From: Thalassotalea marina
Lineage (GTDB): Bacteria > Pseudomonadota > Gammaproteobacteria > Enterobacterales > Alteromonadaceae
Reading direction: 5' to 3'
NCBI RefSeq assembly: GCF_014656435.1
Contig: NZ_BNCK01000006.1
Coordinates: forward strand, 126,001-190,000
Length of the DNA: 64,000 bases
In this document: positions 1-64,000 of the stretch, one piece after another
How positions within the stretch are numbered: position 1 is the first letter of the stretch
Layout: each line of letters starts with the position of its first letter
Position numbers and translations under genes: made by a program
Notes under the pieces: model-generated
Databases searched by the model: none
What the model saw: only the letters and a program-made list of their open reading frames with translations
Told to the model about the DNA's origin: nothing

Positions 1-196
1 TTGACCTCACCACAATAATGCGTTCGCATATGATTAAACCCTGAATTTTTGAATTGTCATACGCAGTTCAAACACTGCATACTTTTTATAGAAAAAATTG
101 CCGACAATTATATAGAAGTTAATTGGAATGTCACTTGTTATACCAAGAGAAATATTTATTTGCGTTTAGCTAAACCCTGATCACCGTAAATTTCAA
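1..196. other. Intergenic left edge, no gene seen
   Basis: This AT-rich stretch lies downstream of the minus-strand diguanylate cyclase gene. I see no open reading frame with a ribosome binding site and no clear hairpin followed by a T-run. It may hold the end or promoter of a gene outside the window. Confidence 0.4.
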
Positions 197-3025
197 TTAT
201 GAGTTAAACACATAGTGATTTTTACCTGCTGCTTTTACTTTATACATCAGGGTATCAGCGACTTTTAATAAGTCAGATTCTGTTTTTCCATCAAACGGAT
301 ACATGGCAATACCGATACTACAACCTATGTTGGCCTGACCAACTGATAAATGAAATGTTTGTTGCACTATTTTTAATACTTTTTCCGCTATAAACGACGC
401 TTCATTTTTATTGTGTAAGCCGGTAAGTAACAATACAAATTCGTCACCACCAAAACGCACGACCGTGTCAGATTTACGAATACAACCACTCAACCTTTGT
501 GCCACTTGTTGTAACAGTTCATCACCTACGTCGTGTCCATGTGTATCATTAACCGTTTTAAAACCGTCTAAATCAATAAACAGAACGGCTAATAATCTTT
601 CGTTACGTTGGTGAAAATTAATGGCCAAATTAAGCCTATCTTTAAGTAACACTCTGTTAGCAAGCCCAGTTAACTCATCGTGGGTAGCCATATGTTTCAT
701 TTTTTCTTCAAGTGTTTTACGCATCTGAATTTCAACATACAAACGACGGTTCCACACCACAATAACAACAATAACAATTAATATAATGGCGCCAATTTGT
801 AATCCCACCCGTAATACAACGTTGCGATCTAGCCCGGTTTCTAAGTTAATTTCAAACCACTTTTCGTATATAAACTTACGTTCAGCAGCACTGATTGTTG
901 CCAGCGCTTTGTTAATAATACTTTTTAATTCCGGCCAATCTTTGCGAATGGCATAATGGTGTGTATCAACACTTAAGGTGTCGGCAACCGAAAGGCCTAA
1001 GGTGACTAAGCTTTCACGCTTTATTAGTTCTGATGCTGAAGCAATATTTTCAATAAAGCCCGCAACGACTCCCCTTTGAACCGCTAATACGCCTTCTTCA
1101 TGTGAGTCAACTAAACGTAAGGTGATACTTGGGTGCTCCTTACGAATTTTGTCAATAAGCTGATAACCTTTAACCACAGCAAGCTCACTGCCATAAAAGC
1201 TTTTTATGGTTAGCTGTTCACCGCGTTCTCGACGATGAATAACTACCCAAGGCATGCCCCAATATGAATCGGAAAACAGCAAACGTTTTTTTCTATCTTC
1301 AGTTTCTGATGCACTGGCTACTATGTCGATATCGTGTTTTACCAAGGCCTGAAGCATGTCATTCCAGTTATCATAAGCTACATAACTAAAATGAATACCT
1401 GTACGGCGCTGCACTAATTTGTTGATATCGGCATTGATACCAACCACTTCCCCGTTTTCATCTTCAAATTCAACTGGTGCCCAATTTTTAATAAAACCGA
1501 TCTTTATATCTCGATGTTGTTCGACCCAAGCTTGTTCATGTTCAGATAAAGAGGCATGTAGCTGCTTGAGTTTAAAATAGCCATCACTCGCATTGGATAA
1601 CCATTTACGTTCAAGTTGCATTAGCTGCTCTTGCGGAATTAACGCAAACCCTTCTCGAATGATTTCAGCTAAGCGTTGGTTTTTATCATCAGTCATACTA
1701 AACATATCAAGTTCAATATAGACTTCTGAAAGTGCTGAAAGGTTTGTTTGTAGATTAGCTTTTACGATGCGATCTTCCATGATTTCACCGGCACCAAAAA
1801 TAAACTGCACCATGCCTAACTCTAAATCATGAGACATTGCGGCAAAGGTTTCATAAAGCTCTAACTCTAACTTAGGAAATCGCTCTTGCAATTGCTTAAT
1901 ATATGGTGCGTCTTTAAAAATGGCAGCTCGGCCAACAGTAGACGCATTTAATATTGGCAGCTGCTGATTGGCGTCTCGTTGTGCATAAGCTTTGATGTCA
2001 ACGCGGTAAGTGCGATCCGCCACCCTCAAACCAGAGCTTTCAACTAAATGCTCTGGATAGGCGATTAAAATATCTGCACCACCACTTTTTACCAGCTCTA
2101 CGGCATTTTCAAATGACTGCGGTACAAACTCTACTGGTTGGCCAGTATGCTCTGACCAAGCACGCCAAATGTCGATAAATAACCCTGTTGGTCTTCCTGT
2201 ACTTGAAATCGCCATATAAGGCAAAAGATCTGGTGAGTAAACTAACGCTAATGCGTTGGTGTTTTTATCTAAACCAAGCCAGTGTTTTTCTATCGCTGAA
2301 CGCTCTTGAGGCGTAATTTTGGCTAAACCCTGTTCGATAAATTTTAATAATTCAGGATTATTTGCACTTACTGCAGAGCCATAGTCATTGCGAAAAAACA
2401 ACATGCGCTTGTATGCGGGAAACAAAAGTTGTAGCTCTTTCACCCGCGGGTAATTACTTGATAATCGCTCTAGGTTGGTAAAAGCTGCGATTTCACCTTT
2501 TAACGCACCATCAAATAAATCAAAACGACTAGCATAGTACTTTAAATTGAAATTGGGATAATTGCGTTTGATCACATCAACATGGCTAGAGCCAGCAACA
2601 ATTCCAACGGTAAGGGGCTGTACTTTATCTAAGCTTTTTATGTGCGAATATTCTCGATGCACATAAATATAATTGTCTTGAATGAAAAACGGGTTGGTAA
2701 AAAGAAACTTTTCTAAACGCTCTTGGGTACTTGCTAATCCAGCATGAATATCAATTTGACCACTGGCTACTTGCTCGATGGTTTCATTCCAAGTTAATAC
2801 TTTAAACTTAACATCGACACCTTGTTTTTCGGCCCATAGTTTCCATAAGTCAACATTAATGCCAGTTGCTTCACCATTTTTTGCTTGGTAATGGTATGGG
2901 TATGAGGTTTTATTTACTGCAATAGTAATTGGCCGGTCCTTAAAAGACTGGCCAAAAGCTACGTTTTCATAGCTTAAAGAAATTAATGTAAGAGTTAATA
3001 TCAGGTATAAAATACGCTGCAACAC
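197..3025 (-). CDS. Triple periplasmic-binding-domain diguanylate cyclase
   Basis: Membrane-bound sensor that should make cyclic di-GMP from two GTP. A signal peptide (about residues 1-26) is followed by three tandem bacterial extracellular solute-binding family 3 domains (roughly 32-252, 258-480 and 510-735), one transmembrane segment (about 740-762) and a C-terminal GGDEF domain. The active-site motif is an intact GGDEF, and an RxxD product-inhibition site (RKSD) lies exactly five residues before it, so the enzyme looks active and feedback-inhibited. The binding domains probably sense amino acids or similar small ligands; the ligand cannot be told from sequence. The start is GTG followed by TTG. 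The gene is monocistronic, with cmoA divergent upstream. Three binding domains in one chain is more than the usual one or two. Confidence 0.9.
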   Translation of the reverse strand: MLQRILYLILTLTLISLSYENVAFGQSFKDRPITIAVNKTSYPYHYQAKNGEATGINVDLWKLWAEKQGVDVKFKVLTWNETIEQVASGQIDIHAGLASTQERLEKFLFTNPFFIQDNYIYVHREYSHIKSLDKVQPLTVGIVAGSSHVDVIKRNYPNFNLKYYASRFDLFDGALKGEIAAFTNLERLSSNYPRVKELQLLFPAYKRMLFFRNDYGSAVSANNPELLKFIEQGLAKITPQERSAIEKHWLGLDKNTNALALVYSPDLLPYMAISSTGRPTGLFIDIWRAWSEHTGQPVEFVPQSFENAVELVKSGGADILIAYPEHLVESSGLRVADRTYRVDIKAYAQRDANQQLPILNASTVGRAAIFKDAPYIKQLQERFPKLELELYETFAAMSHDLELGMVQFIFGAGEIMEDRIVKANLQTNLSALSEVYIELDMFSMTDDKNQRLAEIIREGFALIPQEQLMQLERKWLSNASDGYFKLKQLHASLSEHEQAWVEQHRDIKIGFIKNWAPVEFEDENGEVVGINADINKLVQRRTGIHFSYVAYDNWNDMLQALVKHDIDIVASASETEDRKKRLLFSDSYWGMPWVVIHRRERGEQLTIKSFYGSELAVVKGYQLIDKIRKEHPSITLRLVDSHEEGVLAVQRGVVAGFIENIASASELIKRESLVTLGLSVADTLSVDTHHYAIRKDWPELKSIINKALATISAAERKFIYEKWFEINLETGLDRNVVLRVGLQIGAIILIVIVVIVVWNRRLYVEIQMRKTLEEKMKHMATHDELTGLANRVLLKDRLNLAINFHQRNERLLAVLFIDLDGFKTVNDTHGHDVGDELLQQVAQRLSGCIRKSDTVVRFGGDEFVLLLTGLHNKNEASFIAEKVLKIVQQTFHLSVGQANIGCSIGIAMYPFDGKTESDLLKVADTLMYKVKAAGKNHYVFNS

Positions 3026-3154
3026 TAAATTACCCCAAGAAAGCTAAATACATTTTTGTCACTGCTTGCAATGTTCTGCAGCTATTCAATTTCAATCGAC
3101 ACACTTTTTCAGTTAAAATAACAACAGTTCAACAGATTTTACACTAAATCCTAT

Positions 3155-3889
3155 ATGCCACAGTCCAAAACTGACTTGATCTTTTCTAACAAGCAAAGCC
3201 AAGTAAAAGATTTCACCTTCGACGCTCAAGTTGTCGAAGTTTTTCCTGATATGATTTCTCGTTCAGTTCCAGGTTACAACACCATTATAGACACTATTGG
3301 GCGACTTAGTCAGCACTATGTCACTGAAAATAGCAATGTTTATGATCTTGGGTGTTCACTAGGAGCCGCCACTTTAGCTATGCGAAAAGCTATCACGGCT
3401 AATGAATGCCAAATTATAGGTGTAGACAATTCTCCAGCGATGGTTGAACGCTGCCGAATGCATGTTAACGCTTTTAAAGGCCAAACACCGGTGATCATCA
3501 ATGAAGCCGATATTATGGACGTTGAAATCGAAAATGCTTCAATGGTGGTATTAAACTTTACCATGCAATTTATCGAAGCTGATAAACGCACTACCCTGAT
3601 CAACAAAATTTACCAAGGCTTAAATCCTGGTGGCATTTTACTGCTCTCTGAAAAACTGATCCATGAAGATAATGTGTGTAACTCATTACTAATTGATCTT
3701 CATCATGATTTTAAACGTGCAAATGGCTACAGCGAATTAGAGATAGCGCAAAAACGTACCGCATTAGAAAACGTGATGAAACCTGATAGCATTCAATGTC
3801 ATCAAAACAGATTACAACAAGCCGGCTTTACTCATAATACGGTTTGGTTTCAGTGTTATAACTTCTTTTCATTAGTCGCCATTAAATAA
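3155..3889 (+). CDS. cmoA: Carboxy-S-adenosyl-L-methionine synthase CmoA
   Basis: CmoA converts S-adenosylmethionine and prephenate into carboxy-SAM, the donor for 5-oxyacetyluridine at tRNA wobble position 34. The 244 residues match the family length. The class I methyltransferase SAM loop is seen as [11 protein letters not shown] (about residues 63-73), followed by [11 protein letters not shown]. The conserved N-terminal segment with DLIF and the FPDMI.RSVPGY pattern is present. It lies 8 bases before cmoB and clearly forms an operon with it, as in most gammaproteobacteria. The protein is cytoplasmic. Confidence 0.96.
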
Positions 3890-3897
3890 AACGCTCT

Positions 3898-4860
3898 ATG
3901 TATTTTTCAAAATTTTATCAACAAATTGCCGCAAACCGACTTGCACCATGGCTAAATACTTTACCTGCACAACTCGACCAGTGGTACAAACAACAATTAC
4001 ACGGTGACTTCGCGCATTGGCAAAAAACACTGCAGGCTTTACCTTCAACTGAGATAACAGAGAAAGATACACGTTCACAAGTGTTAGCTGGTAAACGAGA
4101 AGACATTAACGAAGGTGAGTTTAAGCGTTTAGAAAATCTGTTAAAAAAATTCAAACCATGGCGTAAAGGCCCTTATCACATTCACGGTTTACACATTGAT
4201 ACTGAATGGCGTAGTGATTTTAAGTGGGACAGACTTGAACCACATATCAGCGACTTGTCAAACCGTTATGTATTAGATATCGGTTGTGGCAGTGGTTACC
4301 ATTTGTGGCGTATGCATGGAGCTGGTGCAAAGTTTGTTGTAGGAATTGACCCTACACAACTGTTTTTCATGCAGTTTCAAGCAATTCAGCACTTTATGCA
4401 GGAAAGTAGTGTTAATTTATTGCCATTAGGGGTGGAAGACTTACCTGAGCTAGGGGCCTTTGATACCGTATTTGCTATGGGCGTGTTGTACCATAGACGT
4501 TCACCTATCGACTTTTTATATCAATTAAAAGCGCAGCTCGTTAAAGGTGGGGAATTAGTATTAGAAACCTTGATAGTTGAAGGTGATGAAAATACGGTAT
4601 TGGTACCAGGTGAGCGCTATGCCAAAATGCGTAATGTTTGGTTTTTACCTAGCGCTGATGCTATGTGTGCTTGGCTTGAACGTTGTGGGTTTACCAATGT
4701 TAGAGTCGCTAATATTGATACCACAACATTAGAAGAACAACGTAAAACTGACTGGATAGATACAGAATCATTACAAGATTTTCTCGATCCTAACGATCCG
4801 TCTAAAACAATCGAAGGCTACCCTGCACCAAAGCGTGCAATATTTATTGCCAATAAATAA
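3898..4860 (+). CDS. cmoB: tRNA U34 carboxymethyltransferase CmoB
   Basis: CmoB transfers the carboxymethyl group of carboxy-SAM to 5-hydroxyuridine 34 of tRNA, giving cmo5U and widening wobble decoding. The 320 residues are of normal length. The SAM-binding loop is [11 protein letters not shown] (about 122-132), and GVLYHRRSP and the [16 protein letters not shown] segment are typical of the family. It is co-transcribed with cmoA, 8 bases upstream. A GC-poor imperfect hairpin lies just after the stop codon. Confidence 0.96.
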
Positions 4861-4863
4861 CAG

Positions 4864-4902
4864 CAAATCGAGGAAAAGAATAGCTCTTGCTCCTCGTTTG
4901 GC
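4864..4902 (+). terminator. Imperfect hairpin after cmoB
   Basis: AAATCGAGGA pairs with TCCTCGTTT across a loop of about 19 bases, just after the cmoB stop codon and before the convergent minus-strand gene. There is no long T-run, so it is a weak terminator candidate. Confidence 0.35.
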
Positions 4903-4905
4903 ACA

Positions 4906-5673
4906 TTACATCGACTGATAAAGGTAGTTATCAAGTACCATTTGGTAACTGCCATTATCTTTGGTTATTTGTAGACCATAGTTAAACTTATCTCTAAGCT
5001 CAGCCGATTTAAAGCCCACAGCGTAATCGCGCTTGTTAAAGATGTAATGAATTTTAAATGGCTTCATAACATATTGTTCGCTATGGTGTTTTAGCATATA
5101 TCTAAAAATATTAATATCCAAAACGATCACTTCAGCGCGACGCAAAAACAGTAAATCAATTTGCTTTTTTTGATCGTGAATTTCGCGGTAATCCACTAAA
5201 TAGGAAACAGTTTTTCCAAACTCATCCCCTAAAAACTTCTTTGCATTTTGAAATGAAACGACGCTTTTTCCTGATAAATCTGCAATCTTTTCAATGGTGA
5301 AATTATGTTCTAACAAACTAATAGCGACGTTTTGATAGGTAATATAAGGCTCAGACAAATAAATAGTTGGGTGGTCATATTCGGGCGGTAAAATAGCTAT
5401 ACCATCTACATTTTCGTGACGATAACCCATAATGTTTCGACCAAGAGGCATATGAATAAATGATACGTCTATATCGCTGACATCAAATGCTTGGCGAATA
5501 AGTTCAAGCTGCATGCCATTACCATTTTCATCAATGATAAATGGAGGTTTAGGCAAACCTGCAACCAATTCGACCATCTCTTTAGGTGAACTATTCATTA
5601 CTTCATTTGCATAAGCTAGCTGTATTGCTAGCCCTAGCCAAAGTGATAATACATGTTTTAAATTTTTCATCAA
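4906..5673 (-). CDS. Periplasmic solute-binding-like protein (SBP family 3 type)
   Basis: A 255-residue exported protein with a signal peptide (about 1-22, ending near LAYA). The body has the pattern of family 3 periplasmic substrate-binding proteins: an N-terminal GLPKPPFIIDENGNGMQLEL strand-loop, a central LSGKSVVSFQNA segment and a C-terminal region ending in NGSYQMVLDNYL. No ABC permease or ATPase is adjacent, which is common for orphan members in Alteromonadales; these may act as sensors or scavengers. The ligand cannot be predicted. Two consecutive ATG codons stand at the start. It is transcribed alone, convergent to cmoB. Confidence 0.75.
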   Translation of the reverse strand: MMKNLKHVLSLWLGLAIQLAYANEVMNSSPKEMVELVAGLPKPPFIIDENGNGMQLELIRQAFDVSDIDVSFIHMPLGRNIMGYRHENVDGIAILPPEYDHPTIYLSEPYITYQNVAISLLEHNFTIEKIADLSGKSVVSFQNAKKFLGDEFGKTVSYLVDYREIHDQKKQIDLLFLRRAEVIVLDINIFRYMLKHHSEQYVMKPFKIHYIFNKRDYAVGFKSAELRDKFNYGLQITKDNGSYQMVLDNYLYQSM

Positions 5674-5810
5674 AACTCCACTAAGCCTATTAGTTATTTG
5701 TTGCGCTAAAACCTTTGATTTTGTATCAGCTCAACAATTATCCGAAGTTTAGCCTTATTCTAAATTAAATGACAACCAGCAAATAGAAAGAAGATATCGA
5801 CTTACCTATT

Positions 5811-6536
5811 CTAGAGCATCACCTGCTGTTTAAATTTAACACTTTGACGTCTTGATATTTCTAACGTTTGACCACTTTCCAAAGTCACTTGGTACCCCCC
5901 TGTAACCCAAGGCTCGATATGCACTATTTTTCTTAGATTAACGATGTGACTACGACTAATTCTAAAAAAAAGCGTTTCATCTAGCCGCTCTTCAACTGCA
6001 GTCAAAGACATATTGTGCATAGCGACATTACCATCAAAATAGAGCCGACTGTAATTGCCCACAGATTCAATATATTCGAGCTGCTCAACTTTTATAAGCC
6101 AGCATTTATCACCATCTTTAACAAAAAATGAATGCTCTTTATTTAGTCGTTCAATTGTTACTGGTAATTCTGATACAACTGCAGTGGTTAACTTGTCTAG
6201 TGCTTTATTCAGTCTTTGAGGTTTGATGGGTTTTAAAAGGTAATCCACCGTATTGAAATCAAATGATTGAATGGCAAATTGGTCAAATGCTGTAGTGAAT
6301 ATAATTTTGGAAGCATCAAAGTTAAGCTTGCTGAGAATATCGAACGCATTTCCCCCAGGTAAATCAATATCTAAAAACAACAAACTCGGCTGCAGTTCGT
6401 TAATAAGTGTTATTGCACTCTTTATATCGACAGCTTCACCGACAACTTTAATAAAAGGATAAGGCGCTAACAGATCTTTAAGTTCTATCCGAGCAAGCTC
6501 AGAATCTTCCACGATAACGGTAGTGAACATATGCAT
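5811..6536 (-). CDS. LytTR-family response regulator
   Basis: DNA-binding response regulator of 241 residues. The N-terminal receiver domain (about 4-120) has the acidic pair near the start, phosphoacceptor Asp56 in LFLDIDLPG, and a K in LLKPIKP. The C-terminal LytTR domain (about 138-238) shows the family pattern with YIESVGNYSRLYF and FFRISRSHIVNL. It follows the sensor kinase gene by 5 bases on the same strand, so the pair is an operon. The divergent serine hydrolase gene is the nearest candidate target, with an unusual nested inverted repeat between them. Confidence 0.9.
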   Translation of the reverse strand: MHMFTTVIVEDSELARIELKDLLAPYPFIKVVGEAVDIKSAITLINELQPSLLFLDIDLPGGNAFDILSKLNFDASKIIFTTAFDQFAIQSFDFNTVDYLLKPIKPQRLNKALDKLTTAVVSELPVTIERLNKEHSFFVKDGDKCWLIKVEQLEYIESVGNYSRLYFDGNVAMHNMSLTAVEERLDETLFFRISRSHIVNLRKIVHIEPWVTGGYQVTLESGQTLEISRRQSVKFKQQVML

Positions 6537-6541
6537 AAAAG

Positions 6542-7594
6542 TTACTTTGATTGAATATCTATTTGAGCGATAACTTGCTCATTTTGTGTAGTAAGTGATA
6601 ATTGAGCATTGTCAAAAAACATAGCTAAACGATTGCGCAAATTTGACAAGCCAATACCCGTTTTTTTATTTTCAATTATTCTGCCTGGATGAGTCAAAGT
6701 AATACGCCAGTTATCCGGTTTTTGTTGTTCAATCGGTCCTATTGTCAGCGTTAAATCTCCTGTTACTCCCTGTGAACCGAAAGCATGTTTAATGGCGTTC
6801 TCAACCAAAAGCTGAATGGCCATTTTAGGAATTGCAGCGTTAAGATACTCTTGTGCTATATCCATGTTAAAATTTAGTCGTTTTCCAAGTTGCAACTGAT
6901 GCAATGCTACATAAGCTTCAACAAATTCAAGCTCCTTTTCTACACTTGTTGCTGCATTGCTCTGAGTCGCAAACTGATAGCGCATGATATCGGCAAAAGC
7001 ACTTAACATATCACGAGCTTTTTCCCCATCAATTCGAACAAGTGAACGAATATTATTGATGGTATTAAACATAAAATGTGGGTTTAACTGGCTGAGTAAC
7101 ATCGCCAGTTGCTTTTCTTTGATTCGCAACGAGAGCAGTTCATTATGCTGATGAGCTTGAGTAAGCGCAATTTGCCTAGTGATCAACCAATACAAACAGC
7201 TCCACGCCAAATACGTAGGGATCAGAAAAAGGGAAATACTTGCAATAGGCTGACTAGTGACTAGTGGGGAGAACTTTGGCCATATATTTACAATAACAGT
7301 CCACAAAGCATAATGTATTTGACCAACAGCAAGTGCGGCCAGCACACTCAAAATTATAATACTTAATGCCCAAAGAATTACTGGCACCTTACGTTGCATT
7401 ATTGTTTTGTACATGTAACGCATGATCAAACTGATAACAATGCTAGTAGCAACCACAGTAATGGCAAACAAAATAGAAAAATGACTTGTCCAATATTCAT
7501 CACCAAAAAGTAACAACATTAAGACAAATACCGGACACCATCCCGTGGTTTGTAGCAACCAAAATGTGATTTGAGACGATGTGGTAGGTTTCAT
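6542..7594 (-). CDS. LytS/YehU-type sensor histidine kinase
   Basis: Membrane sensor kinase partnered with the adjacent LytTR regulator. About four hydrophobic segments occupy residues 1-150. They are followed by a His_kinase-type dimerisation region with the phosphoacceptor in LNPHFMFNTINNIRSL, and an ATPase domain with N-box QLLVENAIKHAFG and G-box GIGLSNLRNRL. The frame is open back to a GTG at 7657, but the ATG at 7594 (protein MKPTTSS) fits the first membrane helix and has a GGAAAG upstream, so I chose it. The stimulus is unknown; there is no periplasmic sensor domain. Confidence 0.88.
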   Translation of the reverse strand: MKPTTSSQITFWLLQTTGWCPVFVLMLLLFGDEYWTSHFSILFAITVVATSIVISLIMRYMYKTIMQRKVPVILWALSIIILSVLAALAVGQIHYALWTVIVNIWPKFSPLVTSQPIASISLFLIPTYLAWSCLYWLITRQIALTQAHQHNELLSLRIKEKQLAMLLSQLNPHFMFNTINNIRSLVRIDGEKARDMLSAFADIMRYQFATQSNAATSVEKELEFVEAYVALHQLQLGKRLNFNMDIAQEYLNAAIPKMAIQLLVENAIKHAFGSQGVTGDLTLTIGPIEQQKPDNWRITLTHPGRIIENKKTGIGLSNLRNRLAMFFDNAQLSLTTQNEQVIAQIDIQSK

Positions 7595-7705
7595 ATTAAG
7601 TGGTGACTTTCCAATTTTTATCACTTTGCCCAATCTAACTGTAAAAACAAAACACACATGATAATCATAGCCAAGAGTATTGGATGGTTTTTGTTAATTT
7701 CGAGC

Positions 7706-7765
7706 AATAACAGCGATTAACGGGCGATATTAATGATGAACGGCATTAAACGCTTTGCTGTTATT
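7706..7765. promoter_or_regulatory. Nested inverted repeats in a divergent promoter region
   Basis: AATAACAGC at 7706-7714 is repeated as its exact inverse GCTGTTATT at 7757-7765. Inside lies a second palindrome, TTAATG at 7730-7735 with CATTAA at 7744-7749. They sit between the LytS-type kinase gene and the divergent serine hydrolase gene. An operator is likely; the protein that binds is unknown, and the LytTR regulator next door is a candidate. Confidence 0.5.
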
Positions 7766-7877
7766 TCTGTCAATCATATTCACCGAAAATACGCGATATC
7801 GACCTTTTGTCATTTTCTTCAACATCATAAAACTTTCGCTTGTTATTTTGTAGGAAAACAAGGCAAGAGGTAAAAAA

Positions 7878-9068
7878 ATGAACAAATTTAAACGCCAATC
7901 AAATCGTCTTTTATATGTAATATCGTTTTCAGTATTAACAGCAATAAGTCACAGCACTTACGCTCAAACCAATACTAATTTCGAGCCAGTAAGTCAACAA
8001 TTAGCTAGAGAAATTGAAGACATGCGCATCAAGTATCAATTACCATCGCTTGTTGTTGCCGTTAATTACCAAGGAAAAACGCTATTAAATCAAGCAAATG
8101 GTTTCGCGAATATTGAAGAGAATAAAGCTGCTACTATAGCTACTCGCTACTCAGTTGGTAGTATTGCTAAGCCTATGACAACCTTAGCAATGGCTCGCCT
8201 AGTACAACAAGGTAAACTAGCAATTGATGCCCCTATTTCGACTTACGGGAAATACCAAGATAATTGGCAGCATTTGACTAGTAAGCAGTTGGCATCTCAT
8301 ACCGCAGGCATTGTGCATTTTACAGATGCCCGTCACGACCGCGAATTTGTGTCCGTTAAAGATCATTGGCGGCCTGAAGAAGCATTTGATGTATTTAGCC
8401 ATGAAAAGCTGTTATTTACGCCAGGCAATAAATTTCAATATAGCTCAAGCGGTTACATCCTACTGTCTGATGTTTTAGCTAAAGCTAGCCACACTTCTTA
8501 TTTAAAATTGATGGAGCAGGAGGTTTTTAAACCGTTGGGGATGATTTCAACTGTATTCGACTCATCTCAAGCTGATAGTAGTGTGGAAGCAACTTATTAT
8601 TTACCGAAAAAAGCTGATAAAGACCATCAACCCGCACCAACTAAACGTGATAGGACTTTTTTATTTGGCGGTGGCGCTTATCAATCAACAGCATTAGATT
8701 TAGCTAACATGGCTTGGCAAATGCAAAATGAAAACTACTTAAATAAAACGTTACAGCAGCAATTGTTTACCCCGATAAAATTAGCAGACGATAAAATAAA
8801 TCCACAAAATTATGGACTTGGCTTTCGCATTCATGAAATGGATGTAAGCCAATTTGTACCGGGTAAAACTAAACGAATCATTAAAGGTATACATCATGGC
8901 GGAACCACTGCCGATGCTGCAAATGCATATATGTTGACGTTTCCGAAATTTGGTTTAAGTATTGCTTATACTACAAACTCAATTCCTACGAGTAAAAATG
9001 AACAAGATAATATTCAAATTGAAATGTGGTTGTGGCTATATAAATATGCCGAAGCGCTTGGTATTTAA
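7878..9068 (+). CDS. Exported serine hydrolase, beta-lactamase/PBP4 class C fold
   Basis: A 396-residue protein with a signal peptide (about 1-30, ending in TYA). It belongs to the beta-lactamase-related serine hydrolase family (PF00144): SxxK is SIAK at residues 95-98, the second motif is YSS in FQYSSSGY, and the third is HHGGT near the C-terminus. Such proteins act as peptidases, esterases or D-amino-acid hydrolases in the periplasm; the substrate cannot be assigned. GGCAAGAGG is a good ribosome binding site. It is divergent from the LytS/LytTR pair. Confidence 0.85.
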   Translation: MNKFKRQSNRLLYVISFSVLTAISHSTYAQTNTNFEPVSQQLAREIEDMRIKYQLPSLVVAVNYQGKTLLNQANGFANIEENKAATIATRYSVGSIAKPMTTLAMARLVQQGKLAIDAPISTYGKYQDNWQHLTSKQLASHTAGIVHFTDARHDREFVSVKDHWRPEEAFDVFSHEKLLFTPGNKFQYSSSGYILLSDVLAKASHTSYLKLMEQEVFKPLGMISTVFDSSQADSSVEATYYLPKKADKDHQPAPTKRDRTFLFGGGAYQSTALDLANMAWQMQNENYLNKTLQQQLFTPIKLADDKINPQNYGLGFRIHEMDVSQFVPGKTKRIIKGIHHGGTTADAANAYMLTFPKFGLSIAYTTNSIPTSKNEQDNIQIEMWLWLYKYAEALGI

Positions 9069-9174
9069 TATTAAATAACACAAAATTTATTGCAGCTGTT
9101 GATAAATCATTGCTTAAAAAGCTATAAATTGGTTAAGGTTATTGGGTACTAAGTAATTACTAGCAAGGAAATTT

Positions 9175-10524
9175 ATGACTGATATATGGTCTAGCCGTTT
9201 TTTTACTAAAATAGCCAAACGGCGCCATGATCATCGCAGCCCTTATCAACGTGATAGAGCAAGAATATTGCACTCAGCTGCGTTCAGACGATTGCAAAAT
9301 AAAACCCAAGTCATGGGCAGCGGGCAGAACGATTTTTATCGCACCCGCTTAACCCATAGCCTAGAGGCGTCACAAATTGGCTCAGGTATTAGTGCTCAAC
9401 TACGCGCTAAATACCCTGAATTATCTGCTGAGCTTTTTCCTCAAGACGACAGCTTAATTGAAGCGTTGTGTTTAGCGCATGATATTGGCCACCCACCTTT
9501 CGGCCACGGTGGTGAAATAGCACTACATTACATGATGAGAAATCATGGTGGCTTTGAGGGTAACGGGCAAACCTTTCGTATAGTCTCTCGTTTAGAGCCT
9601 TTCAGCGAAGGTTATGGCATGAACTTGTCCAGACGCACTTTGTTAGGATTACTGAAATACCCACAAACTTTGGATAATTTAAAATCAGCAATTACTCCTG
9701 CTGCGCCAAGTAATCTTAGGCAATTAAAAGCCAGTGAATGGCACCCGCCCAAAGGCGTTTACAGTGACGATAGTGAAACCTTAAACTGGTTACTCGAACC
9801 TCTCAACCAGAGTGATAGAGAACTATTCCAATCAAGTATGGCAAAAGATCAGTATCATCATGCAAAAACTTGTTTTAAGTCTCTAGATTGTTCAATGATG
9901 GAACTTGCCGATGATATTGCCTACGGCATACACGATTTAGAAGACGCTATTGTTACTGGAGTAGTCAATGCGTCAGATTTTATTCAGCATGTTGTTACAC
10001 CACTGCAAGCGATTGATGAACCTTGGCTTCAAGAAATTTGCCAGACATTAACTGACAAGTTATTTAGCCAAAAGCCCTATAAACAAAAAGAGGCTATTGG
10101 TTCTTTAGTTAACTATTTAATTACTGCAATTGAGTTAGTTGATTTAAACGAACGCCAAGCATTGCATTTTGAGCAACCTTTACTGCGTTACAACGCGATG
10201 TTGCCAGAGGTTGCCAATGCTGTACTCGATATTTTTAAAGGTTTTGTTTATCGTTTTGTTATTAGGCAACCTGCCATTCAACAAATTGAATATCGTGGCC
10301 AACAGGTCGTCATGGAATTATTTGAAGCCTTATCATCTGATCCAGAAAGGCTTTTACCAAATTTTGCCAAACAGCAATGGTTAAGTGCGATGGATAAAGA
10401 GCAGAACGCCCAGCGAGCTATTGCCGATTATGTAGCAAGTATGACCGATGATTTTGCGGCATCGCTTTATCAAACGCTTTTTATGCCAGACAGTAAACAG
10501 TCAATGTCTTGGTTAAACATCTAA
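9175..10524 (+). CDS. dgt: dGTPase-like HD-domain triphosphohydrolase
   Basis: HD-superfamily enzyme expected to cleave dGTP (or other dNTPs) to deoxynucleoside and triphosphate. The metal-binding residues are seen as TRLTHSLEAS, AHDIGHPPFGHGGE and ELADDIAYGIHDLEDA, a complete H...HD...D set. The 449 residues fit the shorter dGTPase-like group (about 440-450) rather than the about 505-residue E. coli Dgt. This group includes the Shewanella putrefaciens enzyme shown to defend against phage by depleting dNTPs, so a defence role is possible but not shown here. AAGGAAATTT precedes the ATG. The gene appears monocistronic and ends at a strong bidirectional terminator. Confidence 0.9.
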   Translation: MTDIWSSRFFTKIAKRRHDHRSPYQRDRARILHSAAFRRLQNKTQVMGSGQNDFYRTRLTHSLEASQIGSGISAQLRAKYPELSAELFPQDDSLIEALCLAHDIGHPPFGHGGEIALHYMMRNHGGFEGNGQTFRIVSRLEPFSEGYGMNLSRRTLLGLLKYPQTLDNLKSAITPAAPSNLRQLKASEWHPPKGVYSDDSETLNWLLEPLNQSDRELFQSSMAKDQYHHAKTCFKSLDCSMMELADDIAYGIHDLEDAIVTGVVNASDFIQHVVTPLQAIDEPWLQEICQTLTDKLFSQKPYKQKEAIGSLVNYLITAIELVDLNERQALHFEQPLLRYNAMLPEVANAVLDIFKGFVYRFVIRQPAIQQIEYRGQQVVMELFEALSSDPERLLPNFAKQQWLSAMDKEQNAQRAIADYVASMTDDFAASLYQTLFMPDSKQSMSWLNI

Positions 10525-10530
10525 TGGTCA

Positions 10531-10570
10531 AAAGAGAAGTTGTTACTTAAAACAACTTCTCTTTCTCTTT
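10531..10570. terminator. Bidirectional terminator between dgt and S41 peptidase
   Basis: A perfect stem, AAAGAGAAGTTGTT with AACAACTTCTCTTT around a 6-base loop, with T-rich sequence after it on both strands. It lies between two convergent genes. Confidence 0.85.
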
Positions 10571-10572
10571 TG

Positions 10573-12783
10573 TTAATGCGACTTAATAACTTCAATCGCT
10601 TTTTCTAACACTTCATCTCGACCTGCTTTAATGCCAGAAATTGTAGGCAAAACTTCAATGTCTGGCACTATGCCGACACGCTGAGTTTCTGTGCCATCGG
10701 GGTAATATACACCGATACCAGAAATATAAGTAACCAACCCACCAGGTAGCTCAATTGGTGATACATTTCCGTCTGCTGCGGCAGTTGTACTACCAACTAT
10801 TGTAGTTTTTTTACTTGCTCTAAAGGCCATTGCAGTATATTCGGATTGGCTTTGGGATATTTCATTGACTAAAACAACCACCTTTCCCTTATAGTGTGAA
10901 TCAGCTGGTGGAATATTACTGCCACTACGAAAATTAAATTCGCCAGGGTTATTCAGATTTGCCACAGTAAACTTAGCAAATGCTGTTGGGCTATCAACTA
11001 AAAAACCACCGAGTGAAAATGGCACAAAGGTACTTGGGTAATTACGAATATCAATAATAATGCCCTTGGTATCAGCAAATTCTTTTTTTATCGCTTCCAC
11101 CTCTTCAGGCGTGATGTTTTTCAACGTGACATAACCAATATTATTGTCTAACATCTTGTAGCTTTTACCCTTAGGTTCCCTACGATACTTGCTGTACACA
11201 AAGAGCTCTTCTTGGGGATACAATGCTAAGGTTTGCTTTTCTAAGGTCTTATCTCGAATAAATTCGATGTCGACAGTTTTATTGTTAGAACGTAATAGAT
11301 CTGGAGCAATATCTCGAAGCTTAGTTGGGTAATTTGACGCTGGATAATCCACTAGACGCTGTTCGATCAGTTTATCAACTGAAGTGTCATTAATTGTAGT
11401 GATCACATCACCAATATTAAGCCCTACTTTTTTGGCCATTGCATCATTTTCAGTTTTACTCTCGGTGTAGTAATCAGCAACGACTAGTTTTCCTTCTATC
11501 ATTCGCGTGTATACAGGTGGGAAATATTTCCCTTTTTCAGCTTCAAATTTTTCATCACCTTTGTAAACATTTGCATGAGTATCTTGTACTTCCCCTACTA
11601 ACCGTACTGCCAATCTTTCATAGGCAAGTTCACTATTTGCATTAACAAACAGCGGAACATATTCAGTTAATACTTCATGCCAATTTTTATCAATAAGATG
11701 TTTATATGGGAAGTAATATTGAATCATATTCCAATACCTGAACAAAGATAACAATCTAAAGCCATCATCAGGGAAAGGCATTTTGCTATATTCATTTTCT
11801 CGAATGAAATCCGGGTTACCAACACCACCGTCGGCAATGTAAAAATGTCGGCCTTGATGTCGATTTTGGTATACAAAGTTGAGTTTGTCTTGGAGTTCTC
11901 TCGAAAGATTCGATCCAATCCAACTGTGATCGGGTTTTAAAACTGCGTCTTCGCTTGTCGCTTGACACTGAGTGCACAGCTCAACATCACCTAAATTTTT
12001 AATCCAATTTAACAAGAACTGATCGCGCTCATGGTTTGTTGTCGCCTTCATATAATCAGGCAAAACCCGAAATAACTGATAGTCCCAGTTGTACCCCCCT
12101 GTCGCGACAGCTGGGTGATGATATTTTAAGAAACCCCAAACTTTACCCAATAAGGCTAAATTTGCAATTTTCTCTTGATTGAGTGCTGACAACTCAATGC
12201 CAGAGCCTTGATCAAACGCCGTATCTTTTTCAGCGGCTAACGCTTGTTTTTCATCAGCTATCGGTTTTCCATCAACTAGCAGCTCCATATTATCAAACCA
12301 TACTTTACCTTCGCCAGCCAACATACCACCAATTATTACTCTCTTTGCCTCTGCCGACTTGTAAGGTACGGTTATCTCATATCGTTGCCAGTCAGTAGTT
12401 CCAATAACAGGTGTTCTTTCCATGGTATCAAAGGCAATACTTGGCTCTATTCTGACCATCAAGGCTGCTCTACCATTTGTCACCCCTTCGGTTTTAATGT
12501 AACCGCGCAAGGTAATAGTTTCCCCATCGAAGGTGACAGGAATTGCCTGAGCCCAAGCAGCAAAACCAGACTGCTCACCTGTATGTTCAATTGATACCGA
12601 ATGCTCTCCTGACTGCACGGTGGTTTCATCTATAGAAAGCTTGAATTCAGATACTTTGCCAGCCTTTAGCCATCCGACCGGCGTACCATTATATAACTGT
12701 TCAAAATCCAAGTTTCCTGCTGACGACTGTGCCAATAATGGAAAAGAAACTAAACAGCTGAGCGCTAAACTTATCCCCTTCAT
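10573..12783 (-). CDS. Exported S41-family (C-terminal processing) peptidase
   Basis: A 736-residue exported protease. A signal peptide (about 1-18) is followed by a carbohydrate-binding-like beta-sandwich (about 22-170), a helical S41 N-terminal region containing a CTQC pair near residue 275, a PDZ-like segment (around 430-500, with KKVGLNIGDVITTIND) and the S41 tail-protease domain (about 540-735). The likely nucleophile is the serine in NEISQSQSEYTAMAF, and GSTTAAADGN is the typical downstream loop. It probably trims peptides in the periplasm or at the cell surface; the substrate is unknown. It stands alone, convergent to dgt. Confidence 0.87.
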   Translation of the reverse strand: MKGISLALSCLVSFPLLAQSSAGNLDFEQLYNGTPVGWLKAGKVSEFKLSIDETTVQSGEHSVSIEHTGEQSGFAAWAQAIPVTFDGETITLRGYIKTEGVTNGRAALMVRIEPSIAFDTMERTPVIGTTDWQRYEITVPYKSAEAKRVIIGGMLAGEGKVWFDNMELLVDGKPIADEKQALAAEKDTAFDQGSGIELSALNQEKIANLALLGKVWGFLKYHHPAVATGGYNWDYQLFRVLPDYMKATTNHERDQFLLNWIKNLGDVELCTQCQATSEDAVLKPDHSWIGSNLSRELQDKLNFVYQNRHQGRHFYIADGGVGNPDFIRENEYSKMPFPDDGFRLLSLFRYWNMIQYYFPYKHLIDKNWHEVLTEYVPLFVNANSELAYERLAVRLVGEVQDTHANVYKGDEKFEAEKGKYFPPVYTRMIEGKLVVADYYTESKTENDAMAKKVGLNIGDVITTINDTSVDKLIEQRLVDYPASNYPTKLRDIAPDLLRSNNKTVDIEFIRDKTLEKQTLALYPQEELFVYSKYRREPKGKSYKMLDNNIGYVTLKNITPEEVEAIKKEFADTKGIIIDIRNYPSTFVPFSLGGFLVDSPTAFAKFTVANLNNPGEFNFRSGSNIPPADSHYKGKVVVLVNEISQSQSEYTAMAFRASKKTTIVGSTTAAADGNVSPIELPGGLVTYISGIGVYYPDGTETQRVGIVPDIEVLPTISGIKAGRDEVLEKAIEVIKSH

Positions 12784-12922
12784 TTTTTACATCCATTTTT
12801 TGTTATTTATTGATTTGATTATTTATTCCTCTTTACTTAACCATAATTTACGAAAAATGTCGTAATGAAAATAAAATTTAATCTAGTGATAAATGTAACA
12901 AGATACTTCATAAAACAACTCA

Positions 12923-14272
12923 TCACAGGAAAGTTACTAAGCACTTAGTGCCTCCTAAGCTTTCACTGGTCATAAGTTCTATTTTGGCGCCATAGTGAGA
13001 CAATATTTCTTTAGTGATGGCCAAACCTAAACCACTGCCGTTTAAATTTGATGCGTCAGCTCGATAAAAACGTTCAAATACTTTTTCTCTTAACGCGGGT
13101 TCTATTCCCATTCCAGAGTCTTCGATACTGATTTGCCTCTCTTCTAACGTCACTACAATAGTTGTTTCATTTGGGCAATGTTTTATAGCGTTTTCTATTA
13201 AGTTTTTAATCACCACTGATATTTCACCTTCATCGACATTAACTACACAGGAAGGTACTTTATTTACAAATTCCAATTGATGATCTAATTCCATTGCAAG
13301 TGGTACTAACATGCCCATAACATCCTTTATCACTGGCAAGAGATCGACATTTTGACTTTTGCGTTCAGCAATATTTTGTGCGCGCGATAAATCTAGAAGT
13401 TGCTCAACTATGCGCGCCATATACTTAGTATCTGTCATTAATTCTTGTTTGAGCTTAGATTCTTCAAGAGACAACTGAAGGCGGCTCAGCAATACTGTTA
13501 ACGGCGTTCTTAATTCATGAGCAGCATCGGCTATAAATCGCTTTTGCTCATTAAAAACACCTTCTACTTTTTCTAGGGCTTGATTAAAAGCCTTTGCTAT
13601 GGGTAAAAACTCTGTCGGTAAGTTTTCCGTGGTTACACGTTGAGTTAAATTTTCTGGTTGAATGCGTGACACTTGACTCGACAAGCTTTTTACAGGCTTA
13701 ACGATCAATTTTATAGCAACAATATTCACCGTTAAAAACAAGATAAAAGCAATAGCTATCGCAAATGTTGAAGAGTCCATAACAGCAGGTAGAATGGCTT
13801 CATTAGCAAGTTGACCAATCAATTTAGTCTGCGCCAGATCTAGCCAATATGCTTTTTCTTGTATATGAATTTCTGTTCGGTAACCATTTAGGTCAGGATC
13901 TGACAAATTGTAAAAACCGGCTGCAACTTCCAGCGGTATTTTATCGATTAGCGCACTTTTTACGCCTTCAGGGGCTGATCTAAAGACTTCTTTGCCACTT
14001 TCTTTTTCAATTAGTCGATAGCCCATATTGGAATAAAGTGCATCAAAGCCCCACTTTAGTACCACTTCTGAATCATCAATATTTACTTTACCGGTATCAT
14101 CAATATAAAAAGATTGTTCAATATCTGACGATAGCCCCTGTAAACTTCCCTGTGAAGCTAATTCAGCAAAGTCTTCTGAAATCAAATAAAATACCGTGAA
14201 TAAAGTGCCAAATAACAAGGTGCCGGTAACAATAAAATAAACCAGTAGTTTATAGGCGATAGACTGGCGAAT
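12923..14272 (-). CDS. Sensor histidine kinase of the RND efflux operon
   Basis: QseC/PmrB-type kinase. A first membrane helix, a periplasmic region of about 130 residues, a second helix (about 151-173 counted from the TTG at 14218), HAMP, HisKA with the phosphoacceptor His in DAAHELRTPL (residue 234) and an ATPase domain with NLIENAIKH, DSGMGI and GSGLGLAI. Its start is unclear. The first canonical start in frame (TTG, 14218) falls inside helix 1, yet the frame continues upstream with IRQSIAYKLLVYF, which looks like the real N-terminus, beginning at or near ATT 14272 and just after the response-regulator stop codon. It is the last gene of a five-gene operon and likely senses envelope stress or a pump substrate. 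Confidence 0.82.
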   Translation of the reverse strand: MRQSIAYKLLVYFIVTGTLLFGTLFTVFYLISEDFAELASQGSLQGLSSDIEQSFYIDDTGKVNIDDSEVVLKWGFDALYSNMGYRLIEKESGKEVFRSAPEGVKSALIDKIPLEVAAGFYNLSDPDLNGYRTEIHIQEKAYWLDLAQTKLIGQLANEAILPAVMDSSTFAIAIAFILFLTVNIVAIKLIVKPVKSLSSQVSRIQPENLTQRVTTENLPTEFLPIAKAFNQALEKVEGVFNEQKRFIADAAHELRTPLTVLLSRLQLSLEESKLKQELMTDTKYMARIVEQLLDLSRAQNIAERKSQNVDLLPVIKDVMGMLVPLAMELDHQLEFVNKVPSCVVNVDEGEISVVIKNLIENAIKHCPNETTIVVTLEERQISIEDSGMGIEPALREKVFERFYRADASNLNGSGLGLAITKEILSHYGAKIELMTSESLGGTKCLVTFL

Positions 14273-14276
14273 ACCT

Positions 14277-14942
14277 TTACTTAAAAATATAACCTATCCC
14301 TCGTATTGTTTTAATTTCAGCAAGAGCACCACTGTCTTTGATCTTTTTTCGAACTCTATGCATTGCAACTTGTAGCGCATTTTCAGTTAATTCATAACCA
14401 TTTTGATAGATATTATTTTCGAGCGCTTCTCGAGACACCGTCATACCTATATTACGTAACAAATATTCCAAGATAGCTAACTCGGTTTTGCCGAGCATAA
14501 TATTTTTGCCATCAACCGTTACCGTTTTGCTGATCAAATCTAAAGCAATATTGCTATGTTCTAACTTACTGCTCGACAAAACGTTTGGGCGTCGCAACAA
14601 TGCTTTTACTCTGGCAATAAGTTCATCAATGGCAAAGGGCTTCACTAAATAATCATCTGCGCCGCCGTCCAATCCTTTGATCCTATCTTGTACACCACCA
14701 CGAGCAGTGAGCACTAAAACAGGTACCATGTTGTTGTCACGCCTGAACATTTTTAACACATCCATGCCATCGCCATCAGGTAGACCTAAATCAAGAATGA
14801 CCGCAGAATATTGGTTTTCACTGATAAGTAATTTCAACTCACCAACTGAACGGGCAATATCAGATAAAAAACCTTCTCTTCGCAGTGCCTCATGAATAAA
14901 AGCCGCGAGTTCACCATTGTCTTCCGTAATTAGAACTCTCAT
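14277..14942 (-). CDS. OmpR/PhoB-family response regulator of the RND operon
   Basis: A 221-residue regulator: receiver domain (about 1-115, Asp51 in VILDLGLPDGDG, Lys in YLVKPF) and C-terminal winged-helix DNA-binding domain (about 125-220, ending RVRKKIKDSGALAEIKTIRG-type). It most resembles the QseB/PmrA branch. It starts 1 base after the RND pump stop codon and is followed directly by its kinase. It probably autoregulates the operon; 11-bp-phased repeats upstream of mipA are a fitting binding site. Confidence 0.92.
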   Translation of the reverse strand: MRVLITEDNGELAAFIHEALRREGFLSDIARSVGELKLLISENQYSAVILDLGLPDGDGMDVLKMFRRDNNMVPVLVLTARGGVQDRIKGLDGGADDYLVKPFAIDELIARVKALLRRPNVLSSSKLEHSNIALDLISKTVTVDGKNIMLGKTELAILEYLLRNIGMTVSREALENNIYQNGYELTENALQVAMHRVRKKIKDSGALAEIKTIRGIGYIFK

Positions 14943-14943
14943 C

Positions 14944-17900
14944 TTAACTACCTGTTTTTATTTTACTTTCGTTCAATGTTACCAAAAGGATTGCAGGAAA
15001 AACAATCAAAGTTAACACCGTAGATGTTACCATCCCACCTATCATGGTCCACGCCATTGGTGGCCATAATGGACTCTCTGGCGACGTTAGCGGGATCATA
15101 CCCACAGTCGTAGTAACTGCCGTCAACATTACAGGCCTAAACCTATCTTTTACTGCATGTTCAATGGCTTCTGCCAGCGTCATGTAACGTGTTCTAATAT
15201 TGGTAATAACACAATCCACTAAAATGATAGCAGTGTTAACAACAATCCCCGTTAACGCCAAAACTCCTAACAACGCCATAAAGCCAAAATTTAACCCAAC
15301 CATAGACAATGCGGGTGCCACACCGATCAAAGCCATAGGAATAGTGATCAACACTAATGCTGCAATACGATATGAGTTAAACTGAATCATTAACGCACTA
15401 AACAATAAAATAATGCCGGCAGGTAAAGCTTTTATTAAAGCATCATTAGACTCTCCTTCCTCTTCGGCTTCACCACCAAGGCTTATCATCACATCATATT
15501 TTTGCTCAATATCGTTGATCCCGGTCATTAGAGTCTCTAGGACTTGTTCTTCATCTGCACTATCAACAACATCAGCTTTAACAGCAAAAGACTTAAAGCC
15601 ATCTTTGCGACTTAAAATTGGCGCTTGCGCAGTCAATTTAGGTTCTATAAATAATGAAACAGGCAGCAACGTATGGTCTTGACTTATAAGCACGGTAGAC
15701 ATCAATTCGTCTATATTTCGAGAGCCTACTGTTACTTTATCTACCACAACGACAGGTAATAATTCTTGCTGCGTTGAAATTTTAGTGCTTTCAATGCCGG
15801 TGCTACGCCAGCGTATATAGTTTGATAGTTCAGTTCGAGAGATTCCTGATTTCATTAAATCTTCATCGATTACATCAAACTCTACACTTGGTTTGCCTAT
15901 TATATAGTTTCGACGACTGTCCACCGTATCTGGGTGAGTGTCTATCAGGGTAAAAATATCTTCTGCCGCCGCCAGTAATGATGTTCTGTCATCTCCTAAT
16001 ACCCTTACTTCTATCGGAGCTTCGATAGGTGGCCCTTGTCCGATTTGCCTTGCTCTAATTCTGGTACTAGCAAACTTATCAGATAAGGATTGGTTAAATT
16101 TTTTAACTAAATCAGCGACTTCTTGACTTGAATTAGTTTCAACAACAACTCGAGCTATATACGGCGCATTGGGCGATTCAGACAAGTTGTAGTAAAACCT
16201 TGGGCCTGAATTACCTACAAATGACGTTAAACTTTTGATGCTGTATTCGTCTCGAATGTATCGTTCAACTTGCTGAACAATAGAGTCAGTTGCTTTAAAG
16301 CTTGAGCCAAAACTTCCCTCTATATCGATGATGACTTGATTACGACTCGATTTAGGAAAAAATTCACCTTTACCACCTCCCGCTAGGCTCGACAACATAA
16401 CGGCAAGTACAACAAAGGTGACAATAGTGACTTTAGGAAATTGAATGCTTAATCGCGCAACTTTCTCCCCACCAAAATGAAACCAGCGAGAGCTTTGGTC
16501 AATATGAAAGTTTTTCACCTTGTTTGTCATTGTTGGCAATAAAACCAAGGCATAAAAATAGCTAGTTAATATTGCTAAGATCACCATAACAGGGATCATA
16601 CGGACAAAATCTGCCACGCTACCTTTAGATAGTAACAAAGGAACAAAAGCGGCGATTGTGGTAATCGTTGACGTTGCCAATGGTTTAGCCAATTCGCTGA
16701 TCGCCCGACGAGATGAAGCAAAACTCGACATGCCATAAGAACGGTATTTGGCGATTAACTCAGACATGACAATGCTATTATCGACCATTAACCCTAAACT
16801 GATAACTAAACCAGCTATCGACATTTGTTCTAATACACCACCAAGCATGCCAAACAGGGCGATAGAAGTAAGCGCTATTGCCGGTATTGTTACACTGACA
16901 ACAGCAGCCAACGTAGGCGACATCAGAAGAAACAATACGATACCGCCCCCCATACTCGCTATAAGTAAAGATTGACTTAGGCCATCACGTCGCTCTTTGG
17001 TCCACTGTGGTTGGAAAAATATTGGACGTAAAGTAAATGCTTGTTGTTGCGCGTTTAACTGCTCAACGATTGCTAACAACTCTTCACCAAATTCCACTGA
17101 ACGTATTTGGTTTGGCGGAACAACAATGGATAATCCGATCGCTGGCTTGCTATTAACACGAAAGCTTTCAGTTTCAACAACCGCAGGCGTTTGCACCACT
17201 GTTGCAATTTGAGCTAAACGTGAAACATTTCCATCGGCTAGTTTAATGTTGATATCATTTAATGCATCAATACTATCAATGCGTGTAACTGGTGAAATGC
17301 TCGTTAGATAGTTCTCTTGTAGCAAAGTACCAGTTGATTTAAGACTATTGGCATCAGCAATTTGCTCAGCGATCTCAATTGGTGATAAACCAAGCTCTAT
17401 CATTGACGACTGTGGGAACAGCACTTGTATTTGTTGATCGCTAGCACCTATGATTTCTATCTTTCGAATTTGCTCGAGCTTATATAGATGATCTCGCACT
17501 GATAAAGCATATTCTCGAGCTTTCAATAGAGGTAGCTTTGTGTCAATTGCTAACAATATACCTGCTGTGTCCTGTGCTCGATCGTGAAGTTTAAATTCAG
17601 TAACAATTGACGAAAACTCGCTTTCAACGCCTTGCATTTGTTCCCTAACTCTCTGCCAAGCGGACCTCGTATCATAAATCGCTTCTTTTAGCTCTAAATT
17701 AATCATTGCAACGCCTTCGGCGATTTGCACGTCAACGCCACCAAGTTCGTCGACACCTGACAATGCCCGCTCAACAGGTAATACCACAGAACTTTCAATA
17801 GCACTGGGCGACAAACCTGGCGCAACGATGGTGATAAAGCCATTTCGATATGGAAAAAATGGGTCTTCTTGTTCGTTAATAGAAAACCAGGCAAATATTC

Positions 17901-17976
17901 CTGTCACACTCAGTATGAAAACTAAGCCAAATACCAAACGCTCATGACAAAACCACAAGTTTGTTTTGTGTTCCAT
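14944..17976 (-). CDS. RND efflux pump, inner-membrane permease
   Basis: A 1010-residue AcrB/MexB-type (HAE) proton-driven exporter. The N-terminal helix precedes NEQEDPFFPYRNGFI, which replaces the common P-x-x-P-P segment, and the VAPGLSPSAIESSVVLPVE segment is typical. Two large periplasmic loops each precede a six-helix bundle. The proton-relay acid pair region is seen in GLMVDNSIVM, with GIVVNTAIILVD in the second half. It sits 11 bases after the adaptor gene. The sequence resembles the divergent efflux RND permeases common in marine gammaproteobacteria rather than AcrB itself, so the substrate is open. No outer-membrane TolC-type gene is in the operon. Confidence 0.93.
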   Translation of the reverse strand: MEHKTNLWFCHERLVFGLVFILSVTGIFAWFSINEQEDPFFPYRNGFITIVAPGLSPSAIESSVVLPVERALSGVDELGGVDVQIAEGVAMINLELKEAIYDTRSAWQRVREQMQGVESEFSSIVTEFKLHDRAQDTAGILLAIDTKLPLLKAREYALSVRDHLYKLEQIRKIEIIGASDQQIQVLFPQSSMIELGLSPIEIAEQIADANSLKSTGTLLQENYLTSISPVTRIDSIDALNDINIKLADGNVSRLAQIATVVQTPAVVETESFRVNSKPAIGLSIVVPPNQIRSVEFGEELLAIVEQLNAQQQAFTLRPIFFQPQWTKERRDGLSQSLLIASMGGGIVLFLLMSPTLAAVVSVTIPAIALTSIALFGMLGGVLEQMSIAGLVISLGLMVDNSIVMSELIAKYRSYGMSSFASSRRAISELAKPLATSTITTIAAFVPLLLSKGSVADFVRMIPVMVILAILTSYFYALVLLPTMTNKVKNFHIDQSSRWFHFGGEKVARLSIQFPKVTIVTFVVLAVMLSSLAGGGKGEFFPKSSRNQVIIDIEGSFGSSFKATDSIVQQVERYIRDEYSIKSLTSFVGNSGPRFYYNLSESPNAPYIARVVVETNSSQEVADLVKKFNQSLSDKFASTRIRARQIGQGPPIEAPIEVRVLGDDRTSLLAAAEDIFTLIDTHPDTVDSRRNYIIGKPSVEFDVIDEDLMKSGISRTELSNYIRWRSTGIESTKISTQQELLPVVVVDKVTVGSRNIDELMSTVLISQDHTLLPVSLFIEPKLTAQAPILSRKDGFKSFAVKADVVDSADEEQVLETLMTGINDIEQKYDVMISLGGEAEEEGESNDALIKALPAGIILLFSALMIQFNSYRIAALVLITIPMALIGVAPALSMVGLNFGFMALLGVLALTGIVVNTAIILVDCVITNIRTRYMTLAEAIEHAVKDRFRPVMLTAVTTTVGMIPLTSPESPLWPPMAWTMIGGMVTSTVLTLIVFPAILLVTLNESKIKTGS

Positions 17977-17987
17977 GGTTTCCTCCC

Positions 17988-19076
17988 TTACAAAGAACTC
18001 AAATTCATCGGAATATTGATTTCACTATTGAGTAGCAACTTATCAGAGGCCAAAATATTGGCCTTGATCACAGCATTGGTATCGGTTAAATCAATAAGCG
18101 TTACAGGAACTTTGGTTAACTCGTTGTCGAGCTTAACAACATATGACTGGCCTGATGGTGTATAGCGAATAGTTCGATAATCCACCTGAAAAGCAGTTGA
18201 TTTATCAACAGTTAGCGAAAGCACACTTTTTAAACCGACATATTGTTCTTGGGGATTAACCAACTCAAACGTCAGTTTGTGTAAAGCAACACCAACTTGT
18301 GTTGGTAGTGCTCTCTCAATGGCAACGACCTCAACACTTTTATCTAATGCAGTGAAATACATTGTCGCTTTTGTACCCAGCGGTACTTTAGTTGCCACTT
18401 TTTCAGGCACAAGATAGCTTGCTTTAAGGCGATTAGTCGACTCAAAACGCAGCATGGGCTGACCAGCATCTATAAAGTCACCATCTCGTTTAAAAAGCCT
18501 AGCTACAACGCCAGATTCTTTTGCGACAATTTGCAAATTATTTAACTGTGTCTCCAGTTGTTCAACGCGTGCTTGTGCTTGCTTCACTTCTTGTTTGTCT
18601 ACAGCAAATGTGCGGGTAATTTGTTCAAAAGCTTGTTGAGAAATAACTCCTCTCTTTACAAGTTCTTTGCCCCGCAGTTTATCTTCCTGACTAAAATTAA
18701 ACTTAGCTTTCGCTTTTTCTCGATTTGCGTATGCCTTAGTTAACTCTTTTGACAAATTCGGTGAATAGAGAGTCGCTAGCACTTGACCAACGTCAACAAA
18801 TTGCCCTTCAACAACCTTAACCGACTCAATACGACCTGCTTCAAAAAATGACGGTAACGTAGAGCTAAAACCAGTAACCACACTATAAAACTGATAATTA
18901 TTTGTATGCTCTACAGGTAAAGGCAAACTAGAAGCTAAATTCTCCTTCTCACTATGCTGTTTCTGAGCGTCGATGACAGTAGTGCTTTCATTGTCACAAC
19001 CACTGCCAGTTATGGCTATCAGACTAACAAAAATGAGCCTGATAAAATTTAGTAAATGACTAAAATGCATAAACAT
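17988..19076 (-). CDS. RND efflux periplasmic adaptor (membrane fusion) protein
   Basis: A 362-residue adaptor linking the RND pump to an outer-membrane channel. The N-terminus carries a hydrophobic signal ending ITGSGC, a slightly atypical lipobox, so it is probably a lipoprotein. A barrel-sandwich part (about 65-95 and 165-210, with VVEGQFVDVGQVLATLYSP), an alpha-hairpin coiled coil (about 100-165, rich in K, E and Q) and a beta-barrel follow. Its start overlaps the mipA-like stop by 17 bases, indicating translational coupling. Confidence 0.9.
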   Translation of the reverse strand: MFMHFSHLLNFIRLIFVSLIAITGSGCDNESTTVIDAQKQHSEKENLASSLPLPVEHTNNYQFYSVVTGFSSTLPSFFEAGRIESVKVVEGQFVDVGQVLATLYSPNLSKELTKAYANREKAKAKFNFSQEDKLRGKELVKRGVISQQAFEQITRTFAVDKQEVKQAQARVEQLETQLNNLQIVAKESGVVARLFKRDGDFIDAGQPMLRFESTNRLKASYLVPEKVATKVPLGTKATMYFTALDKSVEVVAIERALPTQVGVALHKLTFELVNPQEQYVGLKSVLSLTVDKSTAFQVDYRTIRYTPSGQSYVVKLDNELTKVPVTLIDLTDTNAVIKANILASDKLLLNSEINIPMNLSSL

Positions 19077-19791
19077 ACCCTAGAATCACTTGAAAACTGC
19101 CAGATTCATCAATCAGTGGACTGTCTTTAATAGCCGAGCCAAACTGAGTATAGGATGCGTTTGCAACAATCATATGTTTACCGGAATACATCCATTGCGA
19201 ATTTACGCCAATTTCGACGTTTGTTGCAGAGTCCCCCTGATAAAACGCACGGGTTGAGGAAACTTCGTTTCGCCTTACGCCATAATAATAATCAACTAAA
19301 TCTTCGCTTAAGTTACTAACAGAAATGTAAGGAGCAATTACCCCATTTTCCATGCGATATGGTTTAGAATAAGATGCAGATAATTCGTAACCTTCATGCT
19401 CACTTGTTGCATCAGTTAACAGACTAAATGAAAAGTCGCCTAATCCAGTTTCGTAGCCAAATTCAAAACCGACATCAAAAGCGCCTTTACGTTCTTCCAT
19501 GCCTTTAAAAATATCACCATCGTCTTCTTCATAACCATCAAATCTGTACTGACCTTTAAATGCCATTTTAAAGTCGCCTGATTCAAACAATTTGTAAGAA
19601 ATCATTGGCCCCAATAACTGAAAATTTTCCGTTTGAATAAAAAGAGCAGGTACCACATTAGTTTCTGCGCTTACATCAACATAACCTTCATTACTACTAA
19701 TCGCAGCTAAACCTACGCCCCATTGAGTATCGGCGGCAGCACTTGCTGCAAGTAGGGCACAAACAATTGGTAAATACTTAATTGATTTCAT
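19060..19791 (-). CDS. MipA/OmpV-family outer-membrane protein
   Basis: An outer-membrane beta-barrel with a signal peptide ending ASAAA and a C-terminal aromatic residue (YVYAF), as needed for barrel insertion. The MipA/OmpV pattern is visible: GVGLAAISS near the start, a central GDFKMAFKGQYRFDGY strand and alternating hydrophobic strands to the end. The ATG at 19791 (MKSIKY) gives a proper signal peptide with GGAA upstream; the frame is open to 19836. As first gene of an operon with an RND pump and a two-component system it may provide the outer-membrane part of an antimicrobial-peptide or envelope-stress response. Its exact role is not known. Confidence 0.82.
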   Translation of the reverse strand: MKSIKYLPIVCALLAASAAADTQWGVGLAAISSNEGYVDVSAETNVVPALFIQTENFQLLGPMISYKLFESGDFKMAFKGQYRFDGYEEDDGDIFKGMEERKGAFDVGFEFGYETGLGDFSFSLLTDATSEHEGYELSASYSKPYRMENGVIAPYISVSNLSEDLVDYYYGVRRNEVSSTRAFYQGDSATNVEIGVNSQWMYSGKHMIVANASYTQFGSAIKDSPLIDESGSFQVILGYVYAF

Positions 19792-19836
19792 TTTAAATTC
19801 CATTAATTCTAAATAATTGAAAAAAGTCACTGTCAT

Positions 19837-20147
19837 TATCTAAAATGCTAGGCTGCTACAATTGATGGATACTACATCACGTAGCAAAAGCTTACTTATG
19901 CTCTAATCAAGATTTGATAGCAGCCTTGCTTTAGATAACTGCATCTTAATTGGTGGTTTTTTCCTGAACCTTACATGCGGTAAGGTAAATGAAGAAATTC
20001 TGTAAGGTTTGAGAAAGGTTTAGAGTTTCTCATGCCTCTAAAAGACTTTTTTTGCGCTTTAACACTCTAAAATCAACGGTTAAAATATAAAAAACAAACA
20101 TTTGTTTACTTTGATTTAAGGTAAAAAAATTTTCATTAAGGTTAATC
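19837..20147. other. Divergent intergenic region mipA / patatin
   Basis: A 311-base gene-free stretch. It holds the promoter of the mipA-RND operon (a TAGATAAT-like -10 near 19840 on the minus strand) and a cluster of AAGGT repeats at 19968-20025. The remainder is AT-rich with no small ORF I can support. Confidence 0.6.
19968..20025. promoter_or_regulatory. Phased AAGGT repeats, likely OmpR-family operator
   Basis: The perfect inverted repeat ACCTTAC-N5-GTAAGGT occupies 19968-19986. The units TAAGGT at 19981 and 20003 and AAAGGT at 20014 follow on one strand, spaced 22 and 11 bases apart. An 11-base period is typical for OmpR/PhoB-family regulators. The mipA-RND-regulator operon is the natural target, although the site is about 190 bases upstream of mipA; the patatin gene on the other side is the alternative. 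Confidence 0.55.
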
Positions 20148-21200
20148 ATGCTAGACGTATATGCAGGAAATAAAGCTCGCGCCACCATAGAAGAACAAGG
20201 CTTGCAAGCAGATCTATTCACCACCATGTTTGGCGCAAGCGGTGGCCCCAAATGGTTTACCCTTTTTGGTTTAGATAAATACCTTTTTGGCGAGTTTTTT
20301 AAAGATAGAACACTACCATTAGATTTAATTGGTTCTTCCGCTGGTGCTTTTCGCTTTGGCGCTTTAAGCCAAGGTGATCCGATTAAGGCGATTACCAACT
20401 TAGCCAGCATTTATAGTAATACCGTTTATTCTGATAATGCTGATGCGACAGAAATCACTGAAAAAGCTATAGACCTGATTAATGCCGTATACCCAAAGGC
20501 TGGTATTGCTGAATCGGTTAACAATCGTGTTTTTCGACCACATTTTATTGTGGCAAAATGCTCAGGACTTACAGCAAGTCAACATAAACTACCTCAGTTA
20601 GCAGGACTCATTGCCAGCTTGGTATTAAATCGAATTAATCGAAGTTTATTAGCCAATCAATATCAACGTTTTATGTTTAAATCGGCACAAAGTGATTTAA
20701 CTATTGATGCAGCAGATCCTTTTACCACACACTATCACGCGCTAACGAACGAAAACTTTACTCAAGCGCTATTAGCTTCTGGCTCAATTCCTATGGTAAT
20801 GAATAGTGTTAATCATATTGCAGGTGCACCAACAGGGATTTACCGCGATGGCGGTATTATCGATTACCATTTTGACATCAGTATTGAGCAGCAACAGGGC
20901 TTAATTTTATACCCACATTTTAACAATGCACCAAAACCGGGATGGTTTGATAAAAATTTGTCGCGACACTGTTCACATAAAAATTATGACAAGGTGGTAA
21001 TGCTTGCACCCTCAAGAGAATTTATTGAGCGTTTGCCGTTTAAAAAAATTCCAGATAGAAAAGACTTTACTGATATGGATGCCAGTACTCGCATTAAATA
21101 CTGGACACAAGTGCTAGCGCAAACAGAGCAACTAGCAGAGTCCTTTGACGATATAGTACAAAGCCAAGCAATTGATAAAATTAAGCCACTACCGTTTTAG
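20148..21200 (+). CDS. Patatin-like phospholipase family protein
   Basis: A 350-residue lipid acyl hydrolase of the patatin fold. The oxyanion-hole motif is FGASGGPKW (residues 28-36), the nucleophile elbow is GSSAG with Ser64, and the catalytic Asp lies in YRDGGIIDYHFD. All elements of the Ser-Asp dyad are present, so it should be active. There is no signal peptide, so it is cytoplasmic or membrane-associated. It is preceded by AAGG at a suitable distance. The substrate is unknown. Confidence 0.85.
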   Translation: MLDVYAGNKARATIEEQGLQADLFTTMFGASGGPKWFTLFGLDKYLFGEFFKDRTLPLDLIGSSAGAFRFGALSQGDPIKAITNLASIYSNTVYSDNADATEITEKAIDLINAVYPKAGIAESVNNRVFRPHFIVAKCSGLTASQHKLPQLAGLIASLVLNRINRSLLANQYQRFMFKSAQSDLTIDAADPFTTHYHALTNENFTQALLASGSIPMVMNSVNHIAGAPTGIYRDGGIIDYHFDISIEQQQGLILYPHFNNAPKPGWFDKNLSRHCSHKNYDKVVMLAPSREFIERLPFKKIPDRKDFTDMDASTRIKYWTQVLAQTEQLAESFDDIVQSQAIDKIKPLPF

Positions 21201-21207
21201 TGGCTTA
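21182..21207 (-). terminator. Hairpin overlapping the patatin stop codon
   Basis: TAAGCCACTA and TAGTGGCTTA form a perfect 10-bp stem. On the minus strand it is followed by AATTTTATC, so it could end the transcript of the VOC/kinase genes. Confidence 0.45.
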
Positions 21208-21232
21208 CAACAGAGCTCAAAAAATAAAAAAC

Positions 21233-21607
21233 CTAAGCTTTTTGATAAATGGCACAAACCGCACCGGCAGGATCTTTAATCACCGCATACTTGTCATCAC
21301 CCATTGACTTAATTTCGGTAACCATACTGCCGCCTTTGTCTTGCACGGCTTGTGCTGCTTGTTCAATGTTTTCAACTAAAAAATATGGTAACCAAGCGGG
21401 GGGAATATCTATATTACACCCTTTGGCATGACAAATACCGGCAACCGCCTCCCCTTCATCAGTCAACATCGCATAGTCATTGTAATCCCCCATCGAAACT
21501 TCAGAGGATTGCCATCCAATCACCTCTTGATAAAACGACTTCACTTGATCTGCATTGCCAACTGATAAATCTAACCACGCCATATGCCCTATTTTGTTTT
21601 CCATCAT
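21233..21607 (-). CDS. VOC-family (glyoxalase/bleomycin resistance fold) protein
   Basis: A 124-residue protein of the vicinal oxygen chelate superfamily. It shows the paired beta-alpha-beta-beta-beta modules: HMAWLDLSVGNADQVKSFYQ at the start and PAWLPYFLVENIEQAAQ in the second half, closing with VIKDPAGAVCAIYQK. It is cytoplasmic and its substrate is unknown; the family covers lyases, dioxygenases and binding proteins. It follows the Ser/Thr kinase gene by 11 bases and is probably co-transcribed with it. Confidence 0.82.
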   Translation of the reverse strand: MMENKIGHMAWLDLSVGNADQVKSFYQEVIGWQSSEVSMGDYNDYAMLTDEGEAVAGICHAKGCNIDIPPAWLPYFLVENIEQAAQAVQDKGGSMVTEIKSMGDDKYAVIKDPAGAVCAIYQKA

Positions 21608-21618
21608 GTTGTCCTTTG

Positions 21619-23445
21619 TTATCTGACCGCTTTGGGGTTAATCGGATAATACTTTTCTGGCAAACAATTAATATGCTCAAAAAAGCGTGTATCTTTATAG
21701 GGGAGTTTCATAAATCCTGAAATTCCAAGCCCTTTGATTGTAGGCAACAACGCCAACAATTGCGCGAGCAATTGTGCAAAAGCATCTTTTTCTTGGTGAT
21801 TTAACAACATCAAATAGCTGTGAATTTTTAAATGGGTCGGCAGCACCTCAAAAATAATACAGCCAGTGTGGTGAATTTGGTTAAGTTGCGCTAACACTTC
21901 CATCATTTCATCTGGCAAATGTAAATATTCATCGGGGTCTTTACCGTCTTCAAAATAAGAATGCAGTTTAGTTTGATCGTCCAACTCAGGCACTGCACTA
22001 ACGTCAAATGGAATAACTTGCTCAGGCTTAGCTCTGAACTTATGCCTAGCCGATTCTCGCTCAACATGTAGAGTATTTCTGGCGTTAAATAAACAACTTT
22101 TAAATACACCAATTCGGTATATGCCTTGAGCTAAACTCACCATGTTATTAACCGCACTTTGAAATGAGGCTTTCAGTGAAGGATCAAACAAGGTGAGGTT
22201 GGAGTCGATATACACACCTTCTTTTTGCCAGCGTACTGCAAGGCCACCAACCACAGGGAAATTACCTAAACGACTTACCGCAGCGACAAACGCTTTTTCA
22301 GTATCCCCCATGCCCATTAAATAGTTTTTATAATACTTTTCAAGTTGTGCATCGTTAATATCTGACAAGCTCCCTTCAACTACTTCTTCCCTTAAAAAGG
22401 ATTTTCGAGAGCCATACACTACGGTATCAATTTCTTGGCCTTTGGCTTTACACCAAACAGGAATCAGCGGTGATACTTGGGGCCAAGTTAATTCGCGAGC
22501 TAGCACGGTATTTTTTAACTGATACAAGTGCTTAAAAAAATAATCACCCGCTTTATCTCTAGTAGCCTTATCATCGCTCAACATACCTTCAATCACCTTT
22601 GCCAATAATTTAGGCAAGCCTAATGACAAAGGTGAGATCACTTTATGGCCATATCGACATGACTGCCCTGACGCTAGCGCATATAAGGTAGCTGCCATGC
22701 CTTGTTCATCAAAGCGCGGAGATGACATCTCACCACTAATTTGCTCTGGGCCAATAAAATAAACGTCACCTAACCTAGCATTTGAATTTTGTAAGTCACT
22801 GCTCATCAAATCCATAATGTTATTGGCTGTTGTTTGGCCATGAATATCTAATTGAGCATAAACTGCTGAGCCCCAATCAATGAGATAGAGTTTGTTTTCC
22901 GCTTCATCATAAACAAGGTTAGAGGGCTTAATATCACCGTGAACATACGGCTTACCTTTGTTGTGTTTGGCAACATTTCGCAAATACAGCAATATATCAG
23001 CCAGTTGCAAAGCAATATTAACGATAAGTTCTGGCGCTAGCGGTCCTTTTTGATGTGATAGTTTTTCTAAATCAATACCCGGTGCACGTTGCATTCGAAC
23101 AATAGATTGACGTTTTATTTTGTAATATTCATAAATTTTAGGAATACGCTGGTGAGCTAATTCTCGCTGGATTTCAGCTTCATCAGCCAAGCGATCTTGC
23201 ACGTGCTGGGGCAGATTAATGCGAGAAAACTTAAAAACATGAGACTCATTATTTTCATCTTCACCAGCAAAAACGAAGCCGTAAGCTCCTTTCCCCAACA
23301 GCGATATATTTTTATAACCTAATAAAGCGAGTTGTTGTTTACACAGTTCAACCCAAGTTTTTAATTTCGTTGCGTCTTTGTGGCTCAACAAATAAATAGA
23401 CTGTTCTTCAGCAATGTAAAAGTGTTGTAGTTTTTTATTTGCCAT
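21619..23445 (-). CDS. Serine/threonine protein kinase with uncharacterised C-terminal half
   Basis: An eukaryote-like kinase of 608 residues. The N-terminal half has a complete catalytic core: glycine loop GKGAYG (51-56), Lys72 in VFKFSR, catalytic loop HGDIKPSN (169-176, HGD instead of HRD) and metal-binding Asp190 in IDWG (instead of DFG). After about residue 330 I recognise no domain; this half is rich in charged and hydrophobic residues, with no transmembrane helix and no PASTA repeats. It is therefore a soluble kinase. It is followed by a VOC gene. Its target is unknown. Confidence 0.83.
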   Translation of the reverse strand: MANKKLQHFYIAEEQSIYLLSHKDATKLKTWVELCKQQLALLGYKNISLLGKGAYGFVFAGEDENNESHVFKFSRINLPQHVQDRLADEAEIQRELAHQRIPKIYEYYKIKRQSIVRMQRAPGIDLEKLSHQKGPLAPELIVNIALQLADILLYLRNVAKHNKGKPYVHGDIKPSNLVYDEAENKLYLIDWGSAVYAQLDIHGQTTANNIMDLMSSDLQNSNARLGDVYFIGPEQISGEMSSPRFDEQGMAATLYALASGQSCRYGHKVISPLSLGLPKLLAKVIEGMLSDDKATRDKAGDYFFKHLYQLKNTVLARELTWPQVSPLIPVWCKAKGQEIDTVVYGSRKSFLREEVVEGSLSDINDAQLEKYYKNYLMGMGDTEKAFVAAVSRLGNFPVVGGLAVRWQKEGVYIDSNLTLFDPSLKASFQSAVNNMVSLAQGIYRIGVFKSCLFNARNTLHVERESARHKFRAKPEQVIPFDVSAVPELDDQTKLHSYFEDGKDPDEYLHLPDEMMEVLAQLNQIHHTGCIIFEVLPTHLKIHSYLMLLNHQEKDAFAQLLAQLLALLPTIKGLGISGFMKLPYKDTRFFEHINCLPEKYYPINPKAVR

Positions 23446-23529
23446 TACAGATACGCCAAATCGTTATTCATATCAGATATATTAAAATTTACATTTATTA
23501 CTTAAAACTTTCATTTTGTCATTAAAGCG

Positions 23530-23645
23530 TCACAAAGCATATTTACTATTAGCTTACTTAATGACGACGGCTCGCTGTTAATTGAGTACTCTCTAGATGA
23601 CATTTTGCGAAGTTCCCTGCCTCAACACTGTTGAGGCTTTTTTTT
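23530..23645 (+). ncRNA. Candidate plus-strand small RNA
   Basis: Between two minus-strand genes lies a plus-strand intrinsic terminator (23619-23645) with no plus-strand gene before it. A TTGTCA near 23516 could be a -35 element. The inferred transcript, about 100 bases, would contain no ORF of note. This is inference from position and terminator only; the 5' end is a guess. Confidence 0.35.
23619..23645 (+). terminator. Intrinsic terminator, plus strand
   Basis: GCCTCAA-CACTG-TTGAGGC, a perfect 7-bp stem, followed by eight T. The T-run overlaps the stop codon of the minus-strand transporter gene. No plus-strand gene precedes it. Confidence 0.8.
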
Positions 23646-25020
23646 ATTTCAATAACAGTAAATAACACAATAAACCAACGATACAAGAAACCACAAAGCT
23701 CAATACCGCCCCTTCCTTGACCATACGCTGAATGGTTACCTTTCCTGTTGCATAAGCAATGGCATTAGGCGCAGTTGCCACCGGCAACATAAAGGCACAG
23801 CTTGCTACCATAGCCGCAGGTATCATAAAGACACTTGGCTCTAAACCAGCCGAAATGGCGGCAGCAGCCAATATTGGCATTAACAGTGTTGCTGTTGCTG
23901 TATTACTGGTGATCTCGGTAAGGTAGGTTACTGTTAAACAAATCGTTAGAATCATCAAAAGTGCAGGTAAATTAGCTAACGAAGTTAACCACTGACCCAA
24001 TAATTCACTTAACCCTGATGCACCAAATGCTTTAGCAATCGCAATACCACCAGCAAACAACAGTAGCATGCCCCACGGAATGTCAACCGCACTTTGCCAG
24101 TCAAGTAACTTGTCACCTTTACCATTTGGAATAAGGAACATCAACACTACAGCAAAAAGTGCCACTGTACTGTCCCCTGCCATTGGTACATTAAACCAGT
24201 CACTCCAGCCACCAAAAGGTTGAGTTCGAGTGATCCATGCAACAGCTGCAAAACCAAACACATATAAGGTACGTTTTTCTTCTTCGCGCCATTGGCCTAA
24301 TTGTGGAAGAACAATTTCATTTTCAAGTTTCACGTTACGCGTCAACCAAAGTGCTACTATCGGTATTACCACTAATACCACTGGCACGCCCAGCTTCATC
24401 CACTCATAAAAACCAAACTCGCTGCCGGTATACTCTTCGTAAATAGCCATAAAAATAGCATTTGGTGGTGTTCCAATGGGAGTGCCTATACCACCTACAC
24501 TTGCCGCATAAGCAATACCTAAAATCAGCGCCGTCGTTAACCTAGGGTTATCTGTATGACTTAATATCGCAATCGCAATTGGCAACATAATGAGAGTCGT
24601 TGCGGTATTAGAAATCCACATACTTAAGACTGCTGACGCAAGCATAAAGCCCATCACTAAACGCTTGGCGCTAGAAGTGCCCGCTAGCCGCACCATATAT
24701 AGAGCTAAGCGCTGATGGGTGTTACTTTTTTCTATTGCTTTAGACAACATGAATGCGCCCATCAGCAACAAGATCACATGACTGCCAAGCGCAGACGCTA
24801 CCGCTTTATCGTCTAAAATGCCAAACAGCGGGAACAGAGCAAAAGGCACTATTGATGTGGCAGGTATAGGTAAGGCTTCTGTCACCCACCAAATGATGGT
24901 TAATAAGGTAATTGCTGCGGTTATAGCAGGTTTATCTTCTAAGCCTATAAATGACAATAAAAAGTAAGATAAAACTGCTATACAAGGTGCCAATATTATT
25001 ATTTTTGTTTTGGATACCAT
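23644..25020 (-). CDS. DASS-family sodium:dicarboxylate (SLC13) transporter
   Basis: An inner-membrane carrier of 458 residues with about 11-12 hydrophobic segments. The DASS family signatures are seen: NTATTLIMLPIAIAI in the first half with the Ser-Asn-Thr hairpin (MWISNTATT), and ITSNTATATLLMPILAA in the second. It should import C4-dicarboxylates or related anions with sodium; the exact substrate is unknown. It follows nagZ by 13 bases and may be in that operon. Confidence 0.9.
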   Translation of the reverse strand: MVSKTKIIILAPCIAVLSYFLLSFIGLEDKPAITAAITLLTIIWWVTEALPIPATSIVPFALFPLFGILDDKAVASALGSHVILLLMGAFMLSKAIEKSNTHQRLALYMVRLAGTSSAKRLVMGFMLASAVLSMWISNTATTLIMLPIAIAILSHTDNPRLTTALILGIAYAASVGGIGTPIGTPPNAIFMAIYEEYTGSEFGFYEWMKLGVPVVLVVIPIVALWLTRNVKLENEIVLPQLGQWREEEKRTLYVFGFAAVAWITRTQPFGGWSDWFNVPMAGDSTVALFAVVLMFLIPNGKGDKLLDWQSAVDIPWGMLLLFAGGIAIAKAFGASGLSELLGQWLTSLANLPALLMILTICLTVTYLTEITSNTATATLLMPILAAAAISAGLEPSVFMIPAAMVASCAFMLPVATAPNAIAYATGKVTIQRMVKEGAVLSFVVSCIVGLLCYLLLLK

Positions 25021-25033
25021 GGGGGTCCTTAGA

Positions 25034-26050
25034 CTATTTTTGAATTTTAATATTTTTGTCCGATAATTCTTGCCACAATGTAAGGCCTTTCATTTGAGAC
25101 CAAGTCAACGGCTTTTTCATCAACATATTGGCAATACGATGGCTACTGTCACCTGTTAGCTCAATATTGGCATTATCAATCACATTTATTAACGCATCTC
25201 GATTATTGCACACCAACAACATGTCACAACCAGCTTCTTGAGCAGCTTCTGCGCGCTCAATATAACCACCAATAGACGAGGCAGCTTCCATAGATAAGTC
25301 ATCACTAAAAATTGTGCCATTAAAGCCCAATTGTTTGCGCAGTATGTCTTGTAACCAAATTCGTGAAAAGCCAACAGATTTATTGTCTACTGCTGGATAG
25401 ATAACATGAGCAGGCATAATAGCGTCGAGTTTATTGGCACTGATTAGTTGTTTAAACGGAATAATATCTTTGTTGGTAATTTCTTCAAATGAACGACCAT
25501 CCACAGGTAAGTCAACATGCGAATCTGCTTGAACACTTCCATGGCCAGGAAAATGTTTACCCGTCGCTTTCATATCAACATGTGCCATCCCCTCAATAAA
25601 GGCTGTGGCTAAGGTGATAATGATTTCAGGCTCATCACCAAATGCACGTAATCCGATAACTTCGCTAATATCGTTGATATCTAACACAGGAGCAAAACTA
25701 ATATCTATACCAATGGCTCTTACTTCTAACGCCATCAAAGCGCCAGCATTCCATGCATATTGCTTTGCGAGTTTAACATCATTATTTGCCAACGATGTAA
25801 GCGCTCCCATCGCTGGGATTTGTGAAAAGCCTTCGCGAAAACGTTGAACGCGACCACCTTCATGATCGACAGCAATCAATAGCGGCTGTTTAGCATTTGC
25901 TCTGATATCACTAATGAGTTGTTGAATTTGAGGAATAGAGTCGAAATTTCTGGAGAATAAAATCAACCCACCAACAAGTGGGTGTTGAACAAGCTCTTTA
26001 TCTTGTTCAGTTAATGACGTGCCTAGCACGTCCATCATAATTGGGCCCAT
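25034..26050 (-). CDS. nagZ: Beta-N-acetylhexosaminidase NagZ
   Basis: Family 3 glycosidase that removes N-acetylglucosamine from 1,6-anhydro-muropeptides in cytoplasmic peptidoglycan recycling. The signature KHFPGHG with the catalytic-dyad His, and the nucleophile Asp in FSDDLSM, are both present. The 338 residues from the ATG at 26050 match the NagZ norm, and the N-terminus MGPIMMDVLG aligns with the E. coli start; the frame is open to a GTG at 26056. It follows a PsrA-like regulator, the same gene order as in Pseudomonas. Confidence 0.95.
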   Translation of the reverse strand: MGPIMMDVLGTSLTEQDKELVQHPLVGGLILFSRNFDSIPQIQQLISDIRANAKQPLLIAVDHEGGRVQRFREGFSQIPAMGALTSLANNDVKLAKQYAWNAGALMALEVRAIGIDISFAPVLDINDISEVIGLRAFGDEPEIIITLATAFIEGMAHVDMKATGKHFPGHGSVQADSHVDLPVDGRSFEEITNKDIIPFKQLISANKLDAIMPAHVIYPAVDNKSVGFSRIWLQDILRKQLGFNGTIFSDDLSMEAASSIGGYIERAEAAQEAGCDMLLVCNNRDALINVIDNANIELTGDSSHRIANMLMKKPLTWSQMKGLTLWQELSDKNIKIQK

Positions 26051-26122
26051 AAACACTTATATTTGGCAAACTTTTCGCTACTCTACCGAATAATGTGCTA
26101 TTAAAAAAGTGCTAACTTGCGG

Positions 26123-26749
26123 CTAATCGGCCAAAGGCGCACCAACACCAGCTGAAACAAAAGGGATAAGTTTGCGGATCACATCACCAATATCGAGCTG
26201 CTGAGAAAAGTCATTTTGCGCGATATCCATCAAAGCGTCGCTTGAAGACATAGTGAAAACCACAGTCCCCATGGTGAAGTGTAATCGCCAGAAAATATCT
26301 TCAGGCGTTAATTCAGGGTAAGCACGTTGCACCGCACCAACAAAGTTAGTAATAACTCCTGGATATTGTGTGGTTAAAAACCAACGCAAAAAACCTTGGC
26401 TATCAGTATAACCTCGACCTAACAGTTGCAAAAAGTTACTAGTGCCGTTTTCTCGAAAAACGTTTAAAGATAATAATGGGTCAATAAAAGCAGAAAACAC
26501 TTCAACTAACGTTGGGCTTTTTTCCTGTTGGCACACCACAGACAAGGAAGCTTCTAATTTTGGTGCTAGCTCGTTCATATAACGAGACATAACGGCCTTA
26601 ATTAGTTCTTTTTTTGAACCATAATGATAGTTTACTGCAGCTAAATTAACATCTGCCAGACTGGTGATTTCTCTTAGCGATGTCCCATTAAAGCCCTTGT
26701 CAGCAAATAAGGTTTCTGCGGCATCGAGAATTTTAGTTTTTGTGCTCAT
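26123..26749 (-). CDS. psrA: TetR-family regulator, PsrA-like (fatty-acid regulator)
   Basis: A 208-residue TetR repressor. The helix-turn-helix (about residues 20-50: GTSLREITSLADVNLAAVNY-HYGSK) is nearly identical in pattern to PsrA of Pseudomonas. PsrA senses long-chain fatty acyl ligands and controls beta-oxidation and stationary-phase genes. Support is threefold: the HTH, the neighbouring nagZ (same order psrA-nagZ in P. aeruginosa), and an AAAC-N4-GTTT palindrome at 26791-26808 just upstream. I chose ATG 26749 over the TTG at 26770. Autoregulation is likely. Confidence 0.8.
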   Translation of the reverse strand: MSTKTKILDAAETLFADKGFNGTSLREITSLADVNLAAVNYHYGSKKELIKAVMSRYMNELAPKLEASLSVVCQQEKSPTLVEVFSAFIDPLLSLNVFRENGTSNFLQLLGRGYTDSQGFLRWFLTTQYPGVITNFVGAVQRAYPELTPEDIFWRLHFTMGTVVFTMSSSDALMDIAQNDFSQQLDIGDVIRKLIPFVSAGVGAPLAD

Positions 26750-26790
26750 GATACAACCTGTCAGGCTCAAATTTATTATCTGATGAACAG

Positions 26791-26808
26791 TTTAAACAAG
26801 CGTTTAAA
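26791..26808. promoter_or_regulatory. PsrA-type operator
   Basis: TTTAAAC-AAGC-GTTTAAA is a perfect 7-bp inverted repeat with a 4-base spacer. Its core AAAC-N4-GTTT is the published PsrA box. It lies 42 bases upstream of the psrA-like start codon, as expected for autorepression. Confidence 0.75.
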
Positions 26809-26939
26809 ATAACGCAACAAGCTGAAAGATATCGCTGATTACATTTGATTACCAAATAACAAACAAAAGCAATGTAATATCTAAAACGTAATAAACGCTT
26901 TTAAAGTAATGCTTTAGAGTGACTTTGTTGTTACGCCTT

Positions 26940-27190
26940 TGAGATTAGTTAATACCATTTAATTAATTAGGGGTCGTTATGCTTACACGTTTGTTGATGG
27001 TAATTTTTGACAAATCTCACTAAGTGTTCTGGTTTATGAATCACTTCATCCCCCTTAACACTCTGTTTTATTTAATAAAGTTATCGCCACATGGCTTCAG
27101 TTAAACGGCAAATCAACAGCCCCCATCAAACTAATGATTATGTCGATTGGTATTAACCCAGCTCAGCCCCCCTTTGGCTGAGCTTTTTTT
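26940..27190 (+). ncRNA. Candidate small transcript with 14-codon ORF
   Basis: A plus-strand terminator with no annotated gene before it. Inside, the ORF at 26979-27023 encodes MLTRLLMVIFDKSH, preceded by AGGGG at 7 bases. It could be a leader-like or dual-function small RNA. The 5' limit is not determined. Confidence 0.3.
27160..27190 (+). terminator. Intrinsic terminator
   Basis: AGCTCAGCC-N7-GGCTGAGCT followed by seven T. A strong plus-strand terminator. Confidence 0.85.
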
Positions 27191-27338
27191 CTTTAATTTT
27201 TAACAAGTTAAATTTTTTTGCAGATAATTGCAGATCAAGGGAAAAATTTAGGTTATTATTTGACCACTCTTAAGGATGAATTTTCAATAGTGGGAATGTA
27301 TTGAAAAAGAGAGTGTTCTATGTTTCATGAATTTTTTC

Positions 27339-27363
27339 GCCCGGCTAAATGCCGGGCTTTTTT
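27339..27363 (+). terminator. Intrinsic terminator
   Basis: GCCCGGC-TAAAT-GCCGGGC followed by six T, 74 bases before the M2 peptidase start codon. An 18-codon ORF (27320-27376) overlaps the whole hairpin. Confidence 0.85.
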
Positions 27364-27436
27364 ATTGCCGCTATAAATATTTCAATTCATCTTTTATACT
27401 AAGGCCTGTTTAACAACACATTTACATAGGCCTGCT

Positions 27437-29251
27437 ATGAAACTGACAATAAAAAAAACAGCTATTGCTTTGTGCGTAATGGCTTCACTATCTGCCTGCC
27501 AAAACACTGAAAAATCAGAAAAAAAGCTAACGGCAAATGACGCTCAAGTATTCCTAAATCAAGTTGAAAAAGAAATGGTTCAACTGGGCATTGAAGGGGC
27601 TCGTGCCGCATGGATTAATTCAAACTTCATTACTGAAGATACCAATGCCCTAGCAGCTGCTGCTGATCAAAAATCAACAGAAGCTGGTGTAAGATTCGCT
27701 ATGGAAGCAGCAAAGTTTGACGATGTAGATGTTACAGCTGATCAACGCAGAAAACTTAACATCTTAAAACAAAGTTTAGTGATGCCAGCACCGCAAGATT
27801 CAGAAAAGTCAGCTAAACTAGCGCAAATAGGCTCTGAGCTTAACAGCATGTATGGTCGAGGCACATACACTACAAAAGATGGTGAGAAATTAAGCTTAGG
27901 TCAAATGTCTGCCACGATGGCGACGTCTCGTGACTATGATGAGCTATTAGAAATGTGGCAAGGATGGCGCACGGTTAGCCCAGACATGAAACCATTATTC
28001 ATCGAACAATCGAGTTTAGCCAACGAAGGGGCTCGTGGTTTAGGTTACAAAGACCTAGGCGCTATGTGGCGTTCAAACTATGATATGCCAGCTGATGATT
28101 TTGCTAAAGAGCTTGATCGATTATGGGGCCAAGTTAAGCCACTTTATGAAGACTTACACTGTTATGTTAAAGACAAGCTTGCAGATAAATATGGTGAAGA
28201 TAAAGTACCCGCTGATCAACCAATTCCTGCACATTTACTTGGTAATATGTGGGCACAAACTTGGGGCAACATATACGATTTAGTTGCACCTGAAGATGCT
28301 GATCCTGGTTACAATGTGACAGAGCAACTAGCAAAACATAACTACGACGAAATCAAAATGGTAAGAGGTGCGGAGCACTTCTTTACATCACTTGGTTTTG
28401 AACCATTACCTCAAACATTTTGGGAAAGATCATTATTTGTTAAACCACAAGACCGTGATGTTGTATGCCACGCATCCGCTTGGAATTTAGACGCAAAAGA
28501 TGATATTCGCATCAAAATGTGTATCCAAAAAACAGGCGAAGAGTTTAACGTTATTCATCATGAGTTAGGTCATAACTTCTACCAGCGTGCTTATAAAAAC
28601 CAACCAGTGTTTTATCAAGGAAGTGCTAACGATGGATTCCATGAAGCCATTGGTGACACGATTGCCTTATCAGTAACACCTAAATACCTTAAAGAAATTG
28701 GTTTGATTGATAGTATTCCAGATGAATCGAAAGATATCGGCTTACTGATGAAAATGGCATTGGATAAAATTGCCTTCATTCCATTTGGCTTGTTAGTTGA
28801 TCAATGGCGCTGGAAAGTTTATTCAGGTGAAATTACACCTGAAAACTATAACACGGCATGGTGGGAACTTCGTGAGAAATACCAAGGTGTAGCTGCGCCG
28901 GTTGAACGCCCTGCAGACGCTTTTGATCCAGGTGCAAAATATCACGTGCCTGGTGGTGTTCCTTACTCTCGCTATTTCTTAGCTCATATTCAACAATTTG
29001 AATTCCACAGAGCATTGTGTGAAATTTCAGGTAATAAGGAAGCGATTCACCGCTGTTCAATCTACAACAGCAAAGAAGCAGGTCAAGCGCTAAATACTGT
29101 GTTAGAAATGGGTCAAAGCAAACCATGGCAAGAAGCGTATAAAGTATTAACGGGTAGCGAGCAAATGGATGCGACAGCTATTTTAGATTACTTTGCACCA
29201 CTTCATAAATGGTTAAAAGAGAAAAACCAAGGTAAACAATGTGGCTTTTAG
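27437..29251 (+). CDS. M2-family dipeptidyl carboxypeptidase (ACE-like) lipoprotein
   Basis: Zinc peptidase of 604 residues related to angiotensin-converting enzyme, removing C-terminal dipeptides from peptides. A lipobox LSAC at residues 18-21 marks it as a lipoprotein in the envelope. The zinc motif HHELGH lies at about 373-378, and the downstream glutamate ligand is in FHEAIGD, followed by ALSVTP. The M2 regions with YFLAHIQQFEFHRALC are conserved. It has its own terminator and no partner genes, and probably degrades peptides for nutrition. Confidence 0.94.
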   Translation: MKLTIKKTAIALCVMASLSACQNTEKSEKKLTANDAQVFLNQVEKEMVQLGIEGARAAWINSNFITEDTNALAAAADQKSTEAGVRFAMEAAKFDDVDVTADQRRKLNILKQSLVMPAPQDSEKSAKLAQIGSELNSMYGRGTYTTKDGEKLSLGQMSATMATSRDYDELLEMWQGWRTVSPDMKPLFIEQSSLANEGARGLGYKDLGAMWRSNYDMPADDFAKELDRLWGQVKPLYEDLHCYVKDKLADKYGEDKVPADQPIPAHLLGNMWAQTWGNIYDLVAPEDADPGYNVTEQLAKHNYDEIKMVRGAEHFFTSLGFEPLPQTFWERSLFVKPQDRDVVCHASAWNLDAKDDIRIKMCIQKTGEEFNVIHHELGHNFYQRAYKNQPVFYQGSANDGFHEAIGDTIALSVTPKYLKEIGLIDSIPDESKDIGLLMKMALDKIAFIPFGLLVDQWRWKVYSGEITPENYNTAWWELREKYQGVAAPVERPADAFDPGAKYHVPGGVPYSRYFLAHIQQFEFHRALCEISGNKEAIHRCSIYNSKEAGQALNTVLEMGQSKPWQEAYKVLTGSEQMDATAILDYFAPLHKWLKEKNQGKQCGF

Positions 29252-29272
29252 TCTTTATTGAATGAACTTGTT

Positions 29273-29300
29273 AAAAAGGCGCCTTTTTTGGCGCCTTTTT
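29273..29300. terminator. Terminator of M2 peptidase gene
   Basis: AAAAAGGCGCC-TTTTTT-GGCGCCTTTTT. A strong stem flanked by A and T runs, so it can act in both directions between the convergent genes. Confidence 0.9.
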
Positions 29301-29336
29301 ATCGAGTTGACGTTACAGACAAAAACACTAAAACGG

Positions 29337-30854
29337 TTAAAAGCCACCGATAACTAAGTTGGCCTTTTTCAGTAGGTGGTCAATTGTATAAGGTTTTTTT
29401 ACGATAAAATTTTGTAGCCCTTTCATTTTGTCGTTTTCCGCATACCCAGTAATTAACACCGTGGGAATTTCTCCTTTAAAACGCTCCAAAATATTGTGGC
29501 CTTGTATTTCTCCCGGCATTATTTCATCAGTGATGATCAGGTCAATTTTATCTTTATTCCGTTCTATAAAGCTCACAGCTTCTGCTGCTACTGAAAACTT
29601 AGTTACACGATGATGCTTTAGTTCAAGTAAAGCAGCTGTGGTTTCTAACAACTCGGTTTCATCATCAATTAACACAATATGTAAAACACTGGCAGTTTCA
29701 TTAGTAGGTGTTTCTATCGTCTCGGCTTGCTGCTTTGATGTCTCATTGTTATAGGGGATCCAAAGACTAAATACCGTTCCTTTTCCCTGTGTTGACCTAA
29801 CTGAAAGGCCAAACTGCTGACTGGCTAGATAACCGTAGACTATCGCTAATCCTAAGCCACTGCCTTGTTCTTTTTTGTTAAACGACTTAAACGGCAAAAA
29901 TATGTCATCGATCAACTCAGGTGCTATCCCAATACCATCATCAACAACTTCTATCAGCAAGTAACGACTTGCACCAGAGGGCTGTAAAACAAAATATTCA
30001 TCTTTGTTTAATGCAGAAACTTCACTTACATTAATGTTAACCGTTCCATGTTTATCAATTGCATGTGTTGCATTGAGCAACAGGTTTAACAAGGTATCTT
30101 CAAAGTCATGTTTACTTAAAGTTAATGAGGGGCAGTCTTGTACGTTCCAATTTACTTCGATATTACTCGGAATAACTTCTTCTGTGAGCTGTTGCATATC
30201 AGCAATAATTTCACTAAATGGTGCCAGTGTATTTGCACCTTGGTATCCTTTCGAAAACTTAAGTAACTTATTGGTGAGGTTTCTAGCACGCTCGATTGAC
30301 TTGGCAATACTTAACACAGGTTTTTCAATATCAGGATTGACGTTCCTCAATGAGATCAGCTCATTATTTCCAGCAATAACACCTAAAATATTATTAAAGT
30401 CATGTGCTACTCCCGCAGACAAAGAGTTGATTAACTCATTTCTTTTTAATTGAGCTAGCGTTGTTTCTTGCTTCTTCTTTACCGTTACGTCTCTTGTAAC
30501 CGCTACCATCTCTATTACTTCGTCTGGTTTTTCGGGATTGTAATACGGTACTGCCGTTTGATGCATTGAACGTCTAGTGCCATCAAAAGACACTATTTCA
30601 AATTCTTGATCGATAGTCTCGCCATTAAATACCTTATCAACACCGCGCTTAAATGATTCCCTGTGCTCAGGCACAATGAGATCAAGCAGAGACTTACCTT
30701 TTACATCTAACAAGCAATTGGCACCAATAAGCGACAACCCTGTGGCATTCATGTCAACTAGACAGTAATTTTTATCGACACTTTTTATACATTCCGAAAT
30801 AGAGCTTACTATCGCTTTGAATTTGGCATTTTCCTCTTCTATGCGATTTACCAT
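29337..30854 (-). CDS. PAS hybrid histidine kinase with C-terminal receiver
   Basis: A soluble 505-residue hybrid kinase. A PAS domain (about 8-125), an HisKA segment with the phosphoacceptor in GVAHDFNNILG, an ATPase domain with NLLLNATHAI, DDGIGI and GSGLGLAIVYG, and a C-terminal receiver (about 385-505) with phosphoacceptor Asp in IITDEIMPG. There is no transmembrane helix. The partner regulator is not adjacent; the receiver may work by itself or pass phosphate on. It lies divergent to the PEP-CTERM gene, but no functional link is shown. Confidence 0.9.
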   Translation of the reverse strand: MVNRIEEENAKFKAIVSSISECIKSVDKNYCLVDMNATGLSLIGANCLLDVKGKSLLDLIVPEHRESFKRGVDKVFNGETIDQEFEIVSFDGTRRSMHQTAVPYYNPEKPDEVIEMVAVTRDVTVKKKQETTLAQLKRNELINSLSAGVAHDFNNILGVIAGNNELISLRNVNPDIEKPVLSIAKSIERARNLTNKLLKFSKGYQGANTLAPFSEIIADMQQLTEEVIPSNIEVNWNVQDCPSLTLSKHDFEDTLLNLLLNATHAIDKHGTVNINVSEVSALNKDEYFVLQPSGASRYLLIEVVDDGIGIAPELIDDIFLPFKSFNKKEQGSGLGLAIVYGYLASQQFGLSVRSTQGKGTVFSLWIPYNNETSKQQAETIETPTNETASVLHIVLIDDETELLETTAALLELKHHRVTKFSVAAEAVSFIERNKDKIDLIITDEIMPGEIQGHNILERFKGEIPTVLITGYAENDKMKGLQNFIVKKPYTIDHLLKKANLVIGGF

Positions 30855-31228
30855 ACTACCCCATGAAATTGACAGATAAGATTTCTAACCCTAAGTGTAG
30901 TCACCTAGACCAGTCAGGCAAATCATTCTCTAAGTTTACAATTCAGCAAAATAAAAAAATATGGTCAGTAAACTAACTTCAAGTTTAGCCAAAGTTAATG
31001 TTTAAATTACAAAAATAAACAACTATATACTGCTACTGCACATATAAATTTAGATTTGATTTAAAAATTTCTCATTTAAATCATGGTTAATAAACAGTCA
31101 GTTTTTTTTACAGTTAACTTACTCATTCAAAAAATATAAAAATAAAAGCACATAAGTTCAAACACATAGAAACATAGGCATGTAGTTTGCTGAGAAACTT
31201 TATTAATACAACAAAAAAGGATTTAGCA
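30855..31228. other. Long divergent intergenic region before PEP-CTERM gene
   Basis: A gene-free AT-rich stretch of 374 bases. It contains the inverted repeat TAAACT (30969-30974) with AGTTTA (30982-30987), a possible activator site, and the sigma54-type promoter at 31176-31191. I see no small ORF. Confidence 0.55.
31176..31191 (+). promoter_or_regulatory. Sigma54 (-24/-12) promoter
   Basis: AGGCATGTAGTTTGCT has GG and GC exactly 10 bases apart and TTGCT at -12, against the consensus TGGCAC-N5-TTGCW. It stands about 38 bases before the start codon of the PEP-CTERM gene. Other PEP-CTERM genes are known to use sigma54 promoters with the PrsK/PrsR system, which is not in this window. Confidence 0.65.
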
Positions 31229-31888
31229 ATGAAAAAGTTATTTGTTTTGGGGGCAGCTTTATTGTTTGCCAGTTCAGCTAATGCAGGGCTTATTGAGCAT
31301 ATTAGTAATGGCGATTTTGAAACTGGCGACTTCTCTGGCTGGAATGTTGTAGATACTGGTAGTGGGGCTTGGACTATTAACGATGGTTCGTTTGTCCCTA
31401 ACGGTTTTACTTCATTATCACCGATAGATGGAAGCTTTGACGCAGCTACAACCCAATCAGGCCCGGGCTTTCACAACCTTTATCAAGATATTTTTCTCGG
31501 GTCATTTCTTACAGCTACATTGAGTTGGCAAGATAGAGTTAGAAGCGACGTGCCATTGTCTGACCCAAACCAAGAGTGGCGAGTGCTGATTGAGGATGTC
31601 AACGGTAGCCTTATATCAGAAGTTTTTTCAACGGCCCCTGGCGATAGCTCTTCTCAAGTGGGCCCTAATTCGCGCTCTTTTGATCTAACCACCATTCTAT
31701 CACCATACGCTAATCAAACTGTTAGGATCAGCTTTGAACAAGAAGATGATTCAGGCTTTTTTAGTGCAGTATTAGACAACGTAAGTTTTACAACTGAAGT
31801 TGTTTCTGTTCCTGAACCTACAGGCATTGCTTTGCTTGGTTTAGGTTTAGCAGGTTTAGGTTTTAGTCGCAGAGCAAACAAAAAGTAG
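31229..31888 (+). CDS. PEP-CTERM sorting-domain exported protein
   Basis: A 219-residue surface or secreted protein. A signal peptide (MKKLFVLGAALLFASSANA) precedes a beta-sandwich carbohydrate-binding-like domain (NGDFETGDFSGWNV to FSAVLDNVSF), and the C-terminus is a PEP-CTERM signal: VPEPTGIALLGLGLAGLGF followed by basic SRRANKK. The tail is recognised by exosortase, which is not in the window. These proteins often join exopolysaccharide or biofilm matrix. The frame is open from 31187, but that start overlaps the promoter; ATG 31229 has AAGGA upstream. Confidence 0.92.
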   Translation: MKKLFVLGAALLFASSANAGLIEHISNGDFETGDFSGWNVVDTGSGAWTINDGSFVPNGFTSLSPIDGSFDAATTQSGPGFHNLYQDIFLGSFLTATLSWQDRVRSDVPLSDPNQEWRVLIEDVNGSLISEVFSTAPGDSSSQVGPNSRSFDLTTILSPYANQTVRISFEQEDDSGFFSAVLDNVSFTTEVVSVPEPTGIALLGLGLAGLGFSRRANKK

Positions 31889-31906
31889 ATTAATATTAAA
31901 TTAGTC

Positions 31907-31933
31907 AAAAAAGGGCATTAAATGCCCTTTTTT
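31907..31933. terminator. Bidirectional terminator
   Basis: AAAAAAGGGCA-TTAAA-TGCCCTTTTTT between the PEP-CTERM gene and the convergent GGDEF gene. Confidence 0.9.
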
Positions 31934-31955
31934 AGTGAATACGTTAGACCAATAA

Positions 31956-32921
31956 CTATCCTTGCTTAGGATGACAAGAAATTTTGTTACGTCCTGTTTG
32001 TTTTGAACGGTACAACGCAGCATCAGCACATTCAATCCAAGCTTCATAATTTTTAATGCTTGGATCTACTTCCGCAATCCCCATACTCACTTGATACTTA
32101 ATTTCAATGTCATTGTGCGTGACTACTGATTTTTCAACTTCTTGGCGTAACCTTTCAGCAAATATTTGTGCGTTGTCTAGATCAGTATCAGCCAACAATA
32201 TAGCAAACTCCTCACCGCCATAGCGGCCAGAAACATCCGTTTCACGCACATGCTGGCGAATCAAGCGAGAAATGTCTCGAATAACGTCGTCGCCAGCCAT
32301 GTGGCCGTAGCTATCATTGACCTTTTTAAAATGATCTATATCGATCATGACCAAGCTGCTGGCATGATTACTGCGCGACCATCGTTTGTATTCTGCCTGC
32401 ATGCAGCGTTCCCAATGTTCTCGGTTAAATAAACGAGTTAAACCATCGGTTTGACTTAATAGAGCTAATTCTTGATTGGCTCTTTCTAAATCCAACTTGT
32501 GCACTGCATTATCCGTGACATCATAAACAATCAAACAAAGATGAGTGACCTCTCCTGTAGACGACATCAAAGGAATAAAAGTGGTATTTTGGTACATGTA
32601 ATCTGCTGTACCTGTGATCGGACGATAGTTTTGAAAACGAAACAAATAGGGTCGTTGTTCCCAAATGGTAAACGCCTTGTTTTTCAGAGCAAAAACCGAT
32701 TCTGACTTTCGAATAAACCACTCTTTCGGAATTTCCTCAAACAAATCAAAAATCAGCTCATTTTTCACTTCTCGTGGTAACAAACCGCTATGATTTTCCA
32801 TAAAGCCATTCCAAATCTGGATTTTGTACTGACGGTCTAATACCACTAAACCTACATCTATGGTGTGGAGCATTTCCATCAACCAGTGTAATTCATTTAG
32901 TTGTTCTCTTTCTAACGACAT
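31956..32921 (-). CDS. PAS-GGDEF diguanylate cyclase
   Basis: A soluble 321-residue enzyme making cyclic di-GMP. A PAS domain covers about 12-138; the GGDEF domain (about 155-318) has the active motif GGEEF (235-239) and an RxxD inhibition site RETD (226-229) at the standard spacing. It starts 3 bases after the REC-CheC/CheX gene, so the two form an operon. The response regulator might control the cyclase or share its input. Confidence 0.93.
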   Translation of the reverse strand: MSLEREQLNELHWLMEMLHTIDVGLVVLDRQYKIQIWNGFMENHSGLLPREVKNELIFDLFEEIPKEWFIRKSESVFALKNKAFTIWEQRPYLFRFQNYRPITGTADYMYQNTTFIPLMSSTGEVTHLCLIVYDVTDNAVHKLDLERANQELALLSQTDGLTRLFNREHWERCMQAEYKRWSRSNHASSLVMIDIDHFKKVNDSYGHMAGDDVIRDISRLIRQHVRETDVSGRYGGEEFAILLADTDLDNAQIFAERLRQEVEKSVVTHNDIEIKYQVSMGIAEVDPSIKNYEAWIECADAALYRSKQTGRNKISCHPKQG

Positions 32922-32924
32922 AAT

Positions 32925-34049
32925 TTAATCCAGAAGATAAGCTATTTTGTTGTTTAAGGTTTGCATTGAAGCTTCGGTAAATAGCAATAACAAATCACAT
33001 TTAATAGGATAATTTTCAATGTTATAGCTAATTTCGATAGCTAATGTACGACGCCACTTTGTCGAATTGGTCGCAATTAACTCTGATATTTTTCGATGCT
33101 GACCCAACACTACAGGATGCCCCTGACTAAACGGCATATCTAGTTGTTCAGACACCCCTTTTAAACAGGCCCCAATCAAAACATTAGCTAGATCCATTAA
33201 CAGTTCTAATTCAGTAGACTCATCAACTTCATATTGATAGTTCATTAATGAAGCGACATCTTTAAAGCTTGAATCATTTAATATCAATAATGCTTCGCCG
33301 GAAATACCTGCGCCAATAAAGCCCTGACAAACTCCAGAAGTACTTTCATGAGCTTCAACCGCAGACAACGCCATGGAAAGCTCGCTCACCTCAATCAGGT
33401 TAACATTAGGAATAGGTAGCAAGACAAAAACGTCTAACAATCTCGCCAGTAAGTCCCCTGCTTGCCCCATTGCAACGTTGGCGATTTCTTGATAACAGTC
33501 GCGTAAATCGGGATCGAGTGCTTCAAGCTGTGGCGCTTGGTCTTCTTGTTCAATGACTGGCTCAGCCTTAGTAACGGGTGCCATACTAACAGGGGTTTCA
33601 ACAACCGGCATGGGCTGAACACTAGGTTTAACCTCTTCAGTTGCCGCTTTAGCAATTTGTTCTATTACCGAGGATTGCTCGCCCGAAAAAATGCCATAAG
33701 CTTTTAAAATATCTGACAATTTACTTTTGTTGATTGGCTTTTTGATGAAATCAAGCGCTCCCATACTGGTAACACGTTGATGAGCTTCAGGTTGCACATC
33801 ACCTGAAATAACAATCACCATAGTAGGTAAATCTTGCTTAACTATTGCGTCGAGTACTTCATAGCCATCCATTTCTGGCATGTTTAAATCGAGAAGCAGG
33901 ACATCCCCTTTTCCTTGTTTTATTAACTCGATTGCTTCAAGCCCATTGGTCGCGAAACTAATATCAACATCCCAACCATCTGGTAGCGACTTAGCCACCT
34001 GCTTACGTGCCATATTAGAATCATCACAAATTAATAGGGGTGTGGACAT
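32925..34049 (-). CDS. Response regulator fused to a CheC/CheX-like phosphatase domain
   Basis: A 374-residue protein. Receiver domain (about 1-122) with phosphoacceptor Asp54 in LLLDLNMPEMDG and Lys in FIKKPINK; a Gln/Pro/Glu-rich linker (about 125-180); and a C-terminal CheC/CheX-like domain (about 185-374). CheC/CheX proteins dephosphorylate CheY-P; fused to a receiver this gives a response regulator whose output is a phosphatase-like domain. Operon with the PAS-GGDEF enzyme. No chemotaxis genes are in the window. Confidence 0.82.
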   Translation of the reverse strand: MSTPLLICDDSNMARKQVAKSLPDGWDVDISFATNGLEAIELIKQGKGDVLLLDLNMPEMDGYEVLDAIVKQDLPTMVIVISGDVQPEAHQRVTSMGALDFIKKPINKSKLSDILKAYGIFSGEQSSVIEQIAKAATEEVKPSVQPMPVVETPVSMAPVTKAEPVIEQEDQAPQLEALDPDLRDCYQEIANVAMGQAGDLLARLLDVFVLLPIPNVNLIEVSELSMALSAVEAHESTSGVCQGFIGAGISGEALLILNDSSFKDVASLMNYQYEVDESTELELLMDLANVLIGACLKGVSEQLDMPFSQGHPVVLGQHRKISELIATNSTKWRRTLAIEISYNIENYPIKCDLLLLFTEASMQTLNNKIAYLLD

Positions 34050-34231
34050 AGATTAACTCGTCTTATTTGTGGTGGAAAAACTGTGCGCTATTTGCTCAGT
34101 AAAATTGAGCATTATCATTTAAGCATAATACAAGTTAACAATAGATAAAATATAAAAAAAACACTATTTATTGGCTATTTTTCTTTGCCAAAGGTAATCT
34201 TGGGCTTTCATTTACGATGGATCTGAATACC

Positions 34232-34846
34232 ATGAAAAAACTACTATGTGCAGCTTTAATGCTTTCATCTGTTAGCGCGATAGCGAACACGCTTTTAGAT
34301 AATTCTTTACCTGAAAACAACTCTCTTGTTAAAGCAGGTGAAAAGTATGTCACTTTGCTTGGCACGCAAGTTGAAGTTGGACAAAATGCTCCTAACTTTA
34401 AAGTCGTTGACGAAAACTTTGCCCCGATTGAATTGAGCGAATTTAATGGCAAAAATATTTTAATTTCTGTTGTTCCTAGTTTAGATACTGGCGTTTGCTC
34501 ATTACAAACTAAACGATTTAACGATGAAATAGCTAACACTGGTGATAATACTGTTATGTTAACTATCAGTAACGATTTACCTTTTGCGCAAAAGCGTTTT
34601 TGTAAATCAGAAAATGTCACACAAATTCAGGTTCTTTCTGACGCTGTATGGCGTGATTTTGGTACAAAGTATGGTTTACTGATCAAAGATATGGGATTAC
34701 TAACCCGTGCTATTTTTATCATTAATCCAGAAGGTAAAGTTGTTTATAAAGAACTGGTAGAAAAAATTTCAAATCATCCTGATTATCAACAAGCATTAGC
34801 GGCTTTAAATGAATTAAATCAGCAGCCAGCGCCAGTCTCACAATAA
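34232..34846 (+). CDS. tpx: Exported atypical 2-Cys peroxiredoxin (thiol peroxidase Tpx)
   Basis: Reduces hydroperoxides with thioredoxin-type reductants. The peroxidatic Cys lies in LDTGVCSLQTKRF and the resolving Cys in KRFCKSENV, the Tpx spacing. Unlike most Tpx (about 165-168 residues) this has a clear N-terminal signal peptide (MKKLLCAALMLSSVSAIA), so it acts in the periplasm. The C-terminal tail is longer by about 10 residues. I use the ATG at 34232; the frame opens at 34217. It is followed by a terminator and is not linked to hsp20. Confidence 0.92.
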   Translation: MKKLLCAALMLSSVSAIANTLLDNSLPENNSLVKAGEKYVTLLGTQVEVGQNAPNFKVVDENFAPIELSEFNGKNILISVVPSLDTGVCSLQTKRFNDEIANTGDNTVMLTISNDLPFAQKRFCKSENVTQIQVLSDAVWRDFGTKYGLLIKDMGLLTRAIFIINPEGKVVYKELVEKISNHPDYQQALAALNELNQQPAPVSQ

Positions 34847-34854
34847 TTCCACAA

Positions 34855-34884
34855 AAAAGAAAGGAAATATTTTTCCTTTCTTTT
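34855..34884 (+). terminator. Terminator of tpx
   Basis: GAAAGGAAA-TATT-TTTCCTTTC followed by TTTT, just after the tpx stop codon. Confidence 0.75.
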
Positions 34885-34925
34885 CAACCAATTAAAAATA
34901 TTTCAAAATTTTTTTTAAATTTATT

Positions 34926-34953
34926 CTTGAAAAAAATTTCACTGTCCTCATCT
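34926..34953 (+). promoter_or_regulatory. Sigma32 heat-shock promoter of hsp20
   Basis: CTTGAAA (34926-34932), a 13-base spacer, then CCTCATCT (34946-34953). This differs from the sigma32 consensus CTTGAAA-N11-16-CCCCATNT by one base. Confidence 0.85.
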
Positions 34954-34955
34954 TT

Positions 34956-35114
34956 TATATTGTAGTCGCCTGATGGGACTACAATATAACCGCCTGTTCT
35001 TGATGAAAGGCATACTAAACACGGTTTTTGATACGCAAATAGACGCGGCGAATATAATCGAGCAACTATTTCATCAACCGTATTCACCATATTGCTTAAA
35101 AGAGGATATGAATT
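34956..35114 (+). promoter_or_regulatory. ROSE-like RNA thermometer, 5' UTR of hsp20
   Basis: The leader starts with a perfect 12-bp hairpin (TATATTGTAGTC at 34956-34967 with GACTACAATATA at 34977-34988). It ends in a short hairpin: CATATTGCT (35088-35096) pairs with AGGATATG (35103-35110) around a 6-base loop, leaving one bulged G. The UUGCU/AGGA pairing with bulged G is the hallmark of ROSE elements. The Shine-Dalgarno AGGA is thus masked at low temperature and opens on heating. Confidence 0.82.
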
Positions 35115-35573
35115 ATGCGTACTACTACAGATTTTAGCCCACTATACCGTTCATTTATTGGCTTTGACCACTTAGCAGGTCTTTTAGACAAAGCGTCTAG
35201 AGCGGACAAACAATCATCTTTTCCTCCATATAACATTGAGTTGTTGGCGGAAGATCAATACCGAATTACTATGGCAGTTGCTGGCTTTGCTGAACAAGAG
35301 TTAGCCATCAACTCAGAGCTGAATAACCTAGTTATTACAGGTACTAAAGCAGCTGACAAAGATAAAACTGAAAGAAAGTTTTTACACCAAGGCATAGCAG
35401 AACGCAGTTTTGAACGTAAGTTCCAACTGGGTGACCATGTTAAAGTTGTTGGTGCATTTATGGAAAATGGTCTATTACACATTGACTTACAAAGAGAAAT
35501 TCCAGAAGCACTAAAACCTCGTCAAATTGCGATAAACGGCAAAAGCTTGTTAGAGGGTAACAAAACAAACTAA
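35115..35573 (+). CDS. ibpA: Small heat-shock protein, IbpA/IbpB family (Hsp20)
   Basis: A holdase chaperone of 152 residues binding unfolded proteins in the cytoplasm. The IbpA-type N-terminus (FSPLYRSFIGFDHLAGLLD), the alpha-crystallin domain (about 38-125, with RSFERKFQLGDHV and the AFMENGLLHIDL strand) and a C-terminal tail with the IAI-type anchor (QIAING) are present. It is controlled twice: by a sigma32 promoter and by a ROSE-like thermometer. There is only one ibp gene here, and it has its own terminator. Confidence 0.95.
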   Translation: MRTTTDFSPLYRSFIGFDHLAGLLDKASRADKQSSFPPYNIELLAEDQYRITMAVAGFAEQELAINSELNNLVITGTKAADKDKTERKFLHQGIAERSFERKFQLGDHVKVVGAFMENGLLHIDLQREIPEALKPRQIAINGKSLLEGNKTN

Positions 35574-35611
35574 ACACAACTTTAATTGGTTTTCTCTAGA
35601 TTTTCCTTTTT

Positions 35612-35636
35612 GCCCGGTCAACCACCGGGCTTTTTT
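35612..35636 (+). terminator. Terminator of hsp20
   Basis: GCCCGGT-CAACC-ACCGGGC followed by six T. The T-run overlaps the end of the convergent hydrolase gene. Confidence 0.88.
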
Positions 35637-36423
35637 ATGCCTTTAAAAAAGCGACAAGTTGTTTACTTACTTGCTCTTCATGGCTAATGGGCGCCATATG
35701 ACCACCTGACAATTCAACCATCTGAGCATTTGGCAAATGCTGACATATTTCATTGCTTAGTACTTTGCTGACAGGCTGAGTATGTTTTCCCACCATCACT
35801 AGAGCTGGGCATGTTATGCTAGCCAAATCATGAAGCTGATAAGTTTCAGCTAAAATACCTTGAAAGTCTAAATGCACTTTGTCCATGTAATTGGCCATTT
35901 GCCGTTGAACTTTATCAGGGAGCGCTTGGAAAAAACCTTCTGGATTCCAAAAATTAACAAAAGCCTGCGCCGCCTGATCATTCGGTATATTTTTCAAGTG
36001 CATTGCGAAGTCATGAATTTGTTGATAGTGCGAGGTACATCCCTCTTTAAGTAAATGAAAAGCTACAGGCTCAAACAAAGCGATACCCGCTATTTGTTCA
36101 GGTAATTTCACTGCCATAGCAAGAGCTATAGCACCACCACAGGAATGGCCGACCAATCGGATAGGTTGTTGAGCAAGACCAATAGCTTCAATAGTGTCTT
36201 TAATACGGTCAATTTCATCAGTAAAGCTGTAGTGCTTTTTGTCAAAGACTTCTGGTGCTCGACCATAACCACAAATATCAACATTGATACAAGTAAAGTG
36301 CTCCGATAGTACTTTGATTGCCATTAACCACTGTTTATTTGTACTTAACGAACTATGTAAAAAAACGAGCGGCGTTCCTTTACCAATTATGTCTATGCCA
36401 GCTGGGCAATTTTTTATCATCAA
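35635..36423 (-). CDS. Alpha/beta-hydrolase
   Basis: A 262-residue alpha/beta-hydrolase-fold protein. The oxyanion segment LVFLHSSLSTNKQW, the nucleophile elbow GHSCGG and the C-terminal catalytic His in GGHMAP are in place. There is no signal peptide; it is cytoplasmic. The family includes esterases, haloperoxidases and ring-cleavage hydrolases, so the substrate is not assigned. It is transcribed alone, convergent with hsp20. Confidence 0.85.
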   Translation of the reverse strand: MMIKNCPAGIDIIGKGTPLVFLHSSLSTNKQWLMAIKVLSEHFTCINVDICGYGRAPEVFDKKHYSFTDEIDRIKDTIEAIGLAQQPIRLVGHSCGGAIALAMAVKLPEQIAGIALFEPVAFHLLKEGCTSHYQQIHDFAMHLKNIPNDQAAQAFVNFWNPEGFFQALPDKVQRQMANYMDKVHLDFQGILAETYQLHDLASITCPALVMVGKHTQPVSKVLSNEICQHLPNAQMVELSGGHMAPISHEEQVSKQLVAFLKA

Positions 36424-36568
36424 ATTTTAAACATGAGCTAAAGATAAAACAGATGATAACAATTAATTCATTCAGCCCGATAGCATAAAAAGATAAGAAC
36501 AATTAATTTTGCAGCCTGTTTTTAATATGATTAAATGACAAAAAACAATTAACAAAGTAAGTGTCATC

Positions 36569-37357
36569 ATGAATTTAGATTTAACAGGTAAAAGCGCATT
36601 AGTCTGTGGAAGCAGCCAAGGTATTGGTAAGGCTTGTGCTATTGAATTAGCCTCTTTAGGTGCCAGCGTCACCCTGTTTTCTCGCAACCAACAAGCACTA
36701 GAGCTAGTAAAACAAGAACTTGATACCACTAAAGGGCAAAAACACGAAGTATTAGTTGCTGACTTTAGCCAACCAGAGCAAGTCAATCAAGTCATCTGCG
36801 GTGCCATTGCTAATGGGGCAACTTACGATATCTTAATTAATAACACCGGTGGTCCAGCTCCAGGGCCAGCCAATGAAGCGTCAGTACATGCCTTTACCGA
36901 TGCATTTCAACTGCATTTGATTTCTAACCATTACTTAGTGCAAGCGTTAATACCACACATGAAATCTACTGGCTTTGGCCGTATTATTAATGTGATTTCA
37001 ACCTCAGTTAAACAACCTCTGCCAAATTTAGGGGTTTCCAATACCATTCGTGGCGCAGTGGCAAGTTGGGCAAAAACCTTGGCCAACGAATTAGGCCCTT
37101 TTGGTATTACCGTCAATAATGTACTGCCCGGTGCTACTGCTACAGCACGATTAGATGCAATTATTGCTGGTAAGGCCAAAAAGCAAAATATCACTATTGA
37201 GCAAGCAACAGAGTTAGAAAAGTCACATATTCCAATGAGAAGATTTGCGCTGCCTGAGGAATTTGCTGCCGCAGCGGCCTTCCTAGCATCTCCTTCTGCA
37301 GGGTATATAACAGGTATAAACCTACCTGTTGATGGTGGAAGAACTTCTAGCTTGTAG
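36569..37357 (+). CDS. SDR-family protein lacking the usual Tyr-Lys pair
   Basis: A Rossmann-fold short-chain dehydrogenase/reductase of 262 residues. The dinucleotide motif GSSQGIGKA (about 12-20) and NNTGGPAPGP are present, and the C-terminus ITGINLPVDGG is typical. In the active-site region the normal YxxxK is replaced by sequence reading SNTIRGAVA, so catalytic Tyr and Lys are absent. This subgroup exists in other proteobacteria and may be catalytically altered. It has its own promoter and is followed by two palindromes. Confidence 0.85.
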   Translation: MNLDLTGKSALVCGSSQGIGKACAIELASLGASVTLFSRNQQALELVKQELDTTKGQKHEVLVADFSQPEQVNQVICGAIANGATYDILINNTGGPAPGPANEASVHAFTDAFQLHLISNHYLVQALIPHMKSTGFGRIINVISTSVKQPLPNLGVSNTIRGAVASWAKTLANELGPFGITVNNVLPGATATARLDAIIAGKAKKQNITIEQATELEKSHIPMRRFALPEEFAAAAAFLASPSAGYITGINLPVDGGRTSSL

Positions 37358-37398
37358 TTTTCGCCATAAATTTATGGCAATAAGACTGTCAACATTAC

Positions 37399-37443
37399 AA
37401 ACAAATTAGGTTGTGACTAAGCACCGCATCACCTAATTTGTTT
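37399..37443. terminator. Long hairpin after the SDR gene
   Basis: AAACAAATTAGGT (37399-37411) is the exact inverse of ACCTAATTTGTTT (37431-37443), with a 19-base loop. It lies between convergent genes and ends in T on the plus strand. A 16-base palindrome, GCCATAAATTTATGGC, lies just before it. Confidence 0.6.
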
Positions 37444-37481
37444 CTATGAGTGATTAGCGATTTACTCGTAAACTTTCCCGA

Positions 37482-38051
37482 TTAAACACAAAAACCTTCA
37501 ACTTTATGCGACTTATCAATAGGGATATTCATTCCTTTAGTGAATGAATTAAAAGCTAGCGCAAGAGCACATAAACTAAAGATCTCTTGAATTTCTTCAT
37601 GTTCAAAGCCTTGTTCCAACAGAGCGTTGTAACCTTCATCAGTTAAATTACACTTACTTTGTGAATGTGCAACAGCAAATGTAATTGCCGTTATATATCT
37701 GTCAGGTATATATCCATTACTCTGGCCATCAACAATGTCTTTCAATTGGTTAAAGTCCAAATTTGAACTCAACTTTATCGCTTCACTGGCATGAAATTCA
37801 GCACAATAGCTACTGCCTGATTTATAAGATACAGCAAAAACAATCAACTCTTTGAGTAAACCACTTAATGCTTTTGACGTAGTCACTTCTTTAAAAAAAA
37901 CCCAGATAGACTTCAAATTAATATAGTTATTGCCTAAGTAAGTCACCCAGTTCGGTAAAGTTTTACACCCTAACCCGGCACGAATCTCGTGATACAAAAT
38001 ATTTAGCTGTGGATCACAATCCCCCTCTAACACTGGTGAAAAATTACTCAC
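37482..38051 (-). CDS. AhpD-like / carboxymuconolactone decarboxylase-family protein
   Basis: A 189-residue all-alpha protein of the AhpD-like superfamily. The redox-type motif is seen as SYCAEFHASEA, with one Cys and a following His; the usual first Cys of CxxC is a Ser here, so peroxidase activity is doubtful. Its function is unknown: relatives act as antioxidant or decarboxylase-like proteins. It is cytoplasmic and transcribed alone. Confidence 0.7.
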   Translation of the reverse strand: MSNFSPVLEGDCDPQLNILYHEIRAGLGCKTLPNWVTYLGNNYINLKSIWVFFKEVTTSKALSGLLKELIVFAVSYKSGSSYCAEFHASEAIKLSSNLDFNQLKDIVDGQSNGYIPDRYITAITFAVAHSQSKCNLTDEGYNALLEQGFEHEEIQEIFSLCALALAFNSFTKGMNIPIDKSHKVEGFCV

Positions 38052-38226
38052 ACAACAACTCCAATCTACTCAAAACTGTATTAAGCATAGTTGAGATAGA
38101 AGAAATTTCATACATCCTTATCTTGAGATTGATCAAGTTAACTTGTGATCGAATAGCAATTTTTATAGTGAGGTTTACCAATGAGAAGGCTCTTATTTTT
38201 GTCAGAGCTGTTGGAATTTAACAATA

Positions 38227-38592
38227 CTAATAAGATAATTTAAATAACAATTCAGTGATATCAGGCTGCCATTGGAAATCTTGCAACCTAATTTTTGCGC
38301 CAATCACAACTATGCCTTCATCTTGAAGCATTGTACGTTGACGATTAAAAGCATCACTTGCCAGCGGTAGTGAGATTTTACCTTGTGAATTAATCACTCG
38401 AAACCATGGCACTGGCTTTCCTTGCCATCCTCCATCAGGAACTTGGCCAAGGGCCTTGCCAACAAGCCGAGCTCGACCGGGCAAACCGGCCAAATCAGCG
38501 ATTTGGCCATAAGTTGCAACTTTACCCATTGGTATTTGCTGAACGGTTTGCCAGATGCGAATATGTTTGTCAGACAATGACTTGGCTACCAA
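38227..38592 (-). CDS. Alkyltransferase-like protein (ATL, MGMT-related)
   Basis: A DNA-damage-binding protein of the O6-alkylguanine-DNA alkyltransferase fold. In place of the active-site PCHRV it has PWFRV, so Trp replaces the acceptor Cys. ATLs bind O6-alkylguanine and hand the lesion to nucleotide-excision repair. The helix-turn-helix region GKVATYGQIADLAGLPGRAR is well kept. Length 121. The only start fitting the length is a TTG (38592), overlapping the SDR stop by 7 bases, which suggests translational coupling. Confidence 0.85.
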   Translation of the reverse strand: MVAKSLSDKHIRIWQTVQQIPMGKVATYGQIADLAGLPGRARLVGKALGQVPDGGWQGKPVPWFRVINSQGKISLPLASDAFNRQRTMLQDEGIVVIGAKIRLQDFQWQPDITELLFKLSY

Positions 38593-39254
38593 GGTAAGGT
38601 TTCGCCATTTGAGTGTTTAAATACTCCAGTGGTATCCATAGATAAACTATCGATTAACCCTGTAATTCTCTCTGCCGCCATGGTAGAACTGATATCTCCG
38701 CCCATGTTTACCATATCTGTTTGAACATAACCTGGATGATAAATACCAACAGCAATATTTCTTGGTGCAAGATCTTGCGCTAGTGAAACCGAGGCTATGT
38801 TTAATGCCGCTTTAGACATTCTATAGCCGTAACGGCCACCCGAGGTGTTATCTGTGATAGATCCCATGCGTGACGTTATCATCGCCACTTTACCGCCATC
38901 AACTAACTGATGCTGCAAACGCTCCACCACTAATAATGGTGCTAGTGCATTAACTTCAAATTGTTCACGAATGGTATCGACATTTAAACGACCGAGTTGT
39001 TCGTCACGTAAAATACCAGCATTACACACTAAAATGTCAATTTTCACACCAGCAAGGGCTTCAACCATAGTGTTTAAACCCTGCTCACTAGCCACATCAA
39101 CGCCTGTAACTACCTTAACATTCAATTGTTCTAGTGCAGGGGAAGCATTTCGACATAATGCAAATACCGTATAACCTTTTTGTACAAATTCTTTAGTTAA
39201 CGCTAAGCCGATACCTCTATTAGCACCTGTAACTGCAACAGTTAAACTCATCAT
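38586..39254 (-). CDS. SDR-family NAD(P)-dependent oxidoreductase
   Basis: A short-chain dehydrogenase of 222 residues with intact motifs: GANRGIGLA (9-17) for the cofactor, NAG in LVCNAGIL, and the catalytic YRMSK. It resembles the small C-factor/CsgA-like SDRs. The substrate is unknown. The gene reads into the ATL gene. It is divergent from the acetyltransferase gene. Confidence 0.88.
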   Translation of the reverse strand: MMSLTVAVTGANRGIGLALTKEFVQKGYTVFALCRNASPALEQLNVKVVTGVDVASEQGLNTMVEALAGVKIDILVCNAGILRDEQLGRLNVDTIREQFEVNALAPLLVVERLQHQLVDGGKVAMITSRMGSITDNTSGGRYGYRMSKAALNIASVSLAQDLAPRNIAVGIYHPGYVQTDMVNMGGDISSTMAAERITGLIDSLSMDTTGVFKHSNGETLPW

Positions 39255-39322
39255 TAAATCTCCGTATCCTTGAGTAAGTAATTACTATATGCTTGTAATA
39301 AACGCATTATTCAAGGTAAAAA

Positions 39323-39874
39323 ATGAAAATTGATCTGATAAATCAAAAGAGAACGATACACACAGAGCGTTTTACTATCACATCGCTTGACGCTGACGAT
39401 TGGCCATTATTTTTCGATTTGCAGAATAACAGTGAATTAATGCACTTTATTCGTCCGGTTCAGCCTGAACATGAACTTAGGGCCAAGTTTCTAGTAAATA
39501 TCGGGCCATGGACGGGAAACCCTGACCACTGGCATACACATAAAATCGTGTGTAAAGAAACCGGTAATGCATTAGGCACTATCGGATTTAAAGTGCAATG
39601 TGCAAATTCGATGCGATTTGAATTGGGCTATATTTTATATGCTGACTTTCAAGGCCAAGGTGTTATTACTGAAGCAGGCCAAGCTTTAGTTGAATTTCTT
39701 TTTAATACCTTGAATGTCCATAAAGTTGTTGCAATTTGTATGGCTGAGAACATCGGCAGTTGGAAAGTGATGGAAAAGTTGGGCATGGAACGTGAAGCTC
39801 ACCTGAAACAACATACTTTGCACAATGATAAATGGAGTGATGATTTAATTTACGGGTTAATCAATCCAGCATAA
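39323..39874 (+). CDS. GNAT N-acetyltransferase (RimJ/RimL-like)
   Basis: A 183-residue acetyl-CoA-dependent acyltransferase. The N-terminal TERFTITSLDADDW pattern, the GYILYADFQGQGVITEA acetyl-CoA loop and AICMAENIGSWKVMEKLGM are hallmarks of the RimJ/RimL branch. Targets may be ribosomal-protein N-termini or small amines. AAGGTAAAAA precedes the ATG. It ends at a bidirectional terminator. Confidence 0.9.
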   Translation: MKIDLINQKRTIHTERFTITSLDADDWPLFFDLQNNSELMHFIRPVQPEHELRAKFLVNIGPWTGNPDHWHTHKIVCKETGNALGTIGFKVQCANSMRFELGYILYADFQGQGVITEAGQALVEFLFNTLNVHKVVAICMAENIGSWKVMEKLGMEREAHLKQHTLHNDKWSDDLIYGLINPA

Positions 39875-39902
39875 AAAAACCGCCTTAATTGGCGGTTTTT
39901 TA
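39873..39902. terminator. Bidirectional terminator
   Basis: AAAAAACCGCC-TTAATT-GGCGGTTTTTT between the acetyltransferase gene and the convergent Cys-repeat gene. Confidence 0.9.
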
Positions 39903-39914
39903 TAAGCTTAGTGA

Positions 39915-40349
39915 TTACTCACCGCACTTGCCTTCACCACACTTGTCTTTTTTACCTTTTTTACCTTCGCCGCACTTACCTTTTTTGTCTTCGCCGCACT
40001 TGCCTTTTTTGCCTTCGCCGCATTTACCTTTTTTGCCTTCGCCGCATTTACCTTTTTTGTCTTCGCCGCATTTGCCTTTTTTGCCTTCGCCGCATTTACC
40101 TTTTTTACCTTCGCCGCACTTGCCTTTTTTGCCTTCGCCGCATTTGCCTTCACCACATTTGTCTTTCTTTTCTTTACCTTCACCACACGAGTGACTTGCA
40201 TCATGGTTATGGCCAGCTGAATATTGCACATCAGCAACTTCAAATGGATTTACATTACTTGAAGCACTCGCTGGCATTGAAAACGCAGCAACCAAAGCAA
40301 ACGCTGAAATTAACGCCGCAAATGTAGATTTTTTTGACATACTCATCAT
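39915..40349 (-). CDS. HvfA/bufferin-like Cys-repeat exported peptide precursor
   Basis: A 144-residue exported protein. A Sec signal peptide (MSKKSTFAALISAFAL onward, ending ASA) is followed by a short linker with HNHDASH and then a very regular Lys/Gly/Cys/Glu region with 12 Cys. Seven near-identical 8-residue units CGE(G/D)KKGK run in tandem; two EGKCG motifs flank them near both ends. EGKCG is the motif of HvfA/bufferin peptides, which DUF692-type iron enzymes (MNIO) with a DUF2063-type partner turn into copper-binding groups. Neither partner is adjacent. The interior units have Lys where EGKCG has Glu. The role in copper or metal binding is inference. AAGGAAAAC precedes the ATG pair. Confidence 0.78.
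   Translation of the reverse strand: MMSMSKKSTFAALISAFALVAAFSMPASASSNVNPFEVADVQYSAGHNHDASHSCGEGKEKKDKCGEGKCGEGKKGKCGEGKKGKCGEGKKGKCGEDKKGKCGEGKKGKCGEGKKGKCGEDKKGKCGEGKKGKKDKCGEGKCGE
39960..40150. repeat. 24-bp tandem repeats inside the Cys-repeat gene
   Basis: TTCGCCGCA recurs eight times at exact 24-base steps (from about 39967 to 40135), giving 8-codon units. The copies differ by single bases (GCC/GTC/ACC). The repeat keeps several other frames open on both strands. Confidence 0.9.
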
Positions 40350-40476
40350 GTTTTCCTTTTATTTTAAAAAATAGATACCATATCCGGTGATTGGTTCTAA
40401 ATATCTAGACCTGAAGTTTTCAGATAAATTTCACCATTCCAGAAATTTAATATAGATAAGAAGTTTACAAACGTCT

Positions 40477-41451
40477 ATGTGCTTAACAAACAACATTGAA
40501 TTTTCTAAAGTAAATCGTATCACTCTCGCTCCGATGGAGGGTGTAGCAGACGTATTGATGCGCGAATTACTCACCTCAATTAATCAATATGATTTGTGTA
40601 TAACAGAATTTGTCAGGGTAGTAAAAGGTGTTGTGCCTAAATCTATCTTCAAAAAGATCTCTCCAGAACTTAATAACCAAGGAAAAACCACAAACGGTAC
40701 GCCAGTTCGAGTTCAATTATTAGGCCAGTACCCGCAATGGATGGCAGAAAATGCCATGCGAGCTATTGAACTTGGCTCTCATGGTGTTGACCTAAATTTT
40801 GGTTGTCCCGCTAAAACGGTCAATAAAAGTAAAGGTGGTGCGGTGTTATTAAAAACACCAGAAACCATTTATCAAATTGTAAGTGCCGTGCGTCAAGCCG
40901 TACCTAGTCAACAAGTTGTATCAGCAAAGATACGGTTAGGTTTTGACGACACATCTTTGTTTGAAGAAATAGTCGATGCAATTGAACAAGCAAAAGCATC
41001 AGAACTGACCATACATGCACGTACAAAACGTGACGGTTATAACCCACCTGCTTACTGGCAACATATCGGTAATATCAAGCATAAAACCCAAATGCCTTTA
41101 TGCGCCAATGGTGAGATATGGGACTTGGCCTCAGCTCAGCAATGTATGTTAGAGGCAAAAACCAGCAACTTAATGCTAGGTCGAGGAGCCTTGGCAACAC
41201 CAAATTTAGCCAATGTACTAAAAGGCACTGAAGAAAAAATGTCTTGGCCTGCACTTTGTGAGCTATTACAACACTATGCAGAGTTAGAGTTACAAGGGGA
41301 CAAAAGCTTTTATTTTTCTAGTCGCCTAAAACAATGGCTGCGTTATTTAAAGCTACAATACCCTGAAGCCGAGCAATTATTTCAGCAGATCAAAACGTTA
41401 AAAAATAAACAAGATATCTTAGCTGTCATCTCCACTCTTAAAATCGCTTAA
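40477..41451 (+). CDS. dusC: tRNA-dihydrouridine(16) synthase DusC
   Basis: An FMN enzyme reducing uridine to dihydrouridine in the tRNA D-loop. The flavin-binding TIM-barrel motifs APMEGVADVLMR and VQLLGQ, the catalytic Cys in DLNFGCPAKTVN with KGGAVLL, and LMLGRGALATPN are all present. The length (324), the early GVAD and FVRVV segments favour the DusC branch over DusA/DusB. It is divergent from the Cys-repeat gene. Confidence 0.9.
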   Translation: MCLTNNIEFSKVNRITLAPMEGVADVLMRELLTSINQYDLCITEFVRVVKGVVPKSIFKKISPELNNQGKTTNGTPVRVQLLGQYPQWMAENAMRAIELGSHGVDLNFGCPAKTVNKSKGGAVLLKTPETIYQIVSAVRQAVPSQQVVSAKIRLGFDDTSLFEEIVDAIEQAKASELTIHARTKRDGYNPPAYWQHIGNIKHKTQMPLCANGEIWDLASAQQCMLEAKTSNLMLGRGALATPNLANVLKGTEEKMSWPALCELLQHYAELELQGDKSFYFSSRLKQWLRYLKLQYPEAEQLFQQIKTLKNKQDILAVISTLKIA

Positions 41452-41499
41452 CAGAGAAATTGCCAATGTTTTAGCATTGGCGATAGACATAAAAAGGAT

Positions 41500-41727
41500 T
41501 TACTTGTCCTCTTCGTTTTCCACAGATTTTTGTAGTTTCTTTTCTGAAACAATCATCTTAATGGTTTTCTCCACTTGTGGATCAGGTAAAAACATTTGCA
41601 CCGCGACACCAAACACAAAAGCCAAGGCCTTTCTTTTTTTTGCCACGCGATAAAGTAATCTACCTACAATAGCGCACAGTACAAATACTACAAATGGTGC
41701 AAACACCAAAAGTATTTCTAGCAACAT
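41500..41727 (-). CDS. Small membrane protein, unknown function
   Basis: I do not recognise this 75-residue protein. Residues 4-26 form one strong hydrophobic helix (LEILLVFAPFVVFVLCAIVG), followed by a basic stretch (RVAKKRKA) and a charged tail (QKSVENEEDK). It is a single-span inner-membrane protein with the tail probably in the cytoplasm. It stands alone, convergent to dusC. Confidence 0.6.
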   Translation of the reverse strand: MLLEILLVFAPFVVFVLCAIVGRLLYRVAKKRKALAFVFGVAVQMFLPDPQVEKTIKMIVSEKKLQKSVENEEDK

Positions 41728-41806
41728 TTTCTCAATTCTCTCTTACAAAAAACCAAAGGGTTAAAAGGTTAAGTAAGAGTTAATCAGCAAGTGATAAAGC
41801 CTTTTG

Positions 41807-42142
41807 CTAAAGCTGTAGCTTATTTAGCAGAAATGTAAAAACATCAGAGAGTGGAAAATTCGTATCGGTTTTAAGTAGTTGCTGGTGCAACCTTATTGAT
41901 ACATCGAGCTGTTGTAAATGCAGTAAATACAACAAATGCTCAGCGGCATTTTTAAGAAGAGTATCTGATGAAAAATGCGGATCATCAGCCATCAATGTAC
42001 TTGGCGAATCTTGCAGTACGACGCCAGCTTTCTCAATGGTAATAGGCTTATCAATTGATACGTTTTGCCCAGTGATGCTGGCTGCGACAACAACGCAACA
42101 AAGCAATAACATGACGCAAAAACTACGTAGTTGACTCACCAC
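41807..42142 (-). CDS. Hypothetical exported protein
   Basis: An unrecognised 111-residue protein with an N-terminal hydrophobic segment (about 8-24, MLLLCCVVVAASI) suggesting a signal peptide or anchor. The rest is Leu-rich with an amphipathic helix (HLLYLLHLQQLDVSIRLHQ). No known motif. It is on the same strand as the preceding small gene, 79 bases apart, so co-transcription is possible. Confidence 0.5.
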   Translation of the reverse strand: MVSQLRSFCVMLLLCCVVVAASITGQNVSIDKPITIEKAGVVLQDSPSTLMADDPHFSSDTLLKNAAEHLLYLLHLQQLDVSIRLHQQLLKTDTNFPLSDVFTFLLNKLQL

Positions 42143-42302
42143 AAAAATATACTCTTCTTAATCAATTAACTATTGATATATGAATGAATAAAATTCAATT
42201 CAATATAAATGTGATAATTTATTATTTTTCTTCATAGCGTTAACAAAGATTTTTCATCAAAATCAGGTTATCATTAGCCGCAAGTTAATATAGAAAGAAG
42301 CA

Positions 42303-43286
42303 GTGTTAAACGTGCAGCAAGGTTCAGAGCTTAGAGCAAGATATAATGATGTAAATCGTGGTGTTTATTTTATTGGTACAACACCCCCTAAAAGTGATAC
42401 ACCACAAGAGCAAGTGGACGCCATCGCCAGCAAACTTTTAGAACGCGTCAGTGATATCGACTTTGACGGTTTAATTGTGTATGACATTCAAAATGAAGAT
42501 TCTCGTACCAAAAAACCACGCCCGTTCCCTTTTAAGTCAACACATGATCCAAGACTTTATTCAGCGTTATTAAATCAAAAGTCTTCAAGACCTGTTATTA
42601 CTTATAAAAGTGTAGTGCAATCAGACAGCGAAGCCTTTGATCAGTGGGCAAACGAAGCTTGGCAAGATTACGGCGTGCGCGATATTGTATTAGTTGGTAG
42701 TCCATCTAGTCGCAATCAAGTCACTTTGCCGCTAAAAGACGCCTATAGCAGACTTGTAGAAAATGAACACGATTTTTTTATCGGCGGCGTAACCATTGCA
42801 GAACGACATGCCAACAAAGGTAACGAACACGAACGCTTGATCGATAAACATAAACAAGGCTGTAACTTTTTTATTTCGCAAGCCATTTACGATCCACAAG
42901 CCACCATTGATATGTTGACGCGTTATGCCATTGAATGTAAGAAACAAGGCTTAAAACCGCAACGCATTATCTTAACTTTTTCGCCCTGTGGCAGTGAAAA
43001 AACCTTGGACTTTATCGATTGGTTAGGGGTTAGTGTGCCAGAGGCAACTTGCCTTCGTATTTTAAATGCAGAAAAGCCTTTATATGAATCAATTCGTATT
43101 TGCACCAACAGTTTACGACAAATTTTAGATGCTGTTTTGCCATACAAATTACCTTTGGGTTTAAACATTGAAAGTTTAACTAATCGTAAAGAAGAAATTG
43201 ATGGTTCTATTTTGCTTTATAAATTACTTCGCTCTACTATGGATAATTACTTAGCAAAACAAGAACTACAACATTTAATGTCTTAG
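42303..43286 (+). CDS. Methylenetetrahydrofolate reductase-like protein
   Basis: A 327-residue TIM-barrel protein resembling methylenetetrahydrofolate reductase. The segments RGVYFIGTTPPKSDTPQEQV, VLVGSPS and GCNFFISQAIYDPQ follow the MTHFR pattern, including the FFISQ flavin-region motif. It differs clearly from E. coli MetF in sequence, so it may be a paralogue with another one-carbon role. It starts with GTG after AGAAAGAAG. It is followed by two small genes in an apparent operon. Confidence 0.7.
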   Translation: MLNVQQGSELRARYNDVNRGVYFIGTTPPKSDTPQEQVDAIASKLLERVSDIDFDGLIVYDIQNEDSRTKKPRPFPFKSTHDPRLYSALLNQKSSRPVITYKSVVQSDSEAFDQWANEAWQDYGVRDIVLVGSPSSRNQVTLPLKDAYSRLVENEHDFFIGGVTIAERHANKGNEHERLIDKHKQGCNFFISQAIYDPQATIDMLTRYAIECKKQGLKPQRIILTFSPCGSEKTLDFIDWLGVSVPEATCLRILNAEKPLYESIRICTNSLRQILDAVLPYKLPLGLNIESLTNRKEEIDGSILLYKLLRSTMDNYLAKQELQHLMS

Positions 43287-43295
43287 GAGAGAACC

Positions 43296-43538
43296 ATGAC
43301 AGGCACAACCATGGTAGTACTGATAGTACTGATTTCTGTAGGTTTTGGTGTTTTGTATGACATGTACAAAAAACACTTAGAGTTTAAAGAAAGAACGCAG
43401 CAATATAATGCCAAAAACAGTGAGCAGAATATCCAACTCAAAAAACAAGTCTCTGTGTTAGAAGAGCGTGTTGCTGTACTTGAAAAAATAGTAACCGACC
43501 AAGGTTATCAAGTGAGCCAGGAAATTAATCGACTGTAA
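43296..43538 (+). CDS. PspB-like small membrane protein
   Basis: An 80-residue protein with one N-terminal transmembrane helix (about 5-22, TMVVLIVLISVGFGVLYDM) and a long coiled coil (KERTQQYN to LEKIVTDQGY). The LEERVAVLEKI repeat is close to the tail of phage-shock protein B. No pspA or pspC is present. It starts 9 bases after the MTHFR-like stop codon, so it is likely in that operon. Confidence 0.6.
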   Translation: MTGTTMVVLIVLISVGFGVLYDMYKKHLEFKERTQQYNAKNSEQNIQLKKQVSVLEERVAVLEKIVTDQGYQVSQEINRL

Positions 43539-43730
43539 ATGAAATTAATCATGCGCTCAGAGTTTGATAACCTAAGGTTAAATCAAGCTCATTTGTTTGA
43601 AACCGACCAAAATGGCGATAAGCAAATAGTTAAAATCTATTGTGGTGATATGCTTATTGCCAAAAAAGTGAAGGTTAAAAAATCTATCCGCTATTTTGGC
43701 GTTAAAAACTATAAAGACTTTTTAACCTAA
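43539..43730 (+). CDS. Short hypothetical protein
   Basis: A 63-residue basic protein (KKVKVKKSIRYFGVKNY). Its ATG directly abuts the TAA of the PspB-like gene, so the two are probably translated from one message. It has no recognised family. A second Met five residues in could be the start. Confidence 0.5.
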   Translation: MKLIMRSEFDNLRLNQAHLFETDQNGDKQIVKIYCGDMLIAKKVKVKKSIRYFGVKNYKDFLT

Positions 43731-43910
43731 GCTCTTCTGTAACCATCTAAAATCGTTCTAATTATTCTCTTAACATCACTTGCTTGTTCAAATTTATGAA
43801 CATTAGCGAGTTATTTCAAATTATTTAACTTTAGACACATAATTTACACATCGTACCTGTTCATTTTATAATCAACTCTATCAGCAACAAGAATCGCAGT
43901 GAGAAGTACC

Positions 43911-44195
43911 ATGAAAAAATTCTTAGCCGTTTGTTTTTCTTTGGTGTTCGTTGCGTCATGTGCATCAAATGGAAGTGTGTCACATTGGCACGGTGAACCA
44001 TTAGGCGCCATTATTGAAAAATACGGCACCCCAGATAGCTTTCTAAAAATGGATGATGGCAATAAAGTGTTAGAGTACAACAAGGCCTATTCTTCACATT
44101 TAGCGGGCAACTTCTGTTCGTTAATCTTTATGGTTGACCGATCCAATAAGATTTCAGCGGCCACTAAACAAGGTGATGGTCATAATTGCCATTAA
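43911..44195 (+). CDS. Small lipoprotein, SmpA/OmlA-like pattern
   Basis: A 94-residue lipoprotein with lipobox VASC at its N-terminus. The mature part contains GEPLGAIIEKYGTPDSFLKM and a strand-rich end, similar in layout to BamE/SmpA-type domains, though too short to assign. Two other Cys may form a disulfide. GAGAAG precedes ATG 43911; the frame is open to GTG 43899. Confidence 0.6.
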   Translation: MKKFLAVCFSLVFVASCASNGSVSHWHGEPLGAIIEKYGTPDSFLKMDDGNKVLEYNKAYSSHLAGNFCSLIFMVDRSNKISAATKQGDGHNCH

Positions 44196-44220
44196 TAGCC
44201 TGCGCTCGACACTCTAAATC

Positions 44221-44250
44221 GATGTCATAGTTTGAAAAAACTATGACATC
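44221..44250. repeat. Perfect 30-base palindromic hairpin
   Basis: GATGTCATAGTTT and AAACTATGACATC form a perfect 13-bp stem with a GAAA loop. No T-run follows on either strand, so it is not a classical terminator. It lies between two plus-strand genes. Confidence 0.6.
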
Positions 44251-44389
44251 ACTGCAACATAAAGACACACTTTTCATCGCGATACCAAAGTTAAAGATAT
44301 CTCCCCGCAAAAAAATTTAAGTTTTTTCAAACTATTTTTTTATTTGATACGACTTAATAAAGGAATGACATAAGTTCAGTGAGGGGAAC

Positions 44390-44986
44390 ATGACAAATTT
44401 AATAGTAAACAAAATGATTTTAGCTGCTGGTAGTGCCTTAACAATTTTAGGACTGTTGGCTGTAACAACAAATCCAGTTCAAGCTGATATTGCCTATACT
44501 GACAAACATAACCCAAATCATATACAAATTCATCGCGCGTTAAACGACAACGACAAACGTTATGTTGTCAATGGCAAAGTTATTTTGTGGCAAGATTTAA
44601 CACCTGAACAACAAGCTAAAATTTCCGCCATAGAAAAGAAACTTCATGCCACGGAAAGAGCCTTTGATAAGCAAGAAAAGGAATTAACCCTACTAGCCGA
44701 GCAAGTATCTCGCAAAGCACAATTTGTCGATAGCGGTTTAGAAAGCGTCGAACAGGCTCGAGAAGCTTTAAACGAAAATAACATCGACATGAACTCGCTA
44801 CAGCGCATGGCAGATAAGCTAGCAAATTTATCAAAAGTTAATCAAGACCTAATGAAGCAACACGAAGTGGCTGCTCAAGCATTACAACAAAAAATCGATG
44901 CTATGGATATGTCATTTATTGATGATGTTCAAGTGCACGCCAAAGCACTAGAAGAAGTGCTTATTGAAATTGCCAGCCAAATGTAA
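44390..44986 (+). CDS. Exported coiled-coil protein, unknown function
   Basis: A 198-residue protein with a signal peptide (about 1-32, ending VQA) and a long helical coiled-coil region (about 70-190) rich in Glu, Gln, Lys and Leu with heptad spacing. I do not recognise a family. The segment NGKVILWQDLTPEQQAKISAI before the coiled coil resembles the short motif seen next to TonB-type signal peptidases, but this is weak. GTGAGGGGAAC precedes the ATG. Confidence 0.55.
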   Translation: MTNLIVNKMILAAGSALTILGLLAVTTNPVQADIAYTDKHNPNHIQIHRALNDNDKRYVVNGKVILWQDLTPEQQAKISAIEKKLHATERAFDKQEKELTLLAEQVSRKAQFVDSGLESVEQAREALNENNIDMNSLQRMADKLANLSKVNQDLMKQHEVAAQALQQKIDAMDMSFIDDVQVHAKALEEVLIEIASQM

Positions 44987-45120
44987 AAGCAAAGCTAAAA
45001 TCTAATAAATATTTAATGGCGTTAGTATTAACCGTTCTTAATTTCACTTTCTTGTAAGACAGTGAAATTACAAATCAAAGGCTGGTGATTTTTCCATAAC
45101 CAGCCTTCCCCATAGCAACT

Positions 45121-45372
45121 CTACCTATGTTTATATTGCGTTTTACAATAGGCCCTTATCACATTTGGGTCTCTCAATTTTGTATGTTTGGTTGTGCGAC
45201 CAGCAACACGCTTTCGCCACAATTTAAAACTGTTTGTTTTTAATTTAGTACGCATAAAAGCTATAACTTGCGGCTCAGATAAACCATATTGTAATTTAAT
45301 GGCTTCAAATGGAGTTCTATCTTCCCAGGCCATTTCAATAATTCTAGATTCACATTCGTGCGATAACATCAT
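45121..45372 (-). CDS. TIGR03643-family small protein
   Basis: An 83-residue basic protein. The pattern IIEMAWEDRTPFEAIKLQYG-LSEPQVIAFMR and WRKRVAGR-TKH identifies the TIGR03643 (DUF2805) family, small proteins of unknown function in proteobacteria and marine Bacteroidetes. The layout suggests a helix-turn-helix-like DNA-binding fold. It stands alone. Confidence 0.85.
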   Translation of the reverse strand: MMLSHECESRIIEMAWEDRTPFEAIKLQYGLSEPQVIAFMRTKLKTNSFKLWRKRVAGRTTKHTKLRDPNVIRAYCKTQYKHR

Positions 45373-45492
45373 AATTAGCCGTTAATCATTGTTATACCAA
45401 AAATATTAAGACTTTATTTTACGTTGCAGGGCGCGTTAAAGTTCATCTCGAACAAGGTCATTACCCAAGTGACGAAAGTTTTGTTTAGATAG

Positions 45493-45519
45493 AAAAAACC
45501 AGACTCAATCAGTCTGGCT
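45493..45519 (-). terminator. Terminator of the 97-residue protein gene
   Basis: On the minus strand CCAGACT-GATTG-AGTCTGG is followed by six T, just after the stop codon of the neighbouring small gene. Confidence 0.8.
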
Positions 45520-45548
45520 TAATATTTATCGAATTTACCTTCGAATAT

Positions 45549-45842
45549 TTATCTCGGTGGCCACTCAATGTTACAAGCTGGTAACATAACATTTTGGGGT
45601 TCGCTACAATAGTCTTGGTCCCCTGGAACAGAGTCGCAGTCTTCTGATACTATTTTATAATAAGGAGTTGTTTGACCTTCTACTCTATCATTAATCGTTC
45701 CGCATGACGTTATTCTTTGACCGACTTCAACCGACATTGAGGCATCTGCATAATAAGTATAAATATGCCATTGATGTACTGCCGCGAAAGCAGATAGCGC
45801 TACAATCCCACATGTTCCTAACAATATTTTAAATTTCAACAT
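45549..45842 (-). CDS. Small exported Cys-containing protein (DUF6289-like)
   Basis: A 97-residue protein with one N-terminal hydrophobic segment (about 4-22, ending AFAA). The mature part contains five Cys (SCG, EDCD, YCSE, PACN), giving likely disulfides outside the cytoplasm. The YADASMSVEVGQRITSCGT strand resembles DUF6289 proteins. The function is unknown. It has its own terminator. Confidence 0.55.
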   Translation of the reverse strand: MLKFKILLGTCGIVALSAFAAVHQWHIYTYYADASMSVEVGQRITSCGTINDRVEGQTTPYYKIVSEDCDSVPGDQDYCSEPQNVMLPACNIEWPPR

Positions 45843-45966
45843 ATTCCATATTCCTTGTTGCCAATAACTAATTAGTTCAATAATTAAACTACAGAGTTCG
45901 TCGAATTAATACAACCCTTGGAGATAAAGTTTTTCTTCAATATTAATTGTTTCTTAATTAGCCAAG

Positions 45967-45999
45967 AAAAAAGCCAGACTGATTGAGCCTGGCTTTTTA
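45967..45999. terminator. Bidirectional terminator
   Basis: AAAAAAGCCAG pairs with CTGGCTTTTT across an imperfect loop. It lies 21 bases after the ABC permease stop codon and can act on both strands. Confidence 0.6.
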
Positions 46000-46019
46000 G
46001 AATGGTGGATACTTTCTAT

Positions 46020-46919
46020 TTAGTGACTGCGATTAACTCTTAGCCAGTGGGCCGCGAACATAAAGCCTGCACCTAGTAACACACCCAATGCACTTATTTT
46101 ATCTAAGTTTAAATTAATAATAGCCTTACTATAATTTGCCGTGCCCGAATGAAACGCCGCGATATTTGCTGAAGTATCAAAGTAGTTAAACAGCATTTTA
46201 CTAAAGAAAGGGTCCATGACTTTAAAGTGATAAACCATGATACTTTCAACTACCAACACAAGCACTACCGGAAGAACCGCCCATAAAAATGGCGCCTTTT
46301 TCGCGTACATTGAGGCTAACATAAACCAAGCGTAAACAGGGAATAACCAGACAGCAAATAACACTAACGATACCCAAAATGACAGTATATTGCTGATCCA
46401 ACCTCCTGAGAAAAAGGCGCTCCACAAATTTATTTCTTGCCCTGTAGTTAATGTTACTCCGCCCATGGCAGCAAACAACATATAGATAATGGCAATTATG
46501 GTTGCAGCCAACAAAAAAGCCCCTGGTAAAATGATGGCACCAACAAGCATTTTCACGCCAATACTTTGTGCATCTGAAACAGGCAACGAGCGCCAAAACA
46601 ATACCGAGTTATCTCTGCGCTCATCAAATAAACACGCGGTGAAGTAATAAAGCTGAACAGCAAAAGCAACAACTAAAAATGGCGCAAATAAAATGGCGAT
46701 AAAGCCAAATGATAACTTTGTAAACAGCTCATTAATTTGCTCTTCGGGTATATTGTCAAAGGAGCCTGTATGTTGAAAAACCATAGGTTCGCTCAAGGCA
46801 TAACTAATGATAGGTGCCAATATCAAAATGGCAGCTATAACAACAGGTACATATAAAAATATCTTTTTATATTCCCATATTTCCTTTTGAATATTGGCTT
46901 TGATCATTGAAATATTCAT
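46020..46919 (-). CDS. ABC transporter permease (ABC-2 type)
   Basis: A 299-residue inner-membrane protein with about six hydrophobic helices, including one near residues 24-42 and others between 70 and 290. The cytoplasmic loop FDERRDNSVLFWRSLPVSDAQ is typical of ABC-2 permeases. It overlaps the ATPase gene by one base. With its ATPase and GntR regulator it belongs to the bacitracin/antibiotic-response type of exporter; the cargo is unknown. Confidence 0.85.
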   Translation of the reverse strand: MNISMIKANIQKEIWEYKKIFLYVPVVIAAILILAPIISYALSEPMVFQHTGSFDNIPEEQINELFTKLSFGFIAILFAPFLVVAFAVQLYYFTACLFDERRDNSVLFWRSLPVSDAQSIGVKMLVGAIILPGAFLLAATIIAIIYMLFAAMGGVTLTTGQEINLWSAFFSGGWISNILSFWVSLVLFAVWLFPVYAWFMLASMYAKKAPFLWAVLPVVLVLVVESIMVYHFKVMDPFFSKMLFNYFDTSANIAAFHSGTANYSKAIINLNLDKISALGVLLGAGFMFAAHWLRVNRSH

Positions 46920-47776
46920 TAATAAACCTCCTTGGCCATCACACCAACAAAGATGTCAGCCAAACTTGGCGTTGACACTTTACCGACCCCGGATAATGCT
47001 GAAGAATCGGCATTATCAAATAACATGGTGGTTATACCCATTAATCTGTTTGAAGTGAGAGGTTTAAGCGAACTAGCTTGTGACTCATTTTCAGGTGAAA
47101 CCGCAACTAACTTAAACCTTTCTTTGATGTGCTCTGTGCTTTCTGCAAGCACAATTTTGCCGTCTTGAATAAAGGCGACGTCGGTTAAAATGTGCTCTAT
47201 TTCTTCAATTTGATGAGTCGTGATTAATATACACTTCTCTTCAGTGTAAAACTCTTCCAGTAAGTGACTATAAAACTGACGTCTTGTTAATAGATCTAAA
47301 CCCAACGTAGGCTCGTCTAGAACTAACACTTGCGCATCAATTGCTAAAATTAATGCTAAATGTAGTTGCACCACCATACCTTTAGATAACTGCCCGACTT
47401 TACTAGTTAAGCCAATATTGGTTTTTGCTAAAAATGATTCAGCTTTTTCGCGGCTAAATTTAGGATGTATAGATTCCATGTAACTGAGTAACTGGTTTGC
47501 AGTTATCCACTTTGGTAAAACGGCAACATCTGCGATATAGGCTACTTGTTCTAACATGGCTGTGCGTTGCGACTTTGGTTCAAACCCCAATACGTCAATT
47601 TCACCGTCGTAGTCAGTTAAGCCAAGTAAACTTTGTAAACACGTTGTTTTACCCGCGCCATTTGGGCCTACTAAACCCACAATTTGTCCTGCGCTTATTG
47701 TTAAATCAACCTGATCAACAACAGCTTTTTTACCATACTGTTTAGACACCTTTTTAAGTGAAACTAAATTTTCCAT
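46919..47776 (-). CDS. ABC transporter ATP-binding protein
   Basis: A 285-residue ATPase. Walker A GPNGAGKTT (37-45), signature LSKGM (an LSGGQ variant), Walker B VLVLDEPTLGLD and the switch His in TTHQIEE are all present. It drives the adjacent ABC-2 permease. Start and stop overlap those of its neighbours, so the three genes are tightly coupled. Confidence 0.92.
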   Translation of the reverse strand: MENLVSLKKVSKQYGKKAVVDQVDLTISAGQIVGLVGPNGAGKTTCLQSLLGLTDYDGEIDVLGFEPKSQRTAMLEQVAYIADVAVLPKWITANQLLSYMESIHPKFSREKAESFLAKTNIGLTSKVGQLSKGMVVQLHLALILAIDAQVLVLDEPTLGLDLLTRRQFYSHLLEEFYTEEKCILITTHQIEEIEHILTDVAFIQDGKIVLAESTEHIKERFKLVAVSPENESQASSLKPLTSNRLMGITTMLFDNADSSALSGVGKVSTPSLADIFVGVMAKEVY

Positions 47777-48135
47777 TAAGCTTCTCCTTTGGTTGATAAC
47801 AATTGTTCAGCAGACAATTTAAGACGATTGATTTGCGCTAACACTTGAGGCCATTGCTCGGTTAAAAAGATATCTCGCTCACGCACTAACATCAGCTCTT
47901 GCACACCTTCTTTGACAAACAAACCTTTGCCACGCTGTTTTTCAACTAAGTTTTCATCCTGCAACATTTGATACGCCTTTGAAATTGTTAATGGGTTTAG
48001 CTGATATTGCGCTGCCACTTTACGAACAGAAGGCAATGCTTCTCCCTCTTTAATATGCCCATCGATAATCCTCAATACCACCTGCTGATATAATTGCAGG
48101 TATATCGGCTTATCGTCTTGCCAGTGTATTGTCAT
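47776..48135 (-). CDS. GntR-family regulator, YtrA subfamily
   Basis: A 119-residue repressor. The winged helix-turn-helix (about 10-75, with LPSVRKVAAQYQLNPLTISK) is followed by only about 40 residues, the short C-terminal part typical of YtrA-type regulators that control linked ABC transporters. It heads the operon and probably represses it until a ligand or envelope stress appears. Confidence 0.9.
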   Translation of the reverse strand: MTIHWQDDKPIYLQLYQQVVLRIIDGHIKEGEALPSVRKVAAQYQLNPLTISKAYQMLQDENLVEKQRGKGLFVKEGVQELMLVRERDIFLTEQWPQVLAQINRLKLSAEQLLSTKGEA

Positions 48136-48164
48136 ATCCTTCTTCCATCATAAACAACCTAACA

Positions 48165-48184
48165 GTGTTATACATCACCAACAC
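48165..48184. promoter_or_regulatory. Possible YtrA-type operator
   Basis: GTGTT-N10-AACAC inverted repeat 30 bases upstream of the GntR-family start codon, in the expected promoter place. The site is short, so the call is tentative. Confidence 0.35.
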
Positions 48185-48254
48185 ACCAAAACACAAGTAA
48201 CTCAAAACACAAAAAATAGTTCTTATTGACGATTTAGCTAAAAAATAAAGTAAA

Positions 48255-48277
48255 AGCCCTTAATGGATAAGGGCTTG
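48255..48277 (-). terminator. Terminator of the PAP2-glycosyltransferase operon
   Basis: On the minus strand AAGCCCTTA-TCCAT-TAAGGGCTT is followed by a T-rich stretch. It lies just past the glycosyltransferase stop codon. Confidence 0.65.
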
Positions 48278-48335
48278 AATAGGGTTTTCGAAAATGTAAA
48301 AAAATATGAATGATTTTTAAGCAGTGAATAACAAA

Positions 48336-49355
48336 CTAACTAGAACGCCACAGCTTTTGTGAGAATTCACCTGCACTGGCTTTGGGCTCATTAACTAACC
48401 AATTAACAATTTCTTTAGCAACATCTGGTGTTTTTCGTCTTGGCTGAGTCGGTAAATGTTTTAGCCAATGTTCAATCCTGTTTGGTTCAATGTCGCTCAT
48501 GATTTCGCCAAGCCCAAGTTGTTTAAGCGCTAAAGCATTAGACTCCTGCTCCATTTGCCCACTGATAGGTTTGGTTAATATTGGGATGCCCAAGTGGATA
48601 CATTCGCTGTTTAGTTCAAAACCGCTATTACAAATCACACCACTGGCGCGCTTTAAATCCGCTTTAAAGCCTTCATAACAAGTTTTACGTAAGTCCACAT
48701 TGCCAAGCTGACTATTGTCTAGCTCCTGTGAATACTGAACAAAATGAAATTCTGGGAATTCGTTTAATACTTCAGTGACATAGTGCTGATCTTCAAACGG
48801 CAAGTAGACTAAAATCGGTCCATTGTTTTCCGTTTTTTCTAATTCAACATCGATGATTGGCGGTAAAACGTTTTCGTCAAACTTTGACCAATGTAAACCA
48901 AACGACTGCTCAGCAGGAGCAAAGTGTTGCATAATTTTGCGCGCTATATACGTTTCGCCAGCTACTGGGGTATTGGGGCCAAATGCGTATTGATGGCCAA
49001 TTGCTAAAGATTTAACCCCTTGGCGCTTGGCAGCCCATGCTGTGATGGGTTCAAAATCTGTAATCACCAAATCATATTCACTGACATCAAGCGAATAAAT
49101 ATCACGAATAAAACCAAAAACATTGTTAGTAAACAGTGTTTTAACATAGTTCATTTGCCCAGCAGACGTTGAAAATGTCAAACCTCGGCGATACAGGTAA
49201 TCACCAAATATTTCCATATCAAACAACTTTTCTTGCTCTCTACCTGAGAATAAATACGTCACATCCACCTTGTGTTGTTTAAGGTATTTTGCCATCACCC
49301 TAGAGCGAGAAATGTGGCCATTTCCCGTTGCTTGAATACCATAAAGTATTTTCAT
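48336..49355 (-). CDS. Glycosyltransferase, MJ1255/VC2487 family
   Basis: A 339-residue GT-B-type glycosyltransferase. The N-terminal MKILYGIQATGNGHISRSR with the Gly-rich loop, and the C-terminal nucleotide-sugar region GVICNSGFELNSECIHLGIP-ILTKPI, are conserved in this family. The donor and acceptor are unknown. ATG 49355 overlaps the PAP2 stop codon as ATGA, showing translational coupling; the frame is open to 49466 but that part lies within the PAP2 gene. Confidence 0.87.
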   Translation of the reverse strand: MKILYGIQATGNGHISRSRVMAKYLKQHKVDVTYLFSGREQEKLFDMEIFGDYLYRRGLTFSTSAGQMNYVKTLFTNNVFGFIRDIYSLDVSEYDLVITDFEPITAWAAKRQGVKSLAIGHQYAFGPNTPVAGETYIARKIMQHFAPAEQSFGLHWSKFDENVLPPIIDVELEKTENNGPILVYLPFEDQHYVTEVLNEFPEFHFVQYSQELDNSQLGNVDLRKTCYEGFKADLKRASGVICNSGFELNSECIHLGIPILTKPISGQMEQESNALALKQLGLGEIMSDIEPNRIEHWLKHLPTQPRRKTPDVAKEIVNWLVNEPKASAGEFSQKLWRSS

Positions 49356-49870
49356 AAAGTCACTACACCATAGGCAATTGAAGTACCTAACAAGGCACCT
49401 GCAATTGTGTCTGAAGGAAAATGCACCCCTAATATCACGCGTGACGCGGCCACTAGGCATGCCCAAATATAAAGTGGAAATGCAGCTACCCCAATCGACA
49501 TGGCGGCCAATCCAGCCAATAAAAACGCTGCCATGGTATGTCCAGATGGAAAGCTAAATTGATCAGATGCTCTAATAATACTCGTGAAGTCGGGCACAAC
49601 CTCAGGTGGCCTTCTGCGCTTGAGCACATTTTTTAATACATAATAAATCGGCCGCTCAATGGCAAATGCTAACAGCGCCAGCATAAAAAATGCTTTACCT
49701 GTTATGGGACTAAACAACCAGTACATTGCAGGAAAAATAAATTGCATGTAACCGTCACCCGTTTTAGATAAGGCTCTAACGGCTAAGATAAATTGCGGAT
49801 AGTATCTCGACTTCCTGCACCAAAGCAAAAGCCTGAGATCCGCTCGATAGATGTTGTCTAGCATCGCCAT
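49352..49870 (-). CDS. PAP2-family membrane phosphatase
   Basis: An integral-membrane phosphatase with the three PAP2 motifs: KRRRPPE, FPSGHTMAA, and SRVILGVHFPSDT. About five to six hydrophobic helices. It removes phosphate from lipid phosphates such as undecaprenyl pyrophosphate or phosphatidic acid. ATG 49870 is preferred; the frame is open to a TTG at 49954. It is coupled to the glycosyltransferase, so the pair may modify a lipid-linked sugar. Confidence 0.88.
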   Translation of the reverse strand: MAMLDNIYRADLRLLLWCRKSRYYPQFILAVRALSKTGDGYMQFIFPAMYWLFSPITGKAFFMLALLAFAIERPIYYVLKNVLKRRRPPEVVPDFTSIIRASDQFSFPSGHTMAAFLLAGLAAMSIGVAAFPLYIWACLVAASRVILGVHFPSDTIAGALLGTSIAYGVVTL

Positions 49871-49920
49871 AAGTACAAAAAGTAGCCCCTTTATATGACA
49901 ATGACATGACACAATCTTTG

Positions 49921-49966
49921 AAGTTAAATGACAAAATTTAGACAAAATTGACAAGTTTTGTCACAT
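49921..49966. promoter_or_regulatory. TGACAAAATT-type repeats in a divergent promoter
   Basis: ACAAAATT occurs twice in direct orientation (49932 and 49943) and is followed by TTGACAAG and TTTTGTCAC. TTGACA at 49949 can be a -35 element for the CPBP gene. Similar TTTGTCACA sequence recurs after the CPBP gene at about 50659, before dapE. Confidence 0.4.
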
Positions 49967-50008
49967 AACAATTGCCATGAACTACACTTGAGTGATTGGG
50001 AGGGGCTT

Positions 50009-50641
50009 ATGTGGTTACGCTGGTGTGAGTTTTTCGGTATTTTTTGGTTGTTGCCAATGGCTCTGTTTATTTTTCGTGAGCACCTTGGAGCTTTTGCTGT
50101 TCCTATTATTGTCGTGATCGCCCTGTGTTGTGCTCAGCTGTTATATCGGCGAGGAATTTTACAAAAGCACTGGCAGCGCATGAAAAAAATGCAACTAGCT
50201 GATCTCAACCCCCTAGTTAAAACCTTTGCTGCAACCTCTTCAGTATTATTGTTATTAACGATATTGTTTTTACCTGATAAGCTCCTGACGCTGCCCTTTG
50301 AACACACTAATAAGTGGCTGCTGCTGTTATTGCTTTACCCCATTTTATCGGTCATTCCACAAGAAATTGTCTTTCGTACTTTTTTCTTTCATCGTTATAA
50401 AAAAATTATTCAAAAGAAAAAACACCGAGCCTTACTAGGGAGCGTTAGTTTTGGCATTGCACATCTAATTTACGGTAATTGGGTTGCGGTATTACTGTCA
50501 TTTATTGGCAGTTTATTGTTCAGTTTTCGCTTTATCGAATCTAAATCAACCGCTGTCGTTGTTATTGAACATAGTGCACTTGGCCTGTTTGTTTTTACTA
50601 TTGGTTTAGGACAATATTTTGTCGCGCACCACTTAATTTAA
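50009..50641 (+). CDS. CPBP-family intramembrane protease homologue
   Basis: A 210-residue membrane protein of the CAAX-protease/bacteriocin-processing family. About six helices. The catalytic regions are seen as PQEIVFRTFFFHRY and FGIAHLIYGN. In most members the first motif is EExxxR; here Gln replaces the first Glu, so proteolytic activity is uncertain. ATG 50009 has GGGAGGGG upstream; the frame is open to a TTG at 49958. It is divergent from the PAP2 gene. Confidence 0.8.
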   Translation: MWLRWCEFFGIFWLLPMALFIFREHLGAFAVPIIVVIALCCAQLLYRRGILQKHWQRMKKMQLADLNPLVKTFAATSSVLLLLTILFLPDKLLTLPFEHTNKWLLLLLLYPILSVIPQEIVFRTFFFHRYKKIIQKKKHRALLGSVSFGIAHLIYGNWVAVLLSFIGSLLFSFRFIESKSTAVVVIEHSALGLFVFTIGLGQYFVAHHLI

Positions 50642-50736
50642 ACAAAAAGTGTCGCGAATTTGTCACACTAGTTTCATCTGTCATTCATATTGTGTTCGCA
50701 AACTAATCAGTAATATTCATGGCCAACTAAACATCA

Positions 50737-51948
50737 ATGATAAATAGCCTTGCTTATTCACCAATAACACGAACACCTACCAGTGAAGATTTTAGCCAGA
50801 CTCTTTTATATCGCCATTTACATACACTATTAAGTAAACCATCAATAACGCCCAATGATGCTGGTTGTCAGCAATACTTAGCTGAGCAGCTTGTAGGTTT
50901 AGGTTTTAGCTGCCATCAATTTACCGTAAATGGTGTAAGTAATTTAGTTGCAAAAATTGGTCATGGTGACAAACGTATCGCCTTTGCCGGCCACACAGAT
51001 GTTGTACCGCCAGGCGACTTAGCACGCTGGAAACACCAAGCATTCACGCCAACGATTGATCAGGGAAAAATTTATGCTCGAGGTATAGCCGACATGAAAG
51101 GTGGTATTGCCACCATGTTGCATGCCTTTTCACGAGTAAAGGAAACTCTAGATTTAGTCAACAATCAGTTTTTCTTTTTGATCACCAGTGATGAAGAAGG
51201 TGAAGCAGACTTTGGCACCAAAGAAATTGTCGCCTATCTGCAACAACAGCAATTGATGCCACACCTGTGTATCGTCGGTGAGCCAACGGCTTCTGAAGTA
51301 ACCGGCGATGTCATCAAGGTTGGTCGCAGGGGTGCAATTTCAGGGGATATCGTTATTCAGGGCAAGCAAGGCCATGTTGCTTATCCTCATGTCGCTAAAA
51401 ACGCCGCTCACGGTGCAGCAAAGCTCGCCTATTTACTCAGTGAATTAGCTTGGGATGAAGGTAGTGTCGATTTCCCAGGTTCAAGTTTACAAGTAACGTC
51501 TATTGATACCGGACCTTGGACAGATAATATAATTCCGGGTAGTGCAAAAGTCAGTTTTAACGTCAGGTACAGCCATAAATACCATCAAGAAACAGTAGAG
51601 CAGCGCATCAAACAAATCGTTGATGAAATGATCAATGATGAGCTGACCCTCTCTTTAACTTGGCAGCGCCCCTGCATTCCTTATTTTACTGAAAAACCGA
51701 ACAATAACAGTATCTCGTTGATTACCGCAGCAGAACAGGCGATATATCAGGTTTGTCATCGCTTCCCTCGCCTTTCAACGTCTGGCGGCACCTCAGATGG
51801 TCGATTTTTAGCTCAATCAGGCTGCCAAGTTATTGAGCTAGGTGTTCCTAATAAAACAATCCATCAAGTTAATGAATCTGTAGAAATTGAAGATATCTTA
51901 GTGTTAGATAATATCTATCAACAGCTGCTATTAAACTTAATGGCGTAA
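50737..51948 (+). CDS. dapE: Succinyl-diaminopimelate desuccinylase DapE
   Basis: A zinc metallohydrolase in lysine and meso-diaminopimelate synthesis. The metal and catalytic motifs AFAGHTDVVPPGD, ADMKGG, ITSDEEGEAD and GEPTASEV are as in E. coli DapE, and the C-terminal TSGGTSDGRF and TIHQVNE are kept. The protein is 403 residues, about 25 longer than usual at the N-terminus. No other Met lies early enough to shorten it. It ends at a strong terminator. Confidence 0.93.
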   Translation: MINSLAYSPITRTPTSEDFSQTLLYRHLHTLLSKPSITPNDAGCQQYLAEQLVGLGFSCHQFTVNGVSNLVAKIGHGDKRIAFAGHTDVVPPGDLARWKHQAFTPTIDQGKIYARGIADMKGGIATMLHAFSRVKETLDLVNNQFFFLITSDEEGEADFGTKEIVAYLQQQQLMPHLCIVGEPTASEVTGDVIKVGRRGAISGDIVIQGKQGHVAYPHVAKNAAHGAAKLAYLLSELAWDEGSVDFPGSSLQVTSIDTGPWTDNIIPGSAKVSFNVRYSHKYHQETVEQRIKQIVDEMINDELTLSLTWQRPCIPYFTEKPNNNSISLITAAEQAIYQVCHRFPRLSTSGGTSDGRFLAQSGCQVIELGVPNKTIHQVNESVEIEDILVLDNIYQQLLLNLMA

Positions 51949-51953
51949 CAAAA

Positions 51954-51984
51954 AACAAAACCAGACATAAGGTCTGGTTTTGTT
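51954..51984 (+). terminator. Terminator of dapE
   Basis: AACAAAACCAGAC-ATAAG-GTCTGGTTTTGTT, a 13-bp stem ending in T. Confidence 0.88.
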
Positions 51985-52017
51985 ACACGGCTGATTGTTT
52001 ATATCTTGAACACCATA

Positions 52018-52902
52018 TTAGAAGTAAATTTTATTTGTTGTGTAGTCAACGACCAATTTGTTGTTCGTGAAGTTTGACAAACCCATCAATAACACAGGTT
52101 TATCTTTGTAACCTAGTGCATGAAATACCGGTAAATCTGAGGCAACATTTTTCACGCTCGTTAATAGGTTTTCTCCAACATGAAAGCTGACATTGCCTAA
52201 CTTTTGCTTAGTAACACCGTGGTTATTTAAACCTTTTAGCTCTTTTTTCTCTAGTTGCTCGGTATCCACTTTTGCCAACAACGCCGGATTTAATATATTA
52301 ACCGGAGAGCCCGTATCTAAAATCGCCTCAATGATTTCACCTGAAAAGCGAGTATTTAGTTTAATCATGCCATCTTCAAGCCAAAACTCGCTAACCTTCA
52401 ATTCGCTGACCAGCTCATTAGGGCAACCATTTTTAGCAAAAGTTACTTGTTTATTTTTAAAATCAAATACAGTGCAGTAGTTTTCTAAAAAGCCTTTGCC
52501 GATAATGCCTGGAATTCTTCCATCGGGTAAAGCAAGGGATGACATATCCTGCACCACATACCCTAAGTCGCTAACTTGAGCCTCTGCAATTTGAGTATTA
52601 TTTAATTCAGCTTTAGTTAAAGTTACCTTGCCAACTGCTCCCTGGGTTTCTTCTGTAAATAGTTTATCTTTTGCAATGTTTAACTCGTTAAACCAAGATT
52701 TAGGAATAACTCCAGCCGTCGCTGCAGTATCTAGTATCATAGCTTGCTCAACGCGGTCATTGATTTGTGCTGATACATAAACGTGACCATACTTATTCAA
52801 TTGCATCGGTACTGTGGTTACGTTATGTGTAGGGTCTGCCAATACGTTAGTTGAAACCATTGAGATAAAAGCTGCTGATAATGTTGATAATCTTGTTTTC
52901 AT
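52018..52902 (-). CDS. Exported aspartyl protease with two active-site motifs
   Basis: A 294-residue protein with signal peptide (about 1-22, ending VLA). It is a retropepsin-like aspartyl protease duplicated in one chain: motif one MILDTAATAGVIP and motif two AILDTGSPVNIL, each followed by the hydrophobic-hydrophobic-Gly element (PGIIGKG, VLLMGLS). Two DT(G/A) sites allow an intramolecular dimer as in pepsin. The first has DTA instead of DTG. It acts in the periplasm. The substrate is unknown. It is alone on this strand beside the two-component pair. Confidence 0.82.
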   Translation of the reverse strand: MKTRLSTLSAAFISMVSTNVLADPTHNVTTVPMQLNKYGHVYVSAQINDRVEQAMILDTAATAGVIPKSWFNELNIAKDKLFTEETQGAVGKVTLTKAELNNTQIAEAQVSDLGYVVQDMSSLALPDGRIPGIIGKGFLENYCTVFDFKNKQVTFAKNGCPNELVSELKVSEFWLEDGMIKLNTRFSGEIIEAILDTGSPVNILNPALLAKVDTEQLEKKELKGLNNHGVTKQKLGNVSFHVGENLLTSVKNVASDLPVFHALGYKDKPVLLMGLSNFTNNKLVVDYTTNKIYF

Positions 52903-52968
52903 AAGTCACTCACCTGTTTTAATTCTTGTTGATGGTGAGAACTTTACAAAGCAATTGTTAAGCAATTA

Positions 52969-54360
52969 TCAAGAAATGTCAGAAAATCTTAACGTAAAGG
53001 TTGCTCCTTTATTTGGTGCGCTATGTAACAGCAACTGTGCATCCATTAATTCAGCCAGTTGACGACAAATAGCTAAACCTAATCCTAAGCTATTTTTATC
53101 ACTGCGAGATTGTTGAGCGCGGTAAAAGCGACCAAATACCGCTTGTTGTTGCTGTTCATTCATCCCCTGCCCTTTATCGCTAACCACAATGTCTGTATAT
53201 TGCTCAGAACGCTCTAATGTTAAAGCAATAACTTTGCCTTGAGCGCCATATTTAAAGGCGTTATCTAGTAAATTCACCACGATTTGCCGCACTCTTAAGG
53301 CATCAATATTTGCAATAACATTCGATTGAATATTTACCTGCAACTCAATTCCCGCTTGTACAGCTTGTAATTGATATCGGGCAGCGATTTCATCAAGCAG
53401 ATCAGACAAACTGATTTTACTCAGTTCTAACACCAGCTGTTTTGACTCGGTAAGCGACAACAAACTTAAATCATCAACTAGCTGATTTAGCGAATTAAGA
53501 TCAGCCGATAATATACTGAGTTGCTCGGCATTCATCGGCACAATACCATCTTCCATTGCTTCAATTCTTGAGCGAATAGCATTAATTGGCGTTCTCAACT
53601 CATGAGACAAATCTGAATTCATTTGACGGTATTGCTGATGCAAGGCATGAAGCCAAGCAGCAAGGCGATTAAAACCCGCGACAATATCGGCCACTTCATC
53701 TTTGCCTTTTACTGCAATTTGGGTATCAAGCTGCCCTTGCTCAATGGCGGTAAAACCTGACTTCAAACGTTTTAGTGGTCTTAAAAAATACCAAGCACCT
53801 AACCACGAAAGCCCAGCTGCCAAAAGTGATAACACTAACAAACTCACCATAAATTCATCCGCTAACCTAGACATCAATAAAGACTCTTGTTGTTTGCGAT
53901 CAAGAGAGTCACGCGGTAACCAAAAAAGTGCGTAAGCCTTATTCTGCCAATTGAGCGTTAACTGTGCTCGGCTGTACTGAACTAAAAACGGAGAATGTCC
54001 AGGCAAAATCACCTTGAACTGGTGGCCATCGTCTACCGGAACATATTGAAATTCAGCATATGAGTTTTTGCCTTGAATGACCATATGTTGTTGTTCATCA
54101 AGCAAGACAAATATCTGGTCGTTATGTTTGGCCGCTAGCGCCGCTAGTTGCTCATTGATATTTAATGATTTGGGTATTTCCTGCCAAGAGGCTTCAACAA
54201 TGTCGTCCTCTAACATGGCATTGGTAATTAACATCACACTTTTTTGGTTAAATTCAACAAAGGCATGACTGGCAGAGCGAATGGAAAGTAAATAGTAGCT
54301 GCCTAGCAACATTAACATGCAGCCCGCCACCAGTAGCGTAAACTTAGTTTTTAGCTTCAC
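52969..54360 (-). CDS. Sensor histidine kinase (BaeS/CpxA-like)
   Basis: A 463-residue kinase with helix 1 (about 7-27), a periplasmic loop of about 140 residues, helix 2 (170-193), HAMP (194-245), HisKA with His253 in LSHELRTPINAIRS and ATPase with NLLDNAFKYG and GLGLAICRQLAEL. The layout resembles BaeS/CpxA. Its start overlaps the response regulator by 4 bases. It probably senses envelope stress. Confidence 0.92.
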   Translation of the reverse strand: MKLKTKFTLLVAGCMLMLLGSYYLLSIRSASHAFVEFNQKSVMLITNAMLEDDIVEASWQEIPKSLNINEQLAALAAKHNDQIFVLLDEQQHMVIQGKNSYAEFQYVPVDDGHQFKVILPGHSPFLVQYSRAQLTLNWQNKAYALFWLPRDSLDRKQQESLLMSRLADEFMVSLLVLSLLAAGLSWLGAWYFLRPLKRLKSGFTAIEQGQLDTQIAVKGKDEVADIVAGFNRLAAWLHALHQQYRQMNSDLSHELRTPINAIRSRIEAMEDGIVPMNAEQLSILSADLNSLNQLVDDLSLLSLTESKQLVLELSKISLSDLLDEIAARYQLQAVQAGIELQVNIQSNVIANIDALRVRQIVVNLLDNAFKYGAQGKVIALTLERSEQYTDIVVSDKGQGMNEQQQQAVFGRFYRAQQSRSDKNSLGLGLAICRQLAELMDAQLLLHSAPNKGATFTLRFSDIS

Positions 54361-55052
54361 GACACTTTACCTGCGATAAATTGGTAACCCTGCCCATAAT
54401 GGGTAGCAATAAATTTAGGTGCTTTTTTACTGTCGCCAAGTTTTTTGCGCAAATTGGCAAGATGGGTATCAACCGCTCGGTCAGTAATCTCTGCCGTATC
54501 GCCCCACACTTGGCTAATCAGCTGATCTCTCGAAATAATGTGTTGTGCTTTATTGGCTAAGTAAGTCAACATGGAAAATTCAACCGCGGTAAGTTTGATC
54601 GCTTGTTCGTTAACTTCAACCAGCTTGGTTTGTAAATCGATTTGTAAGCCTTGAAAGCGTAAGTTTTTTGTTTGCACCGTTTCACGATAAGTACGTTTTA
54701 ATAAGGCTTGTACACGTGATACGACTTCTCTGGGACTATAGGGTTTACACACATAATCGTCTGCCCCTAAATCAAAGCCATTGATGCGATCATTTTCAGC
54801 AACCTTAGCAGTAACCATCATACTAGGGAGCGATTTCTCAACGGCCTTTTCCAACAGTGTTCTGCCGTCACCGCCAGGCAACATAATGTCGAAAATAGCT
54901 AAATGAAAGGAAAGGTTATCAAGTGCTCTGTTTGCATCAATGGCATTGTCGCAATAGGTCACTTTGTAGCCCTGCTTTTGTAAATACAAAGTGAGAATTT
55001 CTGCGCTGCTTTTATCGTCTTCTACATATAAAATGCAAATATCGTTTAGCAA
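54357..55052 (-). CDS. OmpR-family response regulator (BaeR-like)
   Basis: A 231-residue regulator: receiver with phosphoacceptor Asp55 in AIFDIMLPGGDG and Lys in YVCKPYSP; winged-helix domain ending RDQLISQVWGD-type and THYGQGYQF. It starts with TTG at 55052 (no ATG close by; an ATT is one codon upstream), behind AAAGGG. That ribosome binding site lies in the 3' arm of a 12-bp hairpin, so translation is probably limited. It is an operon with its kinase. Confidence 0.93.
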   Translation of the reverse strand: MLNDICILYVEDDKSSAEILTLYLQKQGYKVTYCDNAIDANRALDNLSFHLAIFDIMLPGGDGRTLLEKAVEKSLPSMMVTAKVAENDRINGFDLGADDYVCKPYSPREVVSRVQALLKRTYRETVQTKNLRFQGLQIDLQTKLVEVNEQAIKLTAVEFSMLTYLANKAQHIISRDQLISQVWGDTAEITDRAVDTHLANLRKKLGDSKKAPKFIATHYGQGYQFIAGKVS

Positions 55053-55055
55053 AAT

Positions 55056-55085
55056 GTTGCCCTTTAACCAATATTAAAGGGCAAC
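55056..55085 (-). promoter_or_regulatory. Hairpin masking the ribosome binding site of the TTG-started regulator
   Basis: GTTGCCCTTTAA and TTAAAGGGCAAC form a perfect 12-bp stem around a 6-base loop. On the minus strand the 3' arm contains AAAGGG, 7 bases before the TTG start. It lies downstream of the OlsF-like gene and could also act as a weak terminator there. Confidence 0.65.
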
Positions 55086-55130
55086 AAAATAATACAGATT
55101 CAGTGACTTAACAAGTTGAGTGAAGAAAAT

Positions 55131-56903
55131 CTATTCTGCGGCTTTTAAATACCGTGCTCGTTTTTTTGCCTTCAACTTTTCAATGTCTAGCAATACTAAG
55201 CCATCAACACAATTAGCAAAATCACAATCAACGCCAAAGTCGATAAACTGCACACCACCCGCTTCTGTTAGTTCACTATATTGCTTATAAAGCGTTGGCA
55301 CTGTTGTCCCCATATTGGCGAGTAAATGTTTAAGCTGAGTGAAATCGGCTTTGTAATCATCGCCAGTAAATTGATGTTTAAGCTGCTCTACCACCGATTG
55401 CTGCAAAGTAAAGGGCGAACGTGAAGGAGCCAATGCTTGATCGCTACCAAAGTACAATTTGTAAAAATACACCATTAGTTCTTTTGCAGCCTGAGGCATA
55501 TTGTTACTAATACTGACAGGGCCAAATAAATAGCGGTATTTAGGGTATTTGCTGATAAAGGCGCCAATGCCATACCACAAGTAATCTAAACTGCGTTTTC
55601 CCCAGTATTTGGGCTGAACAAAGCTTCGTCCAAGCTCAAGCCCTTGTTCTAAATAAGGGTTCATTTCATTGCTTAAAGCAAACAAAGTATGAGTGTATAA
55701 ACCTTTGATCCCTTTATTGGCAATAACGTCTTTGGTATCAGCCAAACGATAAGCACCAACAATTTCTAAGTCTTCTTCATCCCATAAAATGAGGTGTAGA
55801 TAATGTTTATCATAAACATCAATATCACGGCGTAAATTTGACCCTTCTCCTACCGCACGAAACGCTTCTTCTCTAAGCACACCTATTTCGCGCATAATCG
55901 GATCGTCTTCGCCAAAACGGTGCAGGTAAATCTGTTTGCCGTCTTGGGTTTGTCCTAAATGTTCACACGCTTTAATTGCCTTTTTCAGTAACTTAGGATC
56001 TTCGCGATTTGCGATCGCTGACTGTGTTTCAAAGATATCTGACTGGTTTTTCTTTAATCGATACAGATGACGCTTAAACAACTTAGTTTTGGTTTTAATA
56101 TCTAATTTAGCTTGCTGATAACTCTCAAATGGAATTTTTCGACCCACACGCATGGCAAGGTTTTTCTGCTGCTGTTTAAACATTTCATCAACTAACAATA
56201 AAGTTGATGCTGGTTTATACATCATAGAAACACCATAAAAAGTTGCCGAGTTTTTTGCATCAATATACACAGGTACAATTGGCGATTTGGTTTGTTGGGC
56301 AAACTTTAAAAAACCCGAATGCCATTTAGTATCCCTAACTCCAACAGGTCTAAGTCGTGATACTTCCCCAGCAGGAAAAACGATAATTGCCCCTTCGTGT
56401 TGTAAGTGTGCATTGATGGCTTTTAAGTTATCTTTTGGAGTTTTACCGCCCATATTGTTTACTGGCAGCAAAATGGGTTGTAGTGGTTTTAATGCCATCA
56501 ACATACTGTTGACCACTACTTTAACGTCGCGACGAATATCGCTCACTAATTTAATCAAAGCTAAACCATCAATTGAGCCAATCGGGTGGTTTGCAATAAT
56601 CACCACTCGACCTTGGCTAGGAATATTTTCCCGTTCTACGTCACGCACAGAATAACTGATGTCTAGGTGCTCTAAACATTGCTCAACAAAATCAAAACCC
56701 GTTAAATGCGGATACTTTTCCTCAAATGCTTGGAATTTCTTTTCATGAAGTAAACTTTTTAGAATGGCTTTAATCGGTTTTTCAAGCCAAGGTTTGCCTT
56801 GAAGTTTAGGTAAGTTTTGCTCTACGACATCATCTACTTTTATCATCAGTGTTTGCTCAATTACTGCACTAAACTCACGATAGTGCGAAATAATGACACT
56901 CAT
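55131..56903 (-). CDS. olsF: OlsF-like bifunctional acyltransferase (ornithine-lipid type)
   Basis: A 590-residue fusion. The N-terminal half is a PlsC-type acyltransferase with NHPIGSIDG (HxxxxD-type motif) and FPAGEVSR. The C-terminal half is an OlsB-like GNAT acyltransferase with LREEAFRAVGEG, LELGRSFVQPKYWGKRSL and YLFGPVSIS. In OlsF of Serratia and others the C-terminal half makes the amide bond of lyso-ornithine lipid and the N-terminal half adds the second acyl chain. The head group here could be ornithine or another amino acid. ATG 56903 is preferred over the GTG at 56963. The divergent PPK2 gene hints at a phosphate link. Confidence 0.85.
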   Translation of the reverse strand: MSVIISHYREFSAVIEQTLMIKVDDVVEQNLPKLQGKPWLEKPIKAILKSLLHEKKFQAFEEKYPHLTGFDFVEQCLEHLDISYSVRDVERENIPSQGRVVIIANHPIGSIDGLALIKLVSDIRRDVKVVVNSMLMALKPLQPILLPVNNMGGKTPKDNLKAINAHLQHEGAIIVFPAGEVSRLRPVGVRDTKWHSGFLKFAQQTKSPIVPVYIDAKNSATFYGVSMMYKPASTLLLVDEMFKQQQKNLAMRVGRKIPFESYQQAKLDIKTKTKLFKRHLYRLKKNQSDIFETQSAIANREDPKLLKKAIKACEHLGQTQDGKQIYLHRFGEDDPIMREIGVLREEAFRAVGEGSNLRRDIDVYDKHYLHLILWDEEDLEIVGAYRLADTKDVIANKGIKGLYTHTLFALSNEMNPYLEQGLELGRSFVQPKYWGKRSLDYLWYGIGAFISKYPKYRYLFGPVSISNNMPQAAKELMVYFYKLYFGSDQALAPSRSPFTLQQSVVEQLKHQFTGDDYKADFTQLKHLLANMGTTVPTLYKQYSELTEAGGVQFIDFGVDCDFANCVDGLVLLDIEKLKAKKRARYLKAAE

Positions 56904-57034
56904 GTTACTTTTGTATGACGCTTTTATTTCAAGCAGATAAACATAATAAGAATACAATCGCACTTTACTGTCAGTTGATAAAGCCGCTATGCTAAAACCA
57001 CAACCAATAACAAGGTTAACCCCATCATTTAACT

Positions 57035-57850
57035 ATGTATTTGCCATCATCAATTAAATTACAGGCTGATCCGGTACAACTTGAGCAACTTGACTTAAAC
57101 AGTAGTGTTGTGGACAACAAAAAACATTATTTAAGCCGGCTAAACAAACTACAAAAGCAATTATTAAATATTCAACAGGCGTTTTATCACCAAGATGAAA
57201 GAGCAATCATTGTATTAGAGGGGCAAGATGCCAGCGGTAAAGGTGGCTTAATTCGCCGGCTTACAGAAAAACTTGATCCAAGAGGGTATCGCGTCTATCC
57301 AATATCAGCACCCAACAAAGAAGAACAAAGCAGACACTATTTATACCGTTTTCAAAAGCATCTACCACCTGCAGGAAAAATGGCTATATTTGACCGTTCA
57401 TATTACGGGCGAGTATTAGTTGAACGCGTGGAAGGTTTTGCAAACACTACAGAGTGGCAAAGAGCCTATCAAGAAATAAACGAATTTGAGCGTATGTTAG
57501 TCGATGATAGAGTAAAAATTATCAAACTTTACTTACATACTTCACCTGAAGAACAGTTAAAGCGATTTGTTGAACGATTAAATAACCCACTAAAACGCTG
57601 GAAATTGACAGAAGAAGACATTCGCAACAGAGAAAAATGGCCGTTCTACATTGAGGCTGCCAACGAGATGTTTAAATATACCTCAACCGAAGCAGCGCCT
57701 TGGCATGCCATAGCGGCAGAACATAAATGGTTTGCTCGCTTATCAGGTTTAGAGGTCATTGCTAAAGGTTTAAGCAACAACTTAGACACCACACCGCCGC
57801 CAATTGATCCTGCTATCGTTAAATTGGCAACGGATAAACTTAGGATCTAA
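57035..57850 (+). CDS. ppk2: Polyphosphate kinase 2 (PPK2 family)
   Basis: A 271-residue kinase transferring phosphate between polyphosphate and nucleotides. Walker A GQDASGKGG, FDRSYYGRVLVERVEGF, and FVERLNNPLKRWKLTEED are typical PPK2 motifs. Length and motifs fit the one-domain class I (ADP/GDP or AMP use cannot be told). It is divergent from the OlsF-like gene with only about 130 bases between them. Confidence 0.93.
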   Translation: MYLPSSIKLQADPVQLEQLDLNSSVVDNKKHYLSRLNKLQKQLLNIQQAFYHQDERAIIVLEGQDASGKGGLIRRLTEKLDPRGYRVYPISAPNKEEQSRHYLYRFQKHLPPAGKMAIFDRSYYGRVLVERVEGFANTTEWQRAYQEINEFERMLVDDRVKIIKLYLHTSPEEQLKRFVERLNNPLKRWKLTEEDIRNREKWPFYIEAANEMFKYTSTEAAPWHAIAAEHKWFARLSGLEVIAKGLSNNLDTTPPPIDPAIVKLATDKLRI

Positions 57851-57868
57851 TTTAATAATTACCGACGG

Positions 57869-59065
57869 TTACTCTCGCATCCACATAGCAGGCCACTGGT
57901 ATACTTCAGATAATGTTCGGCTAATTTCATGTATAAGCCTAAAGCCATTATCTGAGTTGGTCATCACCACAAAACCTTTACCTGAATTGGCAAAAGACAC
58001 GGCATAACAGGTAAACCCTGCGTTTCCGCCACTATGTCTAAAACGAAAAGCTTGTGCTTTACCATCAATACCTATACCAGTACCACCGGCACCTGGCACT
58101 CGAGTTAACATTATTTTTGCTGACTGCTGTGATAGCAATTTTTCACTCTCACCGCGATAAGCTTGACCCAAAGCAATCATAAACGTTGCTAAATCGCTGG
58201 GCGTACTCCATAACCCTGCTGCAGCTTTTTCTGGATAAAAATGGTGGCCTGCTGCAATCAATTTACCATCGCCATCGTAACCACTCGCTATATTTGACAA
58301 GGGAATGTGTTTGGGCTGCAACTCAAATGTACTGTTTGTCATAGTCAACGGTTCGAGTAATTGTTGTTTTAATAGCGCAGCAAAGGATTGTTCACTGCTA
58401 TCTTCCATTAATAACTGCAATACCGTCATTCCACCACCAGAGTAATATTCTGACTGTCCAGGTGTTTGAAACACCCTAACTGCAGCTGAATTACTGCCAT
58501 TTTCACCGTTTAAAATGTCTATTATCGAAGGAACTTGCTCTTTAGTTTCATAACCGGCAAAACCAGAAACACTCAAACCTGATGTGTGGCTCATGATATT
58601 ACGAGGGGTTACTTTATGTTTTTTTGTATATTGGTTTTCTGGCACTTGCCAGTGCTTTAGCTTGTTATTGACATTTTCATCAAGGTCAAACTTACCACGT
58701 TCAATCATCTGAAAAGCGGCAACGCTAGTGACAGCCTTCGAAATAGACGCCGCCTGAAATACCGTATCGATTGTGACTTGTTGTTTTGGTGCTTTCATTG
58801 AAACACCATACCCCTGTGCCCATAGAATTTGATTATTATCAAAAACAGCAATGCTAACGCCAGGTACCGCCAATGCTTGCATACGAGATTGTATAGAACT
58901 TACTGTTTCACTACTTTCACCATTGTTATCAATCGCTCGAATACTGTTTTCAAATATTTTTTGTTTTGCTTTTACTGTGTCTGAGCTCGATTCATTTTCT
59001 TTAGCGCTAACGTTTACAGTAAAAGCAACTAGCAAAAATACCGTCGATAAATAATTTAACTTCAT
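57869..59065 (-). CDS. Exported serine hydrolase, beta-lactamase family
   Basis: A 398-residue periplasmic protein of the class C beta-lactamase/D-peptidase family, a distant second member of the family in this window. Signal peptide MKLNYLSTVFLLVAFTVNVSA; SxxK is SISK; the second motif YYSGGG has Ser in place of Asn; the third is HSGGNAG. GGGGGAATTC before ATG 59065 fixes the start; an upstream Met would lose the signal peptide. The substrate is unknown. Confidence 0.87.
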   Translation of the reverse strand: MKLNYLSTVFLLVAFTVNVSAKENESSSDTVKAKQKIFENSIRAIDNNGESSETVSSIQSRMQALAVPGVSIAVFDNNQILWAQGYGVSMKAPKQQVTIDTVFQAASISKAVTSVAAFQMIERGKFDLDENVNNKLKHWQVPENQYTKKHKVTPRNIMSHTSGLSVSGFAGYETKEQVPSIIDILNGENGSNSAAVRVFQTPGQSEYYSGGGMTVLQLLMEDSSEQSFAALLKQQLLEPLTMTNSTFELQPKHIPLSNIASGYDGDGKLIAAGHHFYPEKAAAGLWSTPSDLATFMIALGQAYRGESEKLLSQQSAKIMLTRVPGAGGTGIGIDGKAQAFRFRHSGGNAGFTCYAVSFANSGKGFVVMTNSDNGFRLIHEISRTLSEVYQWPAMWMRE

Positions 59066-59272
59066 TGAATTCCCCCAGAAAATAAACATCTTCTATTAAT
59101 GACGAGTTACTTGAGCAAATAGTTTGAATTGTTAATCAGCATCATAATCAAGTGCCTGAAAGGTGAATGTTTACAAGTTTCAAGGTTTAGCCATTGAATA
59201 GCATCAACAAAACATTCATATTGTTAGCGTAAGGTTTGAATTAACACAGTTGAATCATCAAAGGATGGAATA

Positions 59273-59956
59273 ATGGCACCTTTACCTCCAGGACAAAAAG
59301 AATCAAATTCGTTTCATCGCTTTGGTCTACTACCATTTGCCACTCGATTTCCTCGCGAAACTAAAAGCCAACAAATTCGTTTATGTGGTGCTCTAGCCAA
59401 TGAAATCGACCTCAATAATCCATTTGAAGGGCTTGAGCGTGTTAAACAAGTATCTGATTTTCATTGTGTTACCACATGGAGTTATCGAAATCTTTGCTGG
59501 GAAGGCGTTAGGTTTTGCGACTTTTATCAACAAGTAATCGAACCTCAAGCTAATCCAAATCAAACAGCTACACGTGTTGCCCTTAAAGCACAAGATGGCG
59601 CACGCACCGGCATGTATTTAGAAGATTTGCTCGATCCGAGTGTGATGTTAGTCGACCATTTAAATGGCGAGCCACTTTCGGTTGATCATGGTGCCCCGAT
59701 TAGGTTAATCGCCCCTAAACATTACGGCTATAAATCGGTTAAATACCTAAGGGAGATAAAGTTTCTTTTACCAGAAGAGGATTATCGGGTATCGGGATTT
59801 CGCTTTATGGATCACCCAAGAGCAAGGGTTGATTTAGAAGAAAGAGGTCGAATATTACCGGGCTTTTTATTGCGATATTTATATCGCCCGCTCATTAGCA
59901 CAACGGCAAAACGCTTTAAGGTAGCGTCTGATTACAGAAAGAATGAATCTAAATAA
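59273..59956 (+). CDS. Molybdopterin-dependent oxidoreductase, sulfite-oxidase fold
   Basis: A 227-residue molybdenum-cofactor protein with no signal peptide. The Mo-ligand Cys is in DFHCVTTWS, followed by the WEGVRFCDF segment, DGARTGMYLEDLLDPSVMLV and the IAPKHYGYKSVKYLREIKF helix-strand. It is shorter than full sulfite oxidases and resembles the MsrP/YedY-type domain without its Tat signal, so it is cytoplasmic. The substrate is unknown. Confidence 0.85.
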   Translation: MAPLPPGQKESNSFHRFGLLPFATRFPRETKSQQIRLCGALANEIDLNNPFEGLERVKQVSDFHCVTTWSYRNLCWEGVRFCDFYQQVIEPQANPNQTATRVALKAQDGARTGMYLEDLLDPSVMLVDHLNGEPLSVDHGAPIRLIAPKHYGYKSVKYLREIKFLLPEEDYRVSGFRFMDHPRARVDLEERGRILPGFLLRYLYRPLISTTAKRFKVASDYRKNESK

Positions 59957-59976
59957 TTCGTTAGTCACTAGAAACT

Positions 59977-60010
59977 AAGGAGCAAAGCCAGTTGACTTGC
60001 TCCTTGTTTA
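59977..60010 (+). terminator. Terminator after the molybdopterin oxidoreductase
   Basis: AAGGAGCAA-N11-TTGCTCCTT followed by GTTTATAT, between convergent genes. Confidence 0.55.
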
Positions 60011-60016
60011 TATCAG

Positions 60017-61171
60017 TTATAAGGCAAGTGTAAGTATTTCTCTTGCTTTAGTTAAGTCGATATCACCGTGTTCACCTAATGCCGTCATGCCATTTTTTTC
60101 TAGGTTGGCAATCACTGCATCAACCGCACTTTCGTTTAGGTCATAATCAGCTAGGCGTGTTTGTACCGACATTGATTCAAAGAAGTCTTGCACCGCTTTA
60201 ATGGTTTGATCAATTTGTACTGCTTTATCATCTTGAGCAAGGCCAAACACACGTTCACCCAGTTGCAGTATTTTCTCAGCTTTTTTATCACGTTGAACAT
60301 ACATCACTGCAGGTAAAACAATCGCTAACGTTTGTGCATGATCTAAGTTATAAAGTGCAGTTAGTTCATGTCCAATCATATGTGTAGACCAATCTTGTGG
60401 CACACCCTGACCAATTAAGCCATTTAACGCCATGGTTGCCGACCACATGACATTGGCTCTAACGTCATAGTTTTCAGGCTCACTTAATGCTTTGGGACCT
60501 TCACTAATTAAGGTATGCAAAATACCTTCGGCAAATCTGTCTTGCAGTGGCGCATTAACAGGATAAGTTAAATACTGCTCAATAACATGGACAAAGGCAT
60601 CTACCACACCATTACTCACCTGACGAGGCGGTAAAGAATAAGTATATTCTGGATCAAGTACGGCAAATTGTGGCTGTACTGTAGCAGAAGCAAAAGCACG
60701 TTTTTGTGACGTTGCTTTTTTAGTCACCACAGAATTACCATTACTCTCTGATCCTGTTGCTGGCAAGGTCAGCACAGCCCCAATTGGTAATGGGTTATGA
60801 AAAGCAGCGCCTTTGACTAAAATATCCCAAGGGTCGCCATCAAAATTAAAGGCTGCAGCTACAAATTTTGCACCGTCAATAACACTGCCACCACCAACAG
60901 CTAAGATAAAATTAACACTATGTTGTTTTGCTGTTGCAACAGCTTCCATTAAAGTTTCATACGTTGGATTTGGCTCTACACCCGAAAATTCAATAACATC
61001 AACATCGGCAAGTGCGCTCATTGCCTGATCATAAACACCATTTTTTTTAATTGAGCCACCACCGTACAACAACAAAACTTTCGCCTGCTGCGGTAATCTT
61101 GTAGTAACTTCACTCATTTGCCCTTTACCAAAAAGAATTTCTGTTTGGTTTTTAAATATAAAATTAAGCAT
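60017..61171 (-). CDS. Iron-containing alcohol dehydrogenase (YqhD/butanol type)
   Basis: A 384-residue NADPH-dependent aldehyde reductase/alcohol dehydrogenase. The cofactor loop YGGGSIKKNGVYDQ and GGGSVIDGAKF are typical of the YqhD/BDH branch. Metal ligands are seen in NGVVDAFVHVIEQY (Asp, His) and THMIGHELTALYNLDHAQT (two His). In E. coli YqhD reduces toxic aldehydes; here it is probably similar. It is divergent from a LysR regulator, which is likely its controller. Confidence 0.92.
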   Translation of the reverse strand: MLNFIFKNQTEILFGKGQMSEVTTRLPQQAKVLLLYGGGSIKKNGVYDQAMSALADVDVIEFSGVEPNPTYETLMEAVATAKQHSVNFILAVGGGSVIDGAKFVAAAFNFDGDPWDILVKGAAFHNPLPIGAVLTLPATGSESNGNSVVTKKATSQKRAFASATVQPQFAVLDPEYTYSLPPRQVSNGVVDAFVHVIEQYLTYPVNAPLQDRFAEGILHTLISEGPKALSEPENYDVRANVMWSATMALNGLIGQGVPQDWSTHMIGHELTALYNLDHAQTLAIVLPAVMYVQRDKKAEKILQLGERVFGLAQDDKAVQIDQTIKAVQDFFESMSVQTRLADYDLNESAVDAVIANLEKNGMTALGEHGDIDLTKAREILTLAL

Positions 61172-61283
61172 GCTTAATTCCTTCTACGTCAAAATGCATT
61201 TATTTAATACGCTGTGTAATACGTTATTGCTGCTTTCTGCAGTTCATCGACTAAAATAATTAGCGTTAACACATCAAAATTAT

Positions 61284-61334
61284 TATCACTAGTGCAATAT
61301 TCAATAGTGATATGAATTAAGGAACTTTCCTTAA
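61284..61334. promoter_or_regulatory. LysR-type operator region with perfect palindromes
   Basis: TATCACT (61284-61290) is inverted as AGTGATA (61306-61312). TTAAGGAA-CT-TTCCTTAA (61317-61334) is a perfect 18-base palindrome. Both lie between the divergent alcohol dehydrogenase and LysR genes, where a LysR regulator would bind. Confidence 0.55.
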
Positions 61335-61430
61335 AGCAATTGTGTGGAGGCATACTAGATGATTTGCTAGGCTTTGTGAATTCGGATAAATTGGCAAGAG
61401 CAATCAGAATATTTATGGCTTGATAATTTT

Positions 61431-62330
61431 ATGTCTCACCTAACACAATTAAAAACTTTTGTTGAAGTATATCGCTGTAGCAATATTACGAAAGCGGCCG
61501 CAAATTTAGGTATGTCACAACCTGCGGTCACTGCACATATTCAAACCATGGAGTCAGTTGTTGGGAAGCCCTTATTTGAACGCCAAGCGCGTGGTGTTAA
61601 ACCTACACCAACGGCACATGACTTAGCCCTCCAAGTTTCTAGTCATATTGATATTCTTGAACAAAAAATCACGTCTATCCGCGCTCGTTCAGACGCTGTT
61701 TACGGCACATTAAATATTGCAGGCCCTGCAGAATACCTCAGCTTGGTTTCAGGGCCACAAATTGCCAACCTTCTACAAGCAGGCAATATCAATGTTGTAC
61801 TGCACATTGGCAATAAAGTGAATATTTTTGAGTCACTTGTAAATGAAACCGCCGACATTGCAATTGCCGCTTCAGCGCCAGATCCTACACTGTTTGATTA
61901 CGAAGTATTAGACAAAGAACAATTATGTTTAGTGATGAATCGCCTTGAAGGCAGAGAAATTCAAGATATAGATATATCTGCAGAATTACTAGCTAACTAC
62001 CATGTTGTAACCTATGACCAAGATTTACCACTAATTAGACAGTACTTTGACCGAGTATTTAATACCAGATGTAGCTCAAACGTGATTGCCATCTGTCCTG
62101 ATATCCGTGCCATCGCTAGCCTAATAAGGGCAGGTATTGGCTATTCTGTATTACCTGATTATTTATGTCGCGACCATATCAAAACTGGTGAATTGATCCA
62201 ACTTGGCCCAATCGGACCTGAAAACAACATCTATTTAGTGTGGAAAAAAGGCGCGTTGAAACATCCAAGAATCGCCTTCGCCAAAGACGTGATATCAGCC
62301 TTTGCCAACCTCAATTATTTATCAAATTGA
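61431..62330 (+). CDS. LysR-family transcriptional regulator
   Basis: A 299-residue regulator. The N-terminal helix-turn-helix (about 3-62, with CSNITKAAANLGMSQPAVTAHIQ) and the substrate-binding effector domain (about 92-295) are complete. It is divergent from the iron alcohol dehydrogenase gene and probably activates it in response to aldehydes or a related signal; this is inference from position. Confidence 0.9.
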   Translation: MSHLTQLKTFVEVYRCSNITKAAANLGMSQPAVTAHIQTMESVVGKPLFERQARGVKPTPTAHDLALQVSSHIDILEQKITSIRARSDAVYGTLNIAGPAEYLSLVSGPQIANLLQAGNINVVLHIGNKVNIFESLVNETADIAIAASAPDPTLFDYEVLDKEQLCLVMNRLEGREIQDIDISAELLANYHVVTYDQDLPLIRQYFDRVFNTRCSSNVIAICPDIRAIASLIRAGIGYSVLPDYLCRDHIKTGELIQLGPIGPENNIYLVWKKGALKHPRIAFAKDVISAFANLNYLSN

Positions 62331-62368
62331 ATGCGCTGCTACCAGTAACTTTCGATTAAGCTTTAAAA

Positions 62369-62402
62369 AGCTGCCAATTACCACCAAGGTAAACTAGCAG
62401 CT
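62369..62402 (+). terminator. Hairpin after LysR gene
   Basis: AGCTGC pairs with GCAGCT, with an inner TTACC-ACCAA-GGTAA stem. There is no direct T-run, so it is a weak terminator candidate between convergent genes. Confidence 0.4.
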
Positions 62403-62413
62403 CAGATAGGGTT

Positions 62414-62824
62414 TTATAAATTTAAGGTTTTGATTTCGTTTTTGGTTTGTTGCTCAAGCTCTTCAAGCGTTTTGCCATGTGGTGCAGGTTGACCTGTTTC
62501 AGGATCAATTTGTACAAAAACGATATCATCTGCTTGGCAGATGGTTTTTTTGGTGATTTTATTGCGAACAAGACAAGAAACGGTGATCGATGTTCGACCC
62601 ACTTTGGTTGTCTCCAAACCAAACTCAACCACATCACCTTGCATTGCTGGTGCTTCAAATGAAATTTCACCAATATGCTTAGTGACTAAGTAGTTTGTTT
62701 CAAGCTGACAAATGGCGTAAATTGCCGCTTCTTCGTCAATCCATTGTAACGCTCTGCCACCAAATAAGGATAAACCGTAATTCAAATCACTTGGCATCAC
62801 CAGGCGTCTTGATAAAAATCGCAT
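62414..62824 (-). CDS. Acyl-CoA thioesterase, hotdog fold (YciA-like)
   Basis: A 136-residue hotdog-fold thioesterase. The pattern LNYGLSLFGGRALQWIDEEAA with the catalytic Asp, and GDVVEFGLETTKVGRTSITV, are characteristic of YciA-type acyl-CoA thioesterases. It hydrolyses acyl-CoAs in the cytoplasm; chain preference is unknown. It is a single gene. Confidence 0.88.
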   Translation of the reverse strand: MRFLSRRLVMPSDLNYGLSLFGGRALQWIDEEAAIYAICQLETNYLVTKHIGEISFEAPAMQGDVVEFGLETTKVGRTSITVSCLVRNKITKKTICQADDIVFVQIDPETGQPAPHGKTLEELEQQTKNEIKTLNL

Positions 62825-62935
62825 ATATATACCCGTTTAAAAAATATCGACGCATTATACCTGATAGCAATGAAAATAAGAATTTATCTCACTTAGCTAC
62901 AATAGATGTTCACTACATAGATTAACCTTGTTGAT

Positions 62936-64000
62936 TTATTCACTTTGGCTTTGCCATGTCTTTTGTAAATCTATATAGGCATCTAAGTTTGCAACTTGTT
63001 GTTCGGTCGCCAGCACAATCGCTTTGTTTAACACTAGCATTGCTTTATCTTGCTGGTTAAGCTTTTTCATTAATTTAGCTGTTGCTAATTTTGCTTCCGC
63101 TGAATATGGCCAATCTTGTTGCCATCGGTTGGCAACCTGCAACGCTTGTTCTAATTTACCGGCACGCTCTAAACGAACACTCGTATGCCTAAGGTTGTTA
63201 ACGCTATTCCAACGATCGCCTCTGGGTAATACTGTAAAACCAACTTGCTCACTTAATGTTTGATAAAATGCATCTATATTAGCCAAGGTATTTCCTGGTT
63301 GAGCTTCTAAATGTCGGTACTTGGGCGCCCATAAAGATTCAGGGTATTGCAACTCAAACACATTCATTAACGTTTTAAGCAGTGCATCGTAATGGCGTTC
63401 ATTTTCAATACTAGCGACTTCTAACTGAAAGCCCGCTTTGGCTAAATCAGCTTTATACTGCTTAATTCGTTGATGGTTTTTAGCCGACAATTGATTTTTT
63501 TCAAGGTCATCATCAGCATCTGCTAAATATATTAGTGATTTATGTTTTATATTGTTCTTTTGCGGGAGGCTTGCAAGCTGTTCAATAATATCTACGTTTT
63601 TATCAAAGCCCATACCTATCATGTCACTCGACGCCAAAAATACATAATCACTAAAAAGATCACTGTCGTTTAACAAACTATAAAGTGGGTAAATTGAGCT
63701 ACCTGAAACACCAATGATCATTCGCTTGTCGTTTGCTCGGTATTGCTGGGTTAAGTAGGGCAATAATTCTTGTTTCATAAACTGATTAAACAATTCAGGT
63801 TTACCGTATCGATCGATTACTTCCCTGCTTGTCCACATACCATTTGTGTTTATTTCAGGATAATGGCCGCTGTAATTTAAGCTGATCACAATGGATTCTG
63901 GCATGCGTTCAAAACGAGAATAGAATTCAACAAGTCCTGTTACCGCATGAAAAAACTGATTGCCATGCGCACCATTAATAAAAATAACAGGGTAAGTATG
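62936..64000 (-). CDS. Putative esterase (alpha/beta-hydrolase, esterase D-like), partial
   Basis: The gene runs off the right end of the window: the reading frame is open through base 64000, so the N-terminus is missing. The visible 354 residues start HTYPVIFINGAHGNQFFHAV, typical of the putative-esterase family (PF00756). The nucleophile elbow is GVSGSS, with the acid and His expected in ADADDD and ERHYDALL. The C-terminal about 80 residues form a helical repeat region, possibly TPR-like. The substrate is unknown, perhaps a siderophore or other ester. Confidence 0.8.
   Translation of the reverse strand, partial: HTYPVIFINGAHGNQFFHAVTGLVEFYSRFERMPESIVISLNYSGHYPEINTNGMWTSREVIDRYGKPELFNQFMKQELLPYLTQQYRANDKRMIIGVSGSSIYPLYSLLNDSDLFSDYVFLASSDMIGMGFDKNVDIIEQLASLPQKNNIKHKSLIYLADADDDLEKNQLSAKNHQRIKQYKADLAKAGFQLEVASIENERHYDALLKTLMNVFELQYPESLWAPKYRHLEAQPGNTLANIDAFYQTLSEQVGFTVLPRGDRWNSVNNLRHTSVRLERAGKLEQALQVANRWQQDWPYSAEAKLATAKLMKKLNQQDKAMLVLNKAIVLATEQQVANLDAYIDLQKTWQSQSE

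Follow-up and report, generated by a model that had tools for sequence, protein, structure and literature searches.

The closest described relatives of the peptide considered here are the HvfA/oxazolin precursors (Buf_EGKCG), among which are captophorin precursors such as FonA. In the accessible part of PMC13097082, FonBC makes 5-thiooxazoles on EGKCG repeats and most changes are tolerated; a variant with Arg at position -3 of both repeats is left unprocessed, and substrates with a single repeat are unmodified. According to the available sections of PMC13419390, HvfA carrying its signal peptide is the best substrate of HvfBC. Precursors are occasionally found with no enzyme. In Table 3 of PMC12452194, 2583 genomes carry Buf_EGKCG precursors and 67 of these lack MNIO; the accessible portion of that source offers function in the unmodified state, or loss of function, as explanations. 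The same portion describes genomes in which several precursors accompany a single MNIO pair, for which modification from another locus is proposed as possible.

The window, by which we mean the whole stretch of Thalassotalea marina DNA that was analysed (64,000 nucleotides), contains an orphan member of this group. The features of the locus, together with a candidate regulator encoded in the same genome, are as follows:

39915..40349, minus strand: orphan gene of HvfA descent for a Cys-repeat peptide (144 aa and a stop codon), matching NF050137
40263..40349, minus strand: signal peptide, probably cleaved behind ASA (residue 29), assigned by eye
40188..40250, minus strand: leader/linker NPFEVADVQYSAGHNHDASHS, with NPF kept, the Gly-Tyr motif absent and three His
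39918..40187, minus strand: repeat core with 12 Cys, including seven KKGKCGE units
40407..40433, minus strand: ECF-type promoter TGAAATTTATCTGAAAACTTCAGGTCT, the best matrix site of the 64-kb window
40477..41451, plus strand: dusC, divergent neighbour that marks where the ancestral hvf locus lies
39874..39901, no strand assigned: bidirectional intrinsic terminator, AAAAAACCGCC/GGCGGTTTTTT, with 11-nt perfect arms
962-1477 and 256-969 of locus L273 (G000:C1, the window's genome): PRK12517 ECF factor and its DUF3379 partner, candidate regulator

The original prediction described an exported 12-Cys peptide with two EGKCG motifs and seven KKGKCGE units, and this is what the open reading frame at 39915-40349 encodes. 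The codons of the seven units differ synonymously only, and the Sec-type signal peptide with its AxA site was judged by eye. The predicted likeness to HvfA was upheld by the match to NF050137, the HvfA-family KCGExKCG domain (30.9 bits, cut-off 19.5). The score against the HvfA equivalog NF050188 (11.5 bits) is below its cut-off of 95, a strict test because three of the four proteins tested from the loci called kind A below also lie under it. Profile searches with the DUF2282 and BufA2 models gave no match to the peptide, nor was a sequence match to a metallothionein or periplasmic copper-storage family found; the pattern CGEGKCGE occurs in this gene only within the genome. As the NF050137 cut-off is passed and a relative of the peptide stands beside dusC in all four congeners examined, the resemblance is beyond chance. 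The peptide derives from HvfA/oxazolin precursors.

The flanks were also correctly read. The gene forms one transcription unit between the terminator at 39874-39901, which is absent from the list of a consensus terminator scan, and dusC, whose start lies 127 bp from the peptide start codon on the opposite strand and whose product matches the DusC equivalog NF007838 (409.6 bits, cut-off 395). The absence of adjoining modification genes was likewise confirmed, tblastn with 48 HvfB and 48 HvfC queries detecting no hvfB or hvfC remnant in 20 kb around the gene at E <= 0.01. The original interpretation was borne out in part: a search of the whole genome, as it proposed, finds one MNIO (PF05114) and one DUF2063 gene, but both belong to a bufferin-1 operon (YHS protein, DUF2282 (bufferin 1), MNIO, DUF2063, thioredoxin-like protein). 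This MNIO is of bufferin type, being only 32% identical to the HvfB reference, as against 56-72% for 47 hvfA-linked HvfB proteins. No HvfB-type MNIO or HvfC was found beside the peptide or elsewhere in the genome, the single MNIO/DUF2063 pair being of the bufferin-1 type.

Relatives were counted by searches with protein P0001, because a six-frame search with NF050137 misses the window's gene and those of all four congeners; 101 of 147 genomes of the GTDB family were positive. The comparison of repeats among relatives, suggested in the original prediction, separates two kinds across these 101 genomes. We classed 51 loci as kind A, 40 as kind B (the window's own included) and 10 as other. The gene directly downstream is hvfB in 48 of the kind-A loci; a contig end truncates the remaining three (L171, L180, L192), which were assigned to this kind on their leaders. 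In kind B the locus examined contains no MNIO, and dusC is divergent, mostly about 60-200 bp away (exceptions: L181, 415 bp; L153, about 2.5 kb; L139, masked, 367 bp). The 10 others comprise eight B-like loci lacking dusC (genera g38 and g52) and two with a GY leader (G036 and G077), the latter counted as GY type in the genome table. Adding the B-like loci to kind B gives 48 kind-B genomes; L139, with a masked leader, is left out of the leader and Cys counts.

The two kinds differ in both leader and core. Every kind-A leader (51/51) carries a [Gly/Ala]-Tyr motif, and position -3 is occupied by Glu for 594 of 600 Cys; among the 48 loci with adjacent HvfB the leader reads GY in 46 and AY in two, and position -3 is Glu at 563 of 569 Cys and Lys or Arg at none. 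In kind B with the B-like loci, the [GA]Y motif occurs in none of 47 readable leaders, and position -3 of 512 Cys is Glu in 220 and Lys or Arg in 222. The loci behind all of these counts are related by descent, and kind B may represent one loss event, so the counts are not independent tests. Lys at -3, pointed out in the original prediction, is a real feature and an informative one. The window's peptide lacks the leader motif and has Glu at -3 of two of its 12 Cys. Of 17 outgroup loci, 16 have HvfB close by, and these 16 also carry the motif. This criterion, a [GA]Y leader with Glu at -3, was defined in the present analysis from HvfB-linked relatives and not from the literature. A further peptide lies outside the family: L307 (G384; family f7, genus g129) encodes, at 1342-1704 on the minus strand, an HvfA-like peptide devoid of [GA]Y, with no HvfB within the 3.2 kb examined around it, possibly an independent orphan lineage, to which G392 may also belong.

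Enzyme content follows the same division. Both MNIO and DUF2063 occur in each of the 53 genomes that encode a GY-type peptide, while an HvfB-type enzyme was found in none of the 48 kind-B genomes, and 26 of these, from 11 genera, lack both MNIO and DUF2063 at E <= 0.001. Loss of contigs during assembly was considered and rejected as the source of the orphan state, as nine of the 26 are single contigs showing the same state. Within the window's genus, five of five genomes encode the peptide and one of five an MNIO. The other 22 kind-B genomes hold 37 MNIOs, 30-41% identical to the HvfB reference as against 56-72% for those linked to hvfA. The neighbours of 35 of them include a DUF2282-like precursor in 20 cases, a BufA2-like one in 10 and neither in five; DUF2282-type genes adjoin the last two, the MNIO of G048 and that of the window's genome. 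The disappearance of HvfB-type enzymes from species that keep the peptide indicates that it probably works unmodified. Two observations stand apart. In L212 and L226 the MNIO genes are preceded by that of a 207-aa protein with 15 Cys, by pattern neither DUF2282-like nor BufA2-like, which is possibly another MNIO substrate. In L230 (G036) and L231 (G077) an HvfB-type MNIO lies about 58-59 kb from a GY-bearing hvfA, and a transposase-like open reading frame upstream of hvfB in L230 suggests that a mobile element separated the two genes.

Modification in trans has to be weighed against this reading. With two EGKCG motifs kept, the peptide could be a substrate of the bufferin MNIO and DUF2063 pair of its own genome (L001), which would yield thiooxazole Cu(I) ligands as in oxazolin; the proposal in the accessible portion of PMC12452194, of modification from another locus where precursors outnumber the MNIO pair, lends it some plausibility. 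We nevertheless regard it as unlikely. The one MNIO available is of bufferin type, 32% identical to HvfB, and the peptide is retained by the four congeners and 22 further kind-B genomes, all without MNIO. In the part of PMC13097082 available, moreover, FonBC fails when Arg occupies -3 of both repeats; that part gives no result for Lys in this place. Cross-modification would be expected to show as a higher share of Glu at -3 in genomes with a bufferin MNIO, and this signal is missing within kind B (0.39 with MNIO, 0.41 without, P 0.88). Lys at -1 is commoner in kind-B peptides from genomes with MNIO (1.00 versus 0.85), the lower value being reduced at least partly by congeners with Ser-Cys repeats. 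The 26 enzyme-free genomes and the indifference of -3 Glu to bufferin-type MNIO leave the earlier suggestion of a new substrate class unsupported; its counterpart, a peptide working unmodified as a plain metal sponge, fits better, the metal remaining putative.

The position of the gene suggests how the unmodified state arose. Kind-A loci have the order hvfA-hvfB-hvfC-apt-dnaX-ybaB, with apt, dnaX and ybaB downstream in 40, 42 and 41 of 51. The same genes are nearby in 14, 14 and 15 of 39 kind-B loci (one ybaB match lying upstream instead), and in seven or eight of the 10 others. In four kind-A loci of the family (G018, G020, G035 and G064) dusC is divergent from hvfA-hvfB. The arrangement dusC|hvfA-hvfB also occurs in five of 17 outgroup loci (families f6 and f20), which implies loss of hvfBC with retention of the peptide. 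In a tree of 44 DusC sequences, a branch with support of 86/79 splits four A-linked from 40 B-linked sequences, 39 of the latter grouping at 100/98; the tree is midpoint-rooted, and the program raised a warning about the point where two long branches meet. No hvfB or hvfC remnant was detected by tblastn (48 and 48 queries) in 49 kind-B or other loci, the search finding 48 of 51 kind-A loci as a positive control. An ancestral dusC|hvfABC locus, from which hvfBC was lost while hvfA was retained, is the simplest account, and the computation supports the window's gene as an hvfA orthologue by position, that is, at the same locus.

The two kinds also share a promoter. The two-block pattern TGAAAT-N15/17-GGTC, with a spacing of about 16-17, resembles ECF promoters and precedes the start codon by about 80-125 bp in most loci of both kinds, its strict form in 36 of 51 kind-A, 34 of 40 kind-B and seven of 10 other loci. 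Controls gave an average of 0-0.03 matches in resampled sequence (first-order Markov, not exact dinucleotide shuffles) and none on the opposite strand. In a matrix built from 83 of 96 loci, with the window's genus left out, the peptide's own site scores 23.0 and the next in the 64-kb window 11.9. Conservation of the promoter across both kinds is thus supported by computation. Genome-wide the strict pattern has one other match (C2:543408, L235), among open reading frames with no evident link, and the backward control pattern gives 3+3 matches; at that scale, therefore, specificity does not come from the pattern by itself. Among 41 MNIO loci there are eight strict matches, seven of them 63-125 bp before a gene of a bufferin operon. 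The bufferin operon of the window's genome was rejected as a further target, no match being found on its strand. In the probable 5' UTR of the peptide gene (40350-40406) and its kind-B equivalents there are further conserved blocks and short palindrome-like stretches, an example from the genus being GATATGGTATCTA.

As to the sigma factor, RpoE was rejected, since the promoter of rpoE itself reads GAACTT and not TGAAAT in the 11 rpoE loci read (of 20, the other nine lying on the opposite strand); a factor other than RpoE is therefore likely. When 52 loci with ECF, rpoE or bufferin genes are ranked by matrix score, the top three sites lie directly upstream of three PRK12517 orthologues: 25.2 in G041, 20.6 in G103 and 14.8 in the window's genome, the last barely above the next locus at 14.7. 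A fourth orthologue (G020, L286) has no such promoter. The ECF factor scores 293.9 bits against the PRK12517 model (cut-off 197) and is followed by the gene of a DUF3379 protein, likely its anti-sigma factor. We infer that this pair is the likely user of the peptide promoter. No mention of DUF3379, and no description of a PRK12517-DUF3379 stress system, was found in a literature search that covered few subscription papers.

What an unmodified peptide would do is a separate matter. It might be mainly a redox sink for oxidants or electrophiles, or a structural polycation, with metals not its physiological ligand, a view that agrees with the higher net positive charge per Cys in kind B (1.51, versus 0.73 in kind A) and with the expectation that the known Cu(I) site would disappear together with the modified ligand group. 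We judge this rather improbable, for the promoter motif is common to the bufferin operons of some kind-B genomes, which points to metal stress, and kind-B linkers have gained His, present in 30 of 47 as against six of 51 in kind A. That gain is compatible with metal binding, as far as sequence goes; 17 of the 47 kind-B linkers have no His.

Selection bears on whether the peptide does anything at all. In six comparisons among the four congeners, all without MNIO, dN/dS was 0.04-0.06 in five and 0 in the sixth, with five synonymous and no non-synonymous changes. When the gene of the window is set against the congeners, three comparisons give 0.11-0.25, and the fourth yields no value because synonymous sites are saturated. 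Purifying selection on the peptide is thus supported by computation. The orthologous repeats of these congeners (L108, L109, L111 and L114) read DKKSCGEG, with Ser-Cys, and the HvfA models gave no match to the two peptides tested (L108 and L109). That the gene is a decaying relic with no function, as the loss of its maturases might suggest and as the accessible portion of PMC12452194 offers for rare MNIO-free precursors, is very improbable given these dN/dS values (0-0.06 among congeners), reading frames intact across the 18 genera spanned by kind-B genomes, and a conserved promoter and apparent signal peptide (the Ala of the ASA site is invariant in a 23-row alignment of kind-B N-termini).

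We consider it reasonably probable that the peptide was once a RiPP precursor and now works without modification, as a putative thiol buffer that stress induces in the periplasm. On this account hvfB and hvfC would have been lost from an ancestral dusC|hvfA-hvfB-hvfC locus and hvfA kept; the features recognized by the enzymes would then have decayed, Gly-Tyr disappearing and Lys or Arg often replacing Glu at -3. Expression would continue from the ancestral ECF-type promoter, with a PRK12517-type ECF factor and its DUF3379 anti-sigma factor sensing envelope stress and directing transcription of the peptide, which Sec would export to the periplasm. There, presumably unmodified in the window's species, its thiols and linker His could buffer a metal, most likely copper, or oxidants. 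We lean slightly towards the more specific view of a RiPP-precursor lineage that has abandoned modification permanently: loss of hvfBC in place, a stand-alone thiol/His metal or redox buffer, ancestral ECF control, and drift to Ser-Cys repeats within the genus.

These results matter for annotation. Pipelines take a KCGExKCG peptide to be a modified copper RiPP, and public models still name other members of this lineage 'modified RiPP metallophore'; here is a set of species that lacks the enzymes. Since species with maturases and species lacking them share one locus and promoter, the set constitutes a natural experiment on what modification adds. The leader Gly-Tyr and the core Glu at -3 are features that track HvfB. 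A sigma/anti-sigma pair (DUF3379) is, in addition, proposed for the peptide's stress response.

Metallothioneins and periplasmic copper-storage proteins carry many thiols and need no modification. The window's peptide has many thiols in common with them but no sequence match to them, and its metal binding is putative. With bufferins 1 (DUF2282) and 2 it shares the character of an apparently exported Cys-rich peptide and, in the operons of some relatives, the promoter motif, but the Cys pattern differs. Like the HvfA/oxazolin precursors it has KCGExKCG repeats, an NPF leader and, as judged by eye, a Sec signal peptide, and it shares their genomic locus and promoter; it differs in lacking HvfB, HvfC and the [GA]Y motif, and in often having Lys or Arg at -3. 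No description of an MNIO-free hvfA lineage was found in a literature search that covered few subscription papers. The nearest precedent is the set of rare precursors in PMC12452194, likewise Buf_EGKCG-like peptides in MNIO-free genomes, which the accessible portion of that source counts with no lineage analysis. What was a 'rare precursor without MNIO' thereby becomes a delimited lineage whose predictions can be tested; its members in 26 genomes of a single family form a class by position, regulation and sequence.
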